Positions 1 to 64,000 of a DNA stretch of 64,000 bases are shown piece by piece. Within the stretch, counting starts at the first letter, position 1. Every line of letters starts with the position of its first letter. A program made the position numbers and the translations under genes. Location of the stretch: positions 11,606 through 75,605 of the forward strand of contig JACPAV010000028.1 of NCBI GenBank assembly GCA_016180645.1, read 5' to 3'. The stretch comes from Nitrospirota bacterium (GTDB taxonomy: Bacteria; JACPQY01). The notes below the pieces were generated by a model that did no database searches, was not told the origin of the DNA, and saw nothing but the letters and a program-made list of their open reading frames with translations.

Positions 1-651
1 ATTCAGGAAGCCGCGAAGAAAGTGGCGATCCTCGTGGGGGAAGGCGCACGCCCGACGTGGCACTTGATCGGCCACCTTCAGGCGAATAAGGTGAAAGCCG
101 TGATGGGAACGTTCGCTTGGATACATTCCGTGGATCGGATGTCGTTGCTCGACGATCTCGCGCGTCAGGGTCGGGCCGAAGCCGCCATGCCGGAACTCCT
201 TTTGCAGGTCAATCTCGAACAGGATCGCGCGAAGAGCACCAAATTTGGATTTGAGCCGGCGGAGTTGGAAAATGCCCTCCATGCCGCCGCGGAGCGGCGC
301 CTCCCCGTGCGGGGCCTGATGACCTTCCCGCCCTATTTCGAAGATCCCGAACGAGCGCGCCCGTACTACGCAAGATTGCGGGCCTTGCGCGAGGAACTGG
401 CCCGCCGCGATTGGGGCGAGGGGATCGAGATCCGGGAACTCTCGATGGGAATGTCGAATGACTTCGAAACCGCGATCGAAGAGGGGGCGACGATGGTGCG
501 TGTGGGGACGTCCTTGTTCGGCGCCCGGATGGCAGAGCCGTCCCGCGACGGCCAGGACGGCCCCAAGCGGGGCGGCGCCCGGATGGCAGAGCCGTCCCGC
601 GACGGCCAGGACGGCCTAAAGCGGGGTGGGCCGCGGAGGAGAGACGAATGA
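1..651 (+). CDS. yggS: YggS/PLPBP family PLP-binding protein, 5'-truncated by the window edge
   Basis: Alanine-racemase-like TIM-barrel protein that binds pyridoxal phosphate and is thought to act in PLP homeostasis rather than as a racemase. The open frame runs from base 1, so the N-terminus with the PLP-binding lysine is outside the window. Visible family blocks are WHLIGHLQANKVKAV, IHSVD, the strand with LLQVNLE, GLMTFPP and the C-terminal signature SMGMSNDFETAIEEGA followed by VRVGTSLFG. After that block the family normally ends, but here two 18-residue repeats (GARMAEPSRDGQDGxKRG) and a basic PRRRDE tail are appended. The stop overlaps the proC start as ATGA, and the yggS-proC-yggT-divIVA order is a common conserved cluster. 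Confidence 0.93.
   Translation: MQEAAKKVAILVGEGARPTWHLIGHLQANKVKAVMGTFAWIHSVDRMSLLDDLARQGRAEAAMPELLLQVNLEQDRAKSTKFGFEPAELENALHAAAERRLPVRGLMTFPPYFEDPERARPYYARLRALREELARRDWGEGIEIRELSMGMSNDFETAIEEGATMVRVGTSLFGARMAEPSRDGQDGPKRGGARMAEPSRDGQDGLKRGGPRRRDE
520..627 (+). repeat. Tandem 54-bp repeat, two copies, in the 3' end of yggS
   Basis: Two adjacent 54-bp units differ at only about three bases and are exact multiples of three, so they encode two 18-residue repeats. Each unit contains a self-complementary core, GCCGTCCCGCGACGGC, able to form a hairpin. They lie after the last conserved YggS block, so the enzyme fold should be intact. Confidence 0.9.
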
Positions 652-1466
652 AAAAGGTCGGACTCATCGGTGGCGGTCGAATGGGCGAGGCCCTCGTGCG
701 GGGCCTCATCTTTTCCAAGTTTCTCCCGTCCGACGCCGTGGGGGTGTGTGACGTGGACTTGCGCCGCCTGGACCATCTCCATCAGGAGTTCGGCGTGGCG
801 ACGTTCAAGAGTAACGCGCTGCTGACCCAATGGGCGGACGTCATCGTGTTGGCGGTCAAGCCCCAGATCGTGACCGGGGTCCTCCGGGAGTTGGCCGGCG
901 GGAAGCTGGACGGAAAACTGATCGTATCGATTGTTGCGGGGCTGCCGCTCGAAACGATCAAGGCCGGTTTGTCCCCAGCCGTTCGCGTGGTGAGGGTCAT
1001 GCCCAACACGCCGGCCCAAGTGCTTGAAGGCATGTCCGTGCTCTGCTTCGATGCCGGTCTTGGAGAAGCAGAGCATGTGTTTGTGAAGCAGATGTTTGAA
1101 TCGGTCGGCCAAGTGGTGGTTACGGAAGACGAGAAGATCATGAATGTGGCGACGGCGCTCGTGGGAAGCGGGCCGGCCTTTGTGTTTCTGTTCATCGAGG
1201 CGGTGGCGGACGGTGCGGTTCGGATGGGGCTGCCGCGGGACAAGGCTTACGCGGCCGCGGCGCAGATGGTGCTCGGCGCGGCCAAGCTCGTGCTCGAAAC
1301 CGGTCAGCATCCCGGCCAGCTCAAAGACCAGGTGGCTTCCCCCGGCGGAACTACGATCGAGGGGCTGAGCGCGCTTGAAAAAGGCGGTTTCCGCGGGCTT
1401 TTGATTGACGCGATTGAAGCGGCCACAAAGCGCTCGGAACAGTTGTCTCCCACCGCGAAGAAGTGA
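648..1466 (+). CDS. proC: Pyrroline-5-carboxylate reductase
   Basis: Catalyses the last step of proline synthesis, NAD(P)H-dependent reduction of 1-pyrroline-5-carboxylate, in the cytoplasm. The N-terminal Rossmann motif GLIGGGRMGEALVRG lies at about residues 5-20. VVRVMPNTPAQV follows near the middle, then GSGPAFVFLFIEA, and the C-terminal signature ending in VASPGGTTIEGL is present. The length of 272 residues is normal. Its ATG overlaps the yggS stop (ATGA), indicating translational coupling, and yggT starts 2 nt after its stop. Confidence 0.96.
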   Translation: MKKVGLIGGGRMGEALVRGLIFSKFLPSDAVGVCDVDLRRLDHLHQEFGVATFKSNALLTQWADVIVLAVKPQIVTGVLRELAGGKLDGKLIVSIVAGLPLETIKAGLSPAVRVVRVMPNTPAQVLEGMSVLCFDAGLGEAEHVFVKQMFESVGQVVVTEDEKIMNVATALVGSGPAFVFLFIEAVADGAVRMGLPRDKAYAAAAQMVLGAAKLVLETGQHPGQLKDQVASPGGTTIEGLSALEKGGFRGLLIDAIEAATKRSEQLSPTAKK

Positions 1467-1467
1467 A

Positions 1468-1764
1468 ATGCACAACGTTTTAGCCGGGCTGGCGGTGGTC
1501 CTCGATGGACTCCTGACGTTCTATTTCTGGATCGTCGTCGTCGGAGCCCTGATCTCGTGGGTCAACCCTGACCCCTACAATCCGATCGTGAGATTTCTGA
1601 GGGGGGTGACGGAACCGGTGTTTCGCCCCATCCGGCGCCTTTTGGGAAGGTGGATGATGGTTTCGGGGATCGACCTGAGCCCGCTGGTGGTCATTCTTCT
1701 CATCCAGTTTCTTCAGTACGCCGCCGTGGCGAATCTGCGCGAATGGGCCGCGAAGCTGAATTGA
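1468..1764 (+). CDS. yggT: YggT family membrane protein
   Basis: Small integral membrane protein of 98 residues with two hydrophobic segments, about residues 5-28 and 68-88, separated by a conserved cytoplasmic loop. The loop contains ISWVNPDPYNPIVRFLR and TEPVFRPIRRLLG, which is the hallmark of the family; the PDPYNP and TEP motifs are intact. Members are linked to envelope, osmotic or division functions, but no reaction is known. The ATG just after proC was chosen over more upstream in-frame codons inside proC. Its position between proC and divIVA is typical. Confidence 0.92.
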   Translation: MHNVLAGLAVVLDGLLTFYFWIVVVGALISWVNPDPYNPIVRFLRGVTEPVFRPIRRLLGRWMMVSGIDLSPLVVILLIQFLQYAAVANLREWAAKLN

Positions 1765-1792
1765 GATCGATTTTTCGTCGAAGGAGGGAACG

Positions 1793-2299
1793 ATGAAACT
1801 GACTCCCATGGAAATCCGGCAATCGGAGTTTCGCCGCACGTTCACCGGCTACGATACGGGCCAGGTGCGGGCGCTGCTCGACGTGGTGGTGGAAGAAATG
1901 GAACGGCTCATCAAGGAAAATTCGACGATGAAGGGGGATCTGCGGCGAAAGGACATGCGGCTTCAGGAGATGGAAGACGGCGAAAAGAACGTTCGCGAGA
2001 CACTCCTCACGCTTCACAAGATGACCCAGCAGGTCCGAGGGGACGCCGAGAAAGAGGCGGAGCTGATCGTCAGCCGGGCGCAACTTCAGTCTGAAACGAT
2101 CCTCAACGACGCCCAGCAGAAATACAACCGGCTGGTGTCGGAACTCCAGGAGATGAGGCGTGTGAAGATTCAGTTCGAGGCCGCCGTGCGATCGGCCGTG
2201 GATCAGCATTTGAAGATGCTCGAAGGACTGACCGCGCCGGAAATCGAGCGGACGGAGGACAAGATTCGGTTTTTCACCGGAGCCAAATCGGGCGAGTAG
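1793..2299 (+). CDS. divIVA: DivIVA-domain coiled-coil protein
   Basis: The N-terminal DivIVA motif is clear: LTPMEIRQSEFRRTFTGYD followed by VRALLDVVVEEME, corresponding to the membrane-binding tip and the start of the coiled coil. The rest, to residue 168, is highly charged heptad-rich helix. Family members mark curved membrane (poles, septa) and recruit division or polar proteins. A strong Shine-Dalgarno site, AAGGAGGGA, lies just upstream of the ATG. It follows yggS-proC-yggT as in many Gram-positive and deltaproteobacterial genomes. It is likely the last gene of this operon, because a 122-bp palindromic element follows the stop. Confidence 0.9.
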   Translation: MKLTPMEIRQSEFRRTFTGYDTGQVRALLDVVVEEMERLIKENSTMKGDLRRKDMRLQEMEDGEKNVRETLLTLHKMTQQVRGDAEKEAELIVSRAQLQSETILNDAQQKYNRLVSELQEMRRVKIQFEAAVRSAVDQHLKMLEGLTAPEIERTEDKIRFFTGAKSGE

Positions 2300-2305
2300 T
2301 GGCGT

Positions 2306-2427
2306 GTAGGGCAAGTCATGGTCGAGATTGCTTCGTCGGGAACTCCTCGCAATGACGGCAACCGTTTGTCCTTGCGAGCGAAGCGAAGCAATCTCATGAC
2401 GACAAACCCGGCCACGACTTGCCCTAC
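2306..2427. repeat. 122-bp nested inverted repeat between divIVA and tmk
   Basis: Outer arms GTAGGGCAAGTC and GACTTGCCCTAC are perfect complements. Inner arms GAGATTGCTTCG (2324-2335) and CGAAGCAATCTC (2384-2395) are also perfect. The centre contains CCTCGCAATGAC and CTTGCGAGCGAAGCGAAGC, word types I associate with dispersed palindromic repeats of many deltaproteobacterial and candidate-phylum genomes (recall, not a search). It could act as a terminator for the upstream operon. Confidence 0.85.
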
Positions 2428-2436
2428 GATCCGGTA

Positions 2437-3093
2437 GTGGCCTGGGTGAAGACCCCTTCGAGGGGCCGTTTCATCACCTTCGAAGGGATCGAAGGCTGCG
2501 GGAAGTCCACCTGCATCCGCCATGTGGCGGGCCGTCTGCGGCGTTCAGGCAGACGGGTGGTGGTGACGAGAGAGCCGGGCGGAACTCCCGACGGACTCTT
2601 CATCAGGAAGCTGCTTCTCGAGTCCTCAGACGCGATGGACCCTCGAACCGAGCTTGTTCTCTACTGCGTGGACCGTTGGATTCATTCGGCTAGGGTGATC
2701 CTCCCCAGGCTGAGGCGTGGGGGCATTGTGCTGTCCGATCGATACTACGACTCCACGATGGCGTACCAAGGGGCGGGCCGGAAACTGCCCTCTTCTTTCC
2801 TTCGTGAGTGGGTCCTGGGCGTGGGCAATCTTCCCCGGCCGGATCTTACCCTGCTCCTCGACTGTCCGGTGGAAACCGGTTTCCGACGTCTCCGGAGTCG
2901 TGGGTTTTCGCGAGACCGGATGGAGCGGGAAGCACTTTCTTTCCACCGGAGGGTCCGAGCGGCCTACCTGGAACGAGCAAGACGCGATCCGGAGCGCTTT
3001 CGCGTGATCGACTCTTCCCGTTCTCTCTCCAAGGTGCTGCTGGACGTGGAGGGCACGGTGGAGAATCTTCTGCCATCCTCTCGTAGACGGTAG
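2437..3093 (+). CDS. tmk: Thymidylate kinase
   Basis: Phosphorylates dTMP to dTDP. The P-loop FEGIEGCGKST lies near the N-terminus, followed by TREPGGTPDGLFIRKLLL, the DR(Y) signature in SDRYYDSTMAYQGAGR, and a lid region rich in Arg (RSRGFSRDRMEREALSF). The start is uncertain. A TTG at 2419 lies inside the right arm of the preceding palindrome, whereas GTG codons at 2437 and 2446 lie outside it and give family-like N-termini, so GTG 2437 is used. No good Shine-Dalgarno is seen for any of them. It is followed 8 nt later by ftsY. Confidence 0.93.
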   Translation: MAWVKTPSRGRFITFEGIEGCGKSTCIRHVAGRLRRSGRRVVVTREPGGTPDGLFIRKLLLESSDAMDPRTELVLYCVDRWIHSARVILPRLRRGGIVLSDRYYDSTMAYQGAGRKLPSSFLREWVLGVGNLPRPDLTLLLDCPVETGFRRLRSRGFSRDRMEREALSFHRRVRAAYLERARRDPERFRVIDSSRSLSKVLLDVEGTVENLLPSSRRR

Positions 3094-3101
3094 ACCATCG
3101 A

Positions 3102-4013
3102 ATGGGCTTAATTGAGGGATGGTCGAAGGTCCGCCGGGCCATCGTGGCGAAGTTCTCCGCCCTCGCGGACGGGGTGGCCAAGCGTGATCCCAAGGTCCTG
3201 GCGGAATTGGAGGAGTTTCTGATCACCTCGGATTTTGGGCCGGAGGTGTCCAAACGGCTCGTGGAAGAGGCACGGAAACTCCTGGGTGCCGGAGAATCGA
3301 CCGACGTCCAGACCGTCAAGGGTAGACTGGCCGTGGTGCTCCTCGAAACGCTGAAGATTCCATCGACCGGGGCGGTTGTCGGTCCCAAACCCCGGGTGAT
3401 CTTTCTGGTGGGCCCCCATGGGGTGGGGAAAACCACCACGGCGGGCCGGCTGGCGCATCGTTTCGCTTCAGAAGGGAAATCGGTGGTGCTGGCTGCGGGT
3501 GACACTCACCGCGCGGCGGCCATTGAGCAAGTGCGCCAGTGGGCAGGGCGTTCAGCCTCCACGCAGGGTCGGGTGGAATGCGTGGGTCAGCAGGAGGGTG
3601 CTGATCCGGCTGCTGTGATTTTTGATGCTGTGACGCATGCGCGGAAGTCGGCATCGGATTTCGTGATTGCGGACACCGCCGGACGGGTCCACACCCGGCA
3701 GCCGCTCATGGAATCTCTCCAGAAGACCCGCCGCGCCATGGAGAAAGCGCATCCCGGTTCTCCGCATGAAACGCTTCTCGTTCTCGATGCGACCGTAGGG
3801 CAGAATGCGCTATCCATTGCCCGCAGCTTCGCCCAAGCCGTGCCGCTCACGGGGCTGGTGCTGACCAAGATGGACGGAACGGCCAAGGGTGGAACGGTCT
3901 TCGCGCTATGCCGGGAGTTGAGGATTCCGGTCGTCTACGTCGGAGTGGGGGAAGGAGCCGGGGATTTGGTGCCGTTCGAAGCAGGGAGCTTCGTCGGTTC
4001 GCTCTTGGATTAA
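3102..4013 (+). CDS. ftsY: Signal recognition particle receptor FtsY
   Basis: SRP-receptor GTPase that docks ribosome-SRP complexes at the inner membrane for co-translational insertion. The NG domain is complete: helical N domain to about residue 85, G1 GPHGVGKTTTAGRLA, the G2-type motif DTHRAAAIEQ (most members have DTFRAAA), DTAGR, and TKMDGTAKGG. The acidic A domain of E. coli FtsY is absent, giving a short 303-residue form as in many bacteria. The stop overlaps that of the opposing dksA-like gene by 3 bases. Confidence 0.95.
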   Translation: MGLIEGWSKVRRAIVAKFSALADGVAKRDPKVLAELEEFLITSDFGPEVSKRLVEEARKLLGAGESTDVQTVKGRLAVVLLETLKIPSTGAVVGPKPRVIFLVGPHGVGKTTTAGRLAHRFASEGKSVVLAAGDTHRAAAIEQVRQWAGRSASTQGRVECVGQQEGADPAAVIFDAVTHARKSASDFVIADTAGRVHTRQPLMESLQKTRRAMEKAHPGSPHETLLVLDATVGQNALSIARSFAQAVPLTGLVLTKMDGTAKGGTVFALCRELRIPVVYVGVGEGAGDLVPFEAGSFVGSLLD

Positions 4014-4528
4014 GCTTCTTCCTCGTCGATCTTGGCGCGGGACGCGTGAGTGGCGGATTCGATGACTTCCCGGCGCCGTTGCTCCCCCATCTCGTTCTCA
4101 AGACCGGACTGGCACGTTACGCACATTCGGGCAAAGGGCATGATGCGAAGGCGGGCCGTGGGAATCGTGGACGTGCAATTCTCGCAGGCGCCGTATTCCC
4201 CCCGGTCGATCCGAAACAGGGCGTCGTTGATCTCCTTGAGTTTCTGGCTTTCGATGTCTCCGAGCATGAGCGTCAATTCGCGCTCGCGGTCGCTGTAGGC
4301 CTGATCGTACAAGTCGCCCACTTCCCGTTTCAGAGAGTACCGCTCCTTCTTGGCCGTTTTCAGGATCTGGGTGAGGAGATCTTCCTTCATCTTGGCCAGC
4401 TGATGGCGAATTTCGAGGTAAGGTCCGCTGGTCGCTTTGCGGATCTTTTTGGCGGACTTCTTGGCCGTCACACGGGCGGGGGTCGCCGACTTCTTGACCT
4501 TGGCCGTCTTCTTCCTATCTTTGCTCAT
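4010..4528 (-). CDS. DksA/TraR family C4 zinc-finger regulator
   Basis: A 172-residue protein with a Lys/Ala-rich N-terminal tail (about residues 1-35), a coiled-coil stretch, and a C-terminal C4 zinc finger CENC...CVTCQ preceded by DALFRIDRGEYGACENC. DksA-type proteins insert the coiled coil into the RNA polymerase secondary channel and tune initiation with ppGpp; the family assignment is firm, the exact role is inferred. The ATG at 4528 was chosen over upstream in-frame codons because conserved sequence starts after it and a good promoter lies about 90 bp upstream. It converges with ftsY. Confidence 0.9.
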   Translation of the reverse strand: MSKDRKKTAKVKKSATPARVTAKKSAKKIRKATSGPYLEIRHQLAKMKEDLLTQILKTAKKERYSLKREVGDLYDQAYSDRERELTLMLGDIESQKLKEINDALFRIDRGEYGACENCTSTIPTARLRIMPFARMCVTCQSGLENEMGEQRRREVIESATHASRAKIDEEEA

Positions 4529-4611
4529 GCTTTTCTTGGAGCCGCGGATTCGGTGGGCAATCCGTCTCAAAATTCCGATGGCGTTCTCCCTTCTGCCCGC
4601 GGCATCTGCCC

Positions 4612-4639
4612 ATCTTAGCGGGGAAAGTCCCCATGTCAA
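4612..4639 (-). promoter_or_regulatory. Sigma-70-type promoter of the dksA-like gene
   Basis: On the minus strand a consensus -35 TTGACA (4639-4634) is followed after 16 bp by a -10 TAAGAT (4617-4612). The spacer holds a small dyad, GGGGACTTTCCCC, that could bind a regulator. The start codon at 4528 is about 80 nt downstream, leaving a normal leader. Confidence 0.7.
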
Positions 4640-4729
4640 GTGGACCCCGGATCGATTCGACGCAGCGGACGCATGGACGGGTTCCGAATGCACGGTATAC
4701 TGGTGGGCCTGCAACCCGAGGGATACACG

Positions 4730-5353
4730 ATGGAAGGGATTGATACCAAGACGACGCCGGCGGGCGATCCGCCCAGCGGACTCCCGCGATTTTTTCAAAA
4801 TCTCGAGCGCCGGAGGGCGGAGCGAATCGCGGAGGAACTCGGAGCGTATCTTGGGCCCGGAGAGCGTGTCCTCGATCTTGGATGCGGACCTCTGGTGGTG
4901 GCGGATCACATCCGGAGGCGGCTCGATGTTCAGATTGTGGGCCTCGATACTTTCGACGCGCGCAAGGTCCGGCTGCCCCTGGTGCTCTCCATGGGCGACC
5001 GTACGCCGTTTAGGACGGGTTCGTTCGACACCGTGTTAATCGGATTTGTTCTGCATGAGTGTTCGGATGCCGGCGTGGCGATCCTTCAGGAAGCGCAGCG
5101 GCTCGCGCGGAAGCAGGTCCTGCTGTTGGAGGAAGGGTACGATACGACCCTGGACCGCATTCTCCTGCGCACGATCGACAAGCTTCTGAATCGCCCCGAC
5201 CCCAACGCCCCGATCTCGCGGCCGCTGTTCCGGCCCTCGGCCGATTGGTCAAAACTCTTCCGGAATCTGGGATTTGAAATCGCCGGCGTGAAATGGATGA
5301 GGACCACTCCGCTGTTCCGGACGCGGCAAGTCCTATTCGTCCTCCGCCCGTAG
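4730..5353 (+). CDS. Class I SAM-dependent methyltransferase
   Basis: The Rossmann-like SAM-binding motif I is VLDLGCGPLVVADHI, motif II has VGLDTFDARKV, and the post-motif FDTVLIGFVLHECSD followed by LLLEEGYD is typical of methyltransferase type 11/25 folds. The C-terminus (FRNLGFEIAGVKWMRTTPLF) resembles quinone or small-molecule methyltransferases, but the substrate cannot be told. ATG 4730 is used; longer in-frame starts exist upstream but give an unconserved extension. The stop is 6 nt from that of the convergent fapA-like gene. Confidence 0.8.
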   Translation: MEGIDTKTTPAGDPPSGLPRFFQNLERRRAERIAEELGAYLGPGERVLDLGCGPLVVADHIRRRLDVQIVGLDTFDARKVRLPLVLSMGDRTPFRTGSFDTVLIGFVLHECSDAGVAILQEAQRLARKQVLLLEEGYDTTLDRILLRTIDKLLNRPDPNAPISRPLFRPSADWSKLFRNLGFEIAGVKWMRTTPLFRTRQVLFVLRP

Positions 5354-5359
5354 CCGGGA

Positions 5360-6823
5360 TCAACGCTGAACGATCTTGATGTCATTCTTGCCGCTGCCCC
5401 CGTAGATCGTAACGCCTCCGTATTCCCGGTCGATGGTGCTCACGGCCGGCCCGATGCGGACGCGTACCCGCGCCGCGAGCTTCTCGGTTACCTTGATCGT
5501 CGGCCGATCGGACCCCCGCGTGCCGCCCCCCTGCTGGAGGAGTTGCCTGCGTTCCTCGATCTGCTGCTTCTGAAGATGCAAGGCTCTCCAGTGGTTGACG
5601 ATCTTCTCGATCTGCGGGCGCTTCTCCTCGGGCACCCAGGATAGGTCCTCCCGGCCGAGGACGTCCTTCGAAATCGTGCGTTCGATCTTCATGAGCTCTT
5701 CCGTGACCGTTTTCAGGGTGAGGTTGAGGTCCTTCAACTCTTTCTCGCGCACGAAATCGATCCCCACCTCCACGGACGTGGGCGCGGCCATCTCCGAGCC
5801 GAGTTTCTTGACTTCGATTCCCTGGGCGGCCCGAACCTCTCCTCCGAGGATGGCCCCCTTGCCTTTGAGCGCCCGAATCTTTCCGCCACAGGAGACTCTG
5901 CTGTCGAGAAGGGCGTTTCCCACTTCAACGTCCCCGTAGACCTCGAGCGTGGCCCGCTCCACGTACATGGCGCGCAAGCTCCCCTTGCAGCGAATCACCG
6001 CTTTGTCCTGTCCCATGACGCCGCGCTCCAAGCGGACGTTTCCGCCCGCGGTGATATCCGCTGCTTCGACGACCTCGTGTACATCCAGGTCGCCTTCCAC
6101 CTCGATCTTGAAACCATTGGCCACGCGGCCGCGGACTTCCAAGTTTCCCTTGCAACGAATGTTTCCGGTGGAGAGGTCCACGTCGCCTTGAATGACGGTC
6201 AGCTGGCTGACCTCCATCCGATTTTCGACAATGCGGCAGGAGCCGCCGGTGGTTGCGCGGTATTCGAGAAGTCCGTCTTCCCGCCGGAGGATCTCCACGT
6301 TCTTGCCGGCGGCCGGGGATTCATCCCGTCCGGCATGGCCGGGGAGTACACGGCCCGTGACGGTGAACCCGTCGCGTCCCGCGATGGCCTCCCGCTTGGT
6401 CGCGATCAGGTCGCCCGCTGAAACCGAGCGGACGGTCGACCGTTCCCTGAAGTCGACCGGCTCATCCGCCGGCGATGGGGCCCGATCCTGGGATCGCGGT
6501 TCCGCCCATTTGAATTCGGCGTCGATCCCCTTGCCGGCCGCCTCGCCGCGGGCGATGAGCACCCCTTCGAAAGCTTCCCTCTGCCGGATCTTCTCCAGAC
6601 AGTCCGCGACGGGGGCGTCGAGGATGCCTCGAACCACTTTTCGATCGTGCACGGCCTCGCTCAGATCCTCCGCCGAGATCGGGCGGGGAAGATTGAGCGG
6701 CAGGTCGAGTGGGTTGAAGGTGGCAGTCGCTTCCATCTCGTCAGGAGACACGGTTACGCGAAGGATGAGCGAACGCGAACCGGCTCCCGGCGGCGCGGCG
6801 GCGAGATCCGAAAGCTCGGGCAT
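5360..6823 (-). CDS. FapA (DUF342) family polymerising beta-solenoid protein
   Basis: A 487-residue DUF342/FapA protein. The N-terminal region has the family pattern RRVTVSPD-like beta strands and DAEFKWAEPRS. The middle has GDLIATKREAIAGRDGFTVTGRVLPG, and the repeat-rich core contains NIRCKGNLEVRGRVANGFKIEVEGD with DVHEVVEAADITAGGNVRLERG, a right-handed beta-solenoid with regular Gly-Asn turns. A C-terminal coiled coil (KELKDLNLTLKTVTEELMKIE) follows. Such proteins form polar or surface scaffolds in several phyla. The start codon has a TAAGAT hexamer 16 nt upstream. Confidence 0.85.
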   Translation of the reverse strand: MPELSDLAAAPPGAGSRSLILRVTVSPDEMEATATFNPLDLPLNLPRPISAEDLSEAVHDRKVVRGILDAPVADCLEKIRQREAFEGVLIARGEAAGKGIDAEFKWAEPRSQDRAPSPADEPVDFRERSTVRSVSAGDLIATKREAIAGRDGFTVTGRVLPGHAGRDESPAAGKNVEILRREDGLLEYRATTGGSCRIVENRMEVSQLTVIQGDVDLSTGNIRCKGNLEVRGRVANGFKIEVEGDLDVHEVVEAADITAGGNVRLERGVMGQDKAVIRCKGSLRAMYVERATLEVYGDVEVGNALLDSRVSCGGKIRALKGKGAILGGEVRAAQGIEVKKLGSEMAAPTSVEVGIDFVREKELKDLNLTLKTVTEELMKIERTISKDVLGREDLSWVPEEKRPQIEKIVNHWRALHLQKQQIEERRQLLQQGGGTRGSDRPTIKVTEKLAARVRVRIGPAVSTIDREYGGVTIYGGSGKNDIKIVQR

Positions 6824-7160
6824 ACCTGGCCTGGACCGTATCTTATCAGGGCTGTTCGGTTCGGGCGAGGAGAATCAATGGGGAGATCGGCGCGCCGATG
6901 TGATCCAGCTCACGCCTCTTTCATCTGGGGATACTTTGCCCCACGGTTGGGGACGGATCGTGAGCCTTGGCCACGTGGCGTTCCGTCGCATCGGCGCAAC
7001 GCACGATTCATCGACGGCGTTGGAGAAGTTGCGCTCCCTGCCCGGCGTTTGAGCCTGGCACGTTCTTTGATCTTAGGAGGTTGGCACCCGGCCTTCAATA
7101 GCCTCCCATCGTGGTCGGCCTGGAGGGCCGGGTACCGCGCCTTCCATGGCTGGAGGAAAG
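6824..7160. other. Gene-free region between the fapA-like gene and a small membrane ORF
   Basis: About 340 bp without a convincing long coding frame. It holds a Crp-type dyad at 6899-6914. At 7056-7071 there is a sigma-54-like string TGGCACGTTCTTTGAT, with GA instead of the required GC at -12. A Shine-Dalgarno-like TAGGAGGT (7074-7081) leads only to a six-codon frame. An imperfect inverted repeat, CACCCGGCC with GGCCGGGTA, spans about 7085-7132. Confidence 0.5.
6899..6914. promoter_or_regulatory. Crp-type inverted repeat
   Basis: TGTGA-N6-TCACG matches the TGTGA-N6-TCACA consensus of Crp sites at nine of ten positions. It lies 75 bp upstream of the fapA-like start and about 250 bp upstream of the small membrane ORF. 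No Crp proper is in the window; the only family member here is FNR-like. Confidence 0.4.
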
Positions 7161-7253
7161 ATGGATCGAGATTTGACCGACGAACGAAGTCTTCGAATCT
7201 ACCTTGTGCTGCTCACGATCATGGTGGGCGCGATGCTCTACCTGGCGGCCTGA
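7161..7253 (+). CDS. Putative 30-residue single-pass membrane protein
   Basis: A short frame with a strong Shine-Dalgarno (GGAGGAAAG, ending right before the ATG). The product begins MDRDLTDERSLR and continues as one hydrophobic segment IYLVLLTIMVGAMLYLAA to the stop, which is the layout of a small inner-membrane protein. It resembles no family I recognise. Support is the good ribosome site, the clean hydrophobic pattern and lack of overlap with other genes; it could still be chance. Confidence 0.45.
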   Translation: MDRDLTDERSLRIYLVLLTIMVGAMLYLAA

Positions 7254-7264
7254 CGATGAATAGG

Positions 7265-8665
7265 CTACAGATCGGCGAAAACCAGCGACTCGAGGAAGGG
7301 GAGAGAGAACGTTTCTCGTTTCTCGCCGAACTCCATCAATTTGCGCTGGACCTCATTCAAGCGATCCGGTCCTTCAGCCCGACTGAGGCCCGAAAGATTC
7401 TCCGGTGCGTCGAGGACTCGATCAAGCCCTAGACAAACGGAATCCCCCGTTGGACAGATGGCGGGGAAGGCAGGGTCGTTGATGATCCACGGCCCCATCA
7501 CGAGAAACCCCCCACTTGGAAATGGGCCCATGTTCGGCTGACCGGGCCGGACGCCGAGCGGATATTCCGCCAGCGGGCGGTTTCCAACGTAGTTGATATC
7601 GCGCCGGATGCGCGGATCGCTTTTCGCCGTGATCGCGGTCTGCCCGTCGAACACCTCGTCCATGAATCGTCCCGTCATCATCGGATTGACGTTGTAGATC
7701 AACGAAGGGTAGGCATCCTGCATCGAGTAGAGCACCGAGCCGAGCCACTCTTCCGGCTGCCAGTACCCGGCCCCACCGATGCTGGTCCACGAGCTGTCGT
7801 TGGCGTCGGGTTGGACCAAGACCTGCACGCCGAGGTCGTTCAGGTGCTTGAGATAAGCCGGGATAAACGCGTCCAGGGAAATGCCGATTCCGTACCGATA
7901 CCCGGCGTAATCGCATGCGCCCACGTCACCCAGCGCGCCCGGCGTGACCTCGATGGTTTGCTCAAACGGAACGAGGTTTACCTTGTCCCACCGGTAGACG
8001 ATACGGCCCTGGGTATCGAAGAAGAGCGTGGCGTTGGTGACGCGCGTGTCCGAGGCGCTGACGGCGAGCGTGGCGGCATCGAACATCGGCACAAGCGTGG
8101 TGGCCATGACCGGCACGCCGTATTTCTGAGCCGCATAGGCGAAGGTTCGCGTGAAGGATTTCCAGCCGTGGCTCGCAAGCTTGTGGACGATGACCTTCAC
8201 ATCGCCGGAGTCGGCGAACTGGGCGGCCGCAATGAAGAGCGATGTCTGTCTCCTGGCGCGGGCCCCCTCGTCGCCGACAAACACCAGCGGGAGCCCGGTG
8301 TATTCCTCGAAGACCACCAGGTTGGGTATGTCTTTTCGAAAATAATCGGACGATCGCTTCATCATGCAATCGATCACGGCCGCGTAGGACGCTTCGGATT
8401 CCCCTTCTTCCACGTTCACTCGCCGCCCGAGCGCGAAGACCCTCACCTTTGCATCCTGCTTCATCGATCCCAGGACCACGGGATCGAAAAGCTTGGCGCA
8501 GTCGACACCCCCGGCGGCCATCGAGGGAGCCTCGGGAATGGCGGAGGCGGTGTACGCCGGCGTGCATGTGATCGGCGCGCTCGTCAGGCTTTCACCCTTC
8601 TCGCAACTGAGGCCGAGAGCCGCCAGGATCCAGGAACCAGGAACGAGGAACTGTGAGATATTCAT
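7265..8665 (-). CDS. Exported nitrilase-fold protein with catalytic Cys replaced by Ser
   Basis: A 466-residue carbon-nitrogen hydrolase (nitrilase superfamily) fold behind an N-terminal hydrophobic leader with a Cys at residue 21. The Glu strand reads NLVVFEEYTGLP (usual form FPE, so E121). The catalytic Lys is in YRWDKVNLVPFEQ (K228). The strand that normally carries ICYD reads GIGISLDAF, putting Ser263 where the nucleophilic Cys should be (codon TCC). The following LGVQVLVQPDANDSSW is family-like. Sequence after residue 310 is extended and unassigned. The stop of the upstream GMC gene overlaps the start by 4 nt, so it is co-translated with the dehydrogenase. It may be non-catalytic or act by a Ser nucleophile. 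Confidence 0.75.
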   Translation of the reverse strand: MNISQFLVPGSWILAALGLSCEKGESLTSAPITCTPAYTASAIPEAPSMAAGGVDCAKLFDPVVLGSMKQDAKVRVFALGRRVNVEEGESEASYAAVIDCMMKRSSDYFRKDIPNLVVFEEYTGLPLVFVGDEGARARRQTSLFIAAAQFADSGDVKVIVHKLASHGWKSFTRTFAYAAQKYGVPVMATTLVPMFDAATLAVSASDTRVTNATLFFDTQGRIVYRWDKVNLVPFEQTIEVTPGALGDVGACDYAGYRYGIGISLDAFIPAYLKHLNDLGVQVLVQPDANDSSWTSIGGAGYWQPEEWLGSVLYSMQDAYPSLIYNVNPMMTGRFMDEVFDGQTAITAKSDPRIRRDINYVGNRPLAEYPLGVRPGQPNMGPFPSGGFLVMGPWIINDPAFPAICPTGDSVCLGLDRVLDAPENLSGLSRAEGPDRLNEVQRKLMEFGEKRETFSLPFLESLVFADL

Positions 8666-10179
8666 GCCAACCTTTTCTTGATCCCTTCCGCAATCTTCGT
8701 CGCAAAAGCCATGATGGTGAGCGAGGGATCGAGCGATAAGGAGGTGGGGAAAACGCTCCCGTCGGCCACAAAAAGATTTTTCACCCCCCGCGCCTCGCCG
8801 TTCAAGTCCAAGACCCCGAAATCGGGGTCTTTCGACATGGGGACGGTTCCCATGATGTGCGGCCCCACGGCGATGCAGCGTTTCATGTCGATCCCGTTGA
8901 CGGCGCTCTCGATGTCCGAATCTTTCCGAACCCGTGTGCCGACGTTGTCGAAGAAGATCACCTCCTCGCAGCCGGAGGCCAGGAACATGCGGGCCGACTT
9001 CTTGAAATAATCGCGGGCCTTCAGGGCATCGGGCTCGCTGATGGCGTAGTGCGGGACTTCGCGGCCCTCGGAGTCCAACTCCACGCGGCCACCGACCTCG
9101 TCGTCCAAAATAGAAAGCGTGAGGCCGTAGTGATCGTATTTCGACATGAACTCGGTGAGCTCCGGACCGAACCAGGGGCTCAGCGCGGCCATTGAGCCGG
9201 GATGGAGGAAGCCGGGAAGAATGAGATAGCCCCCTTCGATGTGGCGGCCTTGGGCATCGCGACGCGTCTTGCGCCATTCATGGACGGCAAACGGCGACGG
9301 GATATTGCGATACGAGTGGACGGGGTCCGGGAATTTGCCCATGACCCAATAGTTCGGGTTTAGAAACAGTTGTGCGCCAAGTCGCTTGTGGGCGACGCCG
9401 GAGCGGAGCAGGAGTCCGGCCGATCCGAGCCCGCCGGCACTCACCACCACGGCCTTCGCGTGGACCTCGATCTCGTGCGTGGGTGTTTCGGACGCGGGAT
9501 CGAGGAACGTGCCTTGAATGCCTACGGCCATGCCGTTTTCGGTGATGACGCGACGGGCGCGGCAGTTGGTGAAAATCCTGGCCCCGGCGTTCGACGCCCG
9601 GGGGACATACGTGACCAGCATGCTTTGCTTGCGGTTGTACGGGCAGCCCAGAGTGCAGAATCCGGAAGAGGTACACGCCTGACGTGCCTGCGGAACGGCC
9701 CCTCCCTCCCATTCGAGCGTCTTGCAGGCCTCGCGGAATCGCTTGTTCTGCTCGTTGAACAGGTATTCCGGAGCGACTTCGACGTGAAGGTTGCCTTCGA
9801 CCCGGTCGTAGTACGAATAGAACTCGTCGCCGATCCCATGCGGATCGCGCCACTGCTCGAATCGGTCCCGCGGCAGCCGAAAGCTGTCCGCCCAGTATTT
9901 GACCGTTCCCCCGCCAAGGCACCGCCCATACGAGAGGATGACGCCTTCGCGCGTGGCCACGAACCCACCCCAGGCGGCCACTTTGAGAAAACTTTCCGTC
10001 TCGATTTCGTTGAAATCCTTCTCCGCGGTGAAGAATCCGCCTTCTTCGAGGACAACGACGGAGAGTCCCGCCTCCGAAAGTTCCCCGGCCACCACCCCCC
10101 CCCCGGCACCGGAGCCGACGATGCAGACGTCGGCCGTCTCGGTCACCTTCTTGTTGATCGTCCGGCTTGTGTAAATCAC
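8662..10179 (-). CDS. GMC-type FAD oxidoreductase (large subunit)
   Basis: A 505-residue glucose-methanol-choline oxidoreductase. The FAD-binding motif VCIVGSGAGGGVVAGEL is near residue 20, then the second FAD contact LGGGTVKYWADSFRLP. A Cys-rich insertion CTSSGFCTLGCPYNRK is typical of fatty-alcohol oxidase and gluconate-dehydrogenase-like members, and the C-terminal block has GPHIMGTVPM and NLFVADGSVFPTSLSLDPS. It probably oxidises an alcohol or sugar. The GTG start at 10179 overlaps the stop of the Tat-exported small subunit (GTGA), implying a two-subunit enzyme co-exported on the partner's Tat signal. Confidence 0.88.
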   Translation of the reverse strand: MIYTSRTINKKVTETADVCIVGSGAGGGVVAGELSEAGLSVVVLEEGGFFTAEKDFNEIETESFLKVAAWGGFVATREGVILSYGRCLGGGTVKYWADSFRLPRDRFEQWRDPHGIGDEFYSYYDRVEGNLHVEVAPEYLFNEQNKRFREACKTLEWEGGAVPQARQACTSSGFCTLGCPYNRKQSMLVTYVPRASNAGARIFTNCRARRVITENGMAVGIQGTFLDPASETPTHEIEVHAKAVVVSAGGLGSAGLLLRSGVAHKRLGAQLFLNPNYWVMGKFPDPVHSYRNIPSPFAVHEWRKTRRDAQGRHIEGGYLILPGFLHPGSMAALSPWFGPELTEFMSKYDHYGLTLSILDDEVGGRVELDSEGREVPHYAISEPDALKARDYFKKSARMFLASGCEEVIFFDNVGTRVRKDSDIESAVNGIDMKRCIAVGPHIMGTVPMSKDPDFGVLDLNGEARGVKNLFVADGSVFPTSLSLDPSLTIMAFATKIAEGIKKRLA

Positions 10180-10736
10180 GCGTGATAGGTGGATTCCACC
10201 AGCCCCGGCACCTCGACGGGCGCGATCCCATACTTGTCCTTCCACGTTCCATCGTACGGGAGATGGGCGAAGACGCGCGGGTCGCCGAAATAGTAGAACG
10301 CGCAGACGGATTTGATCGCGTTGTACCCCAGAAGTCGAAAGCCCAGTCCCGACGAGCGCCACCGGAGCAGTTCGCTACGGGCCTGGTCCACGCTCATCCG
10401 GGTGAACCGGCTGAAGCGGAAACCTGGGAACACCGGCCACCATTCAATCAACCCGAGGAGGGTTTTGAAATCGCTCGTGATCGCCGGCTCGGCGGCGGAC
10501 ATCCATACGAGGTGGCGGTCGACCCGGTCGACGATGCCGATTTCATCGGGGCTCGGCCACGGTGGCTCGCTTGGAAGAACGGCGTGGGATGCCTTGCGAA
10601 GGACTTCGCGATGTTTGGGGTTCAGAAATAGATTCCCGGCGGGTACGGGCGGCGCGGCCGATGTGGTATCATAGCCGGAAGCTGCGAAGTAGGTGGAAAT
10701 CATTCCCAGAGATTGCAGGAACTCCCTTCGCCTCAT
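10176..10736 (-). CDS. Gluconate 2-dehydrogenase subunit 3-like Tat-exported small subunit
   Basis: A 186-residue protein with a twin-arginine signal, MRRREFLQSLGMISTYFAASG, then a helical domain with LNPKHREVLRKASHAVLP and FKTLLGLIEWWPVFPG, and a C-terminal YFGDPRVFAHLPYDG. This is the layout of the small subunits (subunit 3 type) that accompany membrane-bound GMC dehydrogenases. The Tat motif needs the ATG at 10736, whose CAT overlaps the ATG of the divergent deacetylase gene. Function inferred: export and assembly partner of the adjacent flavoprotein. Confidence 0.75.
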   Translation of the reverse strand: MRRREFLQSLGMISTYFAASGYDTTSAAPPVPAGNLFLNPKHREVLRKASHAVLPSEPPWPSPDEIGIVDRVDRHLVWMSAAEPAITSDFKTLLGLIEWWPVFPGFRFSRFTRMSVDQARSELLRWRSSGLGFRLLGYNAIKSVCAFYYFGDPRVFAHLPYDGTWKDKYGIAPVEVPGLVESTYHA

Positions 10737-11757
10737 GAGGCGAACCTACTCCATCGTTACCGTCGGGTCAATGCTTTCGCTTGGATTGGCGCTGCTGCTG
10801 GGACGGCCTGCCGCTTCATGGGGGCGGTCATCAAGCGCCTCCCATCGGGATGCGGATGTTCCAGTGCTGATTTTCGTCCCCGAGGTGGCCGAGACCTCCT
10901 ATCAGCGCGGGCCATTTAGCTTTCTGCCCGACGGCATCGCGCCTATATTCCTGCGCGACGAACCATCGCTCAATCCGCTCCTCGCGCAAACGGCCGGCCG
11001 CATCCGGGGGAAATGGCACGTCTTTCCTTCGCCTGTGATGGCGTTGCGCCTCGACCGCTGGCTGGCCGAGGCCGCGTCGGCGATTTCACCGCGGGAAGGA
11101 GCATGGGGAGCGAACCGGGAGGCCCCGAACCCCTATCCGGTAACCACCGTCGCCGTCGAGCGCGGTAGCGCGCGGGTGCGGCGTGTTGCCCTGACCTTTG
11201 ATGCGTGTTCGGGCAGGCATCCGGCGCTCGACCAACGTGTGGAGGCCGTTCTGACGCGAATGGGAGTCCCGGCCACCATTTTCGTGGGGGGTGCTTGGGC
11301 GGAGCATTCGCCGGATCGGGTGCGCCGACTCGCCAGGAATCCCCTCTTCGAAATCGGGAACCATTCCTACAGCCATCCCCATCTTACGCGTGTCACGGAT
11401 GAACGTCTGATGGAGGAGATTCAGTGGACGCAGGACATCCTGTACAACCTGACCGGCAGTACCCCCAGACTTTTTCGGGCTCCCTTCGGAGAGGTGGACG
11501 ACCGGCTCGTGCGGGGCGCCGCGCTCCTGGGGCTGAGGACGATTCAATTCGACGTGGCCTCGGGCGATCCCGACCCGCGCGCCACCAGCGACCGCCTGGT
11601 GTCGTGGGTGCTGCACAGCGCCCGGAGCGGTTCCATCGTCGTGATGCACATCAATCGAAGGGGCTGGCACACCGCGGAGGCCCTGCCGGAGATCGTCCGA
11701 TCGCTTCGTCGTCGCGGTTTCCAGCTTGTGAAAGTGTCGGATCTCTTGCAGGGATGA
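10735..11757 (+). CDS. Exported polysaccharide deacetylase (NodB domain)
   Basis: A signal peptide (MRRTYSIVTVGSMLSLGLAL) precedes about 110 unassigned residues and a NodB-fold carbohydrate esterase 4 domain. Motif 1 is VALTFDACSG, motif 2 the metal ligands in GNHSYSHPHL, motif 3 RAPFGEVDD, motif 4 FDVASGDPD and motif 5 IVVMHINRRG. It removes N- or O-acetyl groups from a cell-envelope polymer such as peptidoglycan; the substrate is not evident. The ATG at 10735 yields the signal peptide; a GTG at 10693 would add a polar extension. The product is 340 residues. glmU follows 24 nt downstream. Confidence 0.85.
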   Translation: MRRTYSIVTVGSMLSLGLALLLGRPAASWGRSSSASHRDADVPVLIFVPEVAETSYQRGPFSFLPDGIAPIFLRDEPSLNPLLAQTAGRIRGKWHVFPSPVMALRLDRWLAEAASAISPREGAWGANREAPNPYPVTTVAVERGSARVRRVALTFDACSGRHPALDQRVEAVLTRMGVPATIFVGGAWAEHSPDRVRRLARNPLFEIGNHSYSHPHLTRVTDERLMEEIQWTQDILYNLTGSTPRLFRAPFGEVDDRLVRGAALLGLRTIQFDVASGDPDPRATSDRLVSWVLHSARSGSIVVMHINRRGWHTAEALPEIVRSLRRRGFQLVKVSDLLQG

Positions 11758-11781
11758 ACCCATCCCTGTAAGAAGGCGCCT

Positions 11782-13161
<1,380 letters not shown>

Positions 13162-13288
13162 GTCTACCGTCTTCTCCAATCGCGTAGGCTCTCAGGGATT
13201 GAATCCGCCGCGCCCAATGGCGGATCGGGAGATCGCCGCGCTGAAGGAGATCCGGACGATTCGAAACTAGGTCGCGACCTTCGGCGTT

Positions 13289-13978
13289 TCAGGGAGCGCC
13301 GAATTCGGATTCGAACTCGCGGAGGCGGCCGCGCACGCCGAGCGTGTCGGCCCACGAGCGGAGGTAGGCCCAGTCGAGGGTCAGGCGTCGTTGGTCGAAG
13401 ACCCTCCAAGCGTCTCCAATGTCCGGTGGGCGCGCGGATTTCAGCTTGAGCAAGATAAGGTCTTCGGCCGATATGATGGGTGCTTGGAGTCCCGGCAGTA
13501 GTTCCTCGTTGGTTGTGCGGCCAAGCACGCTTCGGAAATAGTCGATCCCCGAAAAAATGATGTCGACATCGACTTTTGAAGGGTAAGGACCCACAAGCGT
13601 TTGGCAGGTCACCCCTTCCCAGTTGCCGAGTTGGCCCTCACCCCGCTCTTCGGACAGGTCGAACCATTTGCGGGCCACGGCCATCTTGATGTCCTGGAAG
13701 TTGGCGGCGAGAACGACGACATCGACATCGAAGGTGGCTCGGGGCTTGGCGCGGACACCTACGGCGAATCCTCCGGCAATGCCCCAGGGCAATCCCATCT
13801 CATTCAGGGCCTCCGACACGCGGATGAGAGCGGTTTTCACCTCTTCGAGTGTGGCGAGTCCCTTCACGTCGGTATCCCGATGGCGATTGTTATAGGCCCG
13901 GCCCAACAAGTCAATAAGCGAGGCCGTCTGCTCCGGGGGAGTGAAGTGAATCCATCCGCGTTCGTCCTGGTACGGCAT
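13289..13978 (-). CDS. Nucleotidyltransferase-fold protein (AbiEii/DUF6036-like)
   Basis: A 229-residue protein whose core, LPWGIAGGFAVGVRAKPRA followed by FDVDVVVL, matches the minimal nucleotidyltransferase fold (GG near the helix cap, then DxD). Downstream are KVDVDIIFSG and a helical C-terminus with SAEDLILLKLKSARPPDIGD, usual in AbiEii-type or kanamycin-nucleotidyltransferase-like proteins that often belong to toxin-antitoxin or defence loci. No partner antitoxin is seen next to it, so the role is open. It has a TATAAT box close to the start. Confidence 0.65.
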   Translation of the reverse strand: MPYQDERGWIHFTPPEQTASLIDLLGRAYNNRHRDTDVKGLATLEEVKTALIRVSEALNEMGLPWGIAGGFAVGVRAKPRATFDVDVVVLAANFQDIKMAVARKWFDLSEERGEGQLGNWEGVTCQTLVGPYPSKVDVDIIFSGIDYFRSVLGRTTNEELLPGLQAPIISAEDLILLKLKSARPPDIGDAWRVFDQRRLTLDWAYLRSWADTLGVRGRLREFESEFGAP

Positions 13979-13989
13979 GGGCGATGAAT

Positions 13990-13995
13990 ATTATA
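13990..13995 (-). promoter_or_regulatory. -10 element (TATAAT) of the nucleotidyltransferase-fold gene
   Basis: Reading leftward, TGGTATAAT is an extended -10 with a perfect hexamer, ending 11 nt before the ATG. The implied transcript leader is only a few nucleotides. Confidence 0.55.
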
Positions 13996-14037
13996 CCAAG
14001 TTTGTGCCGAAGGAGAGGGGGGAAAAACGCGCGGAAA

Positions 14038-15120
14038 CTACCCGCGGTCGAGGCGGTCGGCCATAAGCAGAGGTCGGCCGATGGGGTTCTTGGCGAAGAC
14101 TTTCCCGTGGACGATGACCTTGTCGCCACGCTTGAGTGCGTTCAACGTGCCCAAGGCGTCGCGATTCGACTTCGCGATGTAAATGATCAGATTCACCCGG
14201 TTCTCGCCCGAGAAAAACTCGACGTACTCTTCGGGACCAATCCCGTGGTCCTTCATTCCGAGAAAATAGTTCGATTGGTCCATGAACTCGTCCTGCACCC
14301 GTACGTTCTTCCCGATGTGGTCTGCCACTTGTTTCATAAGATCAACGGCCCCGATTTCGGTGTAGCCCGCGGGTTCCGGCTTTGGCGCAGGCGAGGACGT
14401 TTTGGCGGCTGCTTTCGAAGCGGACGGTGAGGTCGGCGCCGCCCGGGTTGCGGCTGGGCTCGCCGGCTTGGTTGATTTGGGTTTGGCAACCTTAGGCTTG
14501 CCGGTGGCGGCGGGCTTGGCCGGTGCGGCCGGCTTGGGCGCAGTGGGAGGAGCCGTTTCGGCAGCCTCTCCGGCGGCTTCCCCCGGAGTGGGAGCACCCG
14601 CCGCCTCACGCTCTTCCTCCACCTCAGGGACTTCAGGTTCGGCGCTTGCCGGAGGTGTGCTTGTGACTTTGCCGGAATTTGGATCCGGGGAGGGAGCTTC
14701 TTCCGAGGTGGTTGATGCAACGGATTGGGGAGCGGGAGGCTCCTGCGAAGGCTCCGCCGACGGTTCGCCCTGAGCCGAGTGATCATTTCCGACGACGATG
14801 ATCAGGTCGAACTGGCTCTCCCAGGAAAGCGGCTTGATCGATTGAGTGGACGGCATGAGATCGGCTATTTTTTTCGCGTCGTCCCGGGCGCCGTCTTTGT
14901 AGTAGATGACGGTGGAGTCGAAGATCTTGTCCGCTTTGTCCACCTTGGAGACGGTGAATCCGTGCTTCTTGAGAAAACTTCCCATTTGCGCCGCGCGGCC
15001 CGTCGTACGCGTACCGTTGAGGACTTTGATGGAAAGGGCGAAAGCCGGGAGAGTGGAGCAACAGACCGTCAAGCCCAGAATTGCCGCCGCGAGCCGGCGG
15101 GGAGCGGTGTGCCTTTTCAT
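14038..15120 (-). CDS. Exported LytR C-terminal-domain protein with Pro/Ala-rich linker
   Basis: A 360-residue protein in three parts. First comes a Sec signal peptide (about residues 1-28, cleavage after AFA). Next is a LytR_C-type domain (about 30-113), with IKVLNGTRTTGRAAQMG and FDSTVIYYKDGARDDAK. Then a roughly 145-residue low-complexity linker of Pro, Ala, Glu and Lys is followed by a small C-terminal beta-rich domain (about 255-360, with LGTLNALKRGDKVIVHGKV), reminiscent of an OB-type fold. LytR_C domains occur in envelope proteins; no reaction can be assigned. The linker looks suited to spanning peptidoglycan. It is divergent from thiL. Confidence 0.7.
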   Translation of the reverse strand: MKRHTAPRRLAAAILGLTVCCSTLPAFALSIKVLNGTRTTGRAAQMGSFLKKHGFTVSKVDKADKIFDSTVIYYKDGARDDAKKIADLMPSTQSIKPLSWESQFDLIIVVGNDHSAQGEPSAEPSQEPPAPQSVASTTSEEAPSPDPNSGKVTSTPPASAEPEVPEVEEEREAAGAPTPGEAAGEAAETAPPTAPKPAAPAKPAATGKPKVAKPKSTKPASPAATRAAPTSPSASKAAAKTSSPAPKPEPAGYTEIGAVDLMKQVADHIGKNVRVQDEFMDQSNYFLGMKDHGIGPEEYVEFFSGENRVNLIIYIAKSNRDALGTLNALKRGDKVIVHGKVFAKNPIGRPLLMADRLDRG

Positions 15121-15128
15121 CCGGGCGG

Positions 15129-15134
15129 ATTCTA
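15129..15134 (-). promoter_or_regulatory. -10-like TAGAAT of the LytR_C gene
   Basis: The hexamer TAGAAT ends 8 nt before the ATG at 15120, and no Shine-Dalgarno fits in that space. It is one of several such start-proximal hexamers in the window. Confidence 0.5.
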
Positions 15135-15163
15135 GTCAAAATGGAGCCGTGCGTCAAAAAACA

Positions 15164-16135
15164 ATGCTGGGGACGGAGGATCGGTTTGTGGATGCTTTGC
15201 GTCGTCGAGCGGCGGGCGGAGATCCGTCGATCCGACTTGGAATCGGCGACGATGGGGCCGTGGTCTCCGGACCGAGGGGAGATTGGGTTTTCAGTGTGGA
15301 CGCGTGTGTGGAAGGAATCCACTTCGACCCGGCCATCATGCCCCTGGAAAGTATGGGTTCCCGAGCGCTGGGCGCGGCGCTCAGCGACTTGGCGGCCATG
15401 GGGGCGACCCCCCGCTACTACTTGGTTTCGGTGGAGATTCCTTCGGCGGGCGCGGAGAACCGCTTGCGAAGGGTGTACAAAGGTTTCAGCGCCCTCGAGC
15501 ATCAATGGAAATTGCACCTCATTGGGGGAAATGTTTCACGGGGGGATCGACTCTCGCTCCATACGACGGTCATCGGAGAGTTAGGCAAAGATCGCCCCCT
15601 CACCCGAAGTGGGGCAAGGCCGGGCGACGGCCTGTACGTGACCGGGACCCTCGGCGAGTCGGCATGGGGACTGCGGCTATTGAAGGATCGCGGCCGGCGG
15701 CTGAATCCTTCGGAGCGTCAATCCGTTCAGAAGTTTCTTCGGCCGTCTCCGCGAATCGATGAAGCTCGCTTCCTTCTGAGGCATCGATTGGCGTCGGCCG
15801 GGATGGATATCAGCGACGGGTTGCTGCTTGATCTTTCCCGCCTCTGCCGCGCGAGCGGCGTGGGAGCTGCGCTGCGGGAGGGTCGGATTCCGCGCCCGCA
15901 GGGAGCGACGGAACGAGAGATGCTCACGGGAGGCGAAGACTACGAACTGTTGGTGGCCGTGCGGCGGAAGGCTGTGGTTAGGCTGAGCAAGGCGGCTTCC
16001 CGCGTATTCCACGCCACGTTCAAATCGATCGGGGTGATTGAAGCGGCACCGGGGGTTCGACTACACTATCCGGACGGAAGGATTGTGAACGCATCGCGCT
16101 ACGGCAGTCTGGGGTGGGATCATTGGAAGAGCTAG
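15164..16135 (+). CDS. thiL: Thiamine-monophosphate kinase
   Basis: ATP-dependent phosphorylation of thiamine phosphate to thiamine diphosphate. The metal-binding N-terminal signature RLGIGDDGAVV is followed by FSVDACVEGIHFDP, the ALSDLAAMGATPRYYLVS motif, GGNVSRGDRLSLHTTVIGE, and the C-terminal SAGMDISDGLLLDLSRLC and LTGGEDYELLVA, all characteristic. The product is 323 residues. A GTG at 15149 is an alternative start. The 3' end overlaps the following CorC-like gene by 22 nt. Confidence 0.95.
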   Translation: MLGTEDRFVDALRRRAAGGDPSIRLGIGDDGAVVSGPRGDWVFSVDACVEGIHFDPAIMPLESMGSRALGAALSDLAAMGATPRYYLVSVEIPSAGAENRLRRVYKGFSALEHQWKLHLIGGNVSRGDRLSLHTTVIGELGKDRPLTRSGARPGDGLYVTGTLGESAWGLRLLKDRGRRLNPSERQSVQKFLRPSPRIDEARFLLRHRLASAGMDISDGLLLDLSRLCRASGVGAALREGRIPRPQGATEREMLTGGEDYELLVAVRRKAVVRLSKAASRVFHATFKSIGVIEAAPGVRLHYPDGRIVNASRYGSLGWDHWKS

Positions 16136-17220
16136 CGGCTTCGGTCGGGCCCAAACTTCTGATTCTCCTGGGCCTGCTCCTGCTTTCCTTCCTCTTTTCC
16201 GCATCCGAAGCGGCGCTTTTCTCGCTTAGCCCGCTTGATCTGGCCGGCCTCAAGCGCGAACGTCCCGAAGCCTTCACGAAACTCTCCCGGTTCCTTTCCA
16301 CTCCGCGGCGGGTGCTGGTCACGCTGCTGCTGGGCAACGAGTTGGCCAACGTCGGTGCGAGCGCCGTGGCGACGGCGCTGGTGGTTCAGCAGGTGGGCGA
16401 AGATTTGAAATGGCTGGCCGCCGTGATCATGTTTCCGACGGTCCTGCTCTTCTGCGAGCTGACGCCGAAGACCCTTTCGTTGAGGTATCGATTGCGGGCG
16501 GCATTGCTCGTGAGGGCGCCGCTTCAGGTGTTTTTCTTCCTGGTATCGCCGGCGGTCGTCTTTCTGCGTTTCATTGCGGATGGCGTCATCAAACTGGCGG
16601 CGCGGCGGGCCCCGCCGGCCGATTCAGGCCTGGCGGAAAAGGATTACAAACGGATGGTGCGGCGTGCCGCGCGCGACGGGTCGCTCACCCCGTCCGAGCA
16701 GGGCCTGATCGAAGCCACGTTCACACTGGCCGATGTGGGTGTGGGAGAGGTCATGACCCCGCGGGACAAAGTGTTCGCGGTTCCGGTCTCCAGCAGCTAC
16801 GAAGATCTCCTCTGGGGATTCAAACAGAAGCAGTTCAGGCGGATTCCCGTGTACGAGGGATCGCCCGATCGCATCGTGGGGGTGGTCCATGTGAAAGAGC
16901 TCCTGCGACCCGTGGCCGTCCAGAAAATCAAGGAGACGGGGTCCGTGGCCTTGGTGATGCGGCGGCCGCTTTTTGTAGATCGAAACCGAAAACTGGACGA
17001 GATTTTCTCCAAGCTGAACCGGGAGAAGACACACATGGCGTTTGTGAAGGGCGAGAAGGGGGAACTCCTGGGGCTTGTGACGATGGACGACGTACTCTCG
17101 AGGATCATGCAGGAGGTCTCGGGCCCAAGAAGCGCGCCGGAAGCAGGGGCGGCGCGAGGACCCCACGAAGATTCTTCTCGCCGTCCGTGGAGCGGAGCGG
17201 AGGGGGCAGGCCTTAGGTGA
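16114..17220 (+). CDS. CNNM/CorC-HlyC type membrane protein 1 (DUF21 + CBS)
   Basis: A 368-residue member of the DUF21/CBS family. Three to four hydrophobic segments in the first 150 residues carry the DUF21 patterns SASEAALFSLSPLDL and LLGNELANVGASA plus FCELTPKTLSLRY. Then comes the linker FTLADVGVGEVMTPRDKVFAVP and a pair of CBS motifs. Relatives are implicated in magnesium or cobalt transport. The usual C-terminal CorC_HlyC domain is missing; a charged unconserved tail replaces it. The start (GTG or the nearby TTG) lies inside thiL and the stop overlaps the next paralogue (GTGA). Confidence 0.85.
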   Translation: MGSLEELAASVGPKLLILLGLLLLSFLFSASEAALFSLSPLDLAGLKRERPEAFTKLSRFLSTPRRVLVTLLLGNELANVGASAVATALVVQQVGEDLKWLAAVIMFPTVLLFCELTPKTLSLRYRLRAALLVRAPLQVFFFLVSPAVVFLRFIADGVIKLAARRAPPADSGLAEKDYKRMVRRAARDGSLTPSEQGLIEATFTLADVGVGEVMTPRDKVFAVPVSSSYEDLLWGFKQKQFRRIPVYEGSPDRIVGVVHVKELLRPVAVQKIKETGSVALVMRRPLFVDRNRKLDEIFSKLNREKTHMAFVKGEKGELLGLVTMDDVLSRIMQEVSGPRSAPEAGAARGPHEDSSRRPWSGAEGAGLR

Positions 17221-18470
17221 CGATCGGACTCGTCCTCCTGGTGTCCCTGCTCTTCATCCTGATGGAGGGCTTCTTCTCCGGATCGGAAATCGCGATCCTT
17301 TCGTGCGATAAGATCCGCGTGAAACAGAGATCCGCGGAGGGCAGCACGGCTGCTCAGTTGATTCTCGGCTGGATGCAACACCCCTCGCGCCTGCTTTCGA
17401 CCACGCTGTTGGGGACGAATCTTGCGGTGGTGCTCAACACCGTCTTCGTAACTTCGGTCATCCTGTCCGGGGGATTTCATCATGCCGAGCTGCTGACCAC
17501 GTTCCTGCTCGGACCCGTGGTCCTCTTGTTCGGGGAAATTCTTCCGAAGAGCGTATTTCAAGCGTATGCCACCCCCATCGCGCTTCGGGTGGCGCCCCCC
17601 CTGCAAGCCGTTTCGTGGATTCTGACGCCGCTCATCTACGTCTTGGATCGGTACGGGCGACTCCTGGGCCGGAGGAAGGAAACCCTGCGGATCACCCGCG
17701 ACGAACTGGTCATTCTCCTGGGACGCCGGGGGGGGGACGTGAAAGACGTCGAGCGAAGAATCATCCACCGCATCTATCGTTTCGCCACGGGCCGCGTGAA
17801 GGACGCCATGGTACCGCTGGCCGAAGTGGCGGCGCTCCCGGAGACGGCTTCGGTGGGGCAGGCCGTCGGGCTGATCCTCCACACCGGTCACACGAGAATC
17901 CCGGTGTTTCGAGAGCGGATCGATCACCTGGTCGGCGTGCTGAGGTCGTACGAGCTGATTGATCAAGTGGGATCGCCCCATCAACCGATCCGCGCCTTCG
18001 TGCGAAAGCCTCTGTACGTGCCGGAGACCAAACCCCTGGTGGGGCTGCTGGAACTTCTGAAGGAGCGCGGCGTGAACATGGCCATCGCCGTCGATGAGTT
18101 CGGAGGCGCGGTGGGCTTCCTCACGCGGGAGGACATTGTGGAAGAAATTGTCGGCGAAATCGAGGATGAGTATGACGAGGGGAGGCGGCGTTGGGAGGAG
18201 CGCGACGGCGGAACGGCGATCGACGCGCGGATGGACATCGAGCATGTGAATGAGGTGCTCGGCTTGAACCTTCCTCTCAGTGAGGACTACGAAACGTTGG
18301 CCGGATTCGTGCTGGATCGGATGGGGCGGGTGCCGAAGGTGGGGGATGAATTCAAGTTCAACGGGATTCAATACAAGGTGACGAAAGCGACTCCCACGCA
18401 GGTGAAAGAGGTTGAAGTTCGCGCCCCGGATGGAGTAGGTGAAGTCAGTTCGACTTCAGCCGGAACGTGA
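17217..18470 (+). CDS. CNNM/CorC-HlyC type membrane protein 2 (DUF21 + CBS + CorC_HlyC)
   Basis: A 417-residue paralogue of the preceding gene, translated from a GTG overlapping its stop. The DUF21 region has FSGSEIAILSCDKIRVKQR, LLGTNLAVVLNTV and LFGEILPKSVFQAYA. The CBS pair follows with TGHTRIPVFRERIDHLVGV and MAIAVDEFGGAVGFLTRED. The CorC_HlyC domain ending in LAGFVLDRMGRVPKVGDEF is complete here. A truncated-plus-complete tandem suggests a heteromeric or dimeric transporter. The 3' end overlaps the convergent beta-barrel gene by 26 bp. Confidence 0.88.
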   Translation: MTIGLVLLVSLLFILMEGFFSGSEIAILSCDKIRVKQRSAEGSTAAQLILGWMQHPSRLLSTTLLGTNLAVVLNTVFVTSVILSGGFHHAELLTTFLLGPVVLLFGEILPKSVFQAYATPIALRVAPPLQAVSWILTPLIYVLDRYGRLLGRRKETLRITRDELVILLGRRGGDVKDVERRIIHRIYRFATGRVKDAMVPLAEVAALPETASVGQAVGLILHTGHTRIPVFRERIDHLVGVLRSYELIDQVGSPHQPIRAFVRKPLYVPETKPLVGLLELLKERGVNMAIAVDEFGGAVGFLTREDIVEEIVGEIEDEYDEGRRRWEERDGGTAIDARMDIEHVNEVLGLNLPLSEDYETLAGFVLDRMGRVPKVGDEFKFNGIQYKVTKATPTQVKEVEVRAPDGVGEVSSTSAGT

Positions 18471-19254
18471 GGCTGGCCGTATAGGTCCAGCCGGAAAAGT
18501 CGTGCTGGCGCAGGATCGCGCCGGTATTGAGATCTCTGGCGTCCTTGTCTCGCACCGTTCCCTTCCGTCCGTCCAAAGTTAGATAGGTATCCGCAATGCC
18601 CCACTCGTCCTCCATCTTGTCCGCGTGGTACCGGTCGAACGTGTCCAGCAGGATCATGGCCCCCCCCCCGTAGTGCCAACCCCGTTTTTCAAACCAGTAG
18701 CGTTCGCTTTTGAGTTGGCGGTGGCTGGACCGTGCGATCACTTCATCGGCTCCCGCGATGCCATACGGGATGATCCACTGGTTTCGGAAGACGTGGAGAC
18801 GCAGGCCCAAGTCTGCTTGGATGGGAATCGCAGAAAGCGAATACAGATCCCGGGTACGGAGCGAATAGTCCCAGTCGCATTTGGGGAGGGGCTGATCTTC
18901 GGCCTCCGGCTTAAAGCCCGGTGCGCAACTGGGGTCGTCGGAGGGCAGGGGGGAGGTTTGTTCCTGGAGGCCGAATCCCGAGGCGTACATGTAGCCTGCG
19001 GAGAGGCTGAGAGAAACTATTCTGTAAATGAACCAGCCGGTCGTAAGGCGGAAGGTTGTCACCTGTTTGTCGGGGTCTTGCGGCGCCCTGTGGTCGTTGT
19101 AGAATTTCTGGAAAGTCTTGTCTTCCGGGAGGAAAACCCCGCCGCCGATTTCGGTGAGCGTCGGCTTGAGGGAGAATGCGTAGGACGGACCCGTCGAGAG
19201 GGCAAGGATGAGGGCGGTGGCCGCCAGTCTCTTGGAGTGCGTCCGTAAACTCAC
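18445..19254 (-). CDS. Outer-membrane beta-barrel protein (MXAN_2562-like)
   Basis: A 269-residue protein with a Sec signal (KRLAATALILALSTGPSYA) and alternating beta-strand pattern. It starts with LTEIGGGVFLPEDKTF, has RIVSLSLSAGYMYASG, ADLGLRLHVFRNQWIIPYG and GWHYGGGAMILLDTFDRYHA, and ends on an aromatic barrel strand TYTASLTFRLKSN. The order (periplasmic start, GWHxGGG with LLDxxD, final strand) matches what I recall of myxobacterial MXAN_2562-type barrels. The GTG start at 19254 was chosen because everything upstream in frame is translated dispersed repeat. No substrate is known. Confidence 0.65.
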   Translation of the reverse strand: MSLRTHSKRLAATALILALSTGPSYAFSLKPTLTEIGGGVFLPEDKTFQKFYNDHRAPQDPDKQVTTFRLTTGWFIYRIVSLSLSAGYMYASGFGLQEQTSPLPSDDPSCAPGFKPEAEDQPLPKCDWDYSLRTRDLYSLSAIPIQADLGLRLHVFRNQWIIPYGIAGADEVIARSSHRQLKSERYWFEKRGWHYGGGAMILLDTFDRYHADKMEDEWGIADTYLTLDGRKGTVRDKDARDLNTGAILRQHDFSGWTYTASLTFRLKSN

Positions 19255-19259
19255 CTGTC

Positions 19260-19316
19260 GTAGGGGAGGACCTTCAGGTCCTCCCTTCTTGGGAGCAGCT
19301 AAAGCTGCTCCCCTAC
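19260..19316. repeat. REP-like double hairpin, GTAG-headed family
   Basis: Two perfect hairpins, GGGAGGACCT/AGGTCCTCCC (loop TC) and GGGAGCAGCT/AGCTGCTCCC (loop AA), sit head to head between GTAG and CTAC with a 5-nt spacer. They are immediately 5' of the beta-barrel start. The same design recurs at 35639-35755 and 63906-64000. Confidence 0.85.
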
Positions 19317-19350
19317 ACGCTTGGAGGAGAGGGAACTCCCTCGCCCTGAA

Positions 19351-19403
19351 AGGCCATGTTACATGCCGCGCCATCCTCGGCGCGGCGACATTCCATGGCC
19401 CCA
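19351..19403. repeat. 53-bp dispersed palindromic repeat, copy 1
   Basis: Contains GCCGCGCC facing GGCGCGGC within AGGCCATG...CATGGCCCCA. It is the reverse complement, with about five mismatches, of the segment at 37468-37520. A GACCATCCATGGTC dyad and a G-rich run (GGGGGAGAGGGTGGGGGTGA) follow it. Confidence 0.85.
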
Positions 19404-19460
19404 GACCATCCATGGTCAGGGGGAGAGGGTGGGGGTGAGGGTTTTCAGCCAAGCACTTGG

Positions 19461-20540
19461 TCATGGTTTCCGTCTGCGCGCGAGGAGAACCGGTACGAGG
19501 ATCAGCCAGGACCAATCGCCCGGGCCGCCGGAACCCGGCATTGTCGAGCAGCCGTTGTCGCCGGGGAAAATATCTTTGGGCCCGATGGCGGGCACGGGAA
19601 TTCCAATTCCTGGCGCGGGCCCGCCTTCATTATTGGCGCGATCCACCGCGTACAGTTTCAAGAAATAGACGGTATCCTCTCTCAATTCTTCGCCTTTGAA
19701 CTTGGTCAGGACGGCTGTCGTTTCGGCGGCGTCCACCTCCACGGAGTCCTGGGAATCCTCCGTGGTGGGGTCGTTGCATTTCGTCTCGAGATTCTGCCTG
19801 AGCTTCTGCTGCCGTTCTCCCGTGTAGTTGGCTTGGATGGCGGTGACGAGTGCATCCTTTTGTTTGTCGTGGATATCTTTCTGGCACCTGTCGTCTACGA
19901 AGATGCGGTACTTGGCGACGTCGCCGGACTCGCTGGCCTGCCAATTGATCCGGATGGCCTTGTTCAGCCCGCTGACGTCCAACGCCTCGGTTTGCAGTTT
20001 GGGAGGGTTTTCGTCGTATGCCACCGTGATGGGGATTTCATGATTCGCGTCCGTCGCAGAAGTCGTCCCGCCTGTCTGGTTGGAAGCCCCCGTCACTTGC
20101 GAGTCATTGGTATGCTCGCCCGCTTCAAAGCAGAGTTTGAAGCTGATGGGGGGCCGCTCGGTCGCGGCGGCCGGTTTACCCGACAGCAGGTTGGCCACGG
20201 ATTCCCGCTTCAGCTGGAATGTCAGTTCGGCATCCTTGGTGGGGTAGTTTGACTTGGCCACATCCTGATACCTTTTGGCCTCATTGTCGTCGCAGGTACC
20301 GTCGGTGACCTCCACATAGTACCGAGCTTTGTCCGAGCCGTGATTGGACTTCCACGTGATCGTGATGTGCTCACTGTTGGGTCCCAGGTAGACCTTGCAA
20401 TCTTTCCCTTTTTGGGCCGAGCAGGCTTCGCTCTGTGCTGCGGGCGAGGCCCCAACGAGTGTAATCTCGGGCTTGTCGGCAAGTGCGGGAGATGCGGTGA
20501 GAATGGATAGGAGGGCCGCGAGCGAGAAGCGGACTCTCAC
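19461..20540 (-). CDS. Exported repeat protein with CTERM-type sorting tail
   Basis: A 359-residue protein from a GTG start with a signal peptide (cleavage near ALADKP). Two fibronectin-III-like regions follow: about 25-140, with HITITWKSNHGSDKARYYVEV, and about 180-310, with AIRINWQASESGDVAKYRIFV and VYFLKLYAVDRANNEG. The C-terminus reads GCSTMPGSGGPGDW, then a short hydrophobic helix and RRRK, the layout of MYXO-CTERM-like surface-sorting signals. Four Cys may form disulphides. It lies downstream of asd and upstream of the beta-barrel gene, all leftward. No enzymatic motif is seen. Confidence 0.65.
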   Translation of the reverse strand: MRVRFSLAALLSILTASPALADKPEITLVGASPAAQSEACSAQKGKDCKVYLGPNSEHITITWKSNHGSDKARYYVEVTDGTCDDNEAKRYQDVAKSNYPTKDAELTFQLKRESVANLLSGKPAAATERPPISFKLCFEAGEHTNDSQVTGASNQTGGTTSATDANHEIPITVAYDENPPKLQTEALDVSGLNKAIRINWQASESGDVAKYRIFVDDRCQKDIHDKQKDALVTAIQANYTGERQQKLRQNLETKCNDPTTEDSQDSVEVDAAETTAVLTKFKGEELREDTVYFLKLYAVDRANNEGGPAPGIGIPVPAIGPKDIFPGDNGCSTMPGSGGPGDWSWLILVPVLLARRRKP

Positions 20541-20580
20541 GGCAAAGGGGTCAGGTCTTGCATTCGTTCACCTGCTCGCT

Positions 20581-21591
20581 TCATCGGATCAACAACCTCT
20601 CCGCGATCTGGACGGCGTTGAGCGCGGCGCCTTTTCGGAGCTGGTCGCCCACCGCCCAAATGTTGATCCCGTTCTCCACGCTGTGGTCCTCCCGGATCCG
20701 GCCGACGAACACGGGGTCGGTGCCCGCGAGATCCTTCGGACGCGGAAACTGGGCCGTCGCCGGATCGTCCAACACCTTCACGCCTTCCGCCTGTTCCAAT
20801 TCCTTCCGCACATCCTTCGCGGTCGCCTTCTTCCTCGTCTGAATGTTCACGCTCTCCGAGTGGCACCGGAAAACGGGTACGCGCACGGTGGTCACGCTCA
20901 TCCGGAGATCCGGCAGACCGAGGATCTTGCGGGTTTCCTGCATGACTTTGGTTTCCTCTTCCGTATAGCCGTCCTCGCCGACTTTCCAGTCGAGCGTAAT
21001 CACATTGAACGCCATGTCAAACGGCCACACCTTGTGCGGCAACGGTTCGCCCCTTGCCCAGGCGCGGGTCTGCTGATCGAGTTCATCCACGGCGCGGGCG
21101 CCCTTGCCGCTTACGGCTTGGTACGTGGAGACGACCACGCGTTCGAGGCCGAAGGCCACGTCGATTGGTTTCAGCGGCACGCAGAGAATCGCCGCCGTGC
21201 AGTTCGGATTGGCGATGATGCCCTTGTGCTTTTTGATGTCGCCGGGATTGACTTCGGGGACGACGAGGGGGACCTGCGGGTCCATCCGCCAGGCGGACGA
21301 ATTGTCGATGACGACCGTACCCGCCTTCACCGCCCTTGGAGCGTACTCGCGGCTGATCTTCGCGCCGGCGGACATCAGGGCGATGTCGCACCGATTCCTT
21401 TCGAAGGACTCCGGAGTGAGTTCGATAATGGTCTCCTCTCCGCCGTTGAATTTCACTTTCTTCCCCGCGGAGCGTGCCGAGGCGAAAACTTTGAGGGAGC
21501 TTACGGGAAACTTTCGCTGATGGAGAACGTGGACCATTTCCTGTCCGACCGCTCCGGTAACCCCCACAATGGCTACGCTGTGCCCGTCCAC
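20581..21591 (-). CDS. asd: Aspartate-semialdehyde dehydrogenase
   Basis: Second step of the aspartate pathway to lysine, diaminopimelate, threonine and methionine. It has the N-terminal NADP motif VAIVGVTGAVGQEM, SAGAKISREYAPRAV, the catalytic cysteine in ANPNCTAAIL, VSTYQAVSGKGARAVDEL, and the His block RVPVFRCHSES. The length from the GTG at 21591 is 336 residues. That GTG shares its first base with the last base of the leuB stop, so asd is the last gene of a leuC-leuD-leuB-asd operon, a common arrangement. Confidence 0.96.
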   Translation of the reverse strand: MDGHSVAIVGVTGAVGQEMVHVLHQRKFPVSSLKVFASARSAGKKVKFNGGEETIIELTPESFERNRCDIALMSAGAKISREYAPRAVKAGTVVIDNSSAWRMDPQVPLVVPEVNPGDIKKHKGIIANPNCTAAILCVPLKPIDVAFGLERVVVSTYQAVSGKGARAVDELDQQTRAWARGEPLPHKVWPFDMAFNVITLDWKVGEDGYTEEETKVMQETRKILGLPDLRMSVTTVRVPVFRCHSESVNIQTRKKATAKDVRKELEQAEGVKVLDDPATAQFPRPKDLAGTDPVFVGRIREDHSVENGINIWAVGDQLRKGAALNAVQIAERLLIR

Positions 21592-22664
21592 TAAAGCCTT
21601 GCTCCTTTGGCCACGTAGTCTGCGATCCGGTCGCCAACCTGTTCGGTGGTCATGCCCATCTTTCCTGCGGACAGGTTCTTGATGTCGTCGCGCAATGCCT
21701 TGATCACGGCCACTTCCACGTTCTGTGCCGCTTTCGATTCGCCGAGAAAATCGAGGAGCATCTGGCCGGCGCAGATACACGCCAGCGGGTTGATCACGTT
21801 CTTACCCGTGTATTTCGGCGCGGATCCGCCGATCGGTTCGAACATGGAGGCGCCGCCCGGATGGATGTTCCCGCCCGCGGCGATGCCCATGCCGCCCTGA
21901 ATCATCGCGCCGAGGTCGGTGATGATGTCGCCGAACATGTTGTCCGTCACGATCACGTCGAACCACTCGGGATTCTTCACCATCCACATGCACGTGGCAT
22001 CCACATGCGCGTAATCCGGCTTGATGTCCGGAAACTCTTTCGCCACGTCGTAGAACGCGCGTTCCCAGAGGTCGAACGCGTAGGTCAATACGTTGGTCTT
22101 CCCGCAGAGCGTCAACTTATGGTCCTTTTTTCGCTTCCGGGCGACCTCGAAGGCGTAGCGGATGCAGCGTTCGGCCCCCTTGCGCGTGTTGATCGATTCC
22201 TGGACCGCGACTTCGTCCGGCGTTCCCTTCTTGTGGAAGCCGCCCGCGCCGCAATAGAGCCCTTCGGTATTTTCGCGCACGACGACGAAATCGATTTCCT
22301 TCGGCCCTTTGTCGGCGAGCGGCGTCTTCACGCCGGGATAGAGTTTCACGGGCCGCAGGTTGATGTAGAGGTCGAGCTCGAACCGCATTCGGAGAAGAAT
22401 GCCTTTCTCAAGAATGCCGGGCTTCACATCCGGATGCCCGATGGCCCCGAGAAAGATCGCATCGAACGTCTTGAGTTCGGCCACGGCGGAATCGGGGAGC
22501 GTCTCGCCGGTCTTGAGATACCGCGCGCCGCCGAAGTCGAATTCGTGGAAATTGAGACGGAACCCGTTATCTGAGGAAGCGGCCTTAATAACCTTAACTC
22601 CCTCGCGCATGACTTCGGGGCCGGTCCCGTCGCCGGCCACTACGGCAATGTTGTATGTCTTCAT
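21591..22664 (-). CDS. leuB: 3-Isopropylmalate dehydrogenase
   Basis: NAD-dependent oxidative decarboxylation in leucine synthesis. The beta-decarboxylating dehydrogenase fold is clear: [17 protein letters not shown], the substrate arginines in [30 protein letters not shown], the catalytic Lys in CGKTNVL, and the metal ligands in [19 protein letters not shown] and [10 protein letters not shown]. The first part resembles the isocitrate/homoisocitrate branch, so a broader substrate range cannot be excluded, but the leuCD context favours LeuB. Length 357. Confidence 0.93.
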
Positions 22665-22686
22665 GGTGGACCTTCCAGGGGTGAGA

Positions 22687-23187
22687 TCAGGCCGCTTTCC
22701 TTGCCGCCAGCTTTCTCTTGACCCACGGCATCAACCCGCCCAGTTCCACGAGCTGCTGCATGAAGGGAGGTAGGGGCTGGGCGCGGAAGACCCGCCCGTC
22801 GAGCTTGATGATACCTTCCTCGGGCACGACCGTGATGGTTTGGCCGGCCTGCACGGCCTCCACCAATTCGGGGCACTCGACGGCGCACATCCCGATGTTG
22901 AAAGAGTTGCGGTAGAAGATCCGCGCGAACGACTTGGCCACGATGCAGCGGATCCCCAGGCCCTTGATGGAGATCGGGGCGTGCTCGCGGGAGGATCCGC
23001 AGCCGAAGTTCTTTCCGCCGACGAGGATGTCGCCCCCCCGGGCCTTCTTGGAAAAATCCGGATCGGGGATTTCCATGCAGTGACGGGCCAGTTCTTTTTC
23101 ATCGGTAGTGACGAGGTACCGGGCCGGGATGATCTGGTCCGTATCCACATCGTCTCCGAATTTCCAAACGCGTCCGGTGTAGATCAT
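22687..23187 (-). CDS. leuD: 3-Isopropylmalate dehydratase, small subunit
   Basis: A 166-residue swivelling domain that pairs with LeuC to isomerise 2- to 3-isopropylmalate. The family start GRVWKFGDDVDTDQIIPARYL, the short-form signature GGKNFGCGSSREHAPISIKG, and IVAKSFARIFYRNSFNIG are all present. This is the short form used by archaea and many anaerobic or deep-branching bacteria. Its ATG lies 4 nt after the leuC stop, and leuB follows 22 nt on. Confidence 0.95.
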   Translation of the reverse strand: MIYTGRVWKFGDDVDTDQIIPARYLVTTDEKELARHCMEIPDPDFSKKARGGDILVGGKNFGCGSSREHAPISIKGLGIRCIVAKSFARIFYRNSFNIGMCAVECPELVEAVQAGQTITVVPEEGIIKLDGRVFRAQPLPPFMQQLVELGGLMPWVKRKLAARKAA

Positions 23188-23191
23188 GGGA

Positions 23192-24487
23192 TCAGGCGGC
23201 TTTCTCGCCCGCGGCATCTTCCCACGGGGCGAAATCCGCGGGATGGCTGATGGACCCCGCGATGGCCGTGGCCGCCACCACGGCCGGATTGGCGAGATAG
23301 ACTTTCGCGTCCTTGTGCCCCATCCGGCCCGGGAAGTTTCGATTGGAGGAGGAGATGCACACATCGTCCGGTCCGAGGACGCCCATGTGCCCGCCGAGGC
23401 ACGGGCCGCAAGTGGCCGTGGACACGCTGGCGCCGGCATCCGCGAAGATTTCGATGAGTCCCTCCCGAAGGGCCTGCTTGTAGATGTTCACCGTGGCCGG
23501 GATGACCATCATTCGCACCCCACGGGCGATCTTTTTCCCTTTCATGATCCGTCCGGCCAGCCGGAGATCTTCGATGCGCGCGTTGGTGCAGGATCCGAGA
23601 AAAACGTACGTGACGGCGGTCCCTTTCAGCTCTCCCACAAAGCGAGTGTTGGAGGGGAGAGAGGGGCAGGCCACCACAGGATCGAGCCCTGAGATATCCC
23701 ACTCCAGAGTGTCGGAATAGCGCGCGTCCGAGTCGCTGGGAAAAATCTTAAATGCTCGCTTGGAGCGGCGTTGAACGTAATCGGCGGTCGTTTCGTCCGC
23801 CGCGACGATGCCCGATTTTCCACCGGCCTCAATGGCCATGTTGCACATGGTGAGGCGCCCTTCCACGGAGAGTTGTCGGACGCCGGGTCCGGTGAATTCC
23901 ATCGCTTTGTACCGGGCGCCGTCGTCCCCCACTTTCCCGATCGTGTAGAGGATGAGGTCTTTTCCCATGACCCAGGCGGGCATCGCGCCCTTGTAGATGA
24001 ATTTCATGTTCTCGGGAACTTTCATCCAGAATTCTCCCGTGGCGAGGACGGCCGCCAAATCGGTGCTGCCGACCCCCGAGGAAAAAATGCCGAGTCCGCC
24101 GTAGGTGCAGGAATGCGAATCGGCGCCGATGACGATGTCGCCCGGCACCACGAGCCCGAGTTCGGGGAGGAGCGAGTGCTCGATGCCTCCCTGGCCTTCG
24201 TCGAAAAACAGCGGCAGGTCATGCTTGCGCGCGAACTGGCGCGTGATACTCCCTTGCTCTGCGCTGGCGATGTCCTTGGCGGGGATGAAGTGCGACATGA
24301 CGAGGGCGACTTTGCCGCGGTCCCACACGCCGTCGAGGCCTTCCTTCTGGAGGGTGCGGATGGCAATCGGCGCGGTGACGTCGTTTCCCATCGCGAGATC
24401 GACCTTCACTTCGATGAAATCGCCGGGCTTCACACTCTCGCGCCCGCAGTGCGCCGCGAGAATCTTCTCTGTAATCGTCATGCCCAT
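23192..24487 (-). CDS. leuC: 3-Isopropylmalate dehydratase, large subunit
   Basis: Aconitase-family [4Fe-4S] subunit of 431 residues. Cluster and substrate motifs include VIGADSHSCTYGGLGIFSSG, a cysteine in VFLGSCTNARIEDL, and the pair in TATCGPCLGGHMGVLG, with RNFPGRMGHKDAKVYLANP at the C-terminus. The short (about 420-residue) homoaconitase/LeuC type matches the short LeuD. First gene of the leucine-asd operon. ATG 24487 (MGMTIT) or ATG 24481 could be the start; a TAAGAT hexamer sits 9 nt before the former. Confidence 0.95.
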   Translation of the reverse strand: MGMTITEKILAAHCGRESVKPGDFIEVKVDLAMGNDVTAPIAIRTLQKEGLDGVWDRGKVALVMSHFIPAKDIASAEQGSITRQFARKHDLPLFFDEGQGGIEHSLLPELGLVVPGDIVIGADSHSCTYGGLGIFSSGVGSTDLAAVLATGEFWMKVPENMKFIYKGAMPAWVMGKDLILYTIGKVGDDGARYKAMEFTGPGVRQLSVEGRLTMCNMAIEAGGKSGIVAADETTADYVQRRSKRAFKIFPSDSDARYSDTLEWDISGLDPVVACPSLPSNTRFVGELKGTAVTYVFLGSCTNARIEDLRLAGRIMKGKKIARGVRMMVIPATVNIYKQALREGLIEIFADAGASVSTATCGPCLGGHMGVLGPDDVCISSSNRNFPGRMGHKDAKVYLANPAVVAATAIAGSISHPADFAPWEDAAGEKAA

Positions 24488-24496
24488 AAGCTTTGT

Positions 24497-24502
24497 ATCT
24501 TA
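24497..24502 (-). promoter_or_regulatory. -10-like TAAGAT before leuC
   Basis: TAAGAT ends 9 nt before the ATG at 24487. A TTCTCA (four of six -35 matches) lies 17 bp further upstream. The expected transcript would begin at or just before the start codon. Confidence 0.5.
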
Positions 24503-24564
24503 GCGGAGCCAACGCACTTTGAGAAGCGGGTAGAGCCAGTAGCGTCGAACGACCCGTCGACGGG

Positions 24565-25974
24565 CTATCCCAGCACTTCCAAGACGGATCGATCAACCGA
24601 TCGTGCCAGTTTTCGGATTTCGGAGGGCGTGATGCTCAGGGGCGGCATCAGGACGATGACGTCGCCGAGGGGGCGGAGGATCACGCCGAAGTCGCGGGCC
24701 TTCATGCAGACGCGGTAGCCGACGCGGTCTTTGACGTCGAAGAGATCCCGCGTGGCCTTGTCCTTCACGAGTTCGATCCCCACCATGAGGCCGCGTTGGC
24801 GGATTTCGCCGACAAACCGTGAAGAGTGAAGTGTGATGAGTGAAGTGTGAAGAGCGCGGATCTTGTTGGGAAGCGATTGCAGGACCTGCTTCTTTCGGAA
24901 CACATGGAGACTCGCCAGCGCGGCGGCGCAGCCGAGAGGATTCCCCGTGTAGGTGTGTCCATGATAGAAGGTTTTTTGTTCCTCGTATGCGCCGATAAAG
25001 GCTACATAGACCGCATCCGTGGTGAGCGTGGCCGCGAGAGGGAGCACCCCTCCCGTGATGCCTTTGGCTATACACATAATATCGGGTGAAACGCCTTCAT
25101 GCTCGGCGGCGAACATTTTTCCGGTTCGACCGAACCCCGTGGCTACTTCATCAAGGATCAGCAGGAGACCATGGTCGTCGCAAAGTTTTCGGATCCGCTT
25201 GAGGTAGCCGGGAGGGTGAACCACGATTCCCGCGGCGCCCTGGACGAGTGGCTCCATGAAAACCGCGGCGAGTTCAGTGTGATGTTCGCGGAGCGTTTTC
25301 TCCAGGACTTTGTAGCATTCAAAACGACAGGGGAGATCGCGTTCGGCGTTGAATGACTTGCTGCTCCTGTGAAGGGCGTTGGCGAACTTGTCGAAGCCCA
25401 TTCCCTTGTACCCCACCGGACACCGGTGGCAATAGGGCGAGGGGGCTTTGATGGTGTCGAACAGGAGCGGTTTGTAGGTTGCGTGAAAAAGGTCGATGCC
25501 GCCAAGGCTGACGGAGCCGATGGTATCGCCGTGATACGCCTCCGTGAGCGTAAGGAATCTTGTCTTTCTTTTCGGTTCGGGGACCTTCCTGGTGGGTCCC
25601 ATTTGCTGCCAGTACTGATACGCCATCTTGAGCGCGATCTCGGCCGCCGTCGCGCCGCTATCCGAGTAGAACACCTTGGAGAGTCCGGGGGGAGCGAGTT
25701 GGACGAGTTCTTTGGCGAGTTGAATCCCCGGCTTGTGGGTGAGTCCGAGGAAAGTGGAGTGATCGAGTTGGCCGAGCTGATCCTTAATGGCTCGATTGAT
25801 CTCGGAGACGTTGTGTCCATGCACGTTGCACCAGAGGGATGACACGGCGTCCAGATATTTGTTTCCGTCTTCGTCATATAGATAGTTTCCCTTCGCTCGC
25901 TCGATGATGAGGGGATCGGCGGCGTTCCACTCGGCATGCTGGGTGAAGGGATGCCAGACGAATTGCTTGTCCAT
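24565..25974 (-). CDS. bioA: Adenosylmethionine-8-amino-7-oxononanoate aminotransferase
   Basis: Class III PLP aminotransferase of biotin synthesis (KAPA to DAPA, with SAM as amino donor). Signatures: FVWHPFTQHAEW near the start, SSLWCNVHGHN, YSDSGATAAEIALKMAYQYW, LTEAYHGDTIGSVSLGG, LILDEVATGFGRTGKMFA and the Schiff-base lysine in CIAKGITGG. The ATG at 25974, preceded by AAGGAG, begins at the conserved block; an upstream ATG (26079) would add 35 basic residues. A short in-frame repeat encodes about 12 extra residues (LHTSLITLHSSRF) before EIRQRGLMVGIEL. No other bio gene is adjacent. Confidence 0.93.
   Translation of the reverse strand: MDKQFVWHPFTQHAEWNAADPLIIERAKGNYLYDEDGNKYLDAVSSLWCNVHGHNVSEINRAIKDQLGQLDHSTFLGLTHKPGIQLAKELVQLAPPGLSKVFYSDSGATAAEIALKMAYQYWQQMGPTRKVPEPKRKTRFLTLTEAYHGDTIGSVSLGGIDLFHATYKPLLFDTIKAPSPYCHRCPVGYKGMGFDKFANALHRSSKSFNAERDLPCRFECYKVLEKTLREHHTELAAVFMEPLVQGAAGIVVHPPGYLKRIRKLCDDHGLLLILDEVATGFGRTGKMFAAEHEGVSPDIMCIAKGITGGVLPLAATLTTDAVYVAFIGAYEEQKTFYHGHTYTGNPLGCAAALASLHVFRKKQVLQSLPNKIRALHTSLITLHSSRFVGEIRQRGLMVGIELVKDKATRDLFDVKDRVGYRVCMKARDFGVILRPLGDVIVLMPPLSITPSEIRKLARSVDRSVLEVLG
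24819..24854. repeat. Degenerate GTGAAGAGTGAAGTGTGA tract inside bioA
   Basis: A 36-bp run of words such as GTGAAGAG, TGAAGTGTGA and TGATGAG lies in frame in bioA and translates as the unusual LHTSLITLHSS. It resembles the degenerate short-word spacers found between genes elsewhere in this window. Confidence 0.75.
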
Positions 25975-26180
25975 CTCCTTCCAGTTCGATTGGCACTTGC
26001 CGTTCTTGCGCCGCCCATCCTTGGGACGGCGCCGATGCGGCAAGTACCGCACCATCCGTGGCTGGCTTCTCTTTTTCATCCGCGGCCCTTTCCGCTATGC
26101 TACAAGGACCGCGAAAGGAAACGTCATGCCAATCATGCGCGGCATTGTACCAGACACACAAGTTGAAGGAGGCAAGACTC

Positions 26181-26903
26181 ATGGGAGCGAAAAAGATCCA
26201 CTACGAACTTCGAGATTCGGTCGCCGTGCTGCGGTTGGACGACGGGAAGGCCAATACGATCGAGTCCACTTTCCTTGCGGAACTCAACGCGTGCTTGGAT
26301 CTGGCTTTGAAGGATGCCAAGGCCGTCCTCCTTGCCGGCCGTGAGGGGATTTTCAGCGCCGGGCTGGATCTAAAAATCCTGCCGACGCTCCCCATGGATC
26401 AACTCAAGCCGTTTCTGCGGATGTTTGGGGAGACGATGCTCCGTGTCTGGCAGCATCCGAAGCCGGTTGTCGCCGCCATAACGGGCCATGCCATCGCGGG
26501 GGGCGCCGTGCTCGCCCTCGGATGTGATCGGAGGATCGGGGCACAGGGGCCGTTCAAGGTGGGCCTGAACGAAGTGGCTATCGGGATCGTACTTCCCCCG
26601 TATGTCGTGGCCATGGCGAAATCAGTTCTGCCCGAACCGGCATGGTCGGGCGCCATGCTGTTTGGCGATCTGTACGATCCGCTCACCGCGGTGGGGAAAG
26701 GCTACCTCGACCGGGCTCTGCCGGCGAGCCAGGTGTTCGATCAGGCCTTCGAAGATGCGAGGAGACTGGCAGGGTTACCCGAGCTTGCCTTCGCGATGAC
26801 GAAAAAAGCGATGCGTGGGCCGGCCGCCGAGACAGCGTGGGCCTTGGAGGAGTCCCACATCGACGCCTTCCTCCGCACCGGCCCCTTCGCGGGGAGACAG
26901 TGA
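26181..26903 (+). CDS. Enoyl-CoA hydratase/isomerase (crotonase) family protein
   Basis: A 240-residue crotonase. The first oxyanion region reads GIFSAGLDLKIL, the second HAIAGGAVLALGCDRRIG, and the region after it NEVAIGIVLPPYVVAMAK. The usual catalytic Glu positions are not both evident, so hydratase activity is not certain; it may be an isomerase or thioesterase-like crotonase. A Shine-Dalgarno AAGGAGG lies 8 nt upstream of the chosen ATG. It stands alone, divergent from bioA and convergent with the giant hydrolase. Confidence 0.82.
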   Translation: MGAKKIHYELRDSVAVLRLDDGKANTIESTFLAELNACLDLALKDAKAVLLAGREGIFSAGLDLKILPTLPMDQLKPFLRMFGETMLRVWQHPKPVVAAITGHAIAGGAVLALGCDRRIGAQGPFKVGLNEVAIGIVLPPYVVAMAKSVLPEPAWSGAMLFGDLYDPLTAVGKGYLDRALPASQVFDQAFEDARRLAGLPELAFAMTKKAMRGPAAETAWALEESHIDAFLRTGPFAGRQ

Positions 26904-26937
26904 CGAAGCGTCAGGTCTTTGCCGGTCGGTCCTGAAG

Positions 26938-29900
26938 TCAGTTCTTCGGAAAGAAGGTACAGTCGCCCGTTGCGAGGCAGGGGTCGTCGGAGATTGATTT
27001 CCCGTCCGCCAGGAAAAATGCGGCGGCCTGCTGGAGGATGAAGTTGTCCACGTTGAACTCTTTGCTCGGATTCGACGGACCGAAGCAATGCTGGCCGGTG
27101 GACCGCATGTAGGGAATCCGCATTCCGGAGACGCCGTTACGCGTCGATTTCGTCGCCCGCAACGGAGACTGACCCTTCGCCCTCAAATCAGGGGCCTTGT
27201 ACTTGTCCGTCCCGTTGTCGAGGTCGTCCAGATCGAATAGGATTTCTCTGTCATCATTCCAAGGCGGACCTGCGAACAGTTTGAGTCGTTCGGCTCCCTG
27301 GGCGACGCCATTCCTCAGAATCACTTCGTTCTCGGTGAGTCCGCCGTACTCCGCCTTGGGCGAGAGCACGTCGATAATCCCCGCTGCGCGCGCGATGTTG
27401 ACGCCCGTGCCGATCGGGACGTTCATGTCTCCCACGGTGTTCACGACGAGGACGGGAACCGCCCAATCGTCCCTGGGAATGTCCTTTTCGTAACTGAAGT
27501 CGAGAGGTGACTGGAAGTAATGGGGGGCGTAAGCGACGGGATCGCCGGGGTCGATGGCGGTCTGGGCGATGGAAACGAAACGGCGGAAATCGGGGCGGTT
27601 CCGTTTGAATCCGTATCCGGAGTGGAGCGCCACGAGCCGGCTCCCGGCTTCGTATCGGGCTCCCTGAAATACGAAGGGGCTTTCCACGCGCCGGAAGGTG
27701 GCTTTCCGATCGGAACAGGGCGCGGTTCGAAAGTCTGGGCCGGGACACACGCGAACTTCCCACGCATCACCGGCGAGGAGGGATTCATCCGTATCGAGAG
27801 AAGGCGTTTCCTCGGGAGGCTTGACCTTTCCCAAAGTTCCGAGCAGATGACGTTTTTCCGAACCGTTCAACGCATCGGAGGCTACGGCCAGCCGAAATCT
27901 CCGAGTGGACGGGACGATCTGCCAGTCCCATTCGCCGTTGGTGAGGTTGTGGAGCTCCACGCGGTCGCCGGGCTGAATCTGATCGGTGACGAGAAACGGG
28001 AGGTGAGCCTGTAGATATATGTTGAGAGCAAGGTGCTTGATTTCGATCCGTCCATCCGACGTGGGGTTTCCGGAAATCATCGGTCCGAAGAGCGGCATAT
28101 AGATGGCTTCGATTGCGCGGGGCTGCACGGTGCGGATGGCAACGTCGGCCAGACCGGCGGCGCCGGACATCGGGGCGGAGGCCACGAGCGCGGGTTCGAT
28201 GCCGCTCATGAGGCCGGAGGTGATTCCGCCCAATGAACAACCGGTCATGTAGTATTTTCGCCCCATTCCGACCGGACCGCCGAAATCCACCCTCCCGTCG
28301 CCGTTGAAATCGCCCGCGATCTCCGGTAAGCCGTCGCCGTCGAGGTCCTGCTTTGATCGGGCCGCTCCGTCCCACGATCGCATGATCCGCACGAGCTGGA
28401 GGTAGTCCACCATGGTTTGCCGAAGGGCGTCTCGCGTGTGGAACAGGTCCGGCGTGAAAAGGTCGCCGGCCGATTCGGCGAAGCCATCGTTGTTCAGGTC
28501 GCGTGCGCGGCCTTTGAGAATCACGTTGTCGAAGAAGGGTTCCATCGCCAGGCCTTTGAGCAGAGCTCGAATGGTTTCGAGGTTGATCGGGAGATTGGCG
28601 CTTTCGCCGAGAATGACGGCCATCCCGCTGCTGAACGCATCCACGCCACAGGTTGCGAATCCATGTTCGGCCATCGGTCCCATCTGGAGAATCGCGGCGA
28701 TTCTCGAACCCCCGTAGCCATGAGGAAGGAATACGAGGGGAAAGGGCTGCGAGCGTCCCTCCTTTTCCTTCGGAACGGCGCAGAAGAACATGCCACGCCC
28801 TCGCCCCACCGTGGCTCGTCCCGCCGGCGCGTCAATATCGAACACCTCATCCTCGTCCGCGGGGTAGTCTTTTTCGGCGATGCCGTCTTTGTCCACCATG
28901 AAATCGGGACTGAGATGCGTTCCCGCGATGAAATAGTCGATGGAGTCCCATGGGCGGAAAAACTCCTCGAGGAAACCTTCGGTGTCCGGCGTGTCGACGA
29001 AAAACTTCAAGATATCCGGATAGCCCTTCGCGATGCTGTCGAAGAGGCCGCGGAGCGTAGAGGCGGGCATCCGATGGACGTTGGTTACACCGAGTGAGGA
29101 GTTTGGACGGCTGAAGAGCGGATCGATTTCGTATTCGGCGGGAAATGCCGTACTGAGCCATGCCATTGGGCCGTGACCGTAGAGGCCGGCGCGGATGAGC
29201 TCCATCTCGCCGGTGGCATCCTGCGTGGTGAAGGGCCAGGCGAAAGCGACATCGGACAGGGAAATCCCGAGGTTGGCGCGGTCACCCGTTCCCGGCACGG
29301 TGGCGACGGAAAGGGCCTCCGGGAGGGCTGTGAGCGAGGGAGTCTGGTTGGCGTGATTGATGTAGCGGAAGGGGGAGCGGATTGGATTCCCATCGGCGCC
29401 CAGGAGACGCCGGGTGAGGACGACCGCGTAGGTCGTCCGCTGATCGAGCGGCAGGACAGGGCGGGCCACCAAAGTGTTGGTTTCCCGCTCGTAGAAGGCC
29501 AGCAGTTCATGATCCTGATCCACGGGGCGTTTTGAGGGATCCCAAACGTTCGGGTGATCGAGGACGCCGTCGAAATCCACATCCTCTCCTTCGTCGAGAA
29601 TCCCATTGCCGTTGCGGTCCTCTTCCTGAGTATCGAACAGCAAGTTGCTGGCGAAGCGTTTGGGATCGTTTTCAAAGATGCCGAAGGGATCGTCGGCGTC
29701 TTTCTTCTTTTCGTCGATCAGGACCGGGAAATTCCCCTGCCCAAGTTCGAGCGGGATGAGGCGGCCGAAATTCGGCGAGCGCTTTTCGATGTTGATGAGA
29801 TAGATCAGATCGTCGGTGAAATCGTTGTCGGCGATGTGGTGTTGGGCGAAAAGAGTGAGGTCGAGCGGCGCGGAGAAGCGCACGCTGATCGGGCCGAAAG

Positions 29901-30138
29901 TGCTGAACCCGGAAAGCCTGTTCGCTTCGAGGCGGACGCCGCGCTCGAGGTCGGTGGGAGCGTCGAGAGAGAGGGATACTCGTCGTCCGGTAGGACTTGA
30001 AGGGTCGATGCGCGTGGCGATGTCGTTCGGAAACGGGATTTCAGGGAGCGGCTCGTTGAAGAGGTCGAAAATGACGCGCGGACCCGGGCCCTCCTCCGCA
30101 TCGAGCAAGCCATTCGGCTGGCCGGCACAGCGGAACAA
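26938..30138 (-). CDS. Giant secreted alpha/beta serine hydrolase with calcium-type loops (paralogue 1)
   Basis: A 1066-residue exported protein. The N-terminal region (about 20-400) has PLPEIPFPNDIATRIDP and an Ig-like section typical of bacterial extracellular lipases of the VolA/Pla-1 type. A hydrolase follows: oxyanion loop HGYGG (473-477), nucleophile elbow GCSLGG (Ser635), acid GDMNVP (Asp904), base GQHCFG (His1016). DxDGDG-type loops at 174-186, 547-552, 598-603 and 610-615 should bind calcium. The lipobox-like LFRCAG sits at the very N-terminus, but the only conventional start (TTG) is immediately before it; the in-frame sequence upstream looks like the rest of a lipoprotein signal without ATG, GTG or TTG. 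It lies directly downstream of a small lipoprotein gene. Confidence 0.78.
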   Translation of the reverse strand: MFRCAGQPNGLLDAEEGPGPRVIFDLFNEPLPEIPFPNDIATRIDPSSPTGRRVSLSLDAPTDLERGVRLEANRLSGFSTFGPISVRFSAPLDLTLFAQHHIADNDFTDDLIYLINIEKRSPNFGRLIPLELGQGNFPVLIDEKKKDADDPFGIFENDPKRFASNLLFDTQEEDRNGNGILDEGEDVDFDGVLDHPNVWDPSKRPVDQDHELLAFYERETNTLVARPVLPLDQRTTYAVVLTRRLLGADGNPIRSPFRYINHANQTPSLTALPEALSVATVPGTGDRANLGISLSDVAFAWPFTTQDATGEMELIRAGLYGHGPMAWLSTAFPAEYEIDPLFSRPNSSLGVTNVHRMPASTLRGLFDSIAKGYPDILKFFVDTPDTEGFLEEFFRPWDSIDYFIAGTHLSPDFMVDKDGIAEKDYPADEDEVFDIDAPAGRATVGRGRGMFFCAVPKEKEGRSQPFPLVFLPHGYGGSRIAAILQMGPMAEHGFATCGVDAFSSGMAVILGESANLPINLETIRALLKGLAMEPFFDNVILKGRARDLNNDGFAESAGDLFTPDLFHTRDALRQTMVDYLQLVRIMRSWDGAARSKQDLDGDGLPEIAGDFNGDGRVDFGGPVGMGRKYYMTGCSLGGITSGLMSGIEPALVASAPMSGAAGLADVAIRTVQPRAIEAIYMPLFGPMISGNPTSDGRIEIKHLALNIYLQAHLPFLVTDQIQPGDRVELHNLTNGEWDWQIVPSTRRFRLAVASDALNGSEKRHLLGTLGKVKPPEETPSLDTDESLLAGDAWEVRVCPGPDFRTAPCSDRKATFRRVESPFVFQGARYEAGSRLVALHSGYGFKRNRPDFRRFVSIAQTAIDPGDPVAYAPHYFQSPLDFSYEKDIPRDDWAVPVLVVNTVGDMNVPIGTGVNIARAAGIIDVLSPKAEYGGLTENEVILRNGVAQGAERLKLFAGPPWNDDREILFDLDDLDNGTDKYKAPDLRAKGQSPLRATKSTRNGVSGMRIPYMRSTGQHCFGPSNPSKEFNVDNFILQQAAAFFLADGKSISDDPCLATGDCTFFPKN

Positions 30139-30165
30139 AGCCAGGAACAGGGTGCTGAGGAAGAG

Positions 30166-30197
30166 AGCTGACCGGTGAGTGCTGATGGCTGTTCGCT
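30166..30197. repeat. Degenerate AGCTGATGGCTG-type tract at the 5' end of the giant hydrolase gene
   Basis: Words AGCTGACC, GTGAGTGCTGATGGCTG and TTCGCT form a short low-complexity run between the stop of the small lipoprotein gene and the hydrolase. Read in the hydrolase frame it encodes the polar head of what looks like a signal peptide. Confidence 0.6.
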
Positions 30198-30531
30198 ATC
30201 TTAACTTTGCCCCGAGACCCCAGACGTGCACGCAGAACTTCTGGTAGACGAGGTAATTGTGAAACTCCACTTCCGTTCGAGGCTCAAGAATGAAATCAGC
30301 GCTCTTCGATTCGAGGGCGTTCTTGTACGCTTCCATCGCGCTGGCAGGGTCAATGTGGAGAATGTAGAGAATCGACTTGCCGCACTCGCTTCCGTAAACG
30401 GGGCCGACGATGGAGTATGTTTCAGGAGTGAGTTGGTGCTGCTGAAGTCCGACGACGATGTTGGGCGCCGCCGCCCGGAACGTTCCGCAGCCGGCCAGGA
30501 AGATCGTGGCGAAGAGAATCGCTTTGCGCAT
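30196..30531 (-). CDS. Small lipoprotein of unknown function
   Basis: A 111-residue product with a canonical lipobox, KAILFATIFLAGC followed by GTFRAAAP, so lipidated at Cys17. The mature domain has SIVGPVYGSECGKSILYILHID and AMEAYKNALESKSADFILEPR, resembling small TRL- or DUF6567-like lipoproteins in which a conserved G-x-C-x-x-S segment precedes an A-x-x-x-A helix. It lies upstream of the giant hydrolase gene, probably in one transcript. No reaction is known. Confidence 0.7.
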   Translation of the reverse strand: MRKAILFATIFLAGCGTFRAAAPNIVVGLQQHQLTPETYSIVGPVYGSECGKSILYILHIDPASAMEAYKNALESKSADFILEPRTEVEFHNYLVYQKFCVHVWGLGAKLR

Positions 30532-30538
30532 GGGATTC

Positions 30539-30544
30539 AGGCTA
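30539..30544 (-). promoter_or_regulatory. -10-like TAGCCT of the small lipoprotein gene
   Basis: TAGCCT ends 7 nt before the ATG. It forms a divergent pair with the TAGAAT of the methyltransferase gene across a 60-bp intergenic space. Confidence 0.4.
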
Positions 30545-30578
30545 CACGCTCGCCCTCTCCAAATCAACGCCATGGCGT

Positions 30579-30584
30579 TAGAAT
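30579..30584 (+). promoter_or_regulatory. -10-like TAGAAT of the methyltransferase gene
   Basis: TAGAAT ends 7 nt before the ATG at 30592, with no Shine-Dalgarno in between. A leaderless transcript is likely if the hexamer is used. Confidence 0.5.
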
Positions 30585-30591
30585 ACCGGCG

Positions 30592-31194
30592 ATGAAACTG
30601 AATCGCTGGGAATTCCTGATGATGAACAATCCGCTGCGGGAAGCCTCACAGCGGCTCGAGTGGCGTTTCATCAAGGGCAAGGCGGAGATCGGCCCGGTGG
30701 AGCGGGTCTTGGAGGTTGGATGCGGGCGTGGCGTGGGCGCGCAGATTGCGCTGCGCGATTTCGATCCGAGGGAATACGCGGGAATCGATCTGGACGAGAG
30801 AATGGTTTCGTTGGCGCGGCAACGCGTGAAGGATTCGAGAGCTCGATTCGAAGTGGCCTCGGCGACGGCCCTCCCGTTTGCTTCAAAGCAATTCGATGTA
30901 GCCCTCGATTTCGGGATCATCCATCACATCCCCGACTATCCGAAAGCTCTGGCGGAAATCTACCGTGTACTGAAACCAGGCGGGCGATTCCTCCTGGAGG
31001 ACTTGACCATCGATTTCTTCAATTTCGCTCCCACGAAAATTCTGAAATACGTCCTCGATCATCCGTACGACGAAATGTTCACAGCGGAACAATTCCGTGG
31101 GGCCTGCCGGAAGGCCGGCTTTCGAGAAGAGCGATGGCGCAGTCCCCGCGGGCTTTTCATTCTTGCCCACCTGGCCAAACCCTCCAACAAGTAA
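30592..31194 (+). CDS. Class I SAM-dependent methyltransferase
   Basis: A 200-residue methyltransferase type 11 domain: VLEVGCGRGVGAQIALR (motif I), YAGIDLDERMVSLAR, ASATALPFASKQFDVALDFGIIHHIPD, and RVLKPGGRFLLEDLT. The tail has MFTAEQFRGACRKAGFREERW, as in ubiquinone or menaquinone methyltransferase relatives. The substrate is unknown. ATG 30592 gives the family-like length. It stands alone between divergent lipoprotein and beta-helix genes. Confidence 0.85.
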   Translation: MKLNRWEFLMMNNPLREASQRLEWRFIKGKAEIGPVERVLEVGCGRGVGAQIALRDFDPREYAGIDLDERMVSLARQRVKDSRARFEVASATALPFASKQFDVALDFGIIHHIPDYPKALAEIYRVLKPGGRFLLEDLTIDFFNFAPTKILKYVLDHPYDEMFTAEQFRGACRKAGFREERWRSPRGLFILAHLAKPSNK

Positions 31195-31230
31195 CAGGAA
31201 ACCTCGCTCGCGAATCCGCCGGATTGCGAT

Positions 31231-31258
31231 TTGACTTGAATGAGCACGGGCCTAGAAT
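31231..31258 (+). promoter_or_regulatory. Sigma-70-type promoter of the beta-helix/cytochrome pair
   Basis: TTGACT (31231-31236), a 16-bp spacer and TAGAAT (31253-31258) form a good promoter about 80 bp upstream of the beta-helix ATG. A GGAGAGGAAAAC Shine-Dalgarno region precedes that start. Confidence 0.65.
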
Positions 31259-31336
31259 GTGGACCTCACAGCTCCACATCACGCGGCATAGCCGACGCTG
31301 ATCGGGGGAGGTTATTCGGCGAAGGGAGAGGAAAAC

Positions 31337-32617
31337 ATGGGACGAGGAATGGGCAAGGTAGTCACGCTCGGGTTCGGAGTATTGGCGTGGGCGGGCCTGT
31401 CCGCTTGCGGCGAGGATGACGGCTGCACGCCGGCCGCGGCCGGTGGGAACTGCATCCAGGTCGGGACGGGCGCAGACGTTCAACGCGACCTCCAATCGGC
31501 GTTTATCAAGGCGAAGCGCGGGGACACCGTTGAACTCGGCGAGGGAACATTCAATCTGACCCTGGGGCTGACTCTGGATGCGAGCGACGTTACGGTTCGC
31601 GGGAAGGGGATGGATAAGACGATCCTTTCCTTCAAGAGTCAGGAGGCCGGCGCGGAGGGCATTCACGCGACGGGCGACAGCCTGGTCTTCGAGGATTTCT
31701 CGATCCAGGACACGAAGGGCGATGCGTTGAAGGTGGAGGGGGCCAATGGAGTGACGTTCCGTCGGATGAAGGTGGAATGGACGGGCGGTCCACTGGCTTC
31801 GAATGGGGCCTACGGACTCTATCCCGTGCAATGCACCCATGTGCTGGTCGAGGATTCCGTGGCCATCGGAGCGTCCGATGCCGGCATTTACGTGGGGCAG
31901 TCGAACAACATCATCGTTCGCCGGAGTCGGGCCGAGTACAACGTGGCGGGTATCGAAATCGAGAATTCGCGAAACGCCGACGTGTACGACAACGAAGCTC
32001 GGAACAACGCCGGGGGCATTCTGGTATTCGATCTTCCGGGACTCCAAGTGAAAGACGGCGGGAACGTCCGGGTCTACAACAACAGGTCCATCCAGAACAA
32101 TACGAAAAACTTTGCGCCCGCGGGGAACATTGTGGCGATGGTTCCCAAAGGCACCGGCATGCTGGTGATGGCGAACGACAACGTGGAGATTTTCGGGAAC
32201 ACGATCCAGGACAACGACACGGCGCAACTGGCTGTGATCAGCTATTGGGTCACTCAGCTCGCGTTCAAGGACATGGATGCCGTCTACGATCCGTATCCGG
32301 TGAAGACCTTCATCCACGACAACACCTTCATCGGAGGCGGGGGGAACCCGGACATCACGAAGGAAATCGGCATTGGCATGAAGGTCCTCTTCGGGAGCGA
32401 GGCGGTGCCGGACATCCTTTACGATGGCATCAAAGATCCCGCCCGATCGTCCATGGAGATCTGCCTCCAAAATAATACGGATGGGGGCTTTGCGGACTTG
32501 CAACTTAATCCCAACGATATCCTCGACCTGTCCGCCGACCGTGTAATCCGCGACGTGGCGGCGTTCACGTGCAGTCGATCGGCGCTTCCGGCCGTATCGA
32601 TCCCCGGCGTACAGTAG
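31337..32617 (+). CDS. Parallel beta-helix lipoprotein (TIGR03805-like)
   Basis: A 426-residue protein with lipobox GLSACGEDD, then a right-handed parallel beta-helix built of short repeats such as GVTFRRMKVEW, VLVEDSVAIGASDAGIYVGQSNNIIVR, AGIEIENSRNADVYDNEA and VEIFGNTIQDN. The family is known from genomes as one half of a two-gene pair whose partner is a diheme cytochrome. The partner is indeed the next gene, 12 nt away. The pair's function is uncharacterised. The protein should sit at the outer membrane or periplasmic face. Confidence 0.85.
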   Translation: MGRGMGKVVTLGFGVLAWAGLSACGEDDGCTPAAAGGNCIQVGTGADVQRDLQSAFIKAKRGDTVELGEGTFNLTLGLTLDASDVTVRGKGMDKTILSFKSQEAGAEGIHATGDSLVFEDFSIQDTKGDALKVEGANGVTFRRMKVEWTGGPLASNGAYGLYPVQCTHVLVEDSVAIGASDAGIYVGQSNNIIVRRSRAEYNVAGIEIENSRNADVYDNEARNNAGGILVFDLPGLQVKDGGNVRVYNNRSIQNNTKNFAPAGNIVAMVPKGTGMLVMANDNVEIFGNTIQDNDTAQLAVISYWVTQLAFKDMDAVYDPYPVKTFIHDNTFIGGGGNPDITKEIGIGMKVLFGSEAVPDILYDGIKDPARSSMEICLQNNTDGGFADLQLNPNDILDLSADRVIRDVAAFTCSRSALPAVSIPGVQ

Positions 32618-32629
32618 GCGGAGCGGGAA

Positions 32630-33724
32630 TTGGGAAATCGTTGGCGGCTGGGCACGGTGCTCGTCATTCCAGCTGCGGTGTGTGTCGCGGCTCTCCAAGG
32701 CTGCTCAACGGAGAGCAGCGAGTCGACCGTTCAGGTCCATTTGAACCGCGAGACGCCGGTAAGACTTTCGTCCTACCGTTTCTTCGTGGGCCGCATGGCT
32801 GATTTCCAGCCGAACGAAGGCGTGGTCCCATACGATCTCAACACGCCGCTCTTCTCGGACTACACGCACAAGAGACGATTCGTGTGGATACCTCCTGGCT
32901 CGAGCGCCGCGTACGCCGAGAACGGGCCCTTGGAACTCCCCATCGGCACCGTTGTCGTCAAAACATTTTCCTACCTGAACGACATGGGCGACCCATCCGC
33001 CGGAGAGCGAATCATCGAGACGCGGTTGTTGGTGCGGACGGCTTCGGGTTGGGAACCGCGAGTTTATGTTTGGAACGAAGCGCAAACGGAAGCGGAGTTG
33101 GATCAAGCGGGAAGCATCTTCGAAGCGAATTGGGTCCACTCCGATGGGGAGTCGAAGACCAATCGCTACATCATTCCCGATGCGAACAAATGCAAGTCGT
33201 GCCACGTGACCGGGAAGACCGTGACGCTCATCGGCCTGAAGGCAGCCAATCTCAATCGCGACTACGACTACGCGGAAGGTCGGGAAAATCAGCTCGATTA
33301 TTGGGCGCGGGTGGGGGCCTTGAGCGGCCTGCCATCCGTCAGTCAGGTTCAGAAACTTCCAGTGTGGGATGATTCCAAGTCATACTCGCCCGCCGATCGG
33401 GCGCGTGCGTGGCTCGATGTCCAATGCGCGCACTGCCACAATCCGGAAGGCCCGGCCCGTACGTCGGCCCTGGATCTCCGATACCTCCAAGTCGATCCGA
33501 TTCAGTTTGGCGTGTGCAAGCCGCCGGTTGCGGCTGGACGCGGCGCGGGAGACAAACTCTTCGACATCGTTCCCGGCCGTCCGGACGATTCCATCCTTGT
33601 TTTTCGCATCGAATCGACCGAGCCGGGAATCCAGATGCCGGAACTCCCTATCAAGCTGGTTCATCAAGAGGGCGCCGCCCTCGTCCGCGAGTGGATTACC
33701 GGCCTCTCCGGCTCGTGCAAGTGA
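32630..33724 (+). CDS. Diheme c-type cytochrome lipoprotein (SO_2930 / TIGR03806-like)
   Basis: A 364-residue exported protein with lipobox-like ALQGCSTES. The first heme motif is KCKSCHVTG in the middle; the second is QCAHCHNPEG. The N-terminal part has YDLNTPLFSDYTHKRRFVWIP and FPIGTVVVK-like text typical of this family, and the C-terminus has LVFRIESTEPGIQMPELP. The start codon is a TTG; a GTG a few codons later is possible. It pairs with the preceding beta-helix protein. Role inferred: electron transfer to or from an exported partner. Confidence 0.85.
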   Translation: MGNRWRLGTVLVIPAAVCVAALQGCSTESSESTVQVHLNRETPVRLSSYRFFVGRMADFQPNEGVVPYDLNTPLFSDYTHKRRFVWIPPGSSAAYAENGPLELPIGTVVVKTFSYLNDMGDPSAGERIIETRLLVRTASGWEPRVYVWNEAQTEAELDQAGSIFEANWVHSDGESKTNRYIIPDANKCKSCHVTGKTVTLIGLKAANLNRDYDYAEGRENQLDYWARVGALSGLPSVSQVQKLPVWDDSKSYSPADRARAWLDVQCAHCHNPEGPARTSALDLRYLQVDPIQFGVCKPPVAAGRGAGDKLFDIVPGRPDDSILVFRIESTEPGIQMPELPIKLVHQEGAALVREWITGLSGSCK

Positions 33725-33761
33725 GGGCCTCAAACCGAAGGGGAACCCGCTGCTGGATCTC

Positions 33762-33826
33762 CGCAGGCATGAAGCCTGCGCCTACCACGGATCCGAAATG
33801 CTGGTAGCCGCGGGCTTTAGCCCGCG
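33762..33826. repeat. REP-like inverted hairpin pair, CGCAGGC/CGCGGGC family, copy 1
   Basis: Hairpin CGCAGGC-ATGAA-GCCTGCG ends in CCTAC; after an 18-nt spacer a second unit starts GTAG with hairpin CGCGGGC-TTTA-GCCCGCG. The mirror arrangement with the same 18-nt spacer occurs at 36354-36418. Confidence 0.85.
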
Positions 33827-33834
33827 TCCCACGG

Positions 33835-34506
33835 TCAAGCAAGCTCTATCTCCTCGAACGAATCGACGATCTGATCTGCTCCTCCCAGCAGGTCGCGCCG
33901 GTAGGTGGTGGTGAGCGCAATGCACCCCATTCCTGCCCGCCGTGCCGCTTCGATTCCGTTGGGGGAGTCCTCGATCACGATGCATTCTTTGGGGGCAGTT
34001 GCGAGTTTTGCCGCAGCGTGAAGGAAGAGATCGGGGGCCGGCTTCCCCACGTTGCCCACATCCGCCACGGAGTAAACGTGACCGCTGAAACGGCGCCGCA
34101 AACCCAGCTTGGCATCTACCATACCCAGGAGCGAAATCTCCATGGCCGTCGCCACGCAGGTTTTGAAGCCATTCCGCACTTCCGCGAAGAAGGCCTCGAA
34201 ACCTTGAACGTAGGAAATCTCGTTTTGGAAGAGGGTGCGGATGATTTTCACGCGCTCTTGTGCAATCTCCTCGGGTGTTTCGGGCAGGGCGTAAGCCTCT
34301 TTCATGACCACCGCGCCCGCGAGGATGGACTGCCCGGACATCCGATGCTTCAGCCGCTCCCTCTCGTATGGGAGCCCGCGCCCCGCAAAGAAGATCTCTT
34401 GTCCCCGGTCCCAGAGTTTCTCGCTGTCGATGATCACTCCGTCCAGATCAAAAAGGATCGCTCGAAGGCTTTTCACGGATTGACGTTGCGTTTCAGAGGG
34501 CGTCAT
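33835..34506 (-). CDS. HAD-family phosphatase (beta-phosphoglucomutase-like)
   Basis: A 223-residue HAD hydrolase of subfamily IA. The nucleophile motif is [17 protein letters not shown], a small helical cap follows, then [15 protein letters not shown] (motif III lysine) and [15 protein letters not shown] (motif IV). The sequence is closest to beta-phosphoglucomutase/2-deoxyglucose-6-phosphatase types; the substrate is unknown. It is flanked on one side by a GTAG hairpin pair. The motif II residue (usual S/T) lies in [10 protein letters not shown]. Confidence 0.85.
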
Positions 34507-34546
34507 TCCCCGCGGGCTGGCGGGGAATCCAGGAGGATTGAGACTC

Positions 34547-34720
34547 CTATCTCTTCTTTCCCTTTTTCTTCAAGAACTCTTCAATTTCACTCTGGAGCTT
34601 GGCCGACGCGGGATGGCACTGGCACTTCCTGTTATGTGCAACATGCCACCGCATCCTCTCCTCGTGGGTGGGGTTCTTCGGCATCTTGTTCGCCAGATGC
34701 CAGACTTTGTTGATCTTCAT
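34547..34720 (-). CDS. Small conserved-looking protein, 57 residues
   Basis: A basic protein with [34 protein letters not shown] and a Lys-rich helical end ([13 protein letters not shown]). CQCHP with nearby His could bind a metal. I recall similar short proteins with the pattern WHL...MPKN...H in metagenomic genomes, often beside toxin-antitoxin genes, but cannot name a family. The ATG at 34720 begins at the recognisable text. Confidence 0.5.
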
Positions 34721-34781
34721 GGGCGCTCCGCGAGGCTGAGGAGATGGTTTGACTGCTCGCGCCGCTTGGCCAAGGCGACGC

Positions 34782-35237
34782 CTACTCCACTGGGGGCAGC
34801 ACATCCAGAGTGCCCATGATCGTGGCGGACTCGGCCATTCGGCGGTCAAACGTGATCAGCGTATGTGCGCCTGAACCGGTCGCCAACGCGATGTGGAGGG
34901 CATCGGCCGCTCGCAGAGACTGGCTCGTGCCCAGGGTCATCAAGAACTGTTCGGCGCGACGATGGGTGTCCGGAGTCAGATCCAGGTGTTGGTACTGTCC
35001 ATCACGCAGGTCGCGAATGAGGCGCTGGTAGACTCGTCCCGCGTCCCGCGCGGACAGGTGAGACTGGCGAACTCTTCGCCATATCGCGGACGTCGCCTCC
35101 GTGATGCTGAGGTCGGAGACGAGGAGGTCGGTCCGGCCTTCGAGGGCGTCCTCCAGTTCGTCGCTGCCGGATTCCGACACGTAGATTTTGATGAGGGCGC
35201 TTGTGTCGAGGTAGACGGGACTAGAGACGATCTTCAC
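34782..35237 (-). CDS. PIN-domain toxin (VapC-type)
   Basis: A 151-residue PIN domain: YLDTSALIKIYVSESGSD (first acidic residue), LSITEATSAIWRR (the SxxE motif), RAADALHIALA (conserved Asp) and LITFDRRMAESA (TxDxx). These are the acidic residues that hold Mg2+ in VapC RNases, which commonly cut tRNA or rRNA. The GTG start overlaps the antitoxin stop by 17 nt, the usual order of antitoxin first. Confidence 0.88.
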   Translation of the reverse strand: MKIVSSPVYLDTSALIKIYVSESGSDELEDALEGRTDLLVSDLSITEATSAIWRRVRQSHLSARDAGRVYQRLIRDLRDGQYQHLDLTPDTHRRAEQFLMTLGTSQSLRAADALHIALATGSGAHTLITFDRRMAESATIMGTLDVLPPVE

Positions 35238-35457
35238 GTTCCTTGGCCACGGTTGCCGAAAGCGGGGGGCCCTTCAGCGGAACGGTTTTGCGGAACTGGC
35301 GATGGCTGCGGAAGGGACGGCGTGAGCCGTCCGTCGGACGGACGAGTCGGGCGACCGGCCTTCCCCGATCCGTGAGCAGCACCTCCCGTCCTTTCGCCAC
35401 CTCTCGGATCAGCGTGGTGATGTTCTGCCGCGCTTCCCGGATGCCCGCAACCTTCAT
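35221..35457 (-). CDS. Phd/YefM-type antitoxin
   Basis: A 78-residue antitoxin with the prevent-host-death fold MKVAGIREARQNITTLIREV, then GREVLLTDRGRPVARLVR, and a basic, likely disordered C-terminal tail that should neutralise the PIN toxin. A near-perfect palindrome lies 7 bp upstream, consistent with autorepression by the toxin-antitoxin complex. Confidence 0.88.
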   Translation of the reverse strand: MKVAGIREARQNITTLIREVAKGREVLLTDRGRPVARLVRPTDGSRRPFRSHRQFRKTVPLKGPPLSATVAKEREDRL

Positions 35458-35463
35458 GAGACC

Positions 35464-35492
35464 AATGTGCTACAAGTAGAACATTTTGTCAA
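35464..35492 (-). promoter_or_regulatory. Promoter and palindromic operator of the PIN/Phd pair
   Basis: On the minus strand a perfect -35 TTGACA (35492-35487) is followed after 17 bp by CACATT (35469-35464). AATGTGCTAC-AA-GTAGAACATT (35464-35485) is a dyad with 9 of 10 complementary pairs covering the promoter. The layout fits autoregulation. Confidence 0.65.
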
Positions 35493-35638
35493 ACGCCGTT
35501 CGGCCCCGCCGCCGGCCCTCACGGCCACGGGAACATCAATGAAAGTTCCGCCCCCGAGCCCCACAAATAAATCGAGATGTGATAACGAAAGACCCGGCCC
35601 CATGACTTGAATAAGAGCCTCCAACAGAATGCCGATTC

Positions 35639-35755
35639 GTAGGGGAGCATCTTCAGATGCTCCCTCTTGTCCTTGCCTCCTCGTAGGGGAGCACCTTCAG
35701 GTGCTCCCTCTTGGTTGCTCCCTCTTGTCGGGAGGGTCTGAAGACCCTCCCCTAC
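35639..35755. repeat. REP-like cluster of three GTAG/CTAC hairpins
   Basis: Three perfect hairpins share one design but have different stems: GGGAGCATCT/AGATGCTCCC, GGGAGCACCT/AGGTGCTCCC and GGGAGGGTCT/AGACCCTCCC. Two start with GTAGG and the last ends with CCTAC; spacers are TCTTG-rich. Confidence 0.88.
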
Positions 35756-35784
35756 GCATTCCATACGTGTTGACATCTTGGACC

Positions 35785-36186
35785 TCAACGGGGGTGGGTG
35801 CTCACCAAGCGGCGGACGGTGTGGATGTAGTCTCCGACGGCGCGGAGGTCGCGTTCGATCAGCTTGGCCGAAATATAGTCCATGTACCCGGCCTGGACGT
35901 GGAGCCTCGAATGAAATCGGGCGAATTTCTCCAAAATGTCGGCTTTCTTGATCTCAGGATACTTCTTCTCCAATCCGGCGAGCTCCTCCTCCTTCCGGCG
36001 AGTACCTGAAGTGATCTTTTTCCCGCGATGCGCCAGTAGGGCGTTCGTCGCCCGGTGAGCTGCCAGCCATCCTTTTTCAGCCGCCTGGATCAAATCGGCC
36101 TCTTCCATGCCGTTCCGTCGGGCGGCATTGAATTCCTCCGAAGCTTTCTTCTGGAGCCGTTCAGCGAGAAGCAGAAGTTTGTTCAT
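35785..36186 (-). CDS. Helical protein of unknown function (HEPN-like?)
   Basis: A 133-residue, all-alpha, basic protein: LLLLAERLQKKASEEFNAARR, AAEKGWLAAHRATNALLAHRG and ARFHSRLHVQAGYMDYISAKL. The pattern of an N-terminal helix pair followed by a lysine hinge and a second pair resembles HEPN/PaREP1-type proteins, but no R-x4-6-H RNase motif is clear. It lies between REP clusters next to a toxin-antitoxin pair. A TAGAAT sits 11 nt before the start. Confidence 0.55.
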   Translation of the reverse strand: MNKLLLLAERLQKKASEEFNAARRNGMEEADLIQAAEKGWLAAHRATNALLAHRGKKITSGTRRKEEELAGLEKKYPEIKKADILEKFARFHSRLHVQAGYMDYISAKLIERDLRAVGDYIHTVRRLVSTHPR

Positions 36187-36197
36187 GTCTCATTCCT

Positions 36198-36203
36198 ATT
36201 CTA
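36198..36203 (-). promoter_or_regulatory. -10-like TAGAAT of the helical protein gene
   Basis: TAGAAT ends 11 nt before the ATG at 36186; the intervening AGGAATGAGAC has at best a weak Shine-Dalgarno. Confidence 0.45.
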
Positions 36204-36353
36204 CGCCGATAGCCGGATCGCTCAACGCGCGGCCCGGAAGTGTCGGTATGATTTCCCGGTTCGGCAGAGTGCTCATATCCTCTGGAAAGATTGTAGGAGA
36301 AGGTGGGGGGAAGTCAATGTGGGGAAGCGGCTGTTCTGTCCCCAGGAATCCGA

Positions 36354-36418
36354 CGCGGGCTGAAGCCCGCGGCTACCAAGGATTCCTTTCCGAGGTAGGC
36401 GCAGGCTTCAGCCTGCGG
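36354..36418. repeat. REP-like inverted hairpin pair, CGCGGGC/CGCAGGC family, copy 2
   Basis: CGCGGGC-TGAA-GCCCGCG followed by GCTAC, an 18-nt spacer, then GTAG and CGCAGGC-TTCA-GCCTGCG. It matches the family at 33762-33826 in mirror orientation, so the HAD-to-helical-protein block is bracketed by it. Confidence 0.85.
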
Positions 36419-36437
36419 TGGCTGGGCTGAGGAGGAC

Positions 36438-37574
36438 TCAGAACGAGCGGGATTCGCCGTGGTAGGGGAGCCAGAAAAGATTGTCGGGGAGCCCCTTCTC
36501 AGCCAACGCGGCCTTGGCCTTGATGGGCGGCTCGTCTTGAGGTTCGTCCGTCAGCCGAAATGTGTTGAAGTGCATGCCCATGCAATGGGCCGCGCCGAGA
36601 TCGACGCAGGCTTGAACGGCCTCCGCCGGATCGATGTGGACGGGACTCATGAACCACCGCGGTTCATAGGCCCCAATGGGGAGCGCAGCGAGGCGAACCG
36701 GCGTGAACCGGCGTCCGATTTCCGAGAAGAACTTTGTGTAGCCCGTATCGCCCGCAACAAAGACGCTGCCGTCCGGGCCTTTCAGAATCCAGCCGGACCA
36801 GAGCGTCCGGTCAAGATCCGTGGGTGATCGCCCGGAGAAGTGTTTCACCGGCACGCTGAAGATGGACAACGGACCCAGCGAACGCGATTGCCACCAATCG
36901 AGTTCGGTCACCGGCGCGATGTGCTTCTTTTGGAACCAAGCGCCCACCCGGAGCGGAACGAAGAACTGCGGATGATGCTCGATGGAGAGCCGTTTGATCG
37001 TCGCTGCGTCCATGTGGTCGTAGTGGTTGTGGCTGATGACGACGGCGTGAATCCGCGGCAGATCCTCGAACCGGATGCCCGGCTCGGCGTGTCGCTTCGG
37101 CCCCGTCCACTTGACCGGACTCGCCCGCTCGGACCAGATCGGGTCGGTCAGGATGTTGATCCCCTGCCACTGGATCAGGAATGTCGAGTGACCCACCCAC
37201 GTGGCGCGGATCTCATTTCCATCGACTGCCTTCGGGGGGACGGTGCGGGTGACGGGAACGTCGACCCATTTCGGCGGTTTTCGGGTGAATCCCCATCGCA
37301 GGACCGCGAGTGTGCGGCTCTTGCCCCGGCCGCCTTCGGGATTGAAAAAACGTTTGCCGTTGAAATGATCGGTGAGGGCGGGAGACTTTCCCCATGATAC
37401 GGAGGCACCGGCGAGAATCGAGGCCAGGACCACCCCCCCCACCCACGCCCTCTTGCCGAGGACGGCTTGGGGCCATGCGATGTCGCCGCGCCAAGGAAGG
37501 CGCGGCATGTACCATGGCCTCCCCCGCCAGGGGGGAGGGGAATTATTCGATTCCCTCTTTGCCGATTCGCTCAT
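36438..37574 (-). CDS. Metallo-beta-lactamase-fold hydrolase, exported (NAPE-PLD-like)
   Basis: An MBL-fold protein of 378 residues. The core has TWVGHSTFLIQWQGINILTDP, the metal motif VISHNHYDHMDAAT, HFSGRSPTDLDRTLWSG, FVAGDTGYTKFF and MGMHFNTFRLTDEP. This is the NAPE-phospholipase D / UlaG-like branch acting on phosphodiester or lipid substrates. The signal-like segment WVGGVVLASILAGASVSWG is preceded by about 40 residues (PPPWRGRPWYMPRLPWRGD) translated from the 53-bp dispersed repeat. The ATG overlaps the upstream stop (ATGA), which supports this start despite the odd leader. Confidence 0.82.
   Translation of the reverse strand: MSESAKRESNNSPPPWRGRPWYMPRLPWRGDIAWPQAVLGKRAWVGGVVLASILAGASVSWGKSPALTDHFNGKRFFNPEGGRGKSRTLAVLRWGFTRKPPKWVDVPVTRTVPPKAVDGNEIRATWVGHSTFLIQWQGINILTDPIWSERASPVKWTGPKRHAEPGIRFEDLPRIHAVVISHNHYDHMDAATIKRLSIEHHPQFFVPLRVGAWFQKKHIAPVTELDWWQSRSLGPLSIFSVPVKHFSGRSPTDLDRTLWSGWILKGPDGSVFVAGDTGYTKFFSEIGRRFTPVRLAALPIGAYEPRWFMSPVHIDPAEAVQACVDLGAAHCMGMHFNTFRLTDEPQDEPPIKAKAALAEKGLPDNLFWLPYHGESRSF
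37468..37520. repeat. 53-bp dispersed palindromic repeat, copy 2, inside the MBL gene 5' end
   Basis: Reverse-complement match, about 90 percent by eye, to 19351-19403, with the GCCGCGCC/GGCGCGGC core. It is flanked by a CTCCCCC-GCCA-GGGGGGAG hairpin. It is translated in frame as part of the MBL protein leader. Confidence 0.85.
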
Positions 37575-38638
37575 GGGTACTGCTGGTCCACGCTTTGGAG
37601 GAGACCTCGGAGGAGGGCGACGTTGGGTTCGGATTTGGGTTGGCCGGCTGCGGCGAGGTTCCAGTTGAACCAGTTGCCGCGATCGGGTTTTCCCAAAACG
37701 CCTTCGAGAGAGAAAAAGTGGAGGCGATCTACGGGGATTCCCGCGGCAAAAGCGGCCAGAACGTCCGCCTCCATCTCAGCGGGCGATTCGAAACCTGCGG
37801 CACCGCTGAACACGTCCGGGCTTGCGAGGAAAAGCCCGAGGTCCAGCGCGGCTTTGTCCCCGAACTGGGTCCGAGCCGTCCGGGCGTAACTGTAGACCAG
37901 CGCGGGGCCGAGCTTGAGTCCGTACAAGTTCGAGAACATCGTCGTGTAGACTTGGAAGGAGTACTCGTCCCAATCGATCCCTTCGACCGGTGATTCCAGG
38001 GCGCGTTGGATGGACGGGTCACCGTCCCCAAAATCATCGAGGATGAAGGGGATGGTGGTCATGAACACCTTGAAGCCCCGCGCGTGGGCGTTGTCGACCA
38101 TGTTCTTGAAATCGGTCTTGCCCGGCTCGAAATCGGGATCGAGGACTTTGGCCTCATAGAACTTGAGGAGTCCGTCCAGGACGTTCGATCCCGGTTGGGA
38201 GAGTGCCGCGAGAAGCTCCCGACCACGTGCAAGCGAGGGTTCGAGATCGACATAGAGCGTATCGACGGGGAGCTTCCTGGATTCGACGAAATCCATCAGT
38301 TCATAGAAGAAAGGGATGAAGAGGCCGCGCGTTCCGACGCTGGGCCATCGACCGTCTTCTTCCTTCAGCTCCGGCCAGAGTCGGACAACCACGTCTTGGC
38401 GATGCGCGGATTTCACGAGCGATTCCAGCCGCCTGAAATCGGTTGCCCCCAGCGTTACGCTTCGATTCAACGCCAGCCCATGTTCGGCCATGAACGGGAG
38501 AACCGACTCGACCTCTTCCTCGGTCTCAAACTCGCTCCAGACGGCGGCGCCGGAGGAGACCGCGGGGATCCGGCCCGAGTTTCCACCGCACGAGAAAAGA
38601 AGAATGGCGGTCATCAGCGCGCATTGAAGGGGGGTCAT
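37571..38638 (-). CDS. Exported lipoprotein of unknown function, possible TIM-barrel
   Basis: A 355-residue protein with a lipoprotein-like signal, MTPLQCALMTAILLFSCGG. Mature segments AVWSEFETEEEVESVLPFMAEH, VVVRLWPELKEEDGRWPSV, VDTLYVDLEPSLARGRELL and FKVFMTTIPFILDDFGDGD look like successive beta/alpha units, and DLEPS and DEYSFQVYTTMFSN could be an active-site cleft as in glycosidase-like barrels. I do not recognise the family. It lies between the SGNH and MBL genes, 1 nt after the former's stop, in one operon. Confidence 0.6.
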   Translation of the reverse strand: MTPLQCALMTAILLFSCGGNSGRIPAVSSGAAVWSEFETEEEVESVLPFMAEHGLALNRSVTLGATDFRRLESLVKSAHRQDVVVRLWPELKEEDGRWPSVGTRGLFIPFFYELMDFVESRKLPVDTLYVDLEPSLARGRELLAALSQPGSNVLDGLLKFYEAKVLDPDFEPGKTDFKNMVDNAHARGFKVFMTTIPFILDDFGDGDPSIQRALESPVEGIDWDEYSFQVYTTMFSNLYGLKLGPALVYSYARTARTQFGDKAALDLGLFLASPDVFSGAAGFESPAEMEADVLAAFAAGIPVDRLHFFSLEGVLGKPDRGNWFNWNLAAAGQPKSEPNVALLRGLLQSVDQQYP

Positions 38639-38639
38639 G

Positions 38640-39698
38640 CTACGGATCAATTCGGGTGCTGAGATAACGCAGGAGAGCTTGGGATGCAATTTCATGGGCG
38701 AGACCATTCGGGTGGTGATCGGTCTCGTGGACCCAGAGATCACGGTCCCTGTGCCGAGCGAGATCAGGAAGGAGATTTATGGCGGGGATTTTCTCGGCAG
38801 CCAGGAAAGTGTTGAGTCGTCCGACAAGATTGGCGTAGGGATAATCTTCCAGACGAACCAATTCGGGGAAGACGAGGACGGCAAACTCCTGTTGTCGGGA
38901 CCGGACGAGGTTGCTCAGGAGCAGGACCTTCGTGAAATTGGTGCCTCCCCGGGCCAATTCGTCTTCCGTCAAGCTCACGACATTCGATGACACGGATCGC
39001 AGCCGGACTTGGCGCCAAGCGAAGGAGGCCGCCATGCTCCAGGCCAGAATCGCCGGCGGCCTGAAGCTGTCGCGGTACTGGATGCCGATGAGGCGCTGAT
39101 GATCTTGGGCGAGCTTGGAGGAAGGGAAATCGTTCGTGTTCCATTGAAGGACGACGAGATCCGGATCGAGTCGGGATGCGGCCCGGTGGTAGAGCGCGAT
39201 CATGCCGTCCGTATCTTCGCCGGAAACGGCCATGTTCAGCACCTGGATGTTCTTACCCCGAATGGCCTTGCCTTCCAGTGCCGAGGCGAGTCTCCTCGCG
39301 AAAATGCGCTCGAAGGGCACGCCTTCTCCGACGGTGAACGAATCGCCGAGGAGAACGATCCTGAAAACATCCAGCGGCTTGTTGGCGTCGTATTCCACGT
39401 CCCGGTAACCGGCGGAATTGATCCGGTAGGGCACGCAGTTCTCAGCGTCGAATTCGCCATTAGGGTTGCTGTCGTAGCAGTGTTTGAAACTTGTACGTGG
39501 AGGGAACTTGTACAGCCCATCCTCGATGGTCAATTCCCCCACGCAGCACCAGTCAGCGGTCTTGCCGTCCTGTCCGACAACGATCCGCGGCCGGTGGGAA
39601 ACCGCGCTTCCAAGAATCCGGAACGCGATTTCCACGATCCCGAGGGTGACGAGCAGGGAGCCTCCTGCGAGTGCGGGAAGCTTTGCGCGGAAAGCCAA
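38640..39698 (-). CDS. Membrane-anchored SGNH/GDSL hydrolase
   Basis: A 352-residue protein with an N-terminal membrane anchor (ALAGGSLLVTLGIVEIAF) and an SGNH fold. Block I is VLLGDSFTVGEG with the Ser nucleophile; the Gly/Asn blocks are LNMAVSGEDTDG and VLQWNTNDF; block V is ETDHHPNGLAHEI with Asp and His. Such enzymes act as acetyl- or lipid esterases on envelope polymers. The start is a TTG. It forms an operon with the upstream aldehyde dehydrogenase (18 nt) and the downstream lipoprotein. Confidence 0.78.
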   Translation of the reverse strand: MAFRAKLPALAGGSLLVTLGIVEIAFRILGSAVSHRPRIVVGQDGKTADWCCVGELTIEDGLYKFPPRTSFKHCYDSNPNGEFDAENCVPYRINSAGYRDVEYDANKPLDVFRIVLLGDSFTVGEGVPFERIFARRLASALEGKAIRGKNIQVLNMAVSGEDTDGMIALYHRAASRLDPDLVVLQWNTNDFPSSKLAQDHQRLIGIQYRDSFRPPAILAWSMAASFAWRQVRLRSVSSNVVSLTEDELARGGTNFTKVLLLSNLVRSRQQEFAVLVFPELVRLEDYPYANLVGRLNTFLAAEKIPAINLLPDLARHRDRDLWVHETDHHPNGLAHEIASQALLRYLSTRIDP

Positions 39699-39716
39699 TT
39701 CAGCGGTGGGAGAAGG

Positions 39717-41111
39717 CTATTTCTTGACGCTCAGCACCGAGTGGTCGACCATGTCGTCGTACCCCCAGATGCCCATCTCGGCGCCGATGCCGCTTTCCTT
39801 GATTCCGCCGTAAAGCACGTCCGGCTCGAGCCAGAGGTGATTGTTCACCCAAACCGTGCCCGCTTGGAGACGCGAGGCCACTTCCTCCGCCCGCTCTCGG
39901 TTGGCCGACCAGACCGATCCGCCCAATCCGAAATGGCTTGAGTTGGCGCGCTCGACGGCCTCCTCGACGTCGCGATATCTTAGAATAGGAAGCGCCGGTC
40001 CGAATTGTTCTTCGGCAACGAGCGGCGCGGAGTCGTCCAGGCCCGTGACAATCGTGGGGAGAAAGAAATAACCTTTGTCCGCACCACGCTCCCCACCGGC
40101 CTCGATTTTCCCGCCCCGCTTTCGGGAGTCCGCGACAAGTTCCGACACGCGTTGCAACTGGGGCTCGTTGTTCACCGGGCCCATCTGGTTGTCCGGATTC
40201 AGCCCGTCGCCGACCTTGGCGGCCTTCGCCATTTCGGTGAGTTTGACCACCAGCCGTTCGTAGATGCTCTCATGCGCGTACACGCGCTTAATCGCAATGC
40301 AGATCTGGCCTGCGTTCATGAAGGCATTCCGGTAGATGTATTTCGCGGCCTTCTCTACATTGAAATCGTCCAGCAGAATGGCCGCGTCGTTCCCGCCGAG
40401 CTCGAGCGTGTAACGCTTGAGCGTATCGGCGCCGTCTTTCACGACGGTTTTCCCGACCTCCGTGCTCCCCGTGAATGAAACTTTCCGGATGTCCGGATGC
40501 TTCACGATGGCCGATCCAATGGAGCCAGGGCCGCTGATGCCGTTCACCACGCCGGGAGGGAGCGCTTGCGAGAGGATCTGAATCAATCGGAGCGTGGAAA
40601 GCGGTGTGTAGGAGGCGGGCTTGGAAACGACGGTGTTCCCCGCGAGAAGGGCGGGCGCGAGTTTCCAGCAGAGAATGGCGAACGGGAAGTTCCACGGCGT
40701 GATCGTGGCGACGACGCCCATCGGCTTCCGCTGTAGGACGACTTTTTCCGAACCGTCGTCTTTCAGCACGGTATTCTCGACCGCAAGGTTCGCGTAATAG
40801 CTGAAGAACATCGAGCCGAAGAAGACTTCTCCGCTCGCTTCGAGGAGGGGCTTGCCCTGTTCTTTGGTCAGGAGCTGGGCGAGATCCTGCATGTTCTCCT
40901 GAATGAGTTCGGAACACCGTTGAAGGGCTTTCCGACGGGCCGCTTGGTCCTTGCTCCAGTTTTTGAACGCCTTTTTCGCGGCCTCCACGGCCTGATTCAC
41001 CTGGTCGGGTGTGGCCTTGGGCACTGAATCCACCACCTCAAGCGTCGCCGGATTGCGCACCGGGAATGTTTCCCGCGCGCCGGTACTCTTTCCATCGATC
41101 ATCATTTCCAT
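39717..41111 (-). CDS. NAD(P)-dependent aldehyde dehydrogenase
   Basis: A 464-residue ALDH superfamily enzyme. Signatures: ITPWNFPFAILCWKLAPAL, SFTGSTEVGKTVV, the general base in LELGGNDAAILL and the nucleophile Cys in FMNAGQICIAIKRVYAH. The C-terminal GTVWVNNHLWLEPDVLYGG is complete. It is close to the succinate-semialdehyde or medium-chain aldehyde branch; the substrate is not fixed by sequence. Most members have R after the catalytic Cys region, here K (IAIKR). Start ATG 41111 has a GGAGG site. Confidence 0.9.
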   Translation of the reverse strand: MEMMIDGKSTGARETFPVRNPATLEVVDSVPKATPDQVNQAVEAAKKAFKNWSKDQAARRKALQRCSELIQENMQDLAQLLTKEQGKPLLEASGEVFFGSMFFSYYANLAVENTVLKDDGSEKVVLQRKPMGVVATITPWNFPFAILCWKLAPALLAGNTVVSKPASYTPLSTLRLIQILSQALPPGVVNGISGPGSIGSAIVKHPDIRKVSFTGSTEVGKTVVKDGADTLKRYTLELGGNDAAILLDDFNVEKAAKYIYRNAFMNAGQICIAIKRVYAHESIYERLVVKLTEMAKAAKVGDGLNPDNQMGPVNNEPQLQRVSELVADSRKRGGKIEAGGERGADKGYFFLPTIVTGLDDSAPLVAEEQFGPALPILRYRDVEEAVERANSSHFGLGGSVWSANRERAEEVASRLQAGTVWVNNHLWLEPDVLYGGIKESGIGAEMGIWGYDDMVDHSVLSVKK

Positions 41112-41256
41112 GCAATGCCTCCAATCATGGGTTGGACAGGCGCTGAAGCTACCACGCCCACCCGGAGGTCTCAATCCATCCGCCCGGTGGCGGGTTGCAC
41201 GGCTCTTGGCGCTGTTTGCCGGAGGGTGTAGTGTTGGAGCTGATGAAGGAGGCCAC

Positions 41257-41649
41257 ATGTTGACGCAAGCGGAAGTGAAGACCTTTTCGGACAAATTTCT
41301 GGGGGCGTGGAACGAGCAAGACGTGGCAAAGGTCGTCGATTGTTACACCCCGGACACGGTTTACCGGGATCCGAATACGCGAGGCGAAGTGAAGGGGAGC
41401 GATGGAATGCGGCGGTATCTGACGAAGCTTTTCGCAAGCTGGCAGATGCATTGGTCGCTTCGCGAGGCTTTTCCGCTCGACAAGCTGAACGGCGTGGCGG
41501 TGTTGTGGCATGCAAAGATCGGCAAGCCGAACGGCGGACCCTCCGTGGAGGTGGACGGGATGGATCTCGTCGTCATCGAGAACGACAAGATCAAGCGAAA
41601 CGAAGTCTACTTCGACCGGGCCGTGCTCGCGCCGTTGCTCGGTATGTAG
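41257..41649 (+). CDS. SnoaL/NTF2-like small protein
   Basis: A 130-residue cone-shaped NTF2-like domain: SDKFLGAWNEQDVAKVVDCYTPDTVYRDPN, then GMRRYLTKLFASWQMHW and VEVDGMDLVVIENDKIKRNEVYFD. The W-N-x-x-D and Y-x-D-P pattern is typical of SnoaL-like isomerase or polyketide-cyclase relatives, which are functionally diverse. A strong Shine-Dalgarno, AAGGAGG, lies 5 nt before the ATG. It converges on the alpha/beta hydrolase gene. Confidence 0.8.
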   Translation: MLTQAEVKTFSDKFLGAWNEQDVAKVVDCYTPDTVYRDPNTRGEVKGSDGMRRYLTKLFASWQMHWSLREAFPLDKLNGVAVLWHAKIGKPNGGPSVEVDGMDLVVIENDKIKRNEVYFDRAVLAPLLGM

Positions 41650-41675
41650 CGGGTTTTGTCCCGGCCGGCGATCGC

Positions 41676-42629
41676 TCAGTCAGGTGGTCTGCGGCCGTTC
41701 TTCTGTCCCCGGATCAAGCCGTGGGACTGAAAGAACTTCTCGACGCGCAGGTTGATCCAGTCGGGGAATTCGATGGGAACGTAGTGCGTTCCATTCGGAA
41801 TGACCATCAGCTCGGAGCCGGAGATCGCCTTGTGCATCTTGATCGCTCGACTCGCGGGCGTCATGTTGTCGTGGTCGCCGAAAGCGATGAGCACCGGGAC
41901 TTTCACGTCCGGGAGCACGTCGCCGGCGTCATGTTCCCCGAGAAGATTCAGCGTTCGGTAGTAGACTTCAAAATCCATGTTGATGAATTCTGCGGCCACG
42001 GAACGGAAGATTTCTTCGGCACAGGTCTTGCCGACAATGCCGAGGAGTTTCATCCCGTCGAAGGCCCAATCCTGCTTCAGGAGCCAGTCCATCGCCTTCT
42101 TCTGCGGGCCGCCCATCCGTTCGAGAAGGGTGATGAATCGGGGGAGCGTGGCGCGAAGGCGGACGTTCTGGACGAAAGAGTCGAAAGGCTTTCCGTCCAC
42201 CCCGGAGAAGGCCACGATGGCATTGAACCGATCCGCGTGCTCACGGTAGTACTCGAAGCAGACTTGGACGCCCATGCTCCACCCGGCGAAGATGGCGCGA
42301 GGGATGTTCTCCTTTTCCATGAGGATCTCCAGGTCGCGGCACTGATTGGGCACGGAGAGGGTGGACAAATCCTTCGGGCGCTGGGAGGTGTACAGCCCCC
42401 GGTAGTCCCAAATGTAAATGCGGAAGCGGTCGCCGAAGTAATCGATGAAGAATTTCCATGGGACCCAATTGCCGCCGAGGCCGTTGGCCACAACCAGGGG
42501 GATTTTCCCCCGGCCCGTGACGTGGTACCCGATGCGGGTGCCGTCGTAGCTGCTGAAGGATCGGGACTCGATCGGGTATTTCACCTCGATCGGGGCGACG
42601 ATGGGCGGCTCGCTATGGGTTTTCATCAT
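41676..42629 (-). CDS. Alpha/beta hydrolase
   Basis: A 317-residue cytoplasmic hydrolase without signal peptide: VVANGLGGNWVPWKFFIDYFG (oxyanion), IYIWDYRGLYTS, the nucleophile elbow FAGWSMGVQV, the acid in IAFGDHDNMTP and the base in NGTHYVPIE. Epoxide-hydrolase or haloperoxidase-like family; the substrate is unknown. The ATG (42629 or 42626) lies inside the end of the giant hydrolase gene, overlapping it by up to 17 nt, so the two should be translated from one message. Confidence 0.87.
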   Translation of the reverse strand: MMKTHSEPPIVAPIEVKYPIESRSFSSYDGTRIGYHVTGRGKIPLVVANGLGGNWVPWKFFIDYFGDRFRIYIWDYRGLYTSQRPKDLSTLSVPNQCRDLEILMEKENIPRAIFAGWSMGVQVCFEYYREHADRFNAIVAFSGVDGKPFDSFVQNVRLRATLPRFITLLERMGGPQKKAMDWLLKQDWAFDGMKLLGIVGKTCAEEIFRSVAAEFINMDFEVYYRTLNLLGEHDAGDVLPDVKVPVLIAFGDHDNMTPASRAIKMHKAISGSELMVIPNGTHYVPIEFPDWINLRVEKFFQSHGLIRGQKNGRRPPD

Positions 42630-45600
42630 GGAACGCGCAAGTGTTGCTCTCCAGACACGAATCGTCAAGCAGTTCCCGGCCGTCCGTGCTGACGAAGCGG
42701 GCCATCTGTTGGACGATGTAGTTGTCGAGGTTGAAATCTTTATTCGGGTCGGACGGCAGAAAGCAGTGCTGGCCGTGATCGCTGAGGTAGGGGAGGCGGA
42801 ACCCGGAGACGCCGGAGGCTCCCGGCTGAACGTCGCCTACATTTACTTTGACGCGAAGGGGCGCGAGTCCCTCCGTGCGGAGGTCGGGGGCGTCGAGGTC
42901 CGCGTCCTTCCGGCCCGTTTCCTGAGCATCCCATCGGTCGGCTCCTTCATCGAGGTCGTCCAGGTCGAATAGAATCTTTCGCGCATCATTCCAGGGCGGG
43001 CCGGCGAAGCGCCGGAGCCGCTCAACTCCCTCCGCGGCGAAATGCTCGACGATGAGGTCGTTTTCGACGCGGTCGGCCTTTCCGCTATAGGCGAACGTGC
43101 GGCGGGGAGTGGGGTAACCGATGTCGATGATGCCTGCCGAGCGGGCGATATGGATGCCGGTGTTGACGGGGACGGCGGTGTCGCCATCGGTGGCGACAAC
43201 GAGAATGCGCTGAATCGGGTCCGTGACCTCGCGGTCATACGAGAAATCCAGCGGGTCCTTGAAGTAATGGGGCGCGGAGCCGCCCGGGTCGCCCGAGTCG
43301 AGGATGACTTGTGAGATGGCGGAGAAGCGCCGGATGCGGGGCGAGTTGCGCTTCATGCCCAATCCCTCCGTGATCGCGGCGATCCGGCTGCGGGCCATGT
43401 ACCGCGCGCCTTGGAAGAGAAACGTGTTCGTTGTCATGTTGATCGGTTCGAAGTCCGCGCAGGGTTCCGAATCGTTCCAAGTCTCGTCTGCATCCGAGGT
43501 GCGGCAGAGCCGGATTTCGAGGGGGTCACCGAACAGGAGCGGTTCGTCGTCATTCAGATCCGGCACCGTGTCGGGCGGCTTGCCTTTTCCGAGATCGCCG
43601 AGGAGGTGGCGTTTTTCCGTGGCGTCGAGCGCGTCCGCGGCCGCGGCCAGCCTGAACCGTCCGCCCCCGCTCACGACGGCGCGATCCCACTCGCCGTTCC
43701 TGAGATTGTGGAGTTCGATGCGTTGGCCCGCCTTGATCTTGTCAGTTCTCAGAAAGACCGGTTGTACGCGACGGTTCACATCCGTGAGAACAAACTTGAC
43801 CTCGATCGTGGAAGGGTCCGCCGGGTCGGGTGTGCCCGAGATGATGGGACCGAATAGCGGCAGGTATACGGCTTCGACGACGCCGTCCTGCGTCGTTCGT
43901 GCTGCCACGTCCGTCAGGCCCGCCGCCCCCGAACTTGCAATCCCCGCGACGAACGCAGGTTCGAGGCCGAGCGTGTAGGCCGTCATGATCCCGCCGTTCG
44001 AGCAGCCGTCCATATAGTATTTCGCGCCGTCCGCCAGCGGTCCGCCGAAATCCACGACGCCGTCGCGGTTGAAATCGCCCGCGAGTGTTTCTTTCGTTCC
44101 ATCGCCGTCCATGTCCATCATTGCCTTGCCGTCCCAGCTCCGGAACATTCGAATGAGTTGGAAGAAATCCACGCCCGTCTGCCTGACGGTGTCGCGTGTA
44201 TGGAAAAGATCCACGCCCCAGAAATCGCCGCCCGAATCGGCGATGCCGTCGTTGTTGAGGTCCCGCGCGCGGCCCTTGAAGAACACGCCGTCCAGCAGGG
44301 GCAGCCAATCTTTGGGGATGACGTTTCGAACGAGGGCCTCCTCATCTTTGGACGGTTTGAAAAGGCCGTGAGCCACGGAATCGACGCCGCAGTACGCAAT
44401 GCCAAAACGGTTCATCACGCCGGCGAAGCCGATGCCCTCTATTCGATGAAGCGTGTAACCGTGGGAATGCAGGCCGAGAGGGATCGGCCCCGTCTGACCC
44501 GGTCTGCGCTTGGGAACGGCGCACACGAAGGTAATGAGATTGTGCCCCACCGTGGCGCGGCCGGTCCGAAGATCGATGTCGAAGGATTCATCGTTGTCCG
44601 CCGGATAGAGGGGGTTGACGTTCGGATCCGGCGACGGCTCGCCGATGCCGTCTTTGTCCGTGAGAAAATAGGGCGTGTCCACGAAACCGGCGACGAGGTA
44701 GTCGGTGTACTTGAGACTTTTCCGGACTTCTTCCACGAACGGCGCTCCGGTGCCGATGAGCTGGCCGACGAGTTCCTTTCCGTAGTTTTCCACGAGGTTG
44801 TCCAGCTCCGCGGCCGGCAGGAGGTAGGGATTTTCGCGGCCGGCGCTGTCCGCGTAGATCCGTTCGACGTGGATGTCGGGCGGGTATTGGTCCTGGATCC
44901 AGGCGAAGGGCCCTTTGCCGTACATCCCCTTTCGGATCGCTTCCATCTCGCGGGTGACGGCTTGGGTGGTGAACGTCCAGGCGAAGGCGACGTCGCTCAT
45001 CGCCATGCCGGGCAACTTTCCGTCCCTGATGAAGTCGGCGAGGGGTTGCAGGTCGTCCGTCTGCGTGGCGGCATTGACGAAGGGGAAGGGCGACTCGATG
45101 GGCTTGCTGTCTTCGCCCGTGATTCCGGTGGTCAGCACCACGGCGTAGGTCGTTTCCTGTTCCAGGGGAATGAGCGGTCGGACGATCAGTGTGTTCGTTT
45201 CGCGCTCATAGAACGTCATGAGGCATTCTTCCGGCCGGCACTTGGGGACGCAAGCGCCCGACTCGGACTCATAGGAGACGACGGTGCAGCCTTCCTTGAA
45301 TATTTGGTCGACGGGAGCGGCAGGTCGCCCTGTGGGACTGCATTGGGGGATGACGGAATCGCGGATCATGTTGGGTTTGTCCAGCACTCCGTCGAAATCG
45401 GTGTCTTCGCCGGCATCCAGCGAGCCGTTGCAATTCACGTCCTCGTCCACGGTTTCAAAAAAAAGATTGTTCGATGTTCTGTGCGGATCGTTTTCGAAGA
45501 GACCGAACGGCGCCTCGCCGCCGCCGGCGCCGCGGTCGCTGTCGATCACGTTCGGGAAATTTCCTTGGCCGACATCCAGGGGGACCGGCTGGCCGAACGA

Positions 45601-46047
45601 ACTTGATTTCGGATCCACGTTGACGAGGTAAACCAAATCATCCGAGAAATCGCGATTGGGCGGCCAGTGGGCGAGCACAAAAGGCGCGAGGTCGAGCGGC
45701 CGATCGAATTGTACGTAGATCGGGCCGAGGATGCTGAAGCCTGTAAGCTCGGCGGCCTGGCGGCGAACGCGACGCTCGATCTGAGTCGGGGCGAGGAGGG
45801 AGAGGGTGACGCGCCGGCCGGTGGGCGAACTTGGATCGATTCTTGTCGCGATGTTGTTGGGAACCGGGATTTCCGGGAGGGGTTTCTTGAACAGATCCCA
45901 CACGACCTTCGGCCCGCCGGTATGCACGGTGGCCGTGATCCCTCTTGGACCGTCGCCCGCGCATTGAAACAGCATCAACGCGAGGGCCAATAGGATCGTT
46001 CCCCACGAGCCACGAGCGACGAGCCACGAGTCACGTCTTGTCAGCAT
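42613..46047 (-). CDS. Giant lipoprotein alpha/beta serine hydrolase with calcium-type loops (paralogue 2)
   Basis: A 1144-residue paralogue of the protein at 26938-30138: the same PLPEIPVPNNIATRIDPSSP start, FYERETNTLIVRPLIPLEQ, and hydrolase triad: nucleophile DGCSNGG, acid DGDTAVP, base HGQHCFLPSDP. Calcium-type loops occur in DEDVNCNGSLDAGEDTDFDG, DLNNDG and DMDGDG. It has a Cys-rich insertion (CTVVSYESESGACVPKCRPEEC) not in paralogue 1. The signal ends in LALMLFQCAGDG, a lipobox-like end; its head (TRRDSWLVARGSWG) is encoded by a degenerate repeat tract. TAGAAT precedes the ATG by 8 nt. Probably a surface esterase or lipase. Confidence 0.8.
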   Translation of the reverse strand: MLTRRDSWLVARGSWGTILLALALMLFQCAGDGPRGITATVHTGGPKVVWDLFKKPLPEIPVPNNIATRIDPSSPTGRRVTLSLLAPTQIERRVRRQAAELTGFSILGPIYVQFDRPLDLAPFVLAHWPPNRDFSDDLVYLVNVDPKSSSFGQPVPLDVGQGNFPNVIDSDRGAGGGEAPFGLFENDPHRTSNNLFFETVDEDVNCNGSLDAGEDTDFDGVLDKPNMIRDSVIPQCSPTGRPAAPVDQIFKEGCTVVSYESESGACVPKCRPEECLMTFYERETNTLIVRPLIPLEQETTYAVVLTTGITGEDSKPIESPFPFVNAATQTDDLQPLADFIRDGKLPGMAMSDVAFAWTFTTQAVTREMEAIRKGMYGKGPFAWIQDQYPPDIHVERIYADSAGRENPYLLPAAELDNLVENYGKELVGQLIGTGAPFVEEVRKSLKYTDYLVAGFVDTPYFLTDKDGIGEPSPDPNVNPLYPADNDESFDIDLRTGRATVGHNLITFVCAVPKRRPGQTGPIPLGLHSHGYTLHRIEGIGFAGVMNRFGIAYCGVDSVAHGLFKPSKDEEALVRNVIPKDWLPLLDGVFFKGRARDLNNDGIADSGGDFWGVDLFHTRDTVRQTGVDFFQLIRMFRSWDGKAMMDMDGDGTKETLAGDFNRDGVVDFGGPLADGAKYYMDGCSNGGIMTAYTLGLEPAFVAGIASSGAAGLTDVAARTTQDGVVEAVYLPLFGPIISGTPDPADPSTIEVKFVLTDVNRRVQPVFLRTDKIKAGQRIELHNLRNGEWDRAVVSGGGRFRLAAAADALDATEKRHLLGDLGKGKPPDTVPDLNDDEPLLFGDPLEIRLCRTSDADETWNDSEPCADFEPINMTTNTFLFQGARYMARSRIAAITEGLGMKRNSPRIRRFSAISQVILDSGDPGGSAPHYFKDPLDFSYDREVTDPIQRILVVATDGDTAVPVNTGIHIARSAGIIDIGYPTPRRTFAYSGKADRVENDLIVEHFAAEGVERLRRFAGPPWNDARKILFDLDDLDEGADRWDAQETGRKDADLDAPDLRTEGLAPLRVKVNVGDVQPGASGVSGFRLPYLSDHGQHCFLPSDPNKDFNLDNYIVQQMARFVSTDGRELLDDSCLESNTCAFHDENP
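46003..46035. repeat. Degenerate CACGAGCCACGAGCGACGAG tract in the leader of paralogue 2
   Basis: A 33-bp run of words CACGAGC and GACGAGC lies in frame just after the start codon and encodes the Arg/Ser/Trp-rich head of the lipoprotein signal. Confidence 0.75.
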
Positions 46048-46055
46048 GACCCGCC

Positions 46056-46061
46056 ATTCTA
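46056..46061 (-). promoter_or_regulatory. -10-like TAGAAT of the giant hydrolase gene (paralogue 2)
   Basis: Within TGTATAGAAT, ending 8 nt before the ATG at 46047. No Shine-Dalgarno fits between. Confidence 0.5.
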
Positions 46062-46157
46062 TACATCCGGAATCCTCCTGGCGAGGCGAATCGGGCGGGA
46101 TGCGTGGGCGTCAGGCTCCGTTTGAAAACGGTTCACATGCCCCGTGCCGGGAGGCCG

Positions 46158-48182
46158 TCAATCGCCGCAGGGTCCGATGGCCGGGCCGCCCGCGGGAACC
46201 CGTGGAATCCCCCGCCGGAAAGAATCCAGGAAACAGCGATACTGGTATTGGGGAGCTTCGGTCTGGAAGACAACTTCATGCCCGTCTTCCAATCCATCCT
46301 CGGGGTGTTGAATCACCACAGCGGTCACCCGCTCACCGGAAATTTCGACATTGCCGGCGGCAGGAAGGGGGATGTGCGAACGCCCGGTCAGCGGGAGATA
46401 CGTGGAGAGCGGGGTCTGGCCGATGAGATCGGGAGGACCCGGCCCGTCTCGCTCCTCGCCGGCGAGGTCGAGCCCCAGCGGCAGAGAAAGGGCGTTGGCG
46501 ATCCGGGGGAGGATGTAGTGGTCTACGATGCCCTGAAGCATGAGAACGTGGCGCGGCCTTTCGCCGGGCGCGGGCTCCGTCACGATGCGCCGGGCATAGA
46601 CCTGCGGGTCGGCCGACTCCGCGCCCCATTGGACCAGCGTGAGCACGGGATCACCCGCCGCAAGGGCGCGCCCTGCCGATTTGTATCCGAGAAGCGCCTC
46701 TGCGATCGGCCGGACTTCGACCGGTTTTCGCTTGTACAGGATGTTTTCAATCCAGCTTCCCCCGGCGCCGCTCAGGATCGCCGCCCGGTAGCGGGGCTCC
46801 ATGGCCATGGCCAGGGGCGCAATCGTCGCGCCCATCGAATGGCCCATGAGCGCCAACCGCTCAACGTCGAACCTGACTCCCGCCGAATCAAGTCCGGGAC
46901 AGCCGGACGCGTCCACTTCGAGTCGTTCCACAACATGGGCGACGAGCGCGATCTCCAGCGCCGACTGCCTCACGTTGTCTCGCAGGGCCACGGGGTTGAG
47001 CACGTTGAACATGAGAAATTGTTCGTCGCCGCGGGAGACGTTGCGCAGTCCGCCGTGCGGGCCGTCCACGCTGATCCCCGCAAACCCTGCGCGGGCGAAA
47101 TGCAACGCCGGACCGGTGCCCGGCACACGCGCGTCCGCCCCGGGGAAATCCTGCGGGCCGCGGTCCACCAGCGGCCGGTCCCCCCCCCCGCCGGTGCGGA
47201 TGAAAACGACGGTAGGGAATCCGGAGGGAGGCATCGGCGCGCGTGGAAGCGTGATCACCATGTTGGCCTCCTCGACTCCGTGGAGGATGGGACGTCCCTG
47301 CGCGTCCAGTTCCCATCCGCCCCCCTCGGTGGCATAGGGCGGAACACCCTGCTGGTAGTCGGGCATGGCGATGGTGCTGTGGTAAACGCAGTAGTCATCA
47401 AAAACTTCAGCTTGGACAAAGGGTCCGGTCGGCGCGGGGATGGGCCTGGAAACGGCGTCCTTCACGTAGGCGGCCATCTGGGTCGCGGGATCGCCGGTGG
47501 TAAAAACGCTCAGTGCCGCGATATCGCGTGTGGCCACCCCGTCTCCGTTCAACGCCTTGAGAGCCGCGCGATAGGAAGCGAAAACCCGCTCTCCCATCCC
47601 GGCCGGCGGCCGGCCGGATGTGATCTCCTCCAGTTCGGACGGCTGCCCGAGCGTCCTGCCTTCCGCGTCACCGGTCCGTCGAAGAACCACGGCGGCGTAG
47701 GCGGCGTTCGGTCTCAAGGGGAATCCCTGGACCGGAAGAATCGAGAGAAGATTGGGCGCGCCGAACGGTCCGCCATCCGCGTTGAAGGTGACTTCGACCG
47801 GCGACCGCGCGATCGTCCCACCTCCCCATTCGAGTAGGAAGATCGTCGCGTCGGGCCCGATGCTTTCGAGAACCGTCGGCAGATGGGTGGTGCCAAGGGG
47901 CCCCGTGAACGAAAAGTACACCGCGCCGCTGAGGGCGAAACCGCGATTGTCCCGCGCGATCAACTGGGCGGCTTGACGCACGAGCGGAATTCCCGCCGGG
48001 TTGGGGAAACCCTCAAGCCGGATCGCGCCATCGGCCTGGAGAAGATCGTCGCTGGGGAAGGGCGCCGAGTAAAAGGAATCGGTTCGCTCGAAGTCCATCC
48101 GTGCGCGCACGCCCGACCCCCCGGCCTTCGCGCCGCAGGCCAGATGCGCCGAGGCGAACAACAAAAGGAGGTATCGCTTCAC
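46158..48182 (-). CDS. Exported alpha/beta hydrolase, distant relative of the giant hydrolases
   Basis: A 674-residue protein with a signal ending in a possible lipobox (SAHLACGAK). The N-terminal part has SFYSAPFPSDDLLQ and NRGFALSGAVYFSF, echoing the N-terminal domain of the two giant hydrolases. The catalytic domain has VVFIRTGGGGDRPLVDRG, the nucleophile elbow LALMGHSMGATIAP near residue 445, and MLQGIVDHYILP as likely acid region. It starts 6 nt after the dipeptidase stop in a leftward operon with the PLP enzyme. No calcium-type loops were seen. Confidence 0.75.
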   Translation of the reverse strand: MKRYLLLLFASAHLACGAKAGGSGVRARMDFERTDSFYSAPFPSDDLLQADGAIRLEGFPNPAGIPLVRQAAQLIARDNRGFALSGAVYFSFTGPLGTTHLPTVLESIGPDATIFLLEWGGGTIARSPVEVTFNADGGPFGAPNLLSILPVQGFPLRPNAAYAAVVLRRTGDAEGRTLGQPSELEEITSGRPPAGMGERVFASYRAALKALNGDGVATRDIAALSVFTTGDPATQMAAYVKDAVSRPIPAPTGPFVQAEVFDDYCVYHSTIAMPDYQQGVPPYATEGGGWELDAQGRPILHGVEEANMVITLPRAPMPPSGFPTVVFIRTGGGGDRPLVDRGPQDFPGADARVPGTGPALHFARAGFAGISVDGPHGGLRNVSRGDEQFLMFNVLNPVALRDNVRQSALEIALVAHVVERLEVDASGCPGLDSAGVRFDVERLALMGHSMGATIAPLAMAMEPRYRAAILSGAGGSWIENILYKRKPVEVRPIAEALLGYKSAGRALAAGDPVLTLVQWGAESADPQVYARRIVTEPAPGERPRHVLMLQGIVDHYILPRIANALSLPLGLDLAGEERDGPGPPDLIGQTPLSTYLPLTGRSHIPLPAAGNVEISGERVTAVVIQHPEDGLEDGHEVVFQTEAPQYQYRCFLDSFRRGIPRVPAGGPAIGPCGD

Positions 48183-48188
48183 GGGCCG

Positions 48189-49289
48189 TCACCCTCTGAG
48201 CGAGCCGATCGCACGGAGGACATTCCCTCCGAGGATTTTCCGAACTCGTTCCTCTTTCCATCCGCGGTCCAGCATGGCTTGGACGAGTCTCGGCCACTCC
48301 TCGCACGTGGGCATGTCGCGGGGCGTTTCTATGAAACCGTCCCAATCGCTACCCAGCGCAGCCGTGTCTTCGCCCCCCGCGTCGATAAGGTGTTGCAAGT
48401 GGTCGACCACGTGGCCGGAGCGGACGGCCCTCGGCGGTGCGCCGAGAAAGGCCGTCTTGTACATCACGCCGATCACTCCGCCCGTTTCCGCGACGGCGCG
48501 GATCTGTTCGTCATCGATATTCCGCCAGTGCGGAAGAACCCCCGTTGTCCCCGTATGGCTGACCATGAGAGGCAGCGAGCGATCGTGCGTTTGAACGGCG
48601 TCGAAAAATCCGGTGCGATGGATGTGGGCCAGATCCACGAAGATCCGGAGGGAATCGAGCCGTTTTACGAATTCGCGTCCGGCCGGCGTCAGACCGGCGC
48701 GTTTTCTGTTTCCCAGCGGCGAACTCGTCCCGCCGAGCGATGAATCAACCAGATGAACGAGCGTGACCTTCAGAATCTCATGCGGAGTCGGGCCATCGAG
48801 AGTATTCCCGACGTCTAAGGCGTTTCCACCCTGGACTCCAAGGAACGCGGCGTGGCAACCGGACCGCCTCGCTTCCCGATATTCTCCCGCCGTTCGCACG
48901 AAGCGGACTTGGTCGGGGTGCGAGGCCAGAATACCTTTCATGCGGGCGAGGTTCCTGCCGAAGATGCGGGACCGTTGGGAGCCGCGGCGGAACGGATTTG
49001 TGGTGATGGACCAGATGGCGCCGGAGACTCCCGCGTCCGTGAGCCGGGGGAGGTCTACCTGACTGTAATATCGGCCGCCGAGAATCCCCCGCCCGTGGCG
49101 TTTGGAAATGTCGTACCCAAAGACCCGGGACCAGATGAAGGAATCCACGTGCAAATCGATGACGTCGGAAGAGTGAATCAGGTCGATGGCCTCCAAGGAT
49201 ATTCCCAGCCGGCTTGCGGCGCCTTTGGGATCCTCCGGAGTCTCGACCAAGCGGGACCTCTTATCCGAGGAAGCTCTTCCCGAAACCAC
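48189..49289 (-). CDS. Peptidase M19 (renal/membrane dipeptidase family), bridging Glu replaced by Gln
   Basis: A 366-residue M19 amidohydrolase fold. Zinc ligands are seen in VIDLHVDSF (HxD), VDLAHIHRTG and LMVSHTG (two His), and GSDWDGF is present. The strand that usually holds the metal-bridging Glu (EGG) reads LGVQGGNAL, so the bridging residue is Gln (codon CAG). The protein is otherwise complete. M19 enzymes cleave dipeptides, including D-residue or dehydro forms. The start is uncertain: GTG 49289 overlaps the PLP gene by 29 nt, and a TTG about 13 codons on would overlap less. Confidence 0.82.
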   Translation of the reverse strand: MVSGRASSDKRSRLVETPEDPKGAASRLGISLEAIDLIHSSDVIDLHVDSFIWSRVFGYDISKRHGRGILGGRYYSQVDLPRLTDAGVSGAIWSITTNPFRRGSQRSRIFGRNLARMKGILASHPDQVRFVRTAGEYREARRSGCHAAFLGVQGGNALDVGNTLDGPTPHEILKVTLVHLVDSSLGGTSSPLGNRKRAGLTPAGREFVKRLDSLRIFVDLAHIHRTGFFDAVQTHDRSLPLMVSHTGTTGVLPHWRNIDDEQIRAVAETGGVIGVMYKTAFLGAPPRAVRSGHVVDHLQHLIDAGGEDTAALGSDWDGFIETPRDMPTCEEWPRLVQAMLDRGWKEERVRKILGGNVLRAIGSLRG

Positions 49290-50478
49290 GGTACGTCTTG
49301 GACCGTGATTCCAAGCGGTCGCCGCGCACGAGGAGATATTCCCCGAAGTGCTCGGCCGGTTCCCCGGACTTGGCCGGGCGGAAGAACACGGGATCGCCCA
49401 GGCGGAGTTTCAACCCTCCGGACACCAGGAGAGGCGTTTGAACCTCGCCGGCTCCTTCGCGCCGAAGGAGCCGCAACCCTTCGGGGAGCCAGGGGAGCGG
49501 GAGTCGATCCGGACCCGGTTCGCCGGAGGCGATGATGCCCCCACCGTGACAAGTAATCATCCCCGGCGCCGGGCGTCGAACCGCTTGGAGGGCGAAAAAG
49601 AGGGCGGGATCCACCGAGAGTCCGCGATAGTGGTCGAACAGGTGACCCGCCAGAAACCCGGAGCCCGCGGTGATCTCCGTGAGAGAGGGATCGTTCGCGC
49701 TCCACTCCAGGCTGCCCGTTCCGCCGCCGTTCACCACGGTCGGCGTCAATCCCAGGATTTTCAACCGCTCGATCACGCGATGCCGCGCCTCCTCCACCTG
49801 GCGCCGTGACGCGCGTTTCATGGCGCGAACGAGCTTTCGCCGCAAGGCTGAACCGGTTTCGGGCACCCCGGCAATTTGAGATTCGTACGCCATAAGGCCG
49901 TGAAATCGGAGATGGGGGGATTCGTTCAGCCGGGCGGCGAACTCGGCGATCTCTTCGGGGGAGCGCAACGGACTGCGGCGAACACCGATGTGGATCCGGC
50001 TGCGCAGAGGCCTCCATGCCATGTCCAGTTCGACCACGAGGGGGATGGTGGCCCCGGCCCGCTGTCCTGCCGCGCTGAGGGCGGCAAGCTGTTCGGGTGA
50101 GTCCGCAACGACGGCGGCGGGAACGCCCGATCCGTTCAGACGCGCGAGGACGTCCGCGTCGTCCGCCCGAGCCGTCGGATAGGCCAGGAGGAAATCGGTG
50201 AAACCCTGCTCCGCAAGAAAGGCGGTTTCGGCGGCGGTGTACGTCATGAGGCCTTTCACGGCGCCTGCGCCTCGGTTGAGCACCCGTCGAAGAAGATCCA
50301 CGCATCGGAACGATTTCGAGGCGACTCGGAGCGTCTTGCCGCCCGCTCGGGCGAGGCCCGCCAGGCGATCCACGTTGGACTCGAACGCCCCAAGATCCAC
50401 GAGCGCAAGGCTGAGGGGTTCATCGGCGACGACGCGTCGGAACCGCTCCCATTTGTCCCGGCGGTTTTCGGTGGCCAT
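49261..50478 (-). CDS. PLP fold-III amino acid deaminase/aldolase (DSD1/D-threonine aldolase-like)
   Basis: A 405-residue enzyme with an alanine-racemase-type TIM barrel: the Schiff-base lysine is in LRVASKSFRC, then VKGLMTYTAAETAFLAEQG, VVELDMAWRP and TVVNGGGTGSLEW. The C-terminal beta domain has MITCHGGGIIASG and GDPVFFRPAKSGEPAEHFGEYLLVRGD. This is the D-serine dehydratase/D-threonine aldolase-like family of beta-hydroxy-D-amino acid enzymes. First gene of an operon with the M19 dipeptidase and the exported hydrolase. Confidence 0.85.
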   Translation of the reverse strand: MATENRRDKWERFRRVVADEPLSLALVDLGAFESNVDRLAGLARAGGKTLRVASKSFRCVDLLRRVLNRGAGAVKGLMTYTAAETAFLAEQGFTDFLLAYPTARADDADVLARLNGSGVPAAVVADSPEQLAALSAAGQRAGATIPLVVELDMAWRPLRSRIHIGVRRSPLRSPEEIAEFAARLNESPHLRFHGLMAYESQIAGVPETGSALRRKLVRAMKRASRRQVEEARHRVIERLKILGLTPTVVNGGGTGSLEWSANDPSLTEITAGSGFLAGHLFDHYRGLSVDPALFFALQAVRRPAPGMITCHGGGIIASGEPGPDRLPLPWLPEGLRLLRREGAGEVQTPLLVSGGLKLRLGDPVFFRPAKSGEPAEHFGEYLLVRGDRLESRSKTYRGFGKSFLG

Positions 50479-50561
50479 CCGACGGCGAAGCCTATCCTAT
50501 TGACGGGCCAAAGGATACGTCAGGGGCATCATTTCCGCTGGCCTCCACGATCAGGCCCTGC

Positions 50562-50567
50562 TAGCAT
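50562..50567 (+). promoter_or_regulatory. Extended -10 (TGCTAGCAT) of the saccharopine-dehydrogenase-like gene
   Basis: The hexamer TAGCAT with the TG extension ends 9 nt before the ATG at 50577. No Shine-Dalgarno is present between. Confidence 0.5.
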
Positions 50568-50576
50568 CGCCGCACT

Positions 50577-51695
50577 ATGAAGATCATTGTCATGGGTGGC
50601 GCGGGCGACATGGGGAGCCGCGCGGTGGAGGACTTGGCTTCTTCGAAAGGAGTCGCACGGGTCACGATAGCCGACCGGAATGCCGCCGCCGCGGAGAAAA
50701 TCAAATCCAGTCTGGCCGGAAAATCGGCCAAGGTCGAGGTCAAGGCGGTTGACGCCAACGACCACACGGCGCTCGTGAAAGCGATGAAGGGGCATGACGT
50801 GGTCGCTTCCGCCCTCGGACCGTTCTTCATGTTCGAAGCGAAGCTCGTGCGGGCGGCCATCGAGGCAGGAGTGAACTACGCGAGCATTTGTGACGAGGCG
50901 GATGCCGCCGAGGCCGTGTTCCGGGATTTCGACGTCGATGCGCGGAAGAAGCGCGTGACCGTCCTCACGGGCTTGGGGGCGAGTCCGGGCTTGTCCAATG
51001 TAGGCGTCCGGTTCATGTCCAAAGAAGTCGGCCGGATCAAGAAAGCCGAAATCTACGTCTACCAGCCTTTGGACGCCGGAGGAGGCGAAGCGGTCATTCG
51101 CCACATGCTCCACATCATGACGGGGAAGGTGGTGGCTTGGAGAGGCGGACGGAAAGTCACGGTTCGCGCATGCAGCCGGTCCAAGATCGTCGAGTTTCCG
51201 AAGTACGGCCGTGTCAAGCTGTGGAACATGGGGCACAGCGAGCCGTACACCGTTCCGCGCTATTTCTACGGCATCGAAGAAGTGGGGTTCTACATGGGCT
51301 ACGGCAAAGGGGCCGAATTTCTGGTGTGGCCCGCGCGCGCCGGTCTCTTCCTGAACAAGCGGGTGACCGATGCCACGGTCCGGCTGCTACTGAGGTTGGA
51401 GGGCATGGACAAAAACAAGGAGCCGGGCTGGGGTGCCATCCGGATCGATGTCTGGGGCGAGAAGAAAGGCAAGGAGGAGCACCGGATGCTCTGCGGCATC
51501 GGTCAGATGCGAGAGGCTACGGGGCTGTCTCTCTCCATCGGCGCGCAACTTCTGGGAGAGAAAAAGCTACTCACGAAAGAGGGCGGCGTCTACGCGCCCG
51601 AGGGTTGCCTCGATCCGCAGGATTTCATCCGCCGCATGAAAGACCGCGGCCAACTCGCCTATGCCGACCTCGCCATGACCCAGCCGTTAGCATAA
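50577..51695 (+). CDS. Saccharopine dehydrogenase-like NAD(P)-binding oxidoreductase
   Basis: A 372-residue protein with an N-terminal Rossmann fold (IIVMGGAGDMGSRAVEDLA, VTIADRNAAAAEKI, DVVASALGPFF) and a saccharopine-dehydrogenase-type C-terminal half with TGLGASPGLSNVGVRFM and WGAIRIDVWGEKKG. Relatives act on amino-acid conjugates, carboxynorspermidine or lysine intermediates, but many are of unknown substrate. Its stop lies in the left arm of a REP palindrome shared with the convergent amidase gene. Confidence 0.82.
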   Translation: MKIIVMGGAGDMGSRAVEDLASSKGVARVTIADRNAAAAEKIKSSLAGKSAKVEVKAVDANDHTALVKAMKGHDVVASALGPFFMFEAKLVRAAIEAGVNYASICDEADAAEAVFRDFDVDARKKRVTVLTGLGASPGLSNVGVRFMSKEVGRIKKAEIYVYQPLDAGGGEAVIRHMLHIMTGKVVAWRGGRKVTVRACSRSKIVEFPKYGRVKLWNMGHSEPYTVPRYFYGIEEVGFYMGYGKGAEFLVWPARAGLFLNKRVTDATVRLLLRLEGMDKNKEPGWGAIRIDVWGEKKGKEEHRMLCGIGQMREATGLSLSIGAQLLGEKKLLTKEGGVYAPEGCLDPQDFIRRMKDRGQLAYADLAMTQPLA

Positions 51696-51747
51696 TCGGT
51701 GACAGTATACTTTATTACCTGCGAATAGAGTATACTGTCACCGATTA
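51693..51747. repeat. RAYT-type palindromic repeat, solo copy, acting as a shared terminator
   Basis: Two 24-nt arms (51693-51716 and 51724-51747) separated by 7 nt form a hairpin with one mismatch. The inner arm GTGACAGTATAC matches the ends of the RAYT element at 60 kb. The outermost TAA/TTA of the arms are the stop codons of both flanking convergent genes. Confidence 0.9.
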
Positions 51748-53184
51748 TACGGCGAGTTTCGGCGGGACCCAGCCGCCGAAGGCGCGTTCGAGTTCGAGGG
51801 CGACGGCAATGGTGAGATGATCGTGGCCGGGGAGGGAGGCGACTTGAACACCGAGCGGGAGTCCTGCCTTGTTCAGTCCGAGGGGTGTCTGCGTGGAAGG
51901 CATCTCCATCACGTTCAGAATTGGCGTGTACAACCAGTGGAACGGGTATCGCATCGGAACGCGATGTTTCAGAGCAGGGAACGGATACGACGGATAGAGC
52001 ATCACTCCGTTCGGGCCGAGTTCACGCTTGAGCTCCTCTTTGAGTTCGCGACCGATTTGAAGAGCTTTCTCCGCTCTCTTGGGCATCCATTTCGGAATGC
52101 GTTCGAGCGCGGCCAAAGCGATGGCGGGAAATGTATGTTTGGATCGACCGACTAAAGATTTGATCAGTTCAGGGAGCGGACGGAAAGGTTTTCCATCGCC
52201 GAGCATCTCGGTGAAGGTCAGTCCGCCGGACGCGTTCAGCATCGCCCCCCATATCTCGAGTGTCTTCTTGAGGCCTTCGAACCGGGTGGAGCGGACCTTG
52301 GCCCCGCGCTGGGCAAGGTGCTCGGCGCATTTCGCCTGCGCCTCGCGGAGATCCGGACTCACCTTCAGGATTCCGTTGTTCTCCACGTTGAGGACGGTCA
52401 AACCCTTGATCTGGACTTTCGTCGGATCACCCAGCTTGAACGGCCTGCACTCAGAGTCTTTTCCGTCCGGTCCCGCCAGAATTCGCAGAACGGGCATGAG
52501 GTCCTCCGCCTTTCGGGCCAGCGGTCCCGTCGTCACATAGCGCAGCGCTTCATTGGAAGGGATAGGGAACTGGCCTGTTCCCGGCACGAGTCCGCCCGTC
52601 GGTTTGTGCCCGAACACGCCGTTGAAAAACGCCGGCATCCGAATCGATCCCGCGATGTCGGAGCCAAGCCCGAACGGCGTGCCGCCCGCGCTGATGATCG
52701 CGCCTTCGCCTCCCGAGCTTCCGCCTACGATTCGCCTTGGATCGTAAGCGTTGTTCGTGCGCCCGTAGATGGTGTTGTGGGTCTCCATCCACATGCAGAG
52801 TTCGGGAACATTGGTGATGCCCAACGGAATCGCGCCGGCTTTTCGCAGTCGGGCCACCGTGGTCGCATCACTCTTCTGAATGTCGTTCCTCCGCGAATAC
52901 AGCCCGCCCGTCCGCGGAAATCCCTCCACGCTGAAACATTCCTTGATCGTGCAGGGAACGCCGAGGAGGGGCGCGGCCTTTCCATCGGAGGCGCGGACCC
53001 GGCGATCTGCTTCTTTGGCCTCTTTTCGGGCCTCCTCGAATCGATTTCCGACGACGGCATTCAGCACGGGATTGACCTTCTCGATCTGGCGGATGTGGGC
53101 GTCCACGACCTCGGCGGAACTGACTTTGCGCTTGCGAATCATGTCGGCCAACGTGAGCGCTGATGCCTTCAAAAGATCGTCCAT
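51745..53184 (-). CDS. Amidase signature family hydrolase
   Basis: A 479-residue amidase. The catalytic Lys is in VPCTIKECFSVEG, the Gly/Ser-rich core is RRIVGGSSGGEGAIISAGG (cis-Ser), and the nucleophile Ser is in GSDIAGSIRMPAFFNGVFG. HKPTGG and TGPLARKAEDL follow. Close to fatty-acid amide hydrolase and 6-aminohexanoate-type amidases by length and motif layout. The C-terminal LGLNKAGLPLGVQVASLPGHD is complete. The substrate is unknown. Confidence 0.9.
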   Translation of the reverse strand: MDDLLKASALTLADMIRKRKVSSAEVVDAHIRQIEKVNPVLNAVVGNRFEEARKEAKEADRRVRASDGKAAPLLGVPCTIKECFSVEGFPRTGGLYSRRNDIQKSDATTVARLRKAGAIPLGITNVPELCMWMETHNTIYGRTNNAYDPRRIVGGSSGGEGAIISAGGTPFGLGSDIAGSIRMPAFFNGVFGHKPTGGLVPGTGQFPIPSNEALRYVTTGPLARKAEDLMPVLRILAGPDGKDSECRPFKLGDPTKVQIKGLTVLNVENNGILKVSPDLREAQAKCAEHLAQRGAKVRSTRFEGLKKTLEIWGAMLNASGGLTFTEMLGDGKPFRPLPELIKSLVGRSKHTFPAIALAALERIPKWMPKRAEKALQIGRELKEELKRELGPNGVMLYPSYPFPALKHRVPMRYPFHWLYTPILNVMEMPSTQTPLGLNKAGLPLGVQVASLPGHDHLTIAVALELERAFGGWVPPKLAV

Positions 53185-53242
53185 ACGGCTTTCCTTCCAT
53201 GCCGTTCTATGCGATGTCTACCCCTTGTTGCAAGGAAGAAAA

Positions 53243-54061
53243 ATGGACGAAGCGAAAGTGGTGTTGATTACCGGGGCGTCGTCCGGATTTGGGAAACTGA
53301 CGGCCGAGCTGCTGGCGGAGAGGGGATTCAAAGTGTTCGGGACGAGCCGCAAACCGCAATCATCCTCACCGACGGGCGCCCTTGTGATGCTGAAGCTCGA
53401 CGTCTGCTCCGATGAATCCGTGGCCGCGTGCGTCCGATCGGTTCTCGACTGCGCCGGCCGGATCGACGCCTTGGTCAACAACGCAGGATATCAATTGGTC
53501 GGCGCGCTCGAAGAAACTTCGTTGGAGGAGGCGAAGGCTCAGTTCGAAACCAACTTCTTCGGCGTCGTCCGCATGGTGAATGCGGTTCTTCCCATCATGC
53601 GGAAGCAGCGAGAGGGAACCATCGTGAACGTGGGATCGCTGGCCGGACTCATGAGCAGTCCTTTCTCGGGCTTTTACACGGCGACGAAGTTTGCCTTGGA
53701 GGGCTACTCGGAAACTTTGCGCAACGAAGTCCGGCCGTTCGGCGTCCGCGTAGCACTCGTCGAACCGGGTTTCTTCAAGACTCCGATCACCGATGCCATG
53801 AGAGAGGCCGCCCAACGCCTCGATGCGTATTCCGCCCATCGGAACTCTGCCGTGGCGGTGACGCGCCGTTCCCAACAATCAGGTCCGGGTCCGGAAGCGG
53901 TCGCCCAGACGATCCTGGCCATCCTGGAGCGATCCAATCCGAAGTTGCGCCATCGGGTGGGGTTGGATTCCAAAGTTCTTCCGGTGCTTAAAGCGGTCTT
54001 GCCCGCACCGCTGGTCGAGTGGGGCACGCGGGTCAACTTCGGGCTGAACCGAAAACCATGA
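53243..54061 (+). CDS. Short-chain dehydrogenase/reductase
   Basis: A 272-residue classical SDR: VVLITGASSGFGKLTAELL (cofactor), LVNNAGYQLVGAL, and the active site IVNVGSLAGL with YTATKFALEGYSE (YxxxK). The C-terminal VALVEPGFFKTPI is normal. Substrate side sequence is not specific; oxidoreductases of this type modify ketones or sterols. Chosen start ATG 53243. The stop overlaps the MMPL start (ATGA), so it is coupled to that transporter. Confidence 0.88.
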   Translation: MDEAKVVLITGASSGFGKLTAELLAERGFKVFGTSRKPQSSSPTGALVMLKLDVCSDESVAACVRSVLDCAGRIDALVNNAGYQLVGALEETSLEEAKAQFETNFFGVVRMVNAVLPIMRKQREGTIVNVGSLAGLMSSPFSGFYTATKFALEGYSETLRNEVRPFGVRVALVEPGFFKTPITDAMREAAQRLDAYSAHRNSAVAVTRRSQQSGPGPEAVAQTILAILERSNPKLRHRVGLDSKVLPVLKAVLPAPLVEWGTRVNFGLNRKP

Positions 54062-56501
54062 GAGATTTCCAGGACCGCAGCGAAGCCCTCCTCATCCGTT
54101 TCCGGTGGGCCGTCCTCGCGATCTTCGCGGTGCTCACCGCCGTTTTGGGCTATTACTCGTACCACACGAAGACCAACAACGATTTCGAGGCGTGGCTCCC
54201 CGAGCATGACAGTGTCGTCAAATCGTACAAAGAGGTCGAAGCGAAATTCTCCGCCCATACGGTCGCCGTCGTTCTCCTTGATGTAGGGGATGCGTTTTCG
54301 GAGTCTTCGCTGGAAACGTTGCAGCGTGTGACGCAGCGATTGGCCGAGGTCAAAGGCGTTGCTCGCACACTCAGTCTGACGAACGCGATCGATCTGCGCC
54401 TGGAGGGCGAAACCATCCACGCCGGGCGACTCATCGAGCGTCTCCGCCGGCGCGATCAAATCGACGCCGTGCGGCGAGACGTTCTGACGAACGATCTGTA
54501 CCGCGGCACGCTCGTTTCGAACGACGCGCGCTACGTCACCGTCGTGGTCTCGCTGGACGCGGAGGCCGACGACGTCGCCGTGGCCGCTGAACTTTACAAG
54601 ATCCTGGACGGCATGAAGCTGTCCGCCCCCTACTATCTGGCGGGGGACCCCGCCTACACCCATTTTTCCGATGTCTACATCCAAAAGGACATGAAGGGTC
54701 TGGTGCCTTACGCCATCGGCGCGATGGTCCTTGTTTTCTGGCTCGGATTCAAGAAGCTGAAGTGGGTGCCGTATCCCATCGTGGGCGCCCTCATCAGTAT
54801 CTTCTGGCTCTATGGCCTGAAAACTCTCACGGGCGGAACGATCAATGTGCTTACACCCGGTGTCATGCTCATCCTGCTCGTCACGGCGTCGGACTACTCG
54901 GTCTATTCGGTCAATTATTATCGACAGCAGGGCACGACCAAGGGAATCCATCGTGCCCTTGGAAATCCGCTCTTCTTCTCCTGCCTTACCACCGTGGCGG
55001 GGCTCATGTCCTACACCACCACGGACATCTGGGTCCTGAAGGATTTCGGATACTCCGTTTCGATCGGACTCGCCATCGGCTTCATCGTGAGCTTGGGATT
55101 CGTTCCGGCCATCTTCGGCCCGAAGGTGATCGCTCCCGCTCCCGAATCGAACAATGTGGCCGGGTGGACGCGGGTGAGCGAGAAAGTCATGCGCTGGTGC
55201 CTGGGTCATCGCTGGAGCCTGTTGCTCGCGTCGGTGGCGGCCGGCGCCATCATGATCCCCCAGATGCGGAAGCTCCAGACGAGAACGACGATCTCGGAAA
55301 TTCTGGCTCCCGATTCGCCTCCGCTCAAGGCCGGCGAGATTCTTAACAAGGAATTCACCGGGGCGTATCCCGTTCTCTTCTACATCAAGGGCGATCTCAC
55401 GGATCCGATCACGCTTCGCGCAATGATGCGCGCGGAGAATTTCCTGAGGAACCTTCCGGAAGTCGGCGGCGTGGTTTCTCCCGCGAGCCTCGTGGGTGAA
55501 ACTCGGCGCCTCCTTACCGATTCATACGGCATACCGGCCACCGGGCGGGAGGCGCACGCGATGTATTTCTTTCTCGAAGGCGACCCCTACGTCGAGTCAC
55601 TGGTCGATCCCGAGCACGAGCACGGATTGGTCCTGGGGTACGTGCGGGCGGTGGATACGCAGCAGGTCGGCCGATTGGCGGATGTGTTGGCGGACTATCT
55701 CAAGTCCGAGATGTCCGAACCCTGGGTTGAAGTGGATACACGACTCCTTCCCGGCAACATGGGGCCGCTGGTGCGCAACGCCGCCGTTCGATGGATTGAG
55801 CAGGAAAGGCTTTGGCTCCTGCGCGGACCGGAGCCCGGCTACCCGGAGACTCTGAAACGGCTGGGCGCTCTGGAAAGGGAGGGCGCGGGCACGCTCTTCA
55901 GAGTGCCGCGGAGCGTGGTCGAACCGATTTTGAAGGGCGGAGGACCCGTCCGGATGGCCGGATTCGAGGCCATCCAGACGGGCTATCCCATTCTGACGAA
56001 ACGCCTGGAGCAGCTCCTTCTTTCAAGCCAGAAACAAAGCATTGCCATCGCGTCCATCGCCGTGCTTATTCTGCTGACGATCTCCGTTCGCTCGGCCAAG
56101 ATCGCGCTGATCGGAATGGTGCCGGTCCTCTTTCCACTCGCCCTTGCGCTGGGGCTCATGGGCTTCCTCGGCATCCCGATCGACTTTGGGACCGTTCTCC
56201 TTGGAGGGATCACCCTGGGTCTGGGCGTCGATGGCGCGATCCACGTGCTTTCCTCCGTGAAAGCGAAAATCGGGGAAGGGCAACCGTTCGATGAGGCCAT
56301 GATAGCCACCACCAAGACGGTCGGCCGTTCGTTCTTCATGGCCACAGCCTCCACGCTGGCGGGATTTCTGATCCTGGCCTTTTCCGAGATCAAAACGGCG
56401 TCCAATCTCGCGGTGACCTGCGGTCTCGGCATCTCGCTCGTCATGCTGGCCGTTCTGTTCCTCCTGCCTGCTCTCATGCCATTCGTTCTCAAGCCAAGGC
56501 G

Positions 56502-56505
<4 letters not shown>
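54058..56505 (+). CDS. MMPL/RND-family transporter
   Basis: An 815-residue membrane transporter with two halves, each with an N-terminal helix, a large periplasmic loop and a sterol-sensing-type bundle. Examples are FRWAVLAIFAVLTAVLG and LVPYAIGAMVLVFWLGF, with GVMLILLVTASDYSVYSVNYYR, FFSCLTTVAGLMSY, then IAIASIAVLILLTISV and GGITLGLGVDGAIHVLSSV in the second half. Proteins of this type export lipids, hopanoids or drugs. It is coupled to the SDR upstream (ATGA) and the phosphatase downstream (TTGA). Confidence 0.9.
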
Positions 56506-56978
<473 letters not shown>

Positions 56979-57024
56979 CGCTCCGTGCCGTTGGCGGTAG
57001 CATCACCCCTCTGGAGGTGATCAC

Positions 57025-60000
57025 ATGCCAAGATCAAGCCGCTTTTCCATTGCTTTTGGAGCTGTTTTCGTTGCCGCCGCGATGGGCGTGGCGCTGTGGA
57101 CCTGCTCCGATTCGGAAGACAAATCCGCAAGCTCGGTACGCGTCGAGTTTGACCTCGACAAACTGATTGGTCCGACCGAGGGCACCGGGGCCGGCGCGAA
57201 GAAGATCACCTCCGAATCCGACCTGATCGGCGGCGAGGCGGCCCAGGGACGTGTGGGCGACACCCTCCTCCAGAACGACAAGATCCGCGTCATCATTCAA
57301 CAGCCGGACCGCAACATCGGCCCGGGCCCATTCGGCGGCAACATCATCGACGGCGACATTGTGCGAAGCGATGGAAAAGGACAGGACGTGATCGGCGAGA
57401 TCTCCGTGTTCTTCAATCTGGGGCGGACGGTGGATGCGAAAACCGTGGAGGTCGTTCGCGATGGCTCCAAGGGCGGCGCGGCCGTGGTGGCTGCAACCGG
57501 GCCGGATGAAGTGCTGGACTACCTCAACATCCGCTCCGTGGTGTCCTCGTATCTCCCCGGCCTGGGGGACTCACTCCCCGTCAATCCGGACGAGGATATG
57601 CCGCTCACGATCACGAACTACTACATTCTGAAGCCCGGCGATTCCGCGGTGCGATTCGTCACCGCGATTCATAATGAAGGGTCCACCGATCAGATCCTCC
57701 TTGCCGGCGATCTGCTCGACAGCGGCGGGACGGTCGAGTTCTTCAACCCCTCGTCCACGCTCGCGGGTTTCGGCTACAAAACGGCCATCCCCGAGAAAAT
57801 GAATTTCCTCGGCTTCCGCGGAAAACAGTCCTCGTACGCGTATGCTCCACCGCTCAAGGACGGCAAGGAGAACGCGGCCTATCTGGCCATCAGCGGAGTG
57901 GCCGGCACCGTCATCGGCACCGTCAACGTCATCCAGACCCTGCTCTCTCCACCGCCGCTCAGAGCCTCCACCGAGGGCGCCCTGGTCGTTCCGGCAGGCG
58001 GCACGGCTTCCTACGAGAGATGGGTCGCCGTGGGAACCGGCTCGCTCAGCACCGTGACCGATGCCCTTTACTCGGCCCGCCAGATCCCGACCGGCCAGGT
58101 TGAAGGAACGGTCGCCGATTCGAGCGGATCGGCGCTGGCCGGAGTTCGCGTTTCTGCAATCAATAATCTCGGCGCCGCGGTTACGCAGTTCCTCAGCGAT
58201 GCAAGCGGCAAGTTCAGCGGCACGCTCCCGGCGGGCACGTACTCCCTGTCCGCCCAGGTCCCGGGTCGGCTCGTCACTCAAAAGGGTTCAGTGACCGTGA
58301 GTCCAGGAGCGGTCACCGCCGGAAAAGTGGTCCTCTCCAAGCTGACCCAGGTGAGCGTAAATATCGCCTCGCCGGGCGGGACGGCGCTCCCCGGAAAGGT
58401 TTCTTTCCTCTGTGCGGACACCTGTCCGGAAGAGAAATCCTCCCAACTGCGCGACATCTCGTACGACTCCGTCGGCGACCCGATCTTCCAGCAGGATTTC
58501 ATCGACAATTCGGGAAAGGCCACCGTGGCCGTCGCGCCTGGGACCTACAAAGTGGTCGTCTCCCGCGGCATCACGTACTCCCTCTGGCCGAACGATTTCC
58601 GCTGGAACGGCGACGTGAGCAAGTCCGGCGGCTACGATCTCACCCTTGCCGAGGGCGAAACGAAAAGCGTCGCGGCAACCCTCGCGAAGGTGGTCGACAC
58701 GTCGGAATACCTCTCGGGCGATTTCCACGTCCACGCGATCAATTCGCCGGACAGCCCGGTGCCGAACCTCGAGCGGGTGATCACTTTTCTCGGGGAAGGC
58801 GTGGATGTCCTCGTCTCCTCCGATCACGACTATGTGACCGATTTTGCACCGACGGTGAAGGACCTGAACGCCGGGTCGTATCTCGCCACCATCGTGGGGA
58901 ACGAACTCACCACGTTCGACTACGGCCATTTCAACGGGTTTCCCGTGCAGGTGAAAGCGGGCAGCATCAACGGTGGCGCGTTCGATTGGGGCGGAGGAAC
59001 GGGGCCGAGCGCGCATCCCGGTGCGATCTTCGAGCAGTTCCTCGCGGAACCGGGGGAACAGGTGGTGCAGGTGAATCACCCGGACTGGGGCTACTTCAAA
59101 TACATCCTGCTTGACGTGAAATCCGGCGCGACGGCCGAGAAACCGTCCAAATTCAGAATGGCCGATCCGGAGGGTTCCACGTCCGCCGACACCAAGCTCC
59201 TAAGCGAGAAGTTCAACGCCATCGAGCTATACAACGGCTTCGACGCCAAGCGATTCAATGTGTGCGCGAACTGGTGGCTGGGTTTGATCAACCGGGGCGT
59301 CGTTACGACCGGCACGGCGGTGTCCGACACGCATCAGTGGCGCGCGACTCAGAGCGGCTTTCCGCGGAGCTACATCCGCGTCGGAGCGGGCAAGGACAAG
59401 ATCAGCCCGTTTGACGAAGCCGCTTTCGTGGCGGCCACGAACGCGCACCGGCTCTTTGGAACGAACGGTCCCTTCGTGCGACTTCACGCCGCGAACGCCA
59501 AGGGTGAGAAAGTGGAAACGGGCGATACCCTCGCGTCCGGCGGAAGTGGACAGACAATCACGTTCACTGTGGAAGTTCAGACCCCCGCCTGGTTCAAGGT
59601 GAACAAGGTGGATTTGATCTCAAACGTGACCGATACGATCCCCGCGGCGGGCAAGACCAACGACCAATCACCGAAACCGCTGGCCACGCAGGAGGTGAAG
59701 CTCACCGATGCCGATCTTCAAGCGGGCGCGGAAGGCGGGGCGGACTACAAGCGCTACGTCGCGACCGTAACATTCACCGATGCGCCGCAGAAGGACAGCT
59801 ACTACGTTGCGCTCGTCAGTGGCGAAGGGAATCTGTATCCGGTGGTGACCGATTCGGTCGCTCCGTTCGCCTTCACCAATCCGGTTTTCGTGGACGTGAA
59901 CGGCGGAGGCTGGAAACCGATGGTCTCGCGCCAAGCCCCGCCCCGCTGGGCGCCTGAAGTTCTGGCCCGCGTGAATCCCGCCAAACGCCAGGCCACCGAA

Positions 60001-60045
60001 GCCGACTTCTGGGCCCTCGTCAAGATCGCCCAGACGATCAAGTAG
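57025..60045 (+). CDS. CehA/McbA-type PHP-domain exported protein with carboxypeptidase-regulatory-like domain
   Basis: A 1006-residue protein with an N-terminal signal ending near WTCSDSED. About 355-430 is a CarboxypepD_reg-type beta domain (GQVEGTVADSSGSALAGVRV). From about 560 is a PHP-type metallohydrolase: YLSGDFHVHAINS (His568, His570), VSSDHDYVTDF (His601), GNELTTFDYGHFNGF, VNHPDWGYF, AIELYNGFD and AVSDTHQW, all expected metal ligands of CehA/McbA esterase-like enzymes. A strong Shine-Dalgarno, GGAGGTGAT, precedes the ATG. Substrate unknown; relatives hydrolyse carbamate or phosphoester bonds. Confidence 0.85.
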   Translation: MPRSSRFSIAFGAVFVAAAMGVALWTCSDSEDKSASSVRVEFDLDKLIGPTEGTGAGAKKITSESDLIGGEAAQGRVGDTLLQNDKIRVIIQQPDRNIGPGPFGGNIIDGDIVRSDGKGQDVIGEISVFFNLGRTVDAKTVEVVRDGSKGGAAVVAATGPDEVLDYLNIRSVVSSYLPGLGDSLPVNPDEDMPLTITNYYILKPGDSAVRFVTAIHNEGSTDQILLAGDLLDSGGTVEFFNPSSTLAGFGYKTAIPEKMNFLGFRGKQSSYAYAPPLKDGKENAAYLAISGVAGTVIGTVNVIQTLLSPPPLRASTEGALVVPAGGTASYERWVAVGTGSLSTVTDALYSARQIPTGQVEGTVADSSGSALAGVRVSAINNLGAAVTQFLSDASGKFSGTLPAGTYSLSAQVPGRLVTQKGSVTVSPGAVTAGKVVLSKLTQVSVNIASPGGTALPGKVSFLCADTCPEEKSSQLRDISYDSVGDPIFQQDFIDNSGKATVAVAPGTYKVVVSRGITYSLWPNDFRWNGDVSKSGGYDLTLAEGETKSVAATLAKVVDTSEYLSGDFHVHAINSPDSPVPNLERVITFLGEGVDVLVSSDHDYVTDFAPTVKDLNAGSYLATIVGNELTTFDYGHFNGFPVQVKAGSINGGAFDWGGGTGPSAHPGAIFEQFLAEPGEQVVQVNHPDWGYFKYILLDVKSGATAEKPSKFRMADPEGSTSADTKLLSEKFNAIELYNGFDAKRFNVCANWWLGLINRGVVTTGTAVSDTHQWRATQSGFPRSYIRVGAGKDKISPFDEAAFVAATNAHRLFGTNGPFVRLHAANAKGEKVETGDTLASGGSGQTITFTVEVQTPAWFKVNKVDLISNVTDTIPAAGKTNDQSPKPLATQEVKLTDADLQAGAEGGADYKRYVATVTFTDAPQKDSYYVALVSGEGNLYPVVTDSVAPFAFTNPVFVDVNGGGWKPMVSRQAPPRWAPEVLARVNPAKRQATEADFWALVKIAQTIK

Positions 60046-60069
60046 GGGAATTAAAGGTGACAGTATACT

Positions 60070-60756
60070 CTATTTCTTGGCCCGTCGGCCGCGCGGTCGG
60101 CCCTTCGGCCAGCCGCGTTTGCGCGGGAGGAGGACCCGCCCGAGCTTCTTCTCCCACCGCCTGACCCAGACCAGGTCACCCAAGGGGCGACCCGTCCGTC
60201 CACTCGTGCGAATCCCTTCCAACTCGGCGGGATTCTCTTCGCCCTTCAGGAACGCCGCCCAATCGGATTCCATTTCGCGGAACGGGCTGGACTTTACCAA
60301 GCGGTCGGGTTCCCCCGTCGCATGATGCCGGGCACTGGACCATCGGTGGTCTTGGGCGCGCTTCACCATCCCCGCCCGCACCGGGTTTCGCTCCACGTAC
60401 CGCGCCACGGCCAGAAGATGTCGGTCCTTCTCGATGGGGAAGGAATGGAATCGCTCCTGGAAGAGGTGGCCTCGAACACCCTCCCGGAGGTTGACTCGAA
60501 GCGTGTACTGGCGATGGGTCTCGCCGATCGCCCGCGCCAGGGAATCGGCACGGCCGGGCACGACGAGCAAGTGAATGTGGTTGGTCATCAGGCACCACGC
60601 CCAGATTTCCAAATTGTGCTGGGACGCCGATTCGGCCAGGAGATCGAGGTAGATCAAACGGTCCTTGTCCGAATGGAAGAGTTGAATGGAGCGGACCCCT
60701 CTCTGAATCACATGGTGAGGGGCACCAGGGACGACCACGCGAGCCAATCGCGACAT
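60070..60756 (-). CDS. REP-associated tyrosine transposase (RAYT, Y1_Tnp)
   Basis: A 228-residue HUH single-strand transposase. The N-terminus LARVVVPGAPHHVIQRGV is typical of the family, followed by the HUH motif in CLMTNHIHLLVVPGR, the catalytic Tyr in VARYVERNPVRAGMV, and DHRWSSARHH. The basic C-terminal tail (RKRGWPKGRPRGRRAKK) is common. ATG 60756 gives the family N-terminus. RAYTs cleave at REP palindromes and are thought to disperse them; its own stop is inside the left repeat. Confidence 0.93.
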   Translation of the reverse strand: MSRLARVVVPGAPHHVIQRGVRSIQLFHSDKDRLIYLDLLAESASQHNLEIWAWCLMTNHIHLLVVPGRADSLARAIGETHRQYTLRVNLREGVRGHLFQERFHSFPIEKDRHLLAVARYVERNPVRAGMVKRAQDHRWSSARHHATGEPDRLVKSSPFREMESDWAAFLKGEENPAELEGIRTSGRTGRPLGDLVWVRRWEKKLGRVLLPRKRGWPKGRPRGRRAKK

Positions 60757-60803
60757 GAGGCGGATCGTAGGGCGGGTCGCGGCCGCTGTCAAGAGCTATT
60801 CAT

Positions 60804-60819
60804 GTATACTGTCACCGAT
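60804..60819. repeat. Partial RAYT-type repeat, extra copy
   Basis: GTATACTGTCACCGAT in the same orientation as the right terminal repeat, lying inside the element upstream of the transposase start. It ends 22 bp before the full right repeat. Confidence 0.7.
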
Positions 60820-60961
60820 CATCCTGCTGCGGGGGTTAAGCAAATAGAGTATACTGTCACCGAATATATAAGGACGACCCGGGGAGTCCACATGAATTGA
60901 CCGCCGTCATGTTTTGGTGGCGAATCGGATGGCATCCTGCCCGGCGTATGCGAGAGACAAG

Positions 60962-62209
60962 ATGAGCCAAACAGGTGCCGAGGCCGAGTCGGTCTCCGCG
61001 GCATCGGCGAGAAAGGTCAGGTTTGGAGCCGGATCCAAGATGGCGCCGAAGGGAATCCTCCGCCAGCCGCCCGTGAGCTTCGACCATGCGCCGTTCATGG
61101 TCATCTGGGAAATCACGAGGGCTTGCGATCTCTCCTGTGTTCACTGTCGAGCCCAGGCCGAACCCGCCGGCCTCCCGAATCAGCTCGCCCCCGAGGAGGG
61201 TGAGGCGCTTCTGAAAACGATTTCCACCTTCGGGACGCCGCGTTCCCTCGTGATTCTGACCGGGGGCGACCCGTTCAAGCGCTCCGATGTGTTCCATCTG
61301 GTGAAATACGGCCGCGATCTCGGGCTCACCATGGCCGTGTCGCCTGCGGGCACGCCGCTGTTGACACGAGAAAATCTCACGCGGCTGAAGAAGGCCGGCG
61401 CCGGATCGATCTCGCTCTCGCTCGACGCCTCCACGCTTGATGCCCACGACGCCTTCCGCGGTGTCCCCGGTGTCTTCGAGAAGACCCTTGCGGGTTGGGA
61501 TGTGTGCAACTCGATCGTCCTCCCCGTGCAGATCAATACGACGGTCAACCGGAGAAACCTCCTCGATCTCCCGAACATCTTCCGGCTCGTGCAGAGCAAG
61601 GGGGCGATGACGTGGAGCCTGTTCTTCCTCGTGCCGATGGGTCGCGCGAAGAAGACGGACGACCTCACCGGGCAGCAGTACGAGGACGCGATGAATTTTC
61701 TGTACGACTGCTCAAAGTATGTTTCCGCCAAACACACGGAGGGGCATCATTTCAAACGCGTAGTGCTCCAACGCATGGCGGCGGAGAGGGGCGAGCCCAA
61801 GCTCGGCGAGCCGCCGGCGGTGGGACCAGCGTACCTCAAGCTGCGCTCGGACCTGGACCGCATCGTCGAAGAGGCACACATCAAGCCGAAAAAGGATGGG
61901 GTGGTCCGCCCGCCGCTCAACATCAACGCGGGCAAAGGTTTCGTCTTCATTTCGAGCACGGGCGACGTCTTCCCGTCGGGATTCCTTCCGATGCGCGTCG
62001 GAAACGTCCGCAGGGAATCCCTTGTGGATCTATACCGCGATCACCCCACATTTCGCGATCTCCGCAACCCCGATAAACTCAAGGGGAAGTGCGGGCAGTG
62101 CAACTTCAGGCAGTGGTGCGGAGGCTCGCGTTCACGCTCCTTCGCCTACACCGGTGATCCCTTCGCCGCCGAACCGCGCTGCATCTATCAGCCCCCTGCC
62201 GCATCCTGA
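60962..62209 (+). CDS. Radical SAM/SPASM protein (AhbD / TIGR04053-like)
   Basis: A 415-residue radical SAM enzyme. The [4Fe-4S]-SAM motif is WEITRACDLSCVHCRA, then ILTGGDPFKRSDV, ISLSLDASTLDAHDAFRGVPG and VNRRNLLDLPN. A C-terminal SPASM domain supplies further Cys in KGKCGQCNFRQWCGG and AEPRCIYQ. Relatives include the heme-synthesis enzyme AhbD and TIGR04053 proteins; the exact role is not fixed by sequence. The start is uncertain: TTG 60914, GTG 60917 and ATG 60929, 60962 and 61040 are in frame; 60962 is used. Confidence 0.85.
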   Translation: MSQTGAEAESVSAASARKVRFGAGSKMAPKGILRQPPVSFDHAPFMVIWEITRACDLSCVHCRAQAEPAGLPNQLAPEEGEALLKTISTFGTPRSLVILTGGDPFKRSDVFHLVKYGRDLGLTMAVSPAGTPLLTRENLTRLKKAGAGSISLSLDASTLDAHDAFRGVPGVFEKTLAGWDVCNSIVLPVQINTTVNRRNLLDLPNIFRLVQSKGAMTWSLFFLVPMGRAKKTDDLTGQQYEDAMNFLYDCSKYVSAKHTEGHHFKRVVLQRMAAERGEPKLGEPPAVGPAYLKLRSDLDRIVEEAHIKPKKDGVVRPPLNINAGKGFVFISSTGDVFPSGFLPMRVGNVRRESLVDLYRDHPTFRDLRNPDKLKGKCGQCNFRQWCGGSRSRSFAYTGDPFAAEPRCIYQPPAAS

Positions 62210-62313
62210 TTTCCAATCTGAGATAAACCAAGTCCACAACAGTTCCCATTTTCGAGAGGACCGGTGTACACGAATATTGACCTTCGGCAACCTTCTGAAA
62301 ACACAGGACAAAA

Positions 62314-62327
62314 CTGACGGTAGTCAA
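62314..62327. promoter_or_regulatory. FNR-type inverted repeat
   Basis: CTGAC-GGTA-GTCAA, one base off a perfect TTGAC-N4-GTCAA dyad, has the spacing of FNR-family boxes (5-N4-5). It lies upstream of the FNR-like gene and may be its own binding site. Confidence 0.5.
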
Positions 62328-62343
62328 TATTTCATGCTCAGCC

Positions 62344-62359
62344 TTGGCACGGGGGTTGC
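62344..62359 (+). promoter_or_regulatory. Sigma-54 (-24/-12) promoter of the FNR-like gene
   Basis: TTGGCACGGGGGTTGC has the GG (62346-62347) and GC (62358-62359) pairs exactly 10 nt apart, matching TTGGCACG-N4-TTGC. It is on the strand and side of the FNR-like gene, about 115 bp before its start. It needs an enhancer-binding activator, not seen in the window. Confidence 0.7.
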
Positions 62360-62366
62360 CTTACGA

Positions 62367-62463
62367 AGCTGTCAGCGATCAGCCTTCAGCGTTCAGCTTG
62401 GGAGGATCGAGTTACCGAGAAGCTGATGGCTGAATGCTGAATGCTGAAAGCTGAAAGCTGCTT
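62367..62463. repeat. Degenerate AGCTGATGGCTGAATGCTG tract forming an inverted repeat
   Basis: Left part has CAGCCTTCAGCGTTCAGC, right part AGCTGATGGCTGAATGCTGA and AAGCTGAAAGCTG; the two halves are loosely complementary. The tract lies in the expected leader of the FNR-like transcript and could fold. Confidence 0.7.
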
Positions 62464-62475
62464 ATGGGAGGTACC

Positions 62476-63174
62476 ATGGCAAACTGTGAAGGCTGCCGAA
62501 TCCAGGATGACTGCTTTTTCTCCGGGGCCGAAGGTCCGGCGCGGGAGAGCATCAGCCGCCGCCTGGTGACGAATCGTTATAAGAAGAACCAGGTTATTCT
62601 CTACGAGGGGATCGAACCCCACGGGATCTACCTTCTCTGCGAGGGGAGGGCCAAGGTTTTCAAGTGCGATGAGTCCGGCCACCAACTCACCGTTCGGATC
62701 GAAGAACCCGGCGCGCTCCTCGGTTATCGTTCCCTGATCCTGGGTCAGACGTACGCGGCTTCCGTGGGAGTCATCGAACCTTCACGGGTCGCTTTTCTCG
62801 ACGAGCAATCCTTCTTCGCCTTGATTCGCCAAAGCAGCGCCCTCACGCTGAAGCTGATTCACAAGATGGCCGAGCGACTGGGAGAAGCGGAGGACAAGGC
62901 GCTCAAGATGGCCTTCCACGGCGCCTACCGACGCGTGGCGGAGATCCTCAACTCGGCCAAACCGTCCCAGCCCGGAAAACCGAACGGCCATGCGCCGGTA
63001 ATGCTCCCCATGCTCCGGCGGCAGGATCTGGCGGACCTGGCGGGTCTCGCTCTCGAAACGACCATCCGGGTCCTCAAGGACATGGAATCGAAAGGTCTCA
63101 TACGCCTAAAGGGAAAGGCCATCATGATTCTGGAATCGGCCAAACTCGAACAGACGGCGCAACCGGTTCACTGA
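62476..63174 (+). CDS. Crp/Fnr-family regulator with N-terminal FNR-type cysteines
   Basis: A 232-residue FNR-type activator. The N-terminus has C-x2-C-x5-C (Cys4, Cys7, Cys13), the spacing of the FNR [4Fe-4S] sensor cysteines, and Cys55 and Cys64 are candidates for the fourth. The cNMP-like beta-roll follows (YEGIEPHGIYLL). The C-terminal helix-turn-helix is LADLAGLALETTIRVLKDMESKG; the recognition helix has ETTIR rather than ETVSR. ATG 62476 has a GGAGG 6 nt upstream; ATG 62464 is less likely. It follows the radical SAM gene. Confidence 0.87.
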   Translation: MANCEGCRIQDDCFFSGAEGPARESISRRLVTNRYKKNQVILYEGIEPHGIYLLCEGRAKVFKCDESGHQLTVRIEEPGALLGYRSLILGQTYAASVGVIEPSRVAFLDEQSFFALIRQSSALTLKLIHKMAERLGEAEDKALKMAFHGAYRRVAEILNSAKPSQPGKPNGHAPVMLPMLRRQDLADLAGLALETTIRVLKDMESKGLIRLKGKAIMILESAKLEQTAQPVH

Positions 63175-63281
63175 GCAGTCAACAGTTGTCGGTCCACAGT
63201 GGTCCGTATGGGAAAGGGGCGACTTGGACAGTCGCGCGCCAGACCCCTCGGAACTGTTGACTGAGAACTGACAACTGAAAA
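63174..63281. repeat. Degenerate CAGTCAACAGTTG/GTTGACTGAGAACTG inverted tract
   Basis: CAGTCAACAGTTGTC at the left and GAACTGTTGACTGAGAAC with GACAACTGAAAAC at the right are near-complementary. The tract fills the gap between the FNR-like and universal stress genes and may terminate the former. Confidence 0.7.
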
Positions 63282-63315
63282 CGGATGGCCGATTGCCGAC
63301 GGTTTCCCCATTTGC

Positions 63316-63321
63316 TAGGAT
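63316..63321 (+). promoter_or_regulatory. Extended -10 (TGCTAGGAT) of the universal stress gene
   Basis: TAGGAT with TG extension ends 7 nt before the ATG at 63329. An alternative ATG at 63320 lies inside the hexamer and is therefore unlikely to be used. Confidence 0.5.
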
Positions 63322-63328
63322 GGCCGCG

Positions 63329-63784
63329 ATGTTCGACAACATTCTCGTTCCCACGGATTTCTCCCCCTTCTCCCGCATGGCGGAAAAAATGGCTTTGGAC
63401 CTCGCGAAGGAGAGTCGGGGCAAGCTCCTCCTCCTCCACGTGATCGACCCCTATTTCGAGCGATTGCCCTACTTGGTTTCCGCCCGCCTCACGCGCGGAA
63501 AGGTTCGCCGCGGCGCACTCGATCAAATGAGGAAGGAATTGAAATGGGTCCGGGCGCCGGGCGTGAAAGTGGAGAGCCGCGTTGCCAGCGGCTCGCCTCC
63601 GGAAGCCATCCTCCGGAGCGCAAAAGATTTCCGTGCCGATTTGATCGTTCTGGGTACACACGGCCGCACCGGCATCGAACATCTGCTCTTGGGAAGCGTG
63701 GCCGAGAAAATTCTCCGCCTCGCCCCGTGCCCCGTCCTCACTCTCCGAAAAAACATCCCCGAAGAAATCCTCGAAGAGCTCTAG
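63329..63784 (+). CDS. Universal stress protein A family
   Basis: A 151-residue UspA-fold protein: ILVPTDFSPFSRMAEKMAL, LLLLHVIDPYFERLPY, and the ATP-binding signature IVLGTHGRTGIEHLLLGSVAEKILR followed by CPVLTLRK. The G-2x-G-9x-G(S/T) ATP motif is present, so it may bind ATP. It ends with EEILEEL. It is separated from the FNR-like gene by an inverted tract and has its own start-proximal -10. Confidence 0.93.
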   Translation: MFDNILVPTDFSPFSRMAEKMALDLAKESRGKLLLLHVIDPYFERLPYLVSARLTRGKVRRGALDQMRKELKWVRAPGVKVESRVASGSPPEAILRSAKDFRADLIVLGTHGRTGIEHLLLGSVAEKILRLAPCPVLTLRKNIPEEILEEL

Positions 63785-63905
63785 GCCCGCCCGACGGGGT
63801 CCGGGGTCTCCTTCGCCCATTTCGGACGGCCACCCCGTTTCCCCAATGTCCTGACCTTAGCTCGACTTTTGCCATTTTTTGAAAGGTTTATGTTGGTCCT
63901 TATGC
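63785..63905. other. Short gene-free stretch before the terminal repeats
   Basis: No coding frame or clear promoter was seen. It has a C-rich run followed by AT-rich TTTTTGAAAGG-like sequence; nothing beyond that can be supported. Confidence 0.5.
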
Positions 63906-64000
63906 GTAGGGGAGGGTCTTCAGACCCTCCCGACAAGAGGGAGCAAGTAGGGGAGGGTCTTCAGACCCTCCCGACAAGAGGGAGCATCTGAAGATGCTCC
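63906..64000. repeat. REP-like tandem hairpins, cut by the window end
   Basis: Two 41-bp direct units (period 41), each GTAGG with stem GGGAGGGTCT/AGACCCTCCC followed by CGACAAGAGGGAGCAA, then a third hairpin of the form GGAGCATCT-GA-AGATGCTCC. Same GTAG design as 19260-19316 and 35639-35755. The array continues beyond base 64000. Confidence 0.88.

Follow-up and report, generated by a model that had tools for sequence, protein, structure and literature searches.

A RAYT-like transposase gene with non-GTAG terminal repeats and its probable REPIN-like satellite population in a Nitrospirota genome

Introduction

The window analysed here, meaning the whole 64,000-nucleotide stretch of a Nitrospirota contig, contains a gene for a REP-associated tyrosine transposase (RAYT) bounded by inverted repeats without the GTAG head, and the locus raises the question of which DNA such a protein would recognise. 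In vitro cleavage has been demonstrated for cognate GTAG REPs (PMC8266576), and the region of E. coli TnpA-REP that contacts GTAG includes W94, Q95, E100, H101 and R104 (PMC6006769). Repeats of another kind were described by Di Nocera et al. in 2013, who named TIRYT genes and TIRtron units with GGGGWSAS-type repeats and dimer families; the motif is common to some of the published TIRs and not to all (PMC3733652). As such TIRs beside RAYT-like genes were already published at that time, a core different from GTAG is not new in kind. Quentin et al. later placed 20 of 26 published TIRYTs in subclass 2.1, with a C-terminal HTH (2018; PMC6006769). In the literature searched, no TIRYT with a tested DNA substrate was found, and the cited biochemistry covers GTAG REP systems only.

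The RAYT unit and its protein

The left (3'-side) terminal inverted repeat, GGTGACAGTATACTCTATTT, occupies positions 60056–60075 of the plus strand, and the right outer repeat at 60842–60861 (minus strand) is its exact inverted copy (20 of 20 positions), with 766 nt between the two. The unit starts 10 bp past the stop codon of the upstream gene, and the stop codon of the RAYT gene itself (TAG, 60070–60072, minus strand) sits within the left repeat; an earlier sequence-only reading had thus described both the perfect bounding repeats and the placement of the stop correctly. The same reading took a third, partial copy as a sign of past rearrangement, which did not hold. This right inner repeat (GGTGACAGTATAC, 60804–60816, minus strand) begins 60 bp upstream of the RAYT ATG, and in 23 of 24 relatives the upstream repeat is found at 51–59 bp; lying close to this conserved, standard position, it is the usual upstream repeat of such genes, not a remnant of rearrangement. 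The additional copy at the unit is the outer right repeat, not the inner one.

The coding sequence (60070–60756, minus strand; identified by Pfam, alignment and AlphaFold) specifies 228 aa, and its proposed identity as a REP-type tyrosine transposase was borne out by a match to Pfam Y1_Tnp (E 8.8e-10). Despite a score below the curated equivalog cut-off of NCBIfam REP_Tyr_transpos (72 bits, E 4.7e-20; cut-off 80 bits), the protein is, judged by its sequence, a clear relative of that family. The HUH motif takes the form HIH (residues 60–62) and the putative catalytic Tyr120 lies within YVERNP, and the hallmark of the RAYT superfamily (TnpA-Y1 class 2), HUH together with a Y---NP motif, is present; H60, H62, Y120 and P125 are invariant in a 27-sequence RAYT alignment. 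The catalytic residues are intact, as is the HUH fold in a confident AlphaFold model (pLDDT 89). The best match of the model among solved structures was E. coli TnpA-REP (4er8; Z 15.8, rmsd 2.9 over 159 residues), and the IS608 and ISDra2 transposases of IS200/IS605 share the HUH/Y1 transposase fold but scored well below it (Z under 10). A PDB sequence search with the protein alone gave no match, and with a profile it gave 4er8 only. No HTH was found in a Pfam search of the window protein at E<=1, in contrast to a paralogue on contig C34 of the same genome (Bac_DnaA_C, E 0.006).

A promoter is predicted by consensus match at 60764–60792 (minus strand), with TTGACA at 60792–60787, a spacer of 17 and TACGAT at 60769–60764, 7 nt before the ATG. 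Across the upstream regions compared (loci L047–L088 and window positions 60757–60816), a good sigma-70-like promoter lies immediately inward of the upstream repeat in most RAYT relatives, with TTGACA, a spacer of 16–18 and a -10-like box ending 6–8 nt before the ATG. From this layout the transcript is predicted to have little or no leader, and the repeat would abut the -35 region.

A probable recognition site other than the GTAG hairpin

The non-GTAG ends had earlier been read as a sign that the recognised site may differ, and both protein and DNA add weight to this. In an alignment that is gapless up to the catalytic Tyr, the window protein keeps only Q95 of the five residues with which E. 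coli TnpA-REP reads GTAG, and has F for W94, S for E100, F for H101 and E for R104. Two Y1 proteins encoded on contig C5 of the same genome, which adjoin GTAG hairpins, carry W, Q, D, H and R at these positions (L035, G000:C5:35110; L036, G000:C5:105800). A single arm of the window family, unlike a REP, does not fold (0 kcal/mol, no hairpin), and a single-arm hairpin is thereby ruled out. The window protein has the same fold and HUH/Y1 active site as E. coli TnpA-REP of the GTAG REPtron (4er8; PMC8266576), but its unit ends in GGTGACAGTATAC and has no GTAG-adjoining REP hairpin. The site recognised by the window RAYT probably differs from the GTAG hairpin, and to judge from these residues and repeats, GTAG and non-GTAG kinds coexist in one genome.

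Three more RAYT-like genes of this genome (L031, L033 and L037, on G000 contigs C34, C32 and C37) are open frames of 315–341 aa with terminal inverted repeats that differ from those above (TGGGGTCAAGTCTTGA, TGGGGTCAAGGCTTTACTTGACA and GGGACGTTGTTAGT; TGGGGTCAAG... is also listed among them). Classic GTAG REP dimers are present in the window at 33762–33826, 36354–36417 and about 63900–64000 (GGTAGCCGCGGGCTTTAGCCCGCG; GTAGGGGAGGGTCTTCAGACCCTCCC), the last-listed type being common to G001, the family's one other sequenced genome, with identity up to 96–100%.

A dispersed family of arm pairs

The genome-wide count that the sequence-only reading had proposed covered 4.72 Mb in 65 contigs and returned 60 exact copies of GGTGACAGTATAC (29 on one strand, 31 on the other), with none for the reversed-sequence control; when up to three mismatches were allowed in the 19-mer, 67 copies were found. 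The window itself holds five exact 13-mers against 0.24 expected even with two mismatches allowed, and these window and genome counts together rule out a chance origin. Beyond the RAYT gene, which is single copy in the genome, the repeat is present at 37 sites, all of them fetched, comprising 31 head-to-head pairs (mostly 44–45 bp long) and 6 single arms. The repeat is therefore a dispersed family and not confined to the RAYT gene.

Two of the five window copies lie apart from the RAYT gene and form a 45-bp, putatively non-autonomous head-to-head pair at 51698–51742 between two convergent genes, both of which have their stop codons (TAA) within the outer flanks of the arms. Together with its outer pairing (51690–51750), this pair folds into one hairpin of -21.5 kcal/mol as DNA. 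The arm consensus is about 20 nt long (ATAANNGGTGACAGTATACT), and within it a block, GGTGACAGTATACT, is near-invariant across 62 arms. Outside the arm core there is a weaker ATAATC-like block, with A in 58 of 62 arms at -6 and T in 60 of 62 at -5, and the inner side carries a variable C/T-TATT; similarity ends at about -8. The arm cores are 97.5% identical in pairwise comparison, against 26% for the outside flanks and 43% for the 7-nt centres (34% expected), which leaves the ends fixed, the spacing nearly fixed and the centre sequence nearly free, and the 31 pairs occupy unrelated sites. Near-random centres between near-invariant arms are odd for recent copies and suggest either old copies under selection or a centre-less copying route. 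Two pairs 812 bp apart on contig C49 (G000 C49:28045 and C49:28857; L127 and L128) have near-identical centres (TCGACCC and TCGACAC), and are the clearest hint of a pair copied from a neighbouring pair.

Whole pairs fold into long hairpins (-21.5 to -26.4 kcal/mol as DNA, z about -12 to -14). The outer eight bases match more often within than between elements (181 vs 157 +/- 4.5; 0 of 5000 shuffles), and a separate count of two-sided changes in 21 equal-length pairs gave 14 where 6.8 were expected (0 of 500). This outer-flank co-variation is genuine though modest in size, since pairing is lacking in a quarter of the outer cells, and at the inner bases +14 to +19 no co-variation was found. An Rfam search of window positions 50000–62000 returned no known RNA family. 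An unrelated, near-perfect palindrome of 45 bp (GGGGCCAATGCTGAATGTTGA...) lies in a convergent gap (L194:4406–4450, G000:C13) and was found at no other fetched locus.

Relatives of the protein and of the repeat

The proteins closest to the window RAYT (64–67%) come from an Omnitrophota MAG and a Planctomycetales MAG, and the three were grouped together in the tree with support of 100/99; the next relatives, with identities of about 50%, come mostly from Desulfuromonadia and allied groups. In G001, the exact 13-mer has 0 copies and the best RAYT-like protein is only 36% identical over its full length. The repeat being absent from the family's other genome, the protein there so dissimilar and the nearest proteins in other phyla, the window RAYT gene was probably acquired horizontally.

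Relatives in several phyla have GG[GT]GACA-type repeats beside the RAYT gene with cores of their own (TATAC, TATAT, TGCAC, TTTAC, TTCAC, TAACC), and most relatives outside Alphaproteobacteria carry exact GGGGACAG; a literature text search for elements with GGGGACAG returned nothing beyond a PCR primer. Among 25 related RAYTs, repeat similarity was correlated with protein similarity (Mantel r=0.70, 0 of 5000 permutations), a value partly confounded by shared host ancestry. Such co-divergence of repeat and protein is what one would expect if the two form a cognate pair of enzyme and substrate. Head-to-head pairs were also found in the genome of a gammaproteobacterial relative, where co-variation of the flanks was not evident by eye, without counting.

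Discussion

The locus is very probably a TIRYT/TIRtron, a RAYT associated with TIRs, that is accompanied by a satellite population resembling REPINs. The HUH/Y1 protein, which is encoded by a single gene copy, would recognise the arm of about 20 nt in single-stranded DNA, Tyr120 would nick at the arm, and the strands would be rejoined; as a guess, the AG...CT in the AGTATACT core could play the part that AG has in GTAG and guide cleavage at CT. We infer that the arm pairs are mobile: they would spread in trans as non-autonomous elements, as has been proposed for RAYT/REPIN (PMC3116915), the moving unit being the arm pair, which would travel as a single-stranded hairpin. The placement of the pairs at gene ends would then reflect the survival of harmless insertions.

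That placement can also be read as domestication, in which the host, however the pairs originally spread, now keeps them between convergent genes as bidirectional transcription terminators or as hairpins at the 3' ends of mRNAs, an explanation that is compatible with the TIRYT reading. The gene context of the 37 sites was assigned with a simple codon-usage gene caller, by which the neighbouring genes converge at 22 sites, are in tandem at 12 and diverge at 3, and no site falls within a gene; of the non-coding bases in the same stretches, 12% belong to convergent gaps, so that the enrichment has a binomial p of 1.6e-11. The distance to the closest stop codon is typically 7 bp and for most sites within about 20 bp, and 15 gene ends have their stop inside an arm, either as TGA of GGTGA (10) or as TAA of the outer ATAATC (5). 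The convergent enrichment and the stops in or near the arms are in line with domestication, as are the co-varying outer flanks, the saturated centres with invariant arms, which suggest site-by-site selection, and the rarity of a canonical hairpin with T-run at the other gene ends examined. However, the stem of the pairs is not followed by a T-run, by which a canonical intrinsic terminator is ruled out, and the sites in tandem and divergent gaps do not fit a role between convergent genes. The core is moreover conserved far past the needs of pairing while the inner stem does not co-vary, and the same arms bound a transposase gene, at which a short hairpin of this kind does not form. REPs, which are thought to be mobile, likewise accumulate downstream of genes (PMC3733652). 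Domestication is an unlikely explanation of the family. A host role for the pairs, given the saturated centres, the paired outer flank and the stops supplied by the arms, has an equally small or slightly smaller chance of being correct, at the lower end of which we place the more far-reaching version, namely genome-wide host gene-end modules that would supply stops, insulate convergent transcripts and be selected site by site while the centre drifts to randomness.

The matching of the outer eight bases within elements would also be obtained if pairs inserted into the centre of pre-existing AT-rich palindromes (giving flanks such as TATAATC/GATTATA), but the outer flank has a strong consensus of its own at -6 and -5, and the AT at these positions is also present at the three arms of the RAYT gene itself. 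A comparison with orthologues in G001, a genome too distant for base-level empty sites, covered four gene ends. The G001 proteins, without the element, terminate no more than a few codons from the corresponding position (with the element and in G001, respectively: ...EAADNR* and ...EAAG*; ...LRNLQHNR* and ...LRNLPRS*; ...TQPLA* and ...TKPLE*; ...PPKLAV* and ...PPPGG*). At these ends the flank supplies last codons or stops that are absent from the G001 orthologues, where no such AT palindrome is found, and insertion into palindromes is accordingly very unlikely. Less probable still is that the whole unit (TIR-gene-TIR) is an active insertion sequence with the pairs as internal-deletion MITEs, which would account for the perfect 20-bp ends and for the ends common to unit and pairs, but the gene is single copy, no target duplication is apparent at the unit or the pairs, and the pair centres hold no trace of the gene.

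Returning to the TIRYT reading, the window unit resembles the published TIRtrons (PMC3733652) in that a RAYT-like Y1 gene is enclosed by terminal inverted repeats with no relation to GTAG REPs, and in its moderately abundant dispersed repeats that occur as singles and dimers. Its head, GGTGACAG, is GGGGWSAS-like, fitting seven of the eight positions and differing at the third base, and it lacks a Pfam-recognisable HTH, unlike the subclass 2.1 TIRYTs with their DnaA_C or HTH-like C-terminus (PMC6006769); these two features place it as a TIRYT-type system outside the typical subclass. The co-variation of the outer flanks and the stops supplied by the arms were not found in the accessible portion of PMC3733652. 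With REPINs (PMC3116915) the family shares two invariant inverted ends, a spacer constrained in length more than in sequence, hairpin potential and many copies, and apparently also compensatory changes and a cognate RAYT. In contrast to REPINs, the arm by itself forms no REP hairpin and lacks the GTAG head, the compensatory changes lie outside the invariant block and not in the spacer, and there are about 31 pairs here compared to 101 GI REPINs aligned in SBW25 (PMC3116915). From IS200/IS605 the unit differs, beyond the weaker structural match, in its lone arm without subterminal hairpin and its single-copy gene.

The locus is clearly a well-populated new example of the known TIRYT type, from a little-sampled bacterial lineage. 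It provides a compact test case within one genome, with one TIRYT, the dispersed repeat predicted to be its substrate, and two transposases flanked by GTAG REPs, which provide internal controls and from which the TIRYT differs at specific residues of the segment that reads GTAG. The family would also be an example of a short transposon-derived palindrome settling precisely at gene ends.
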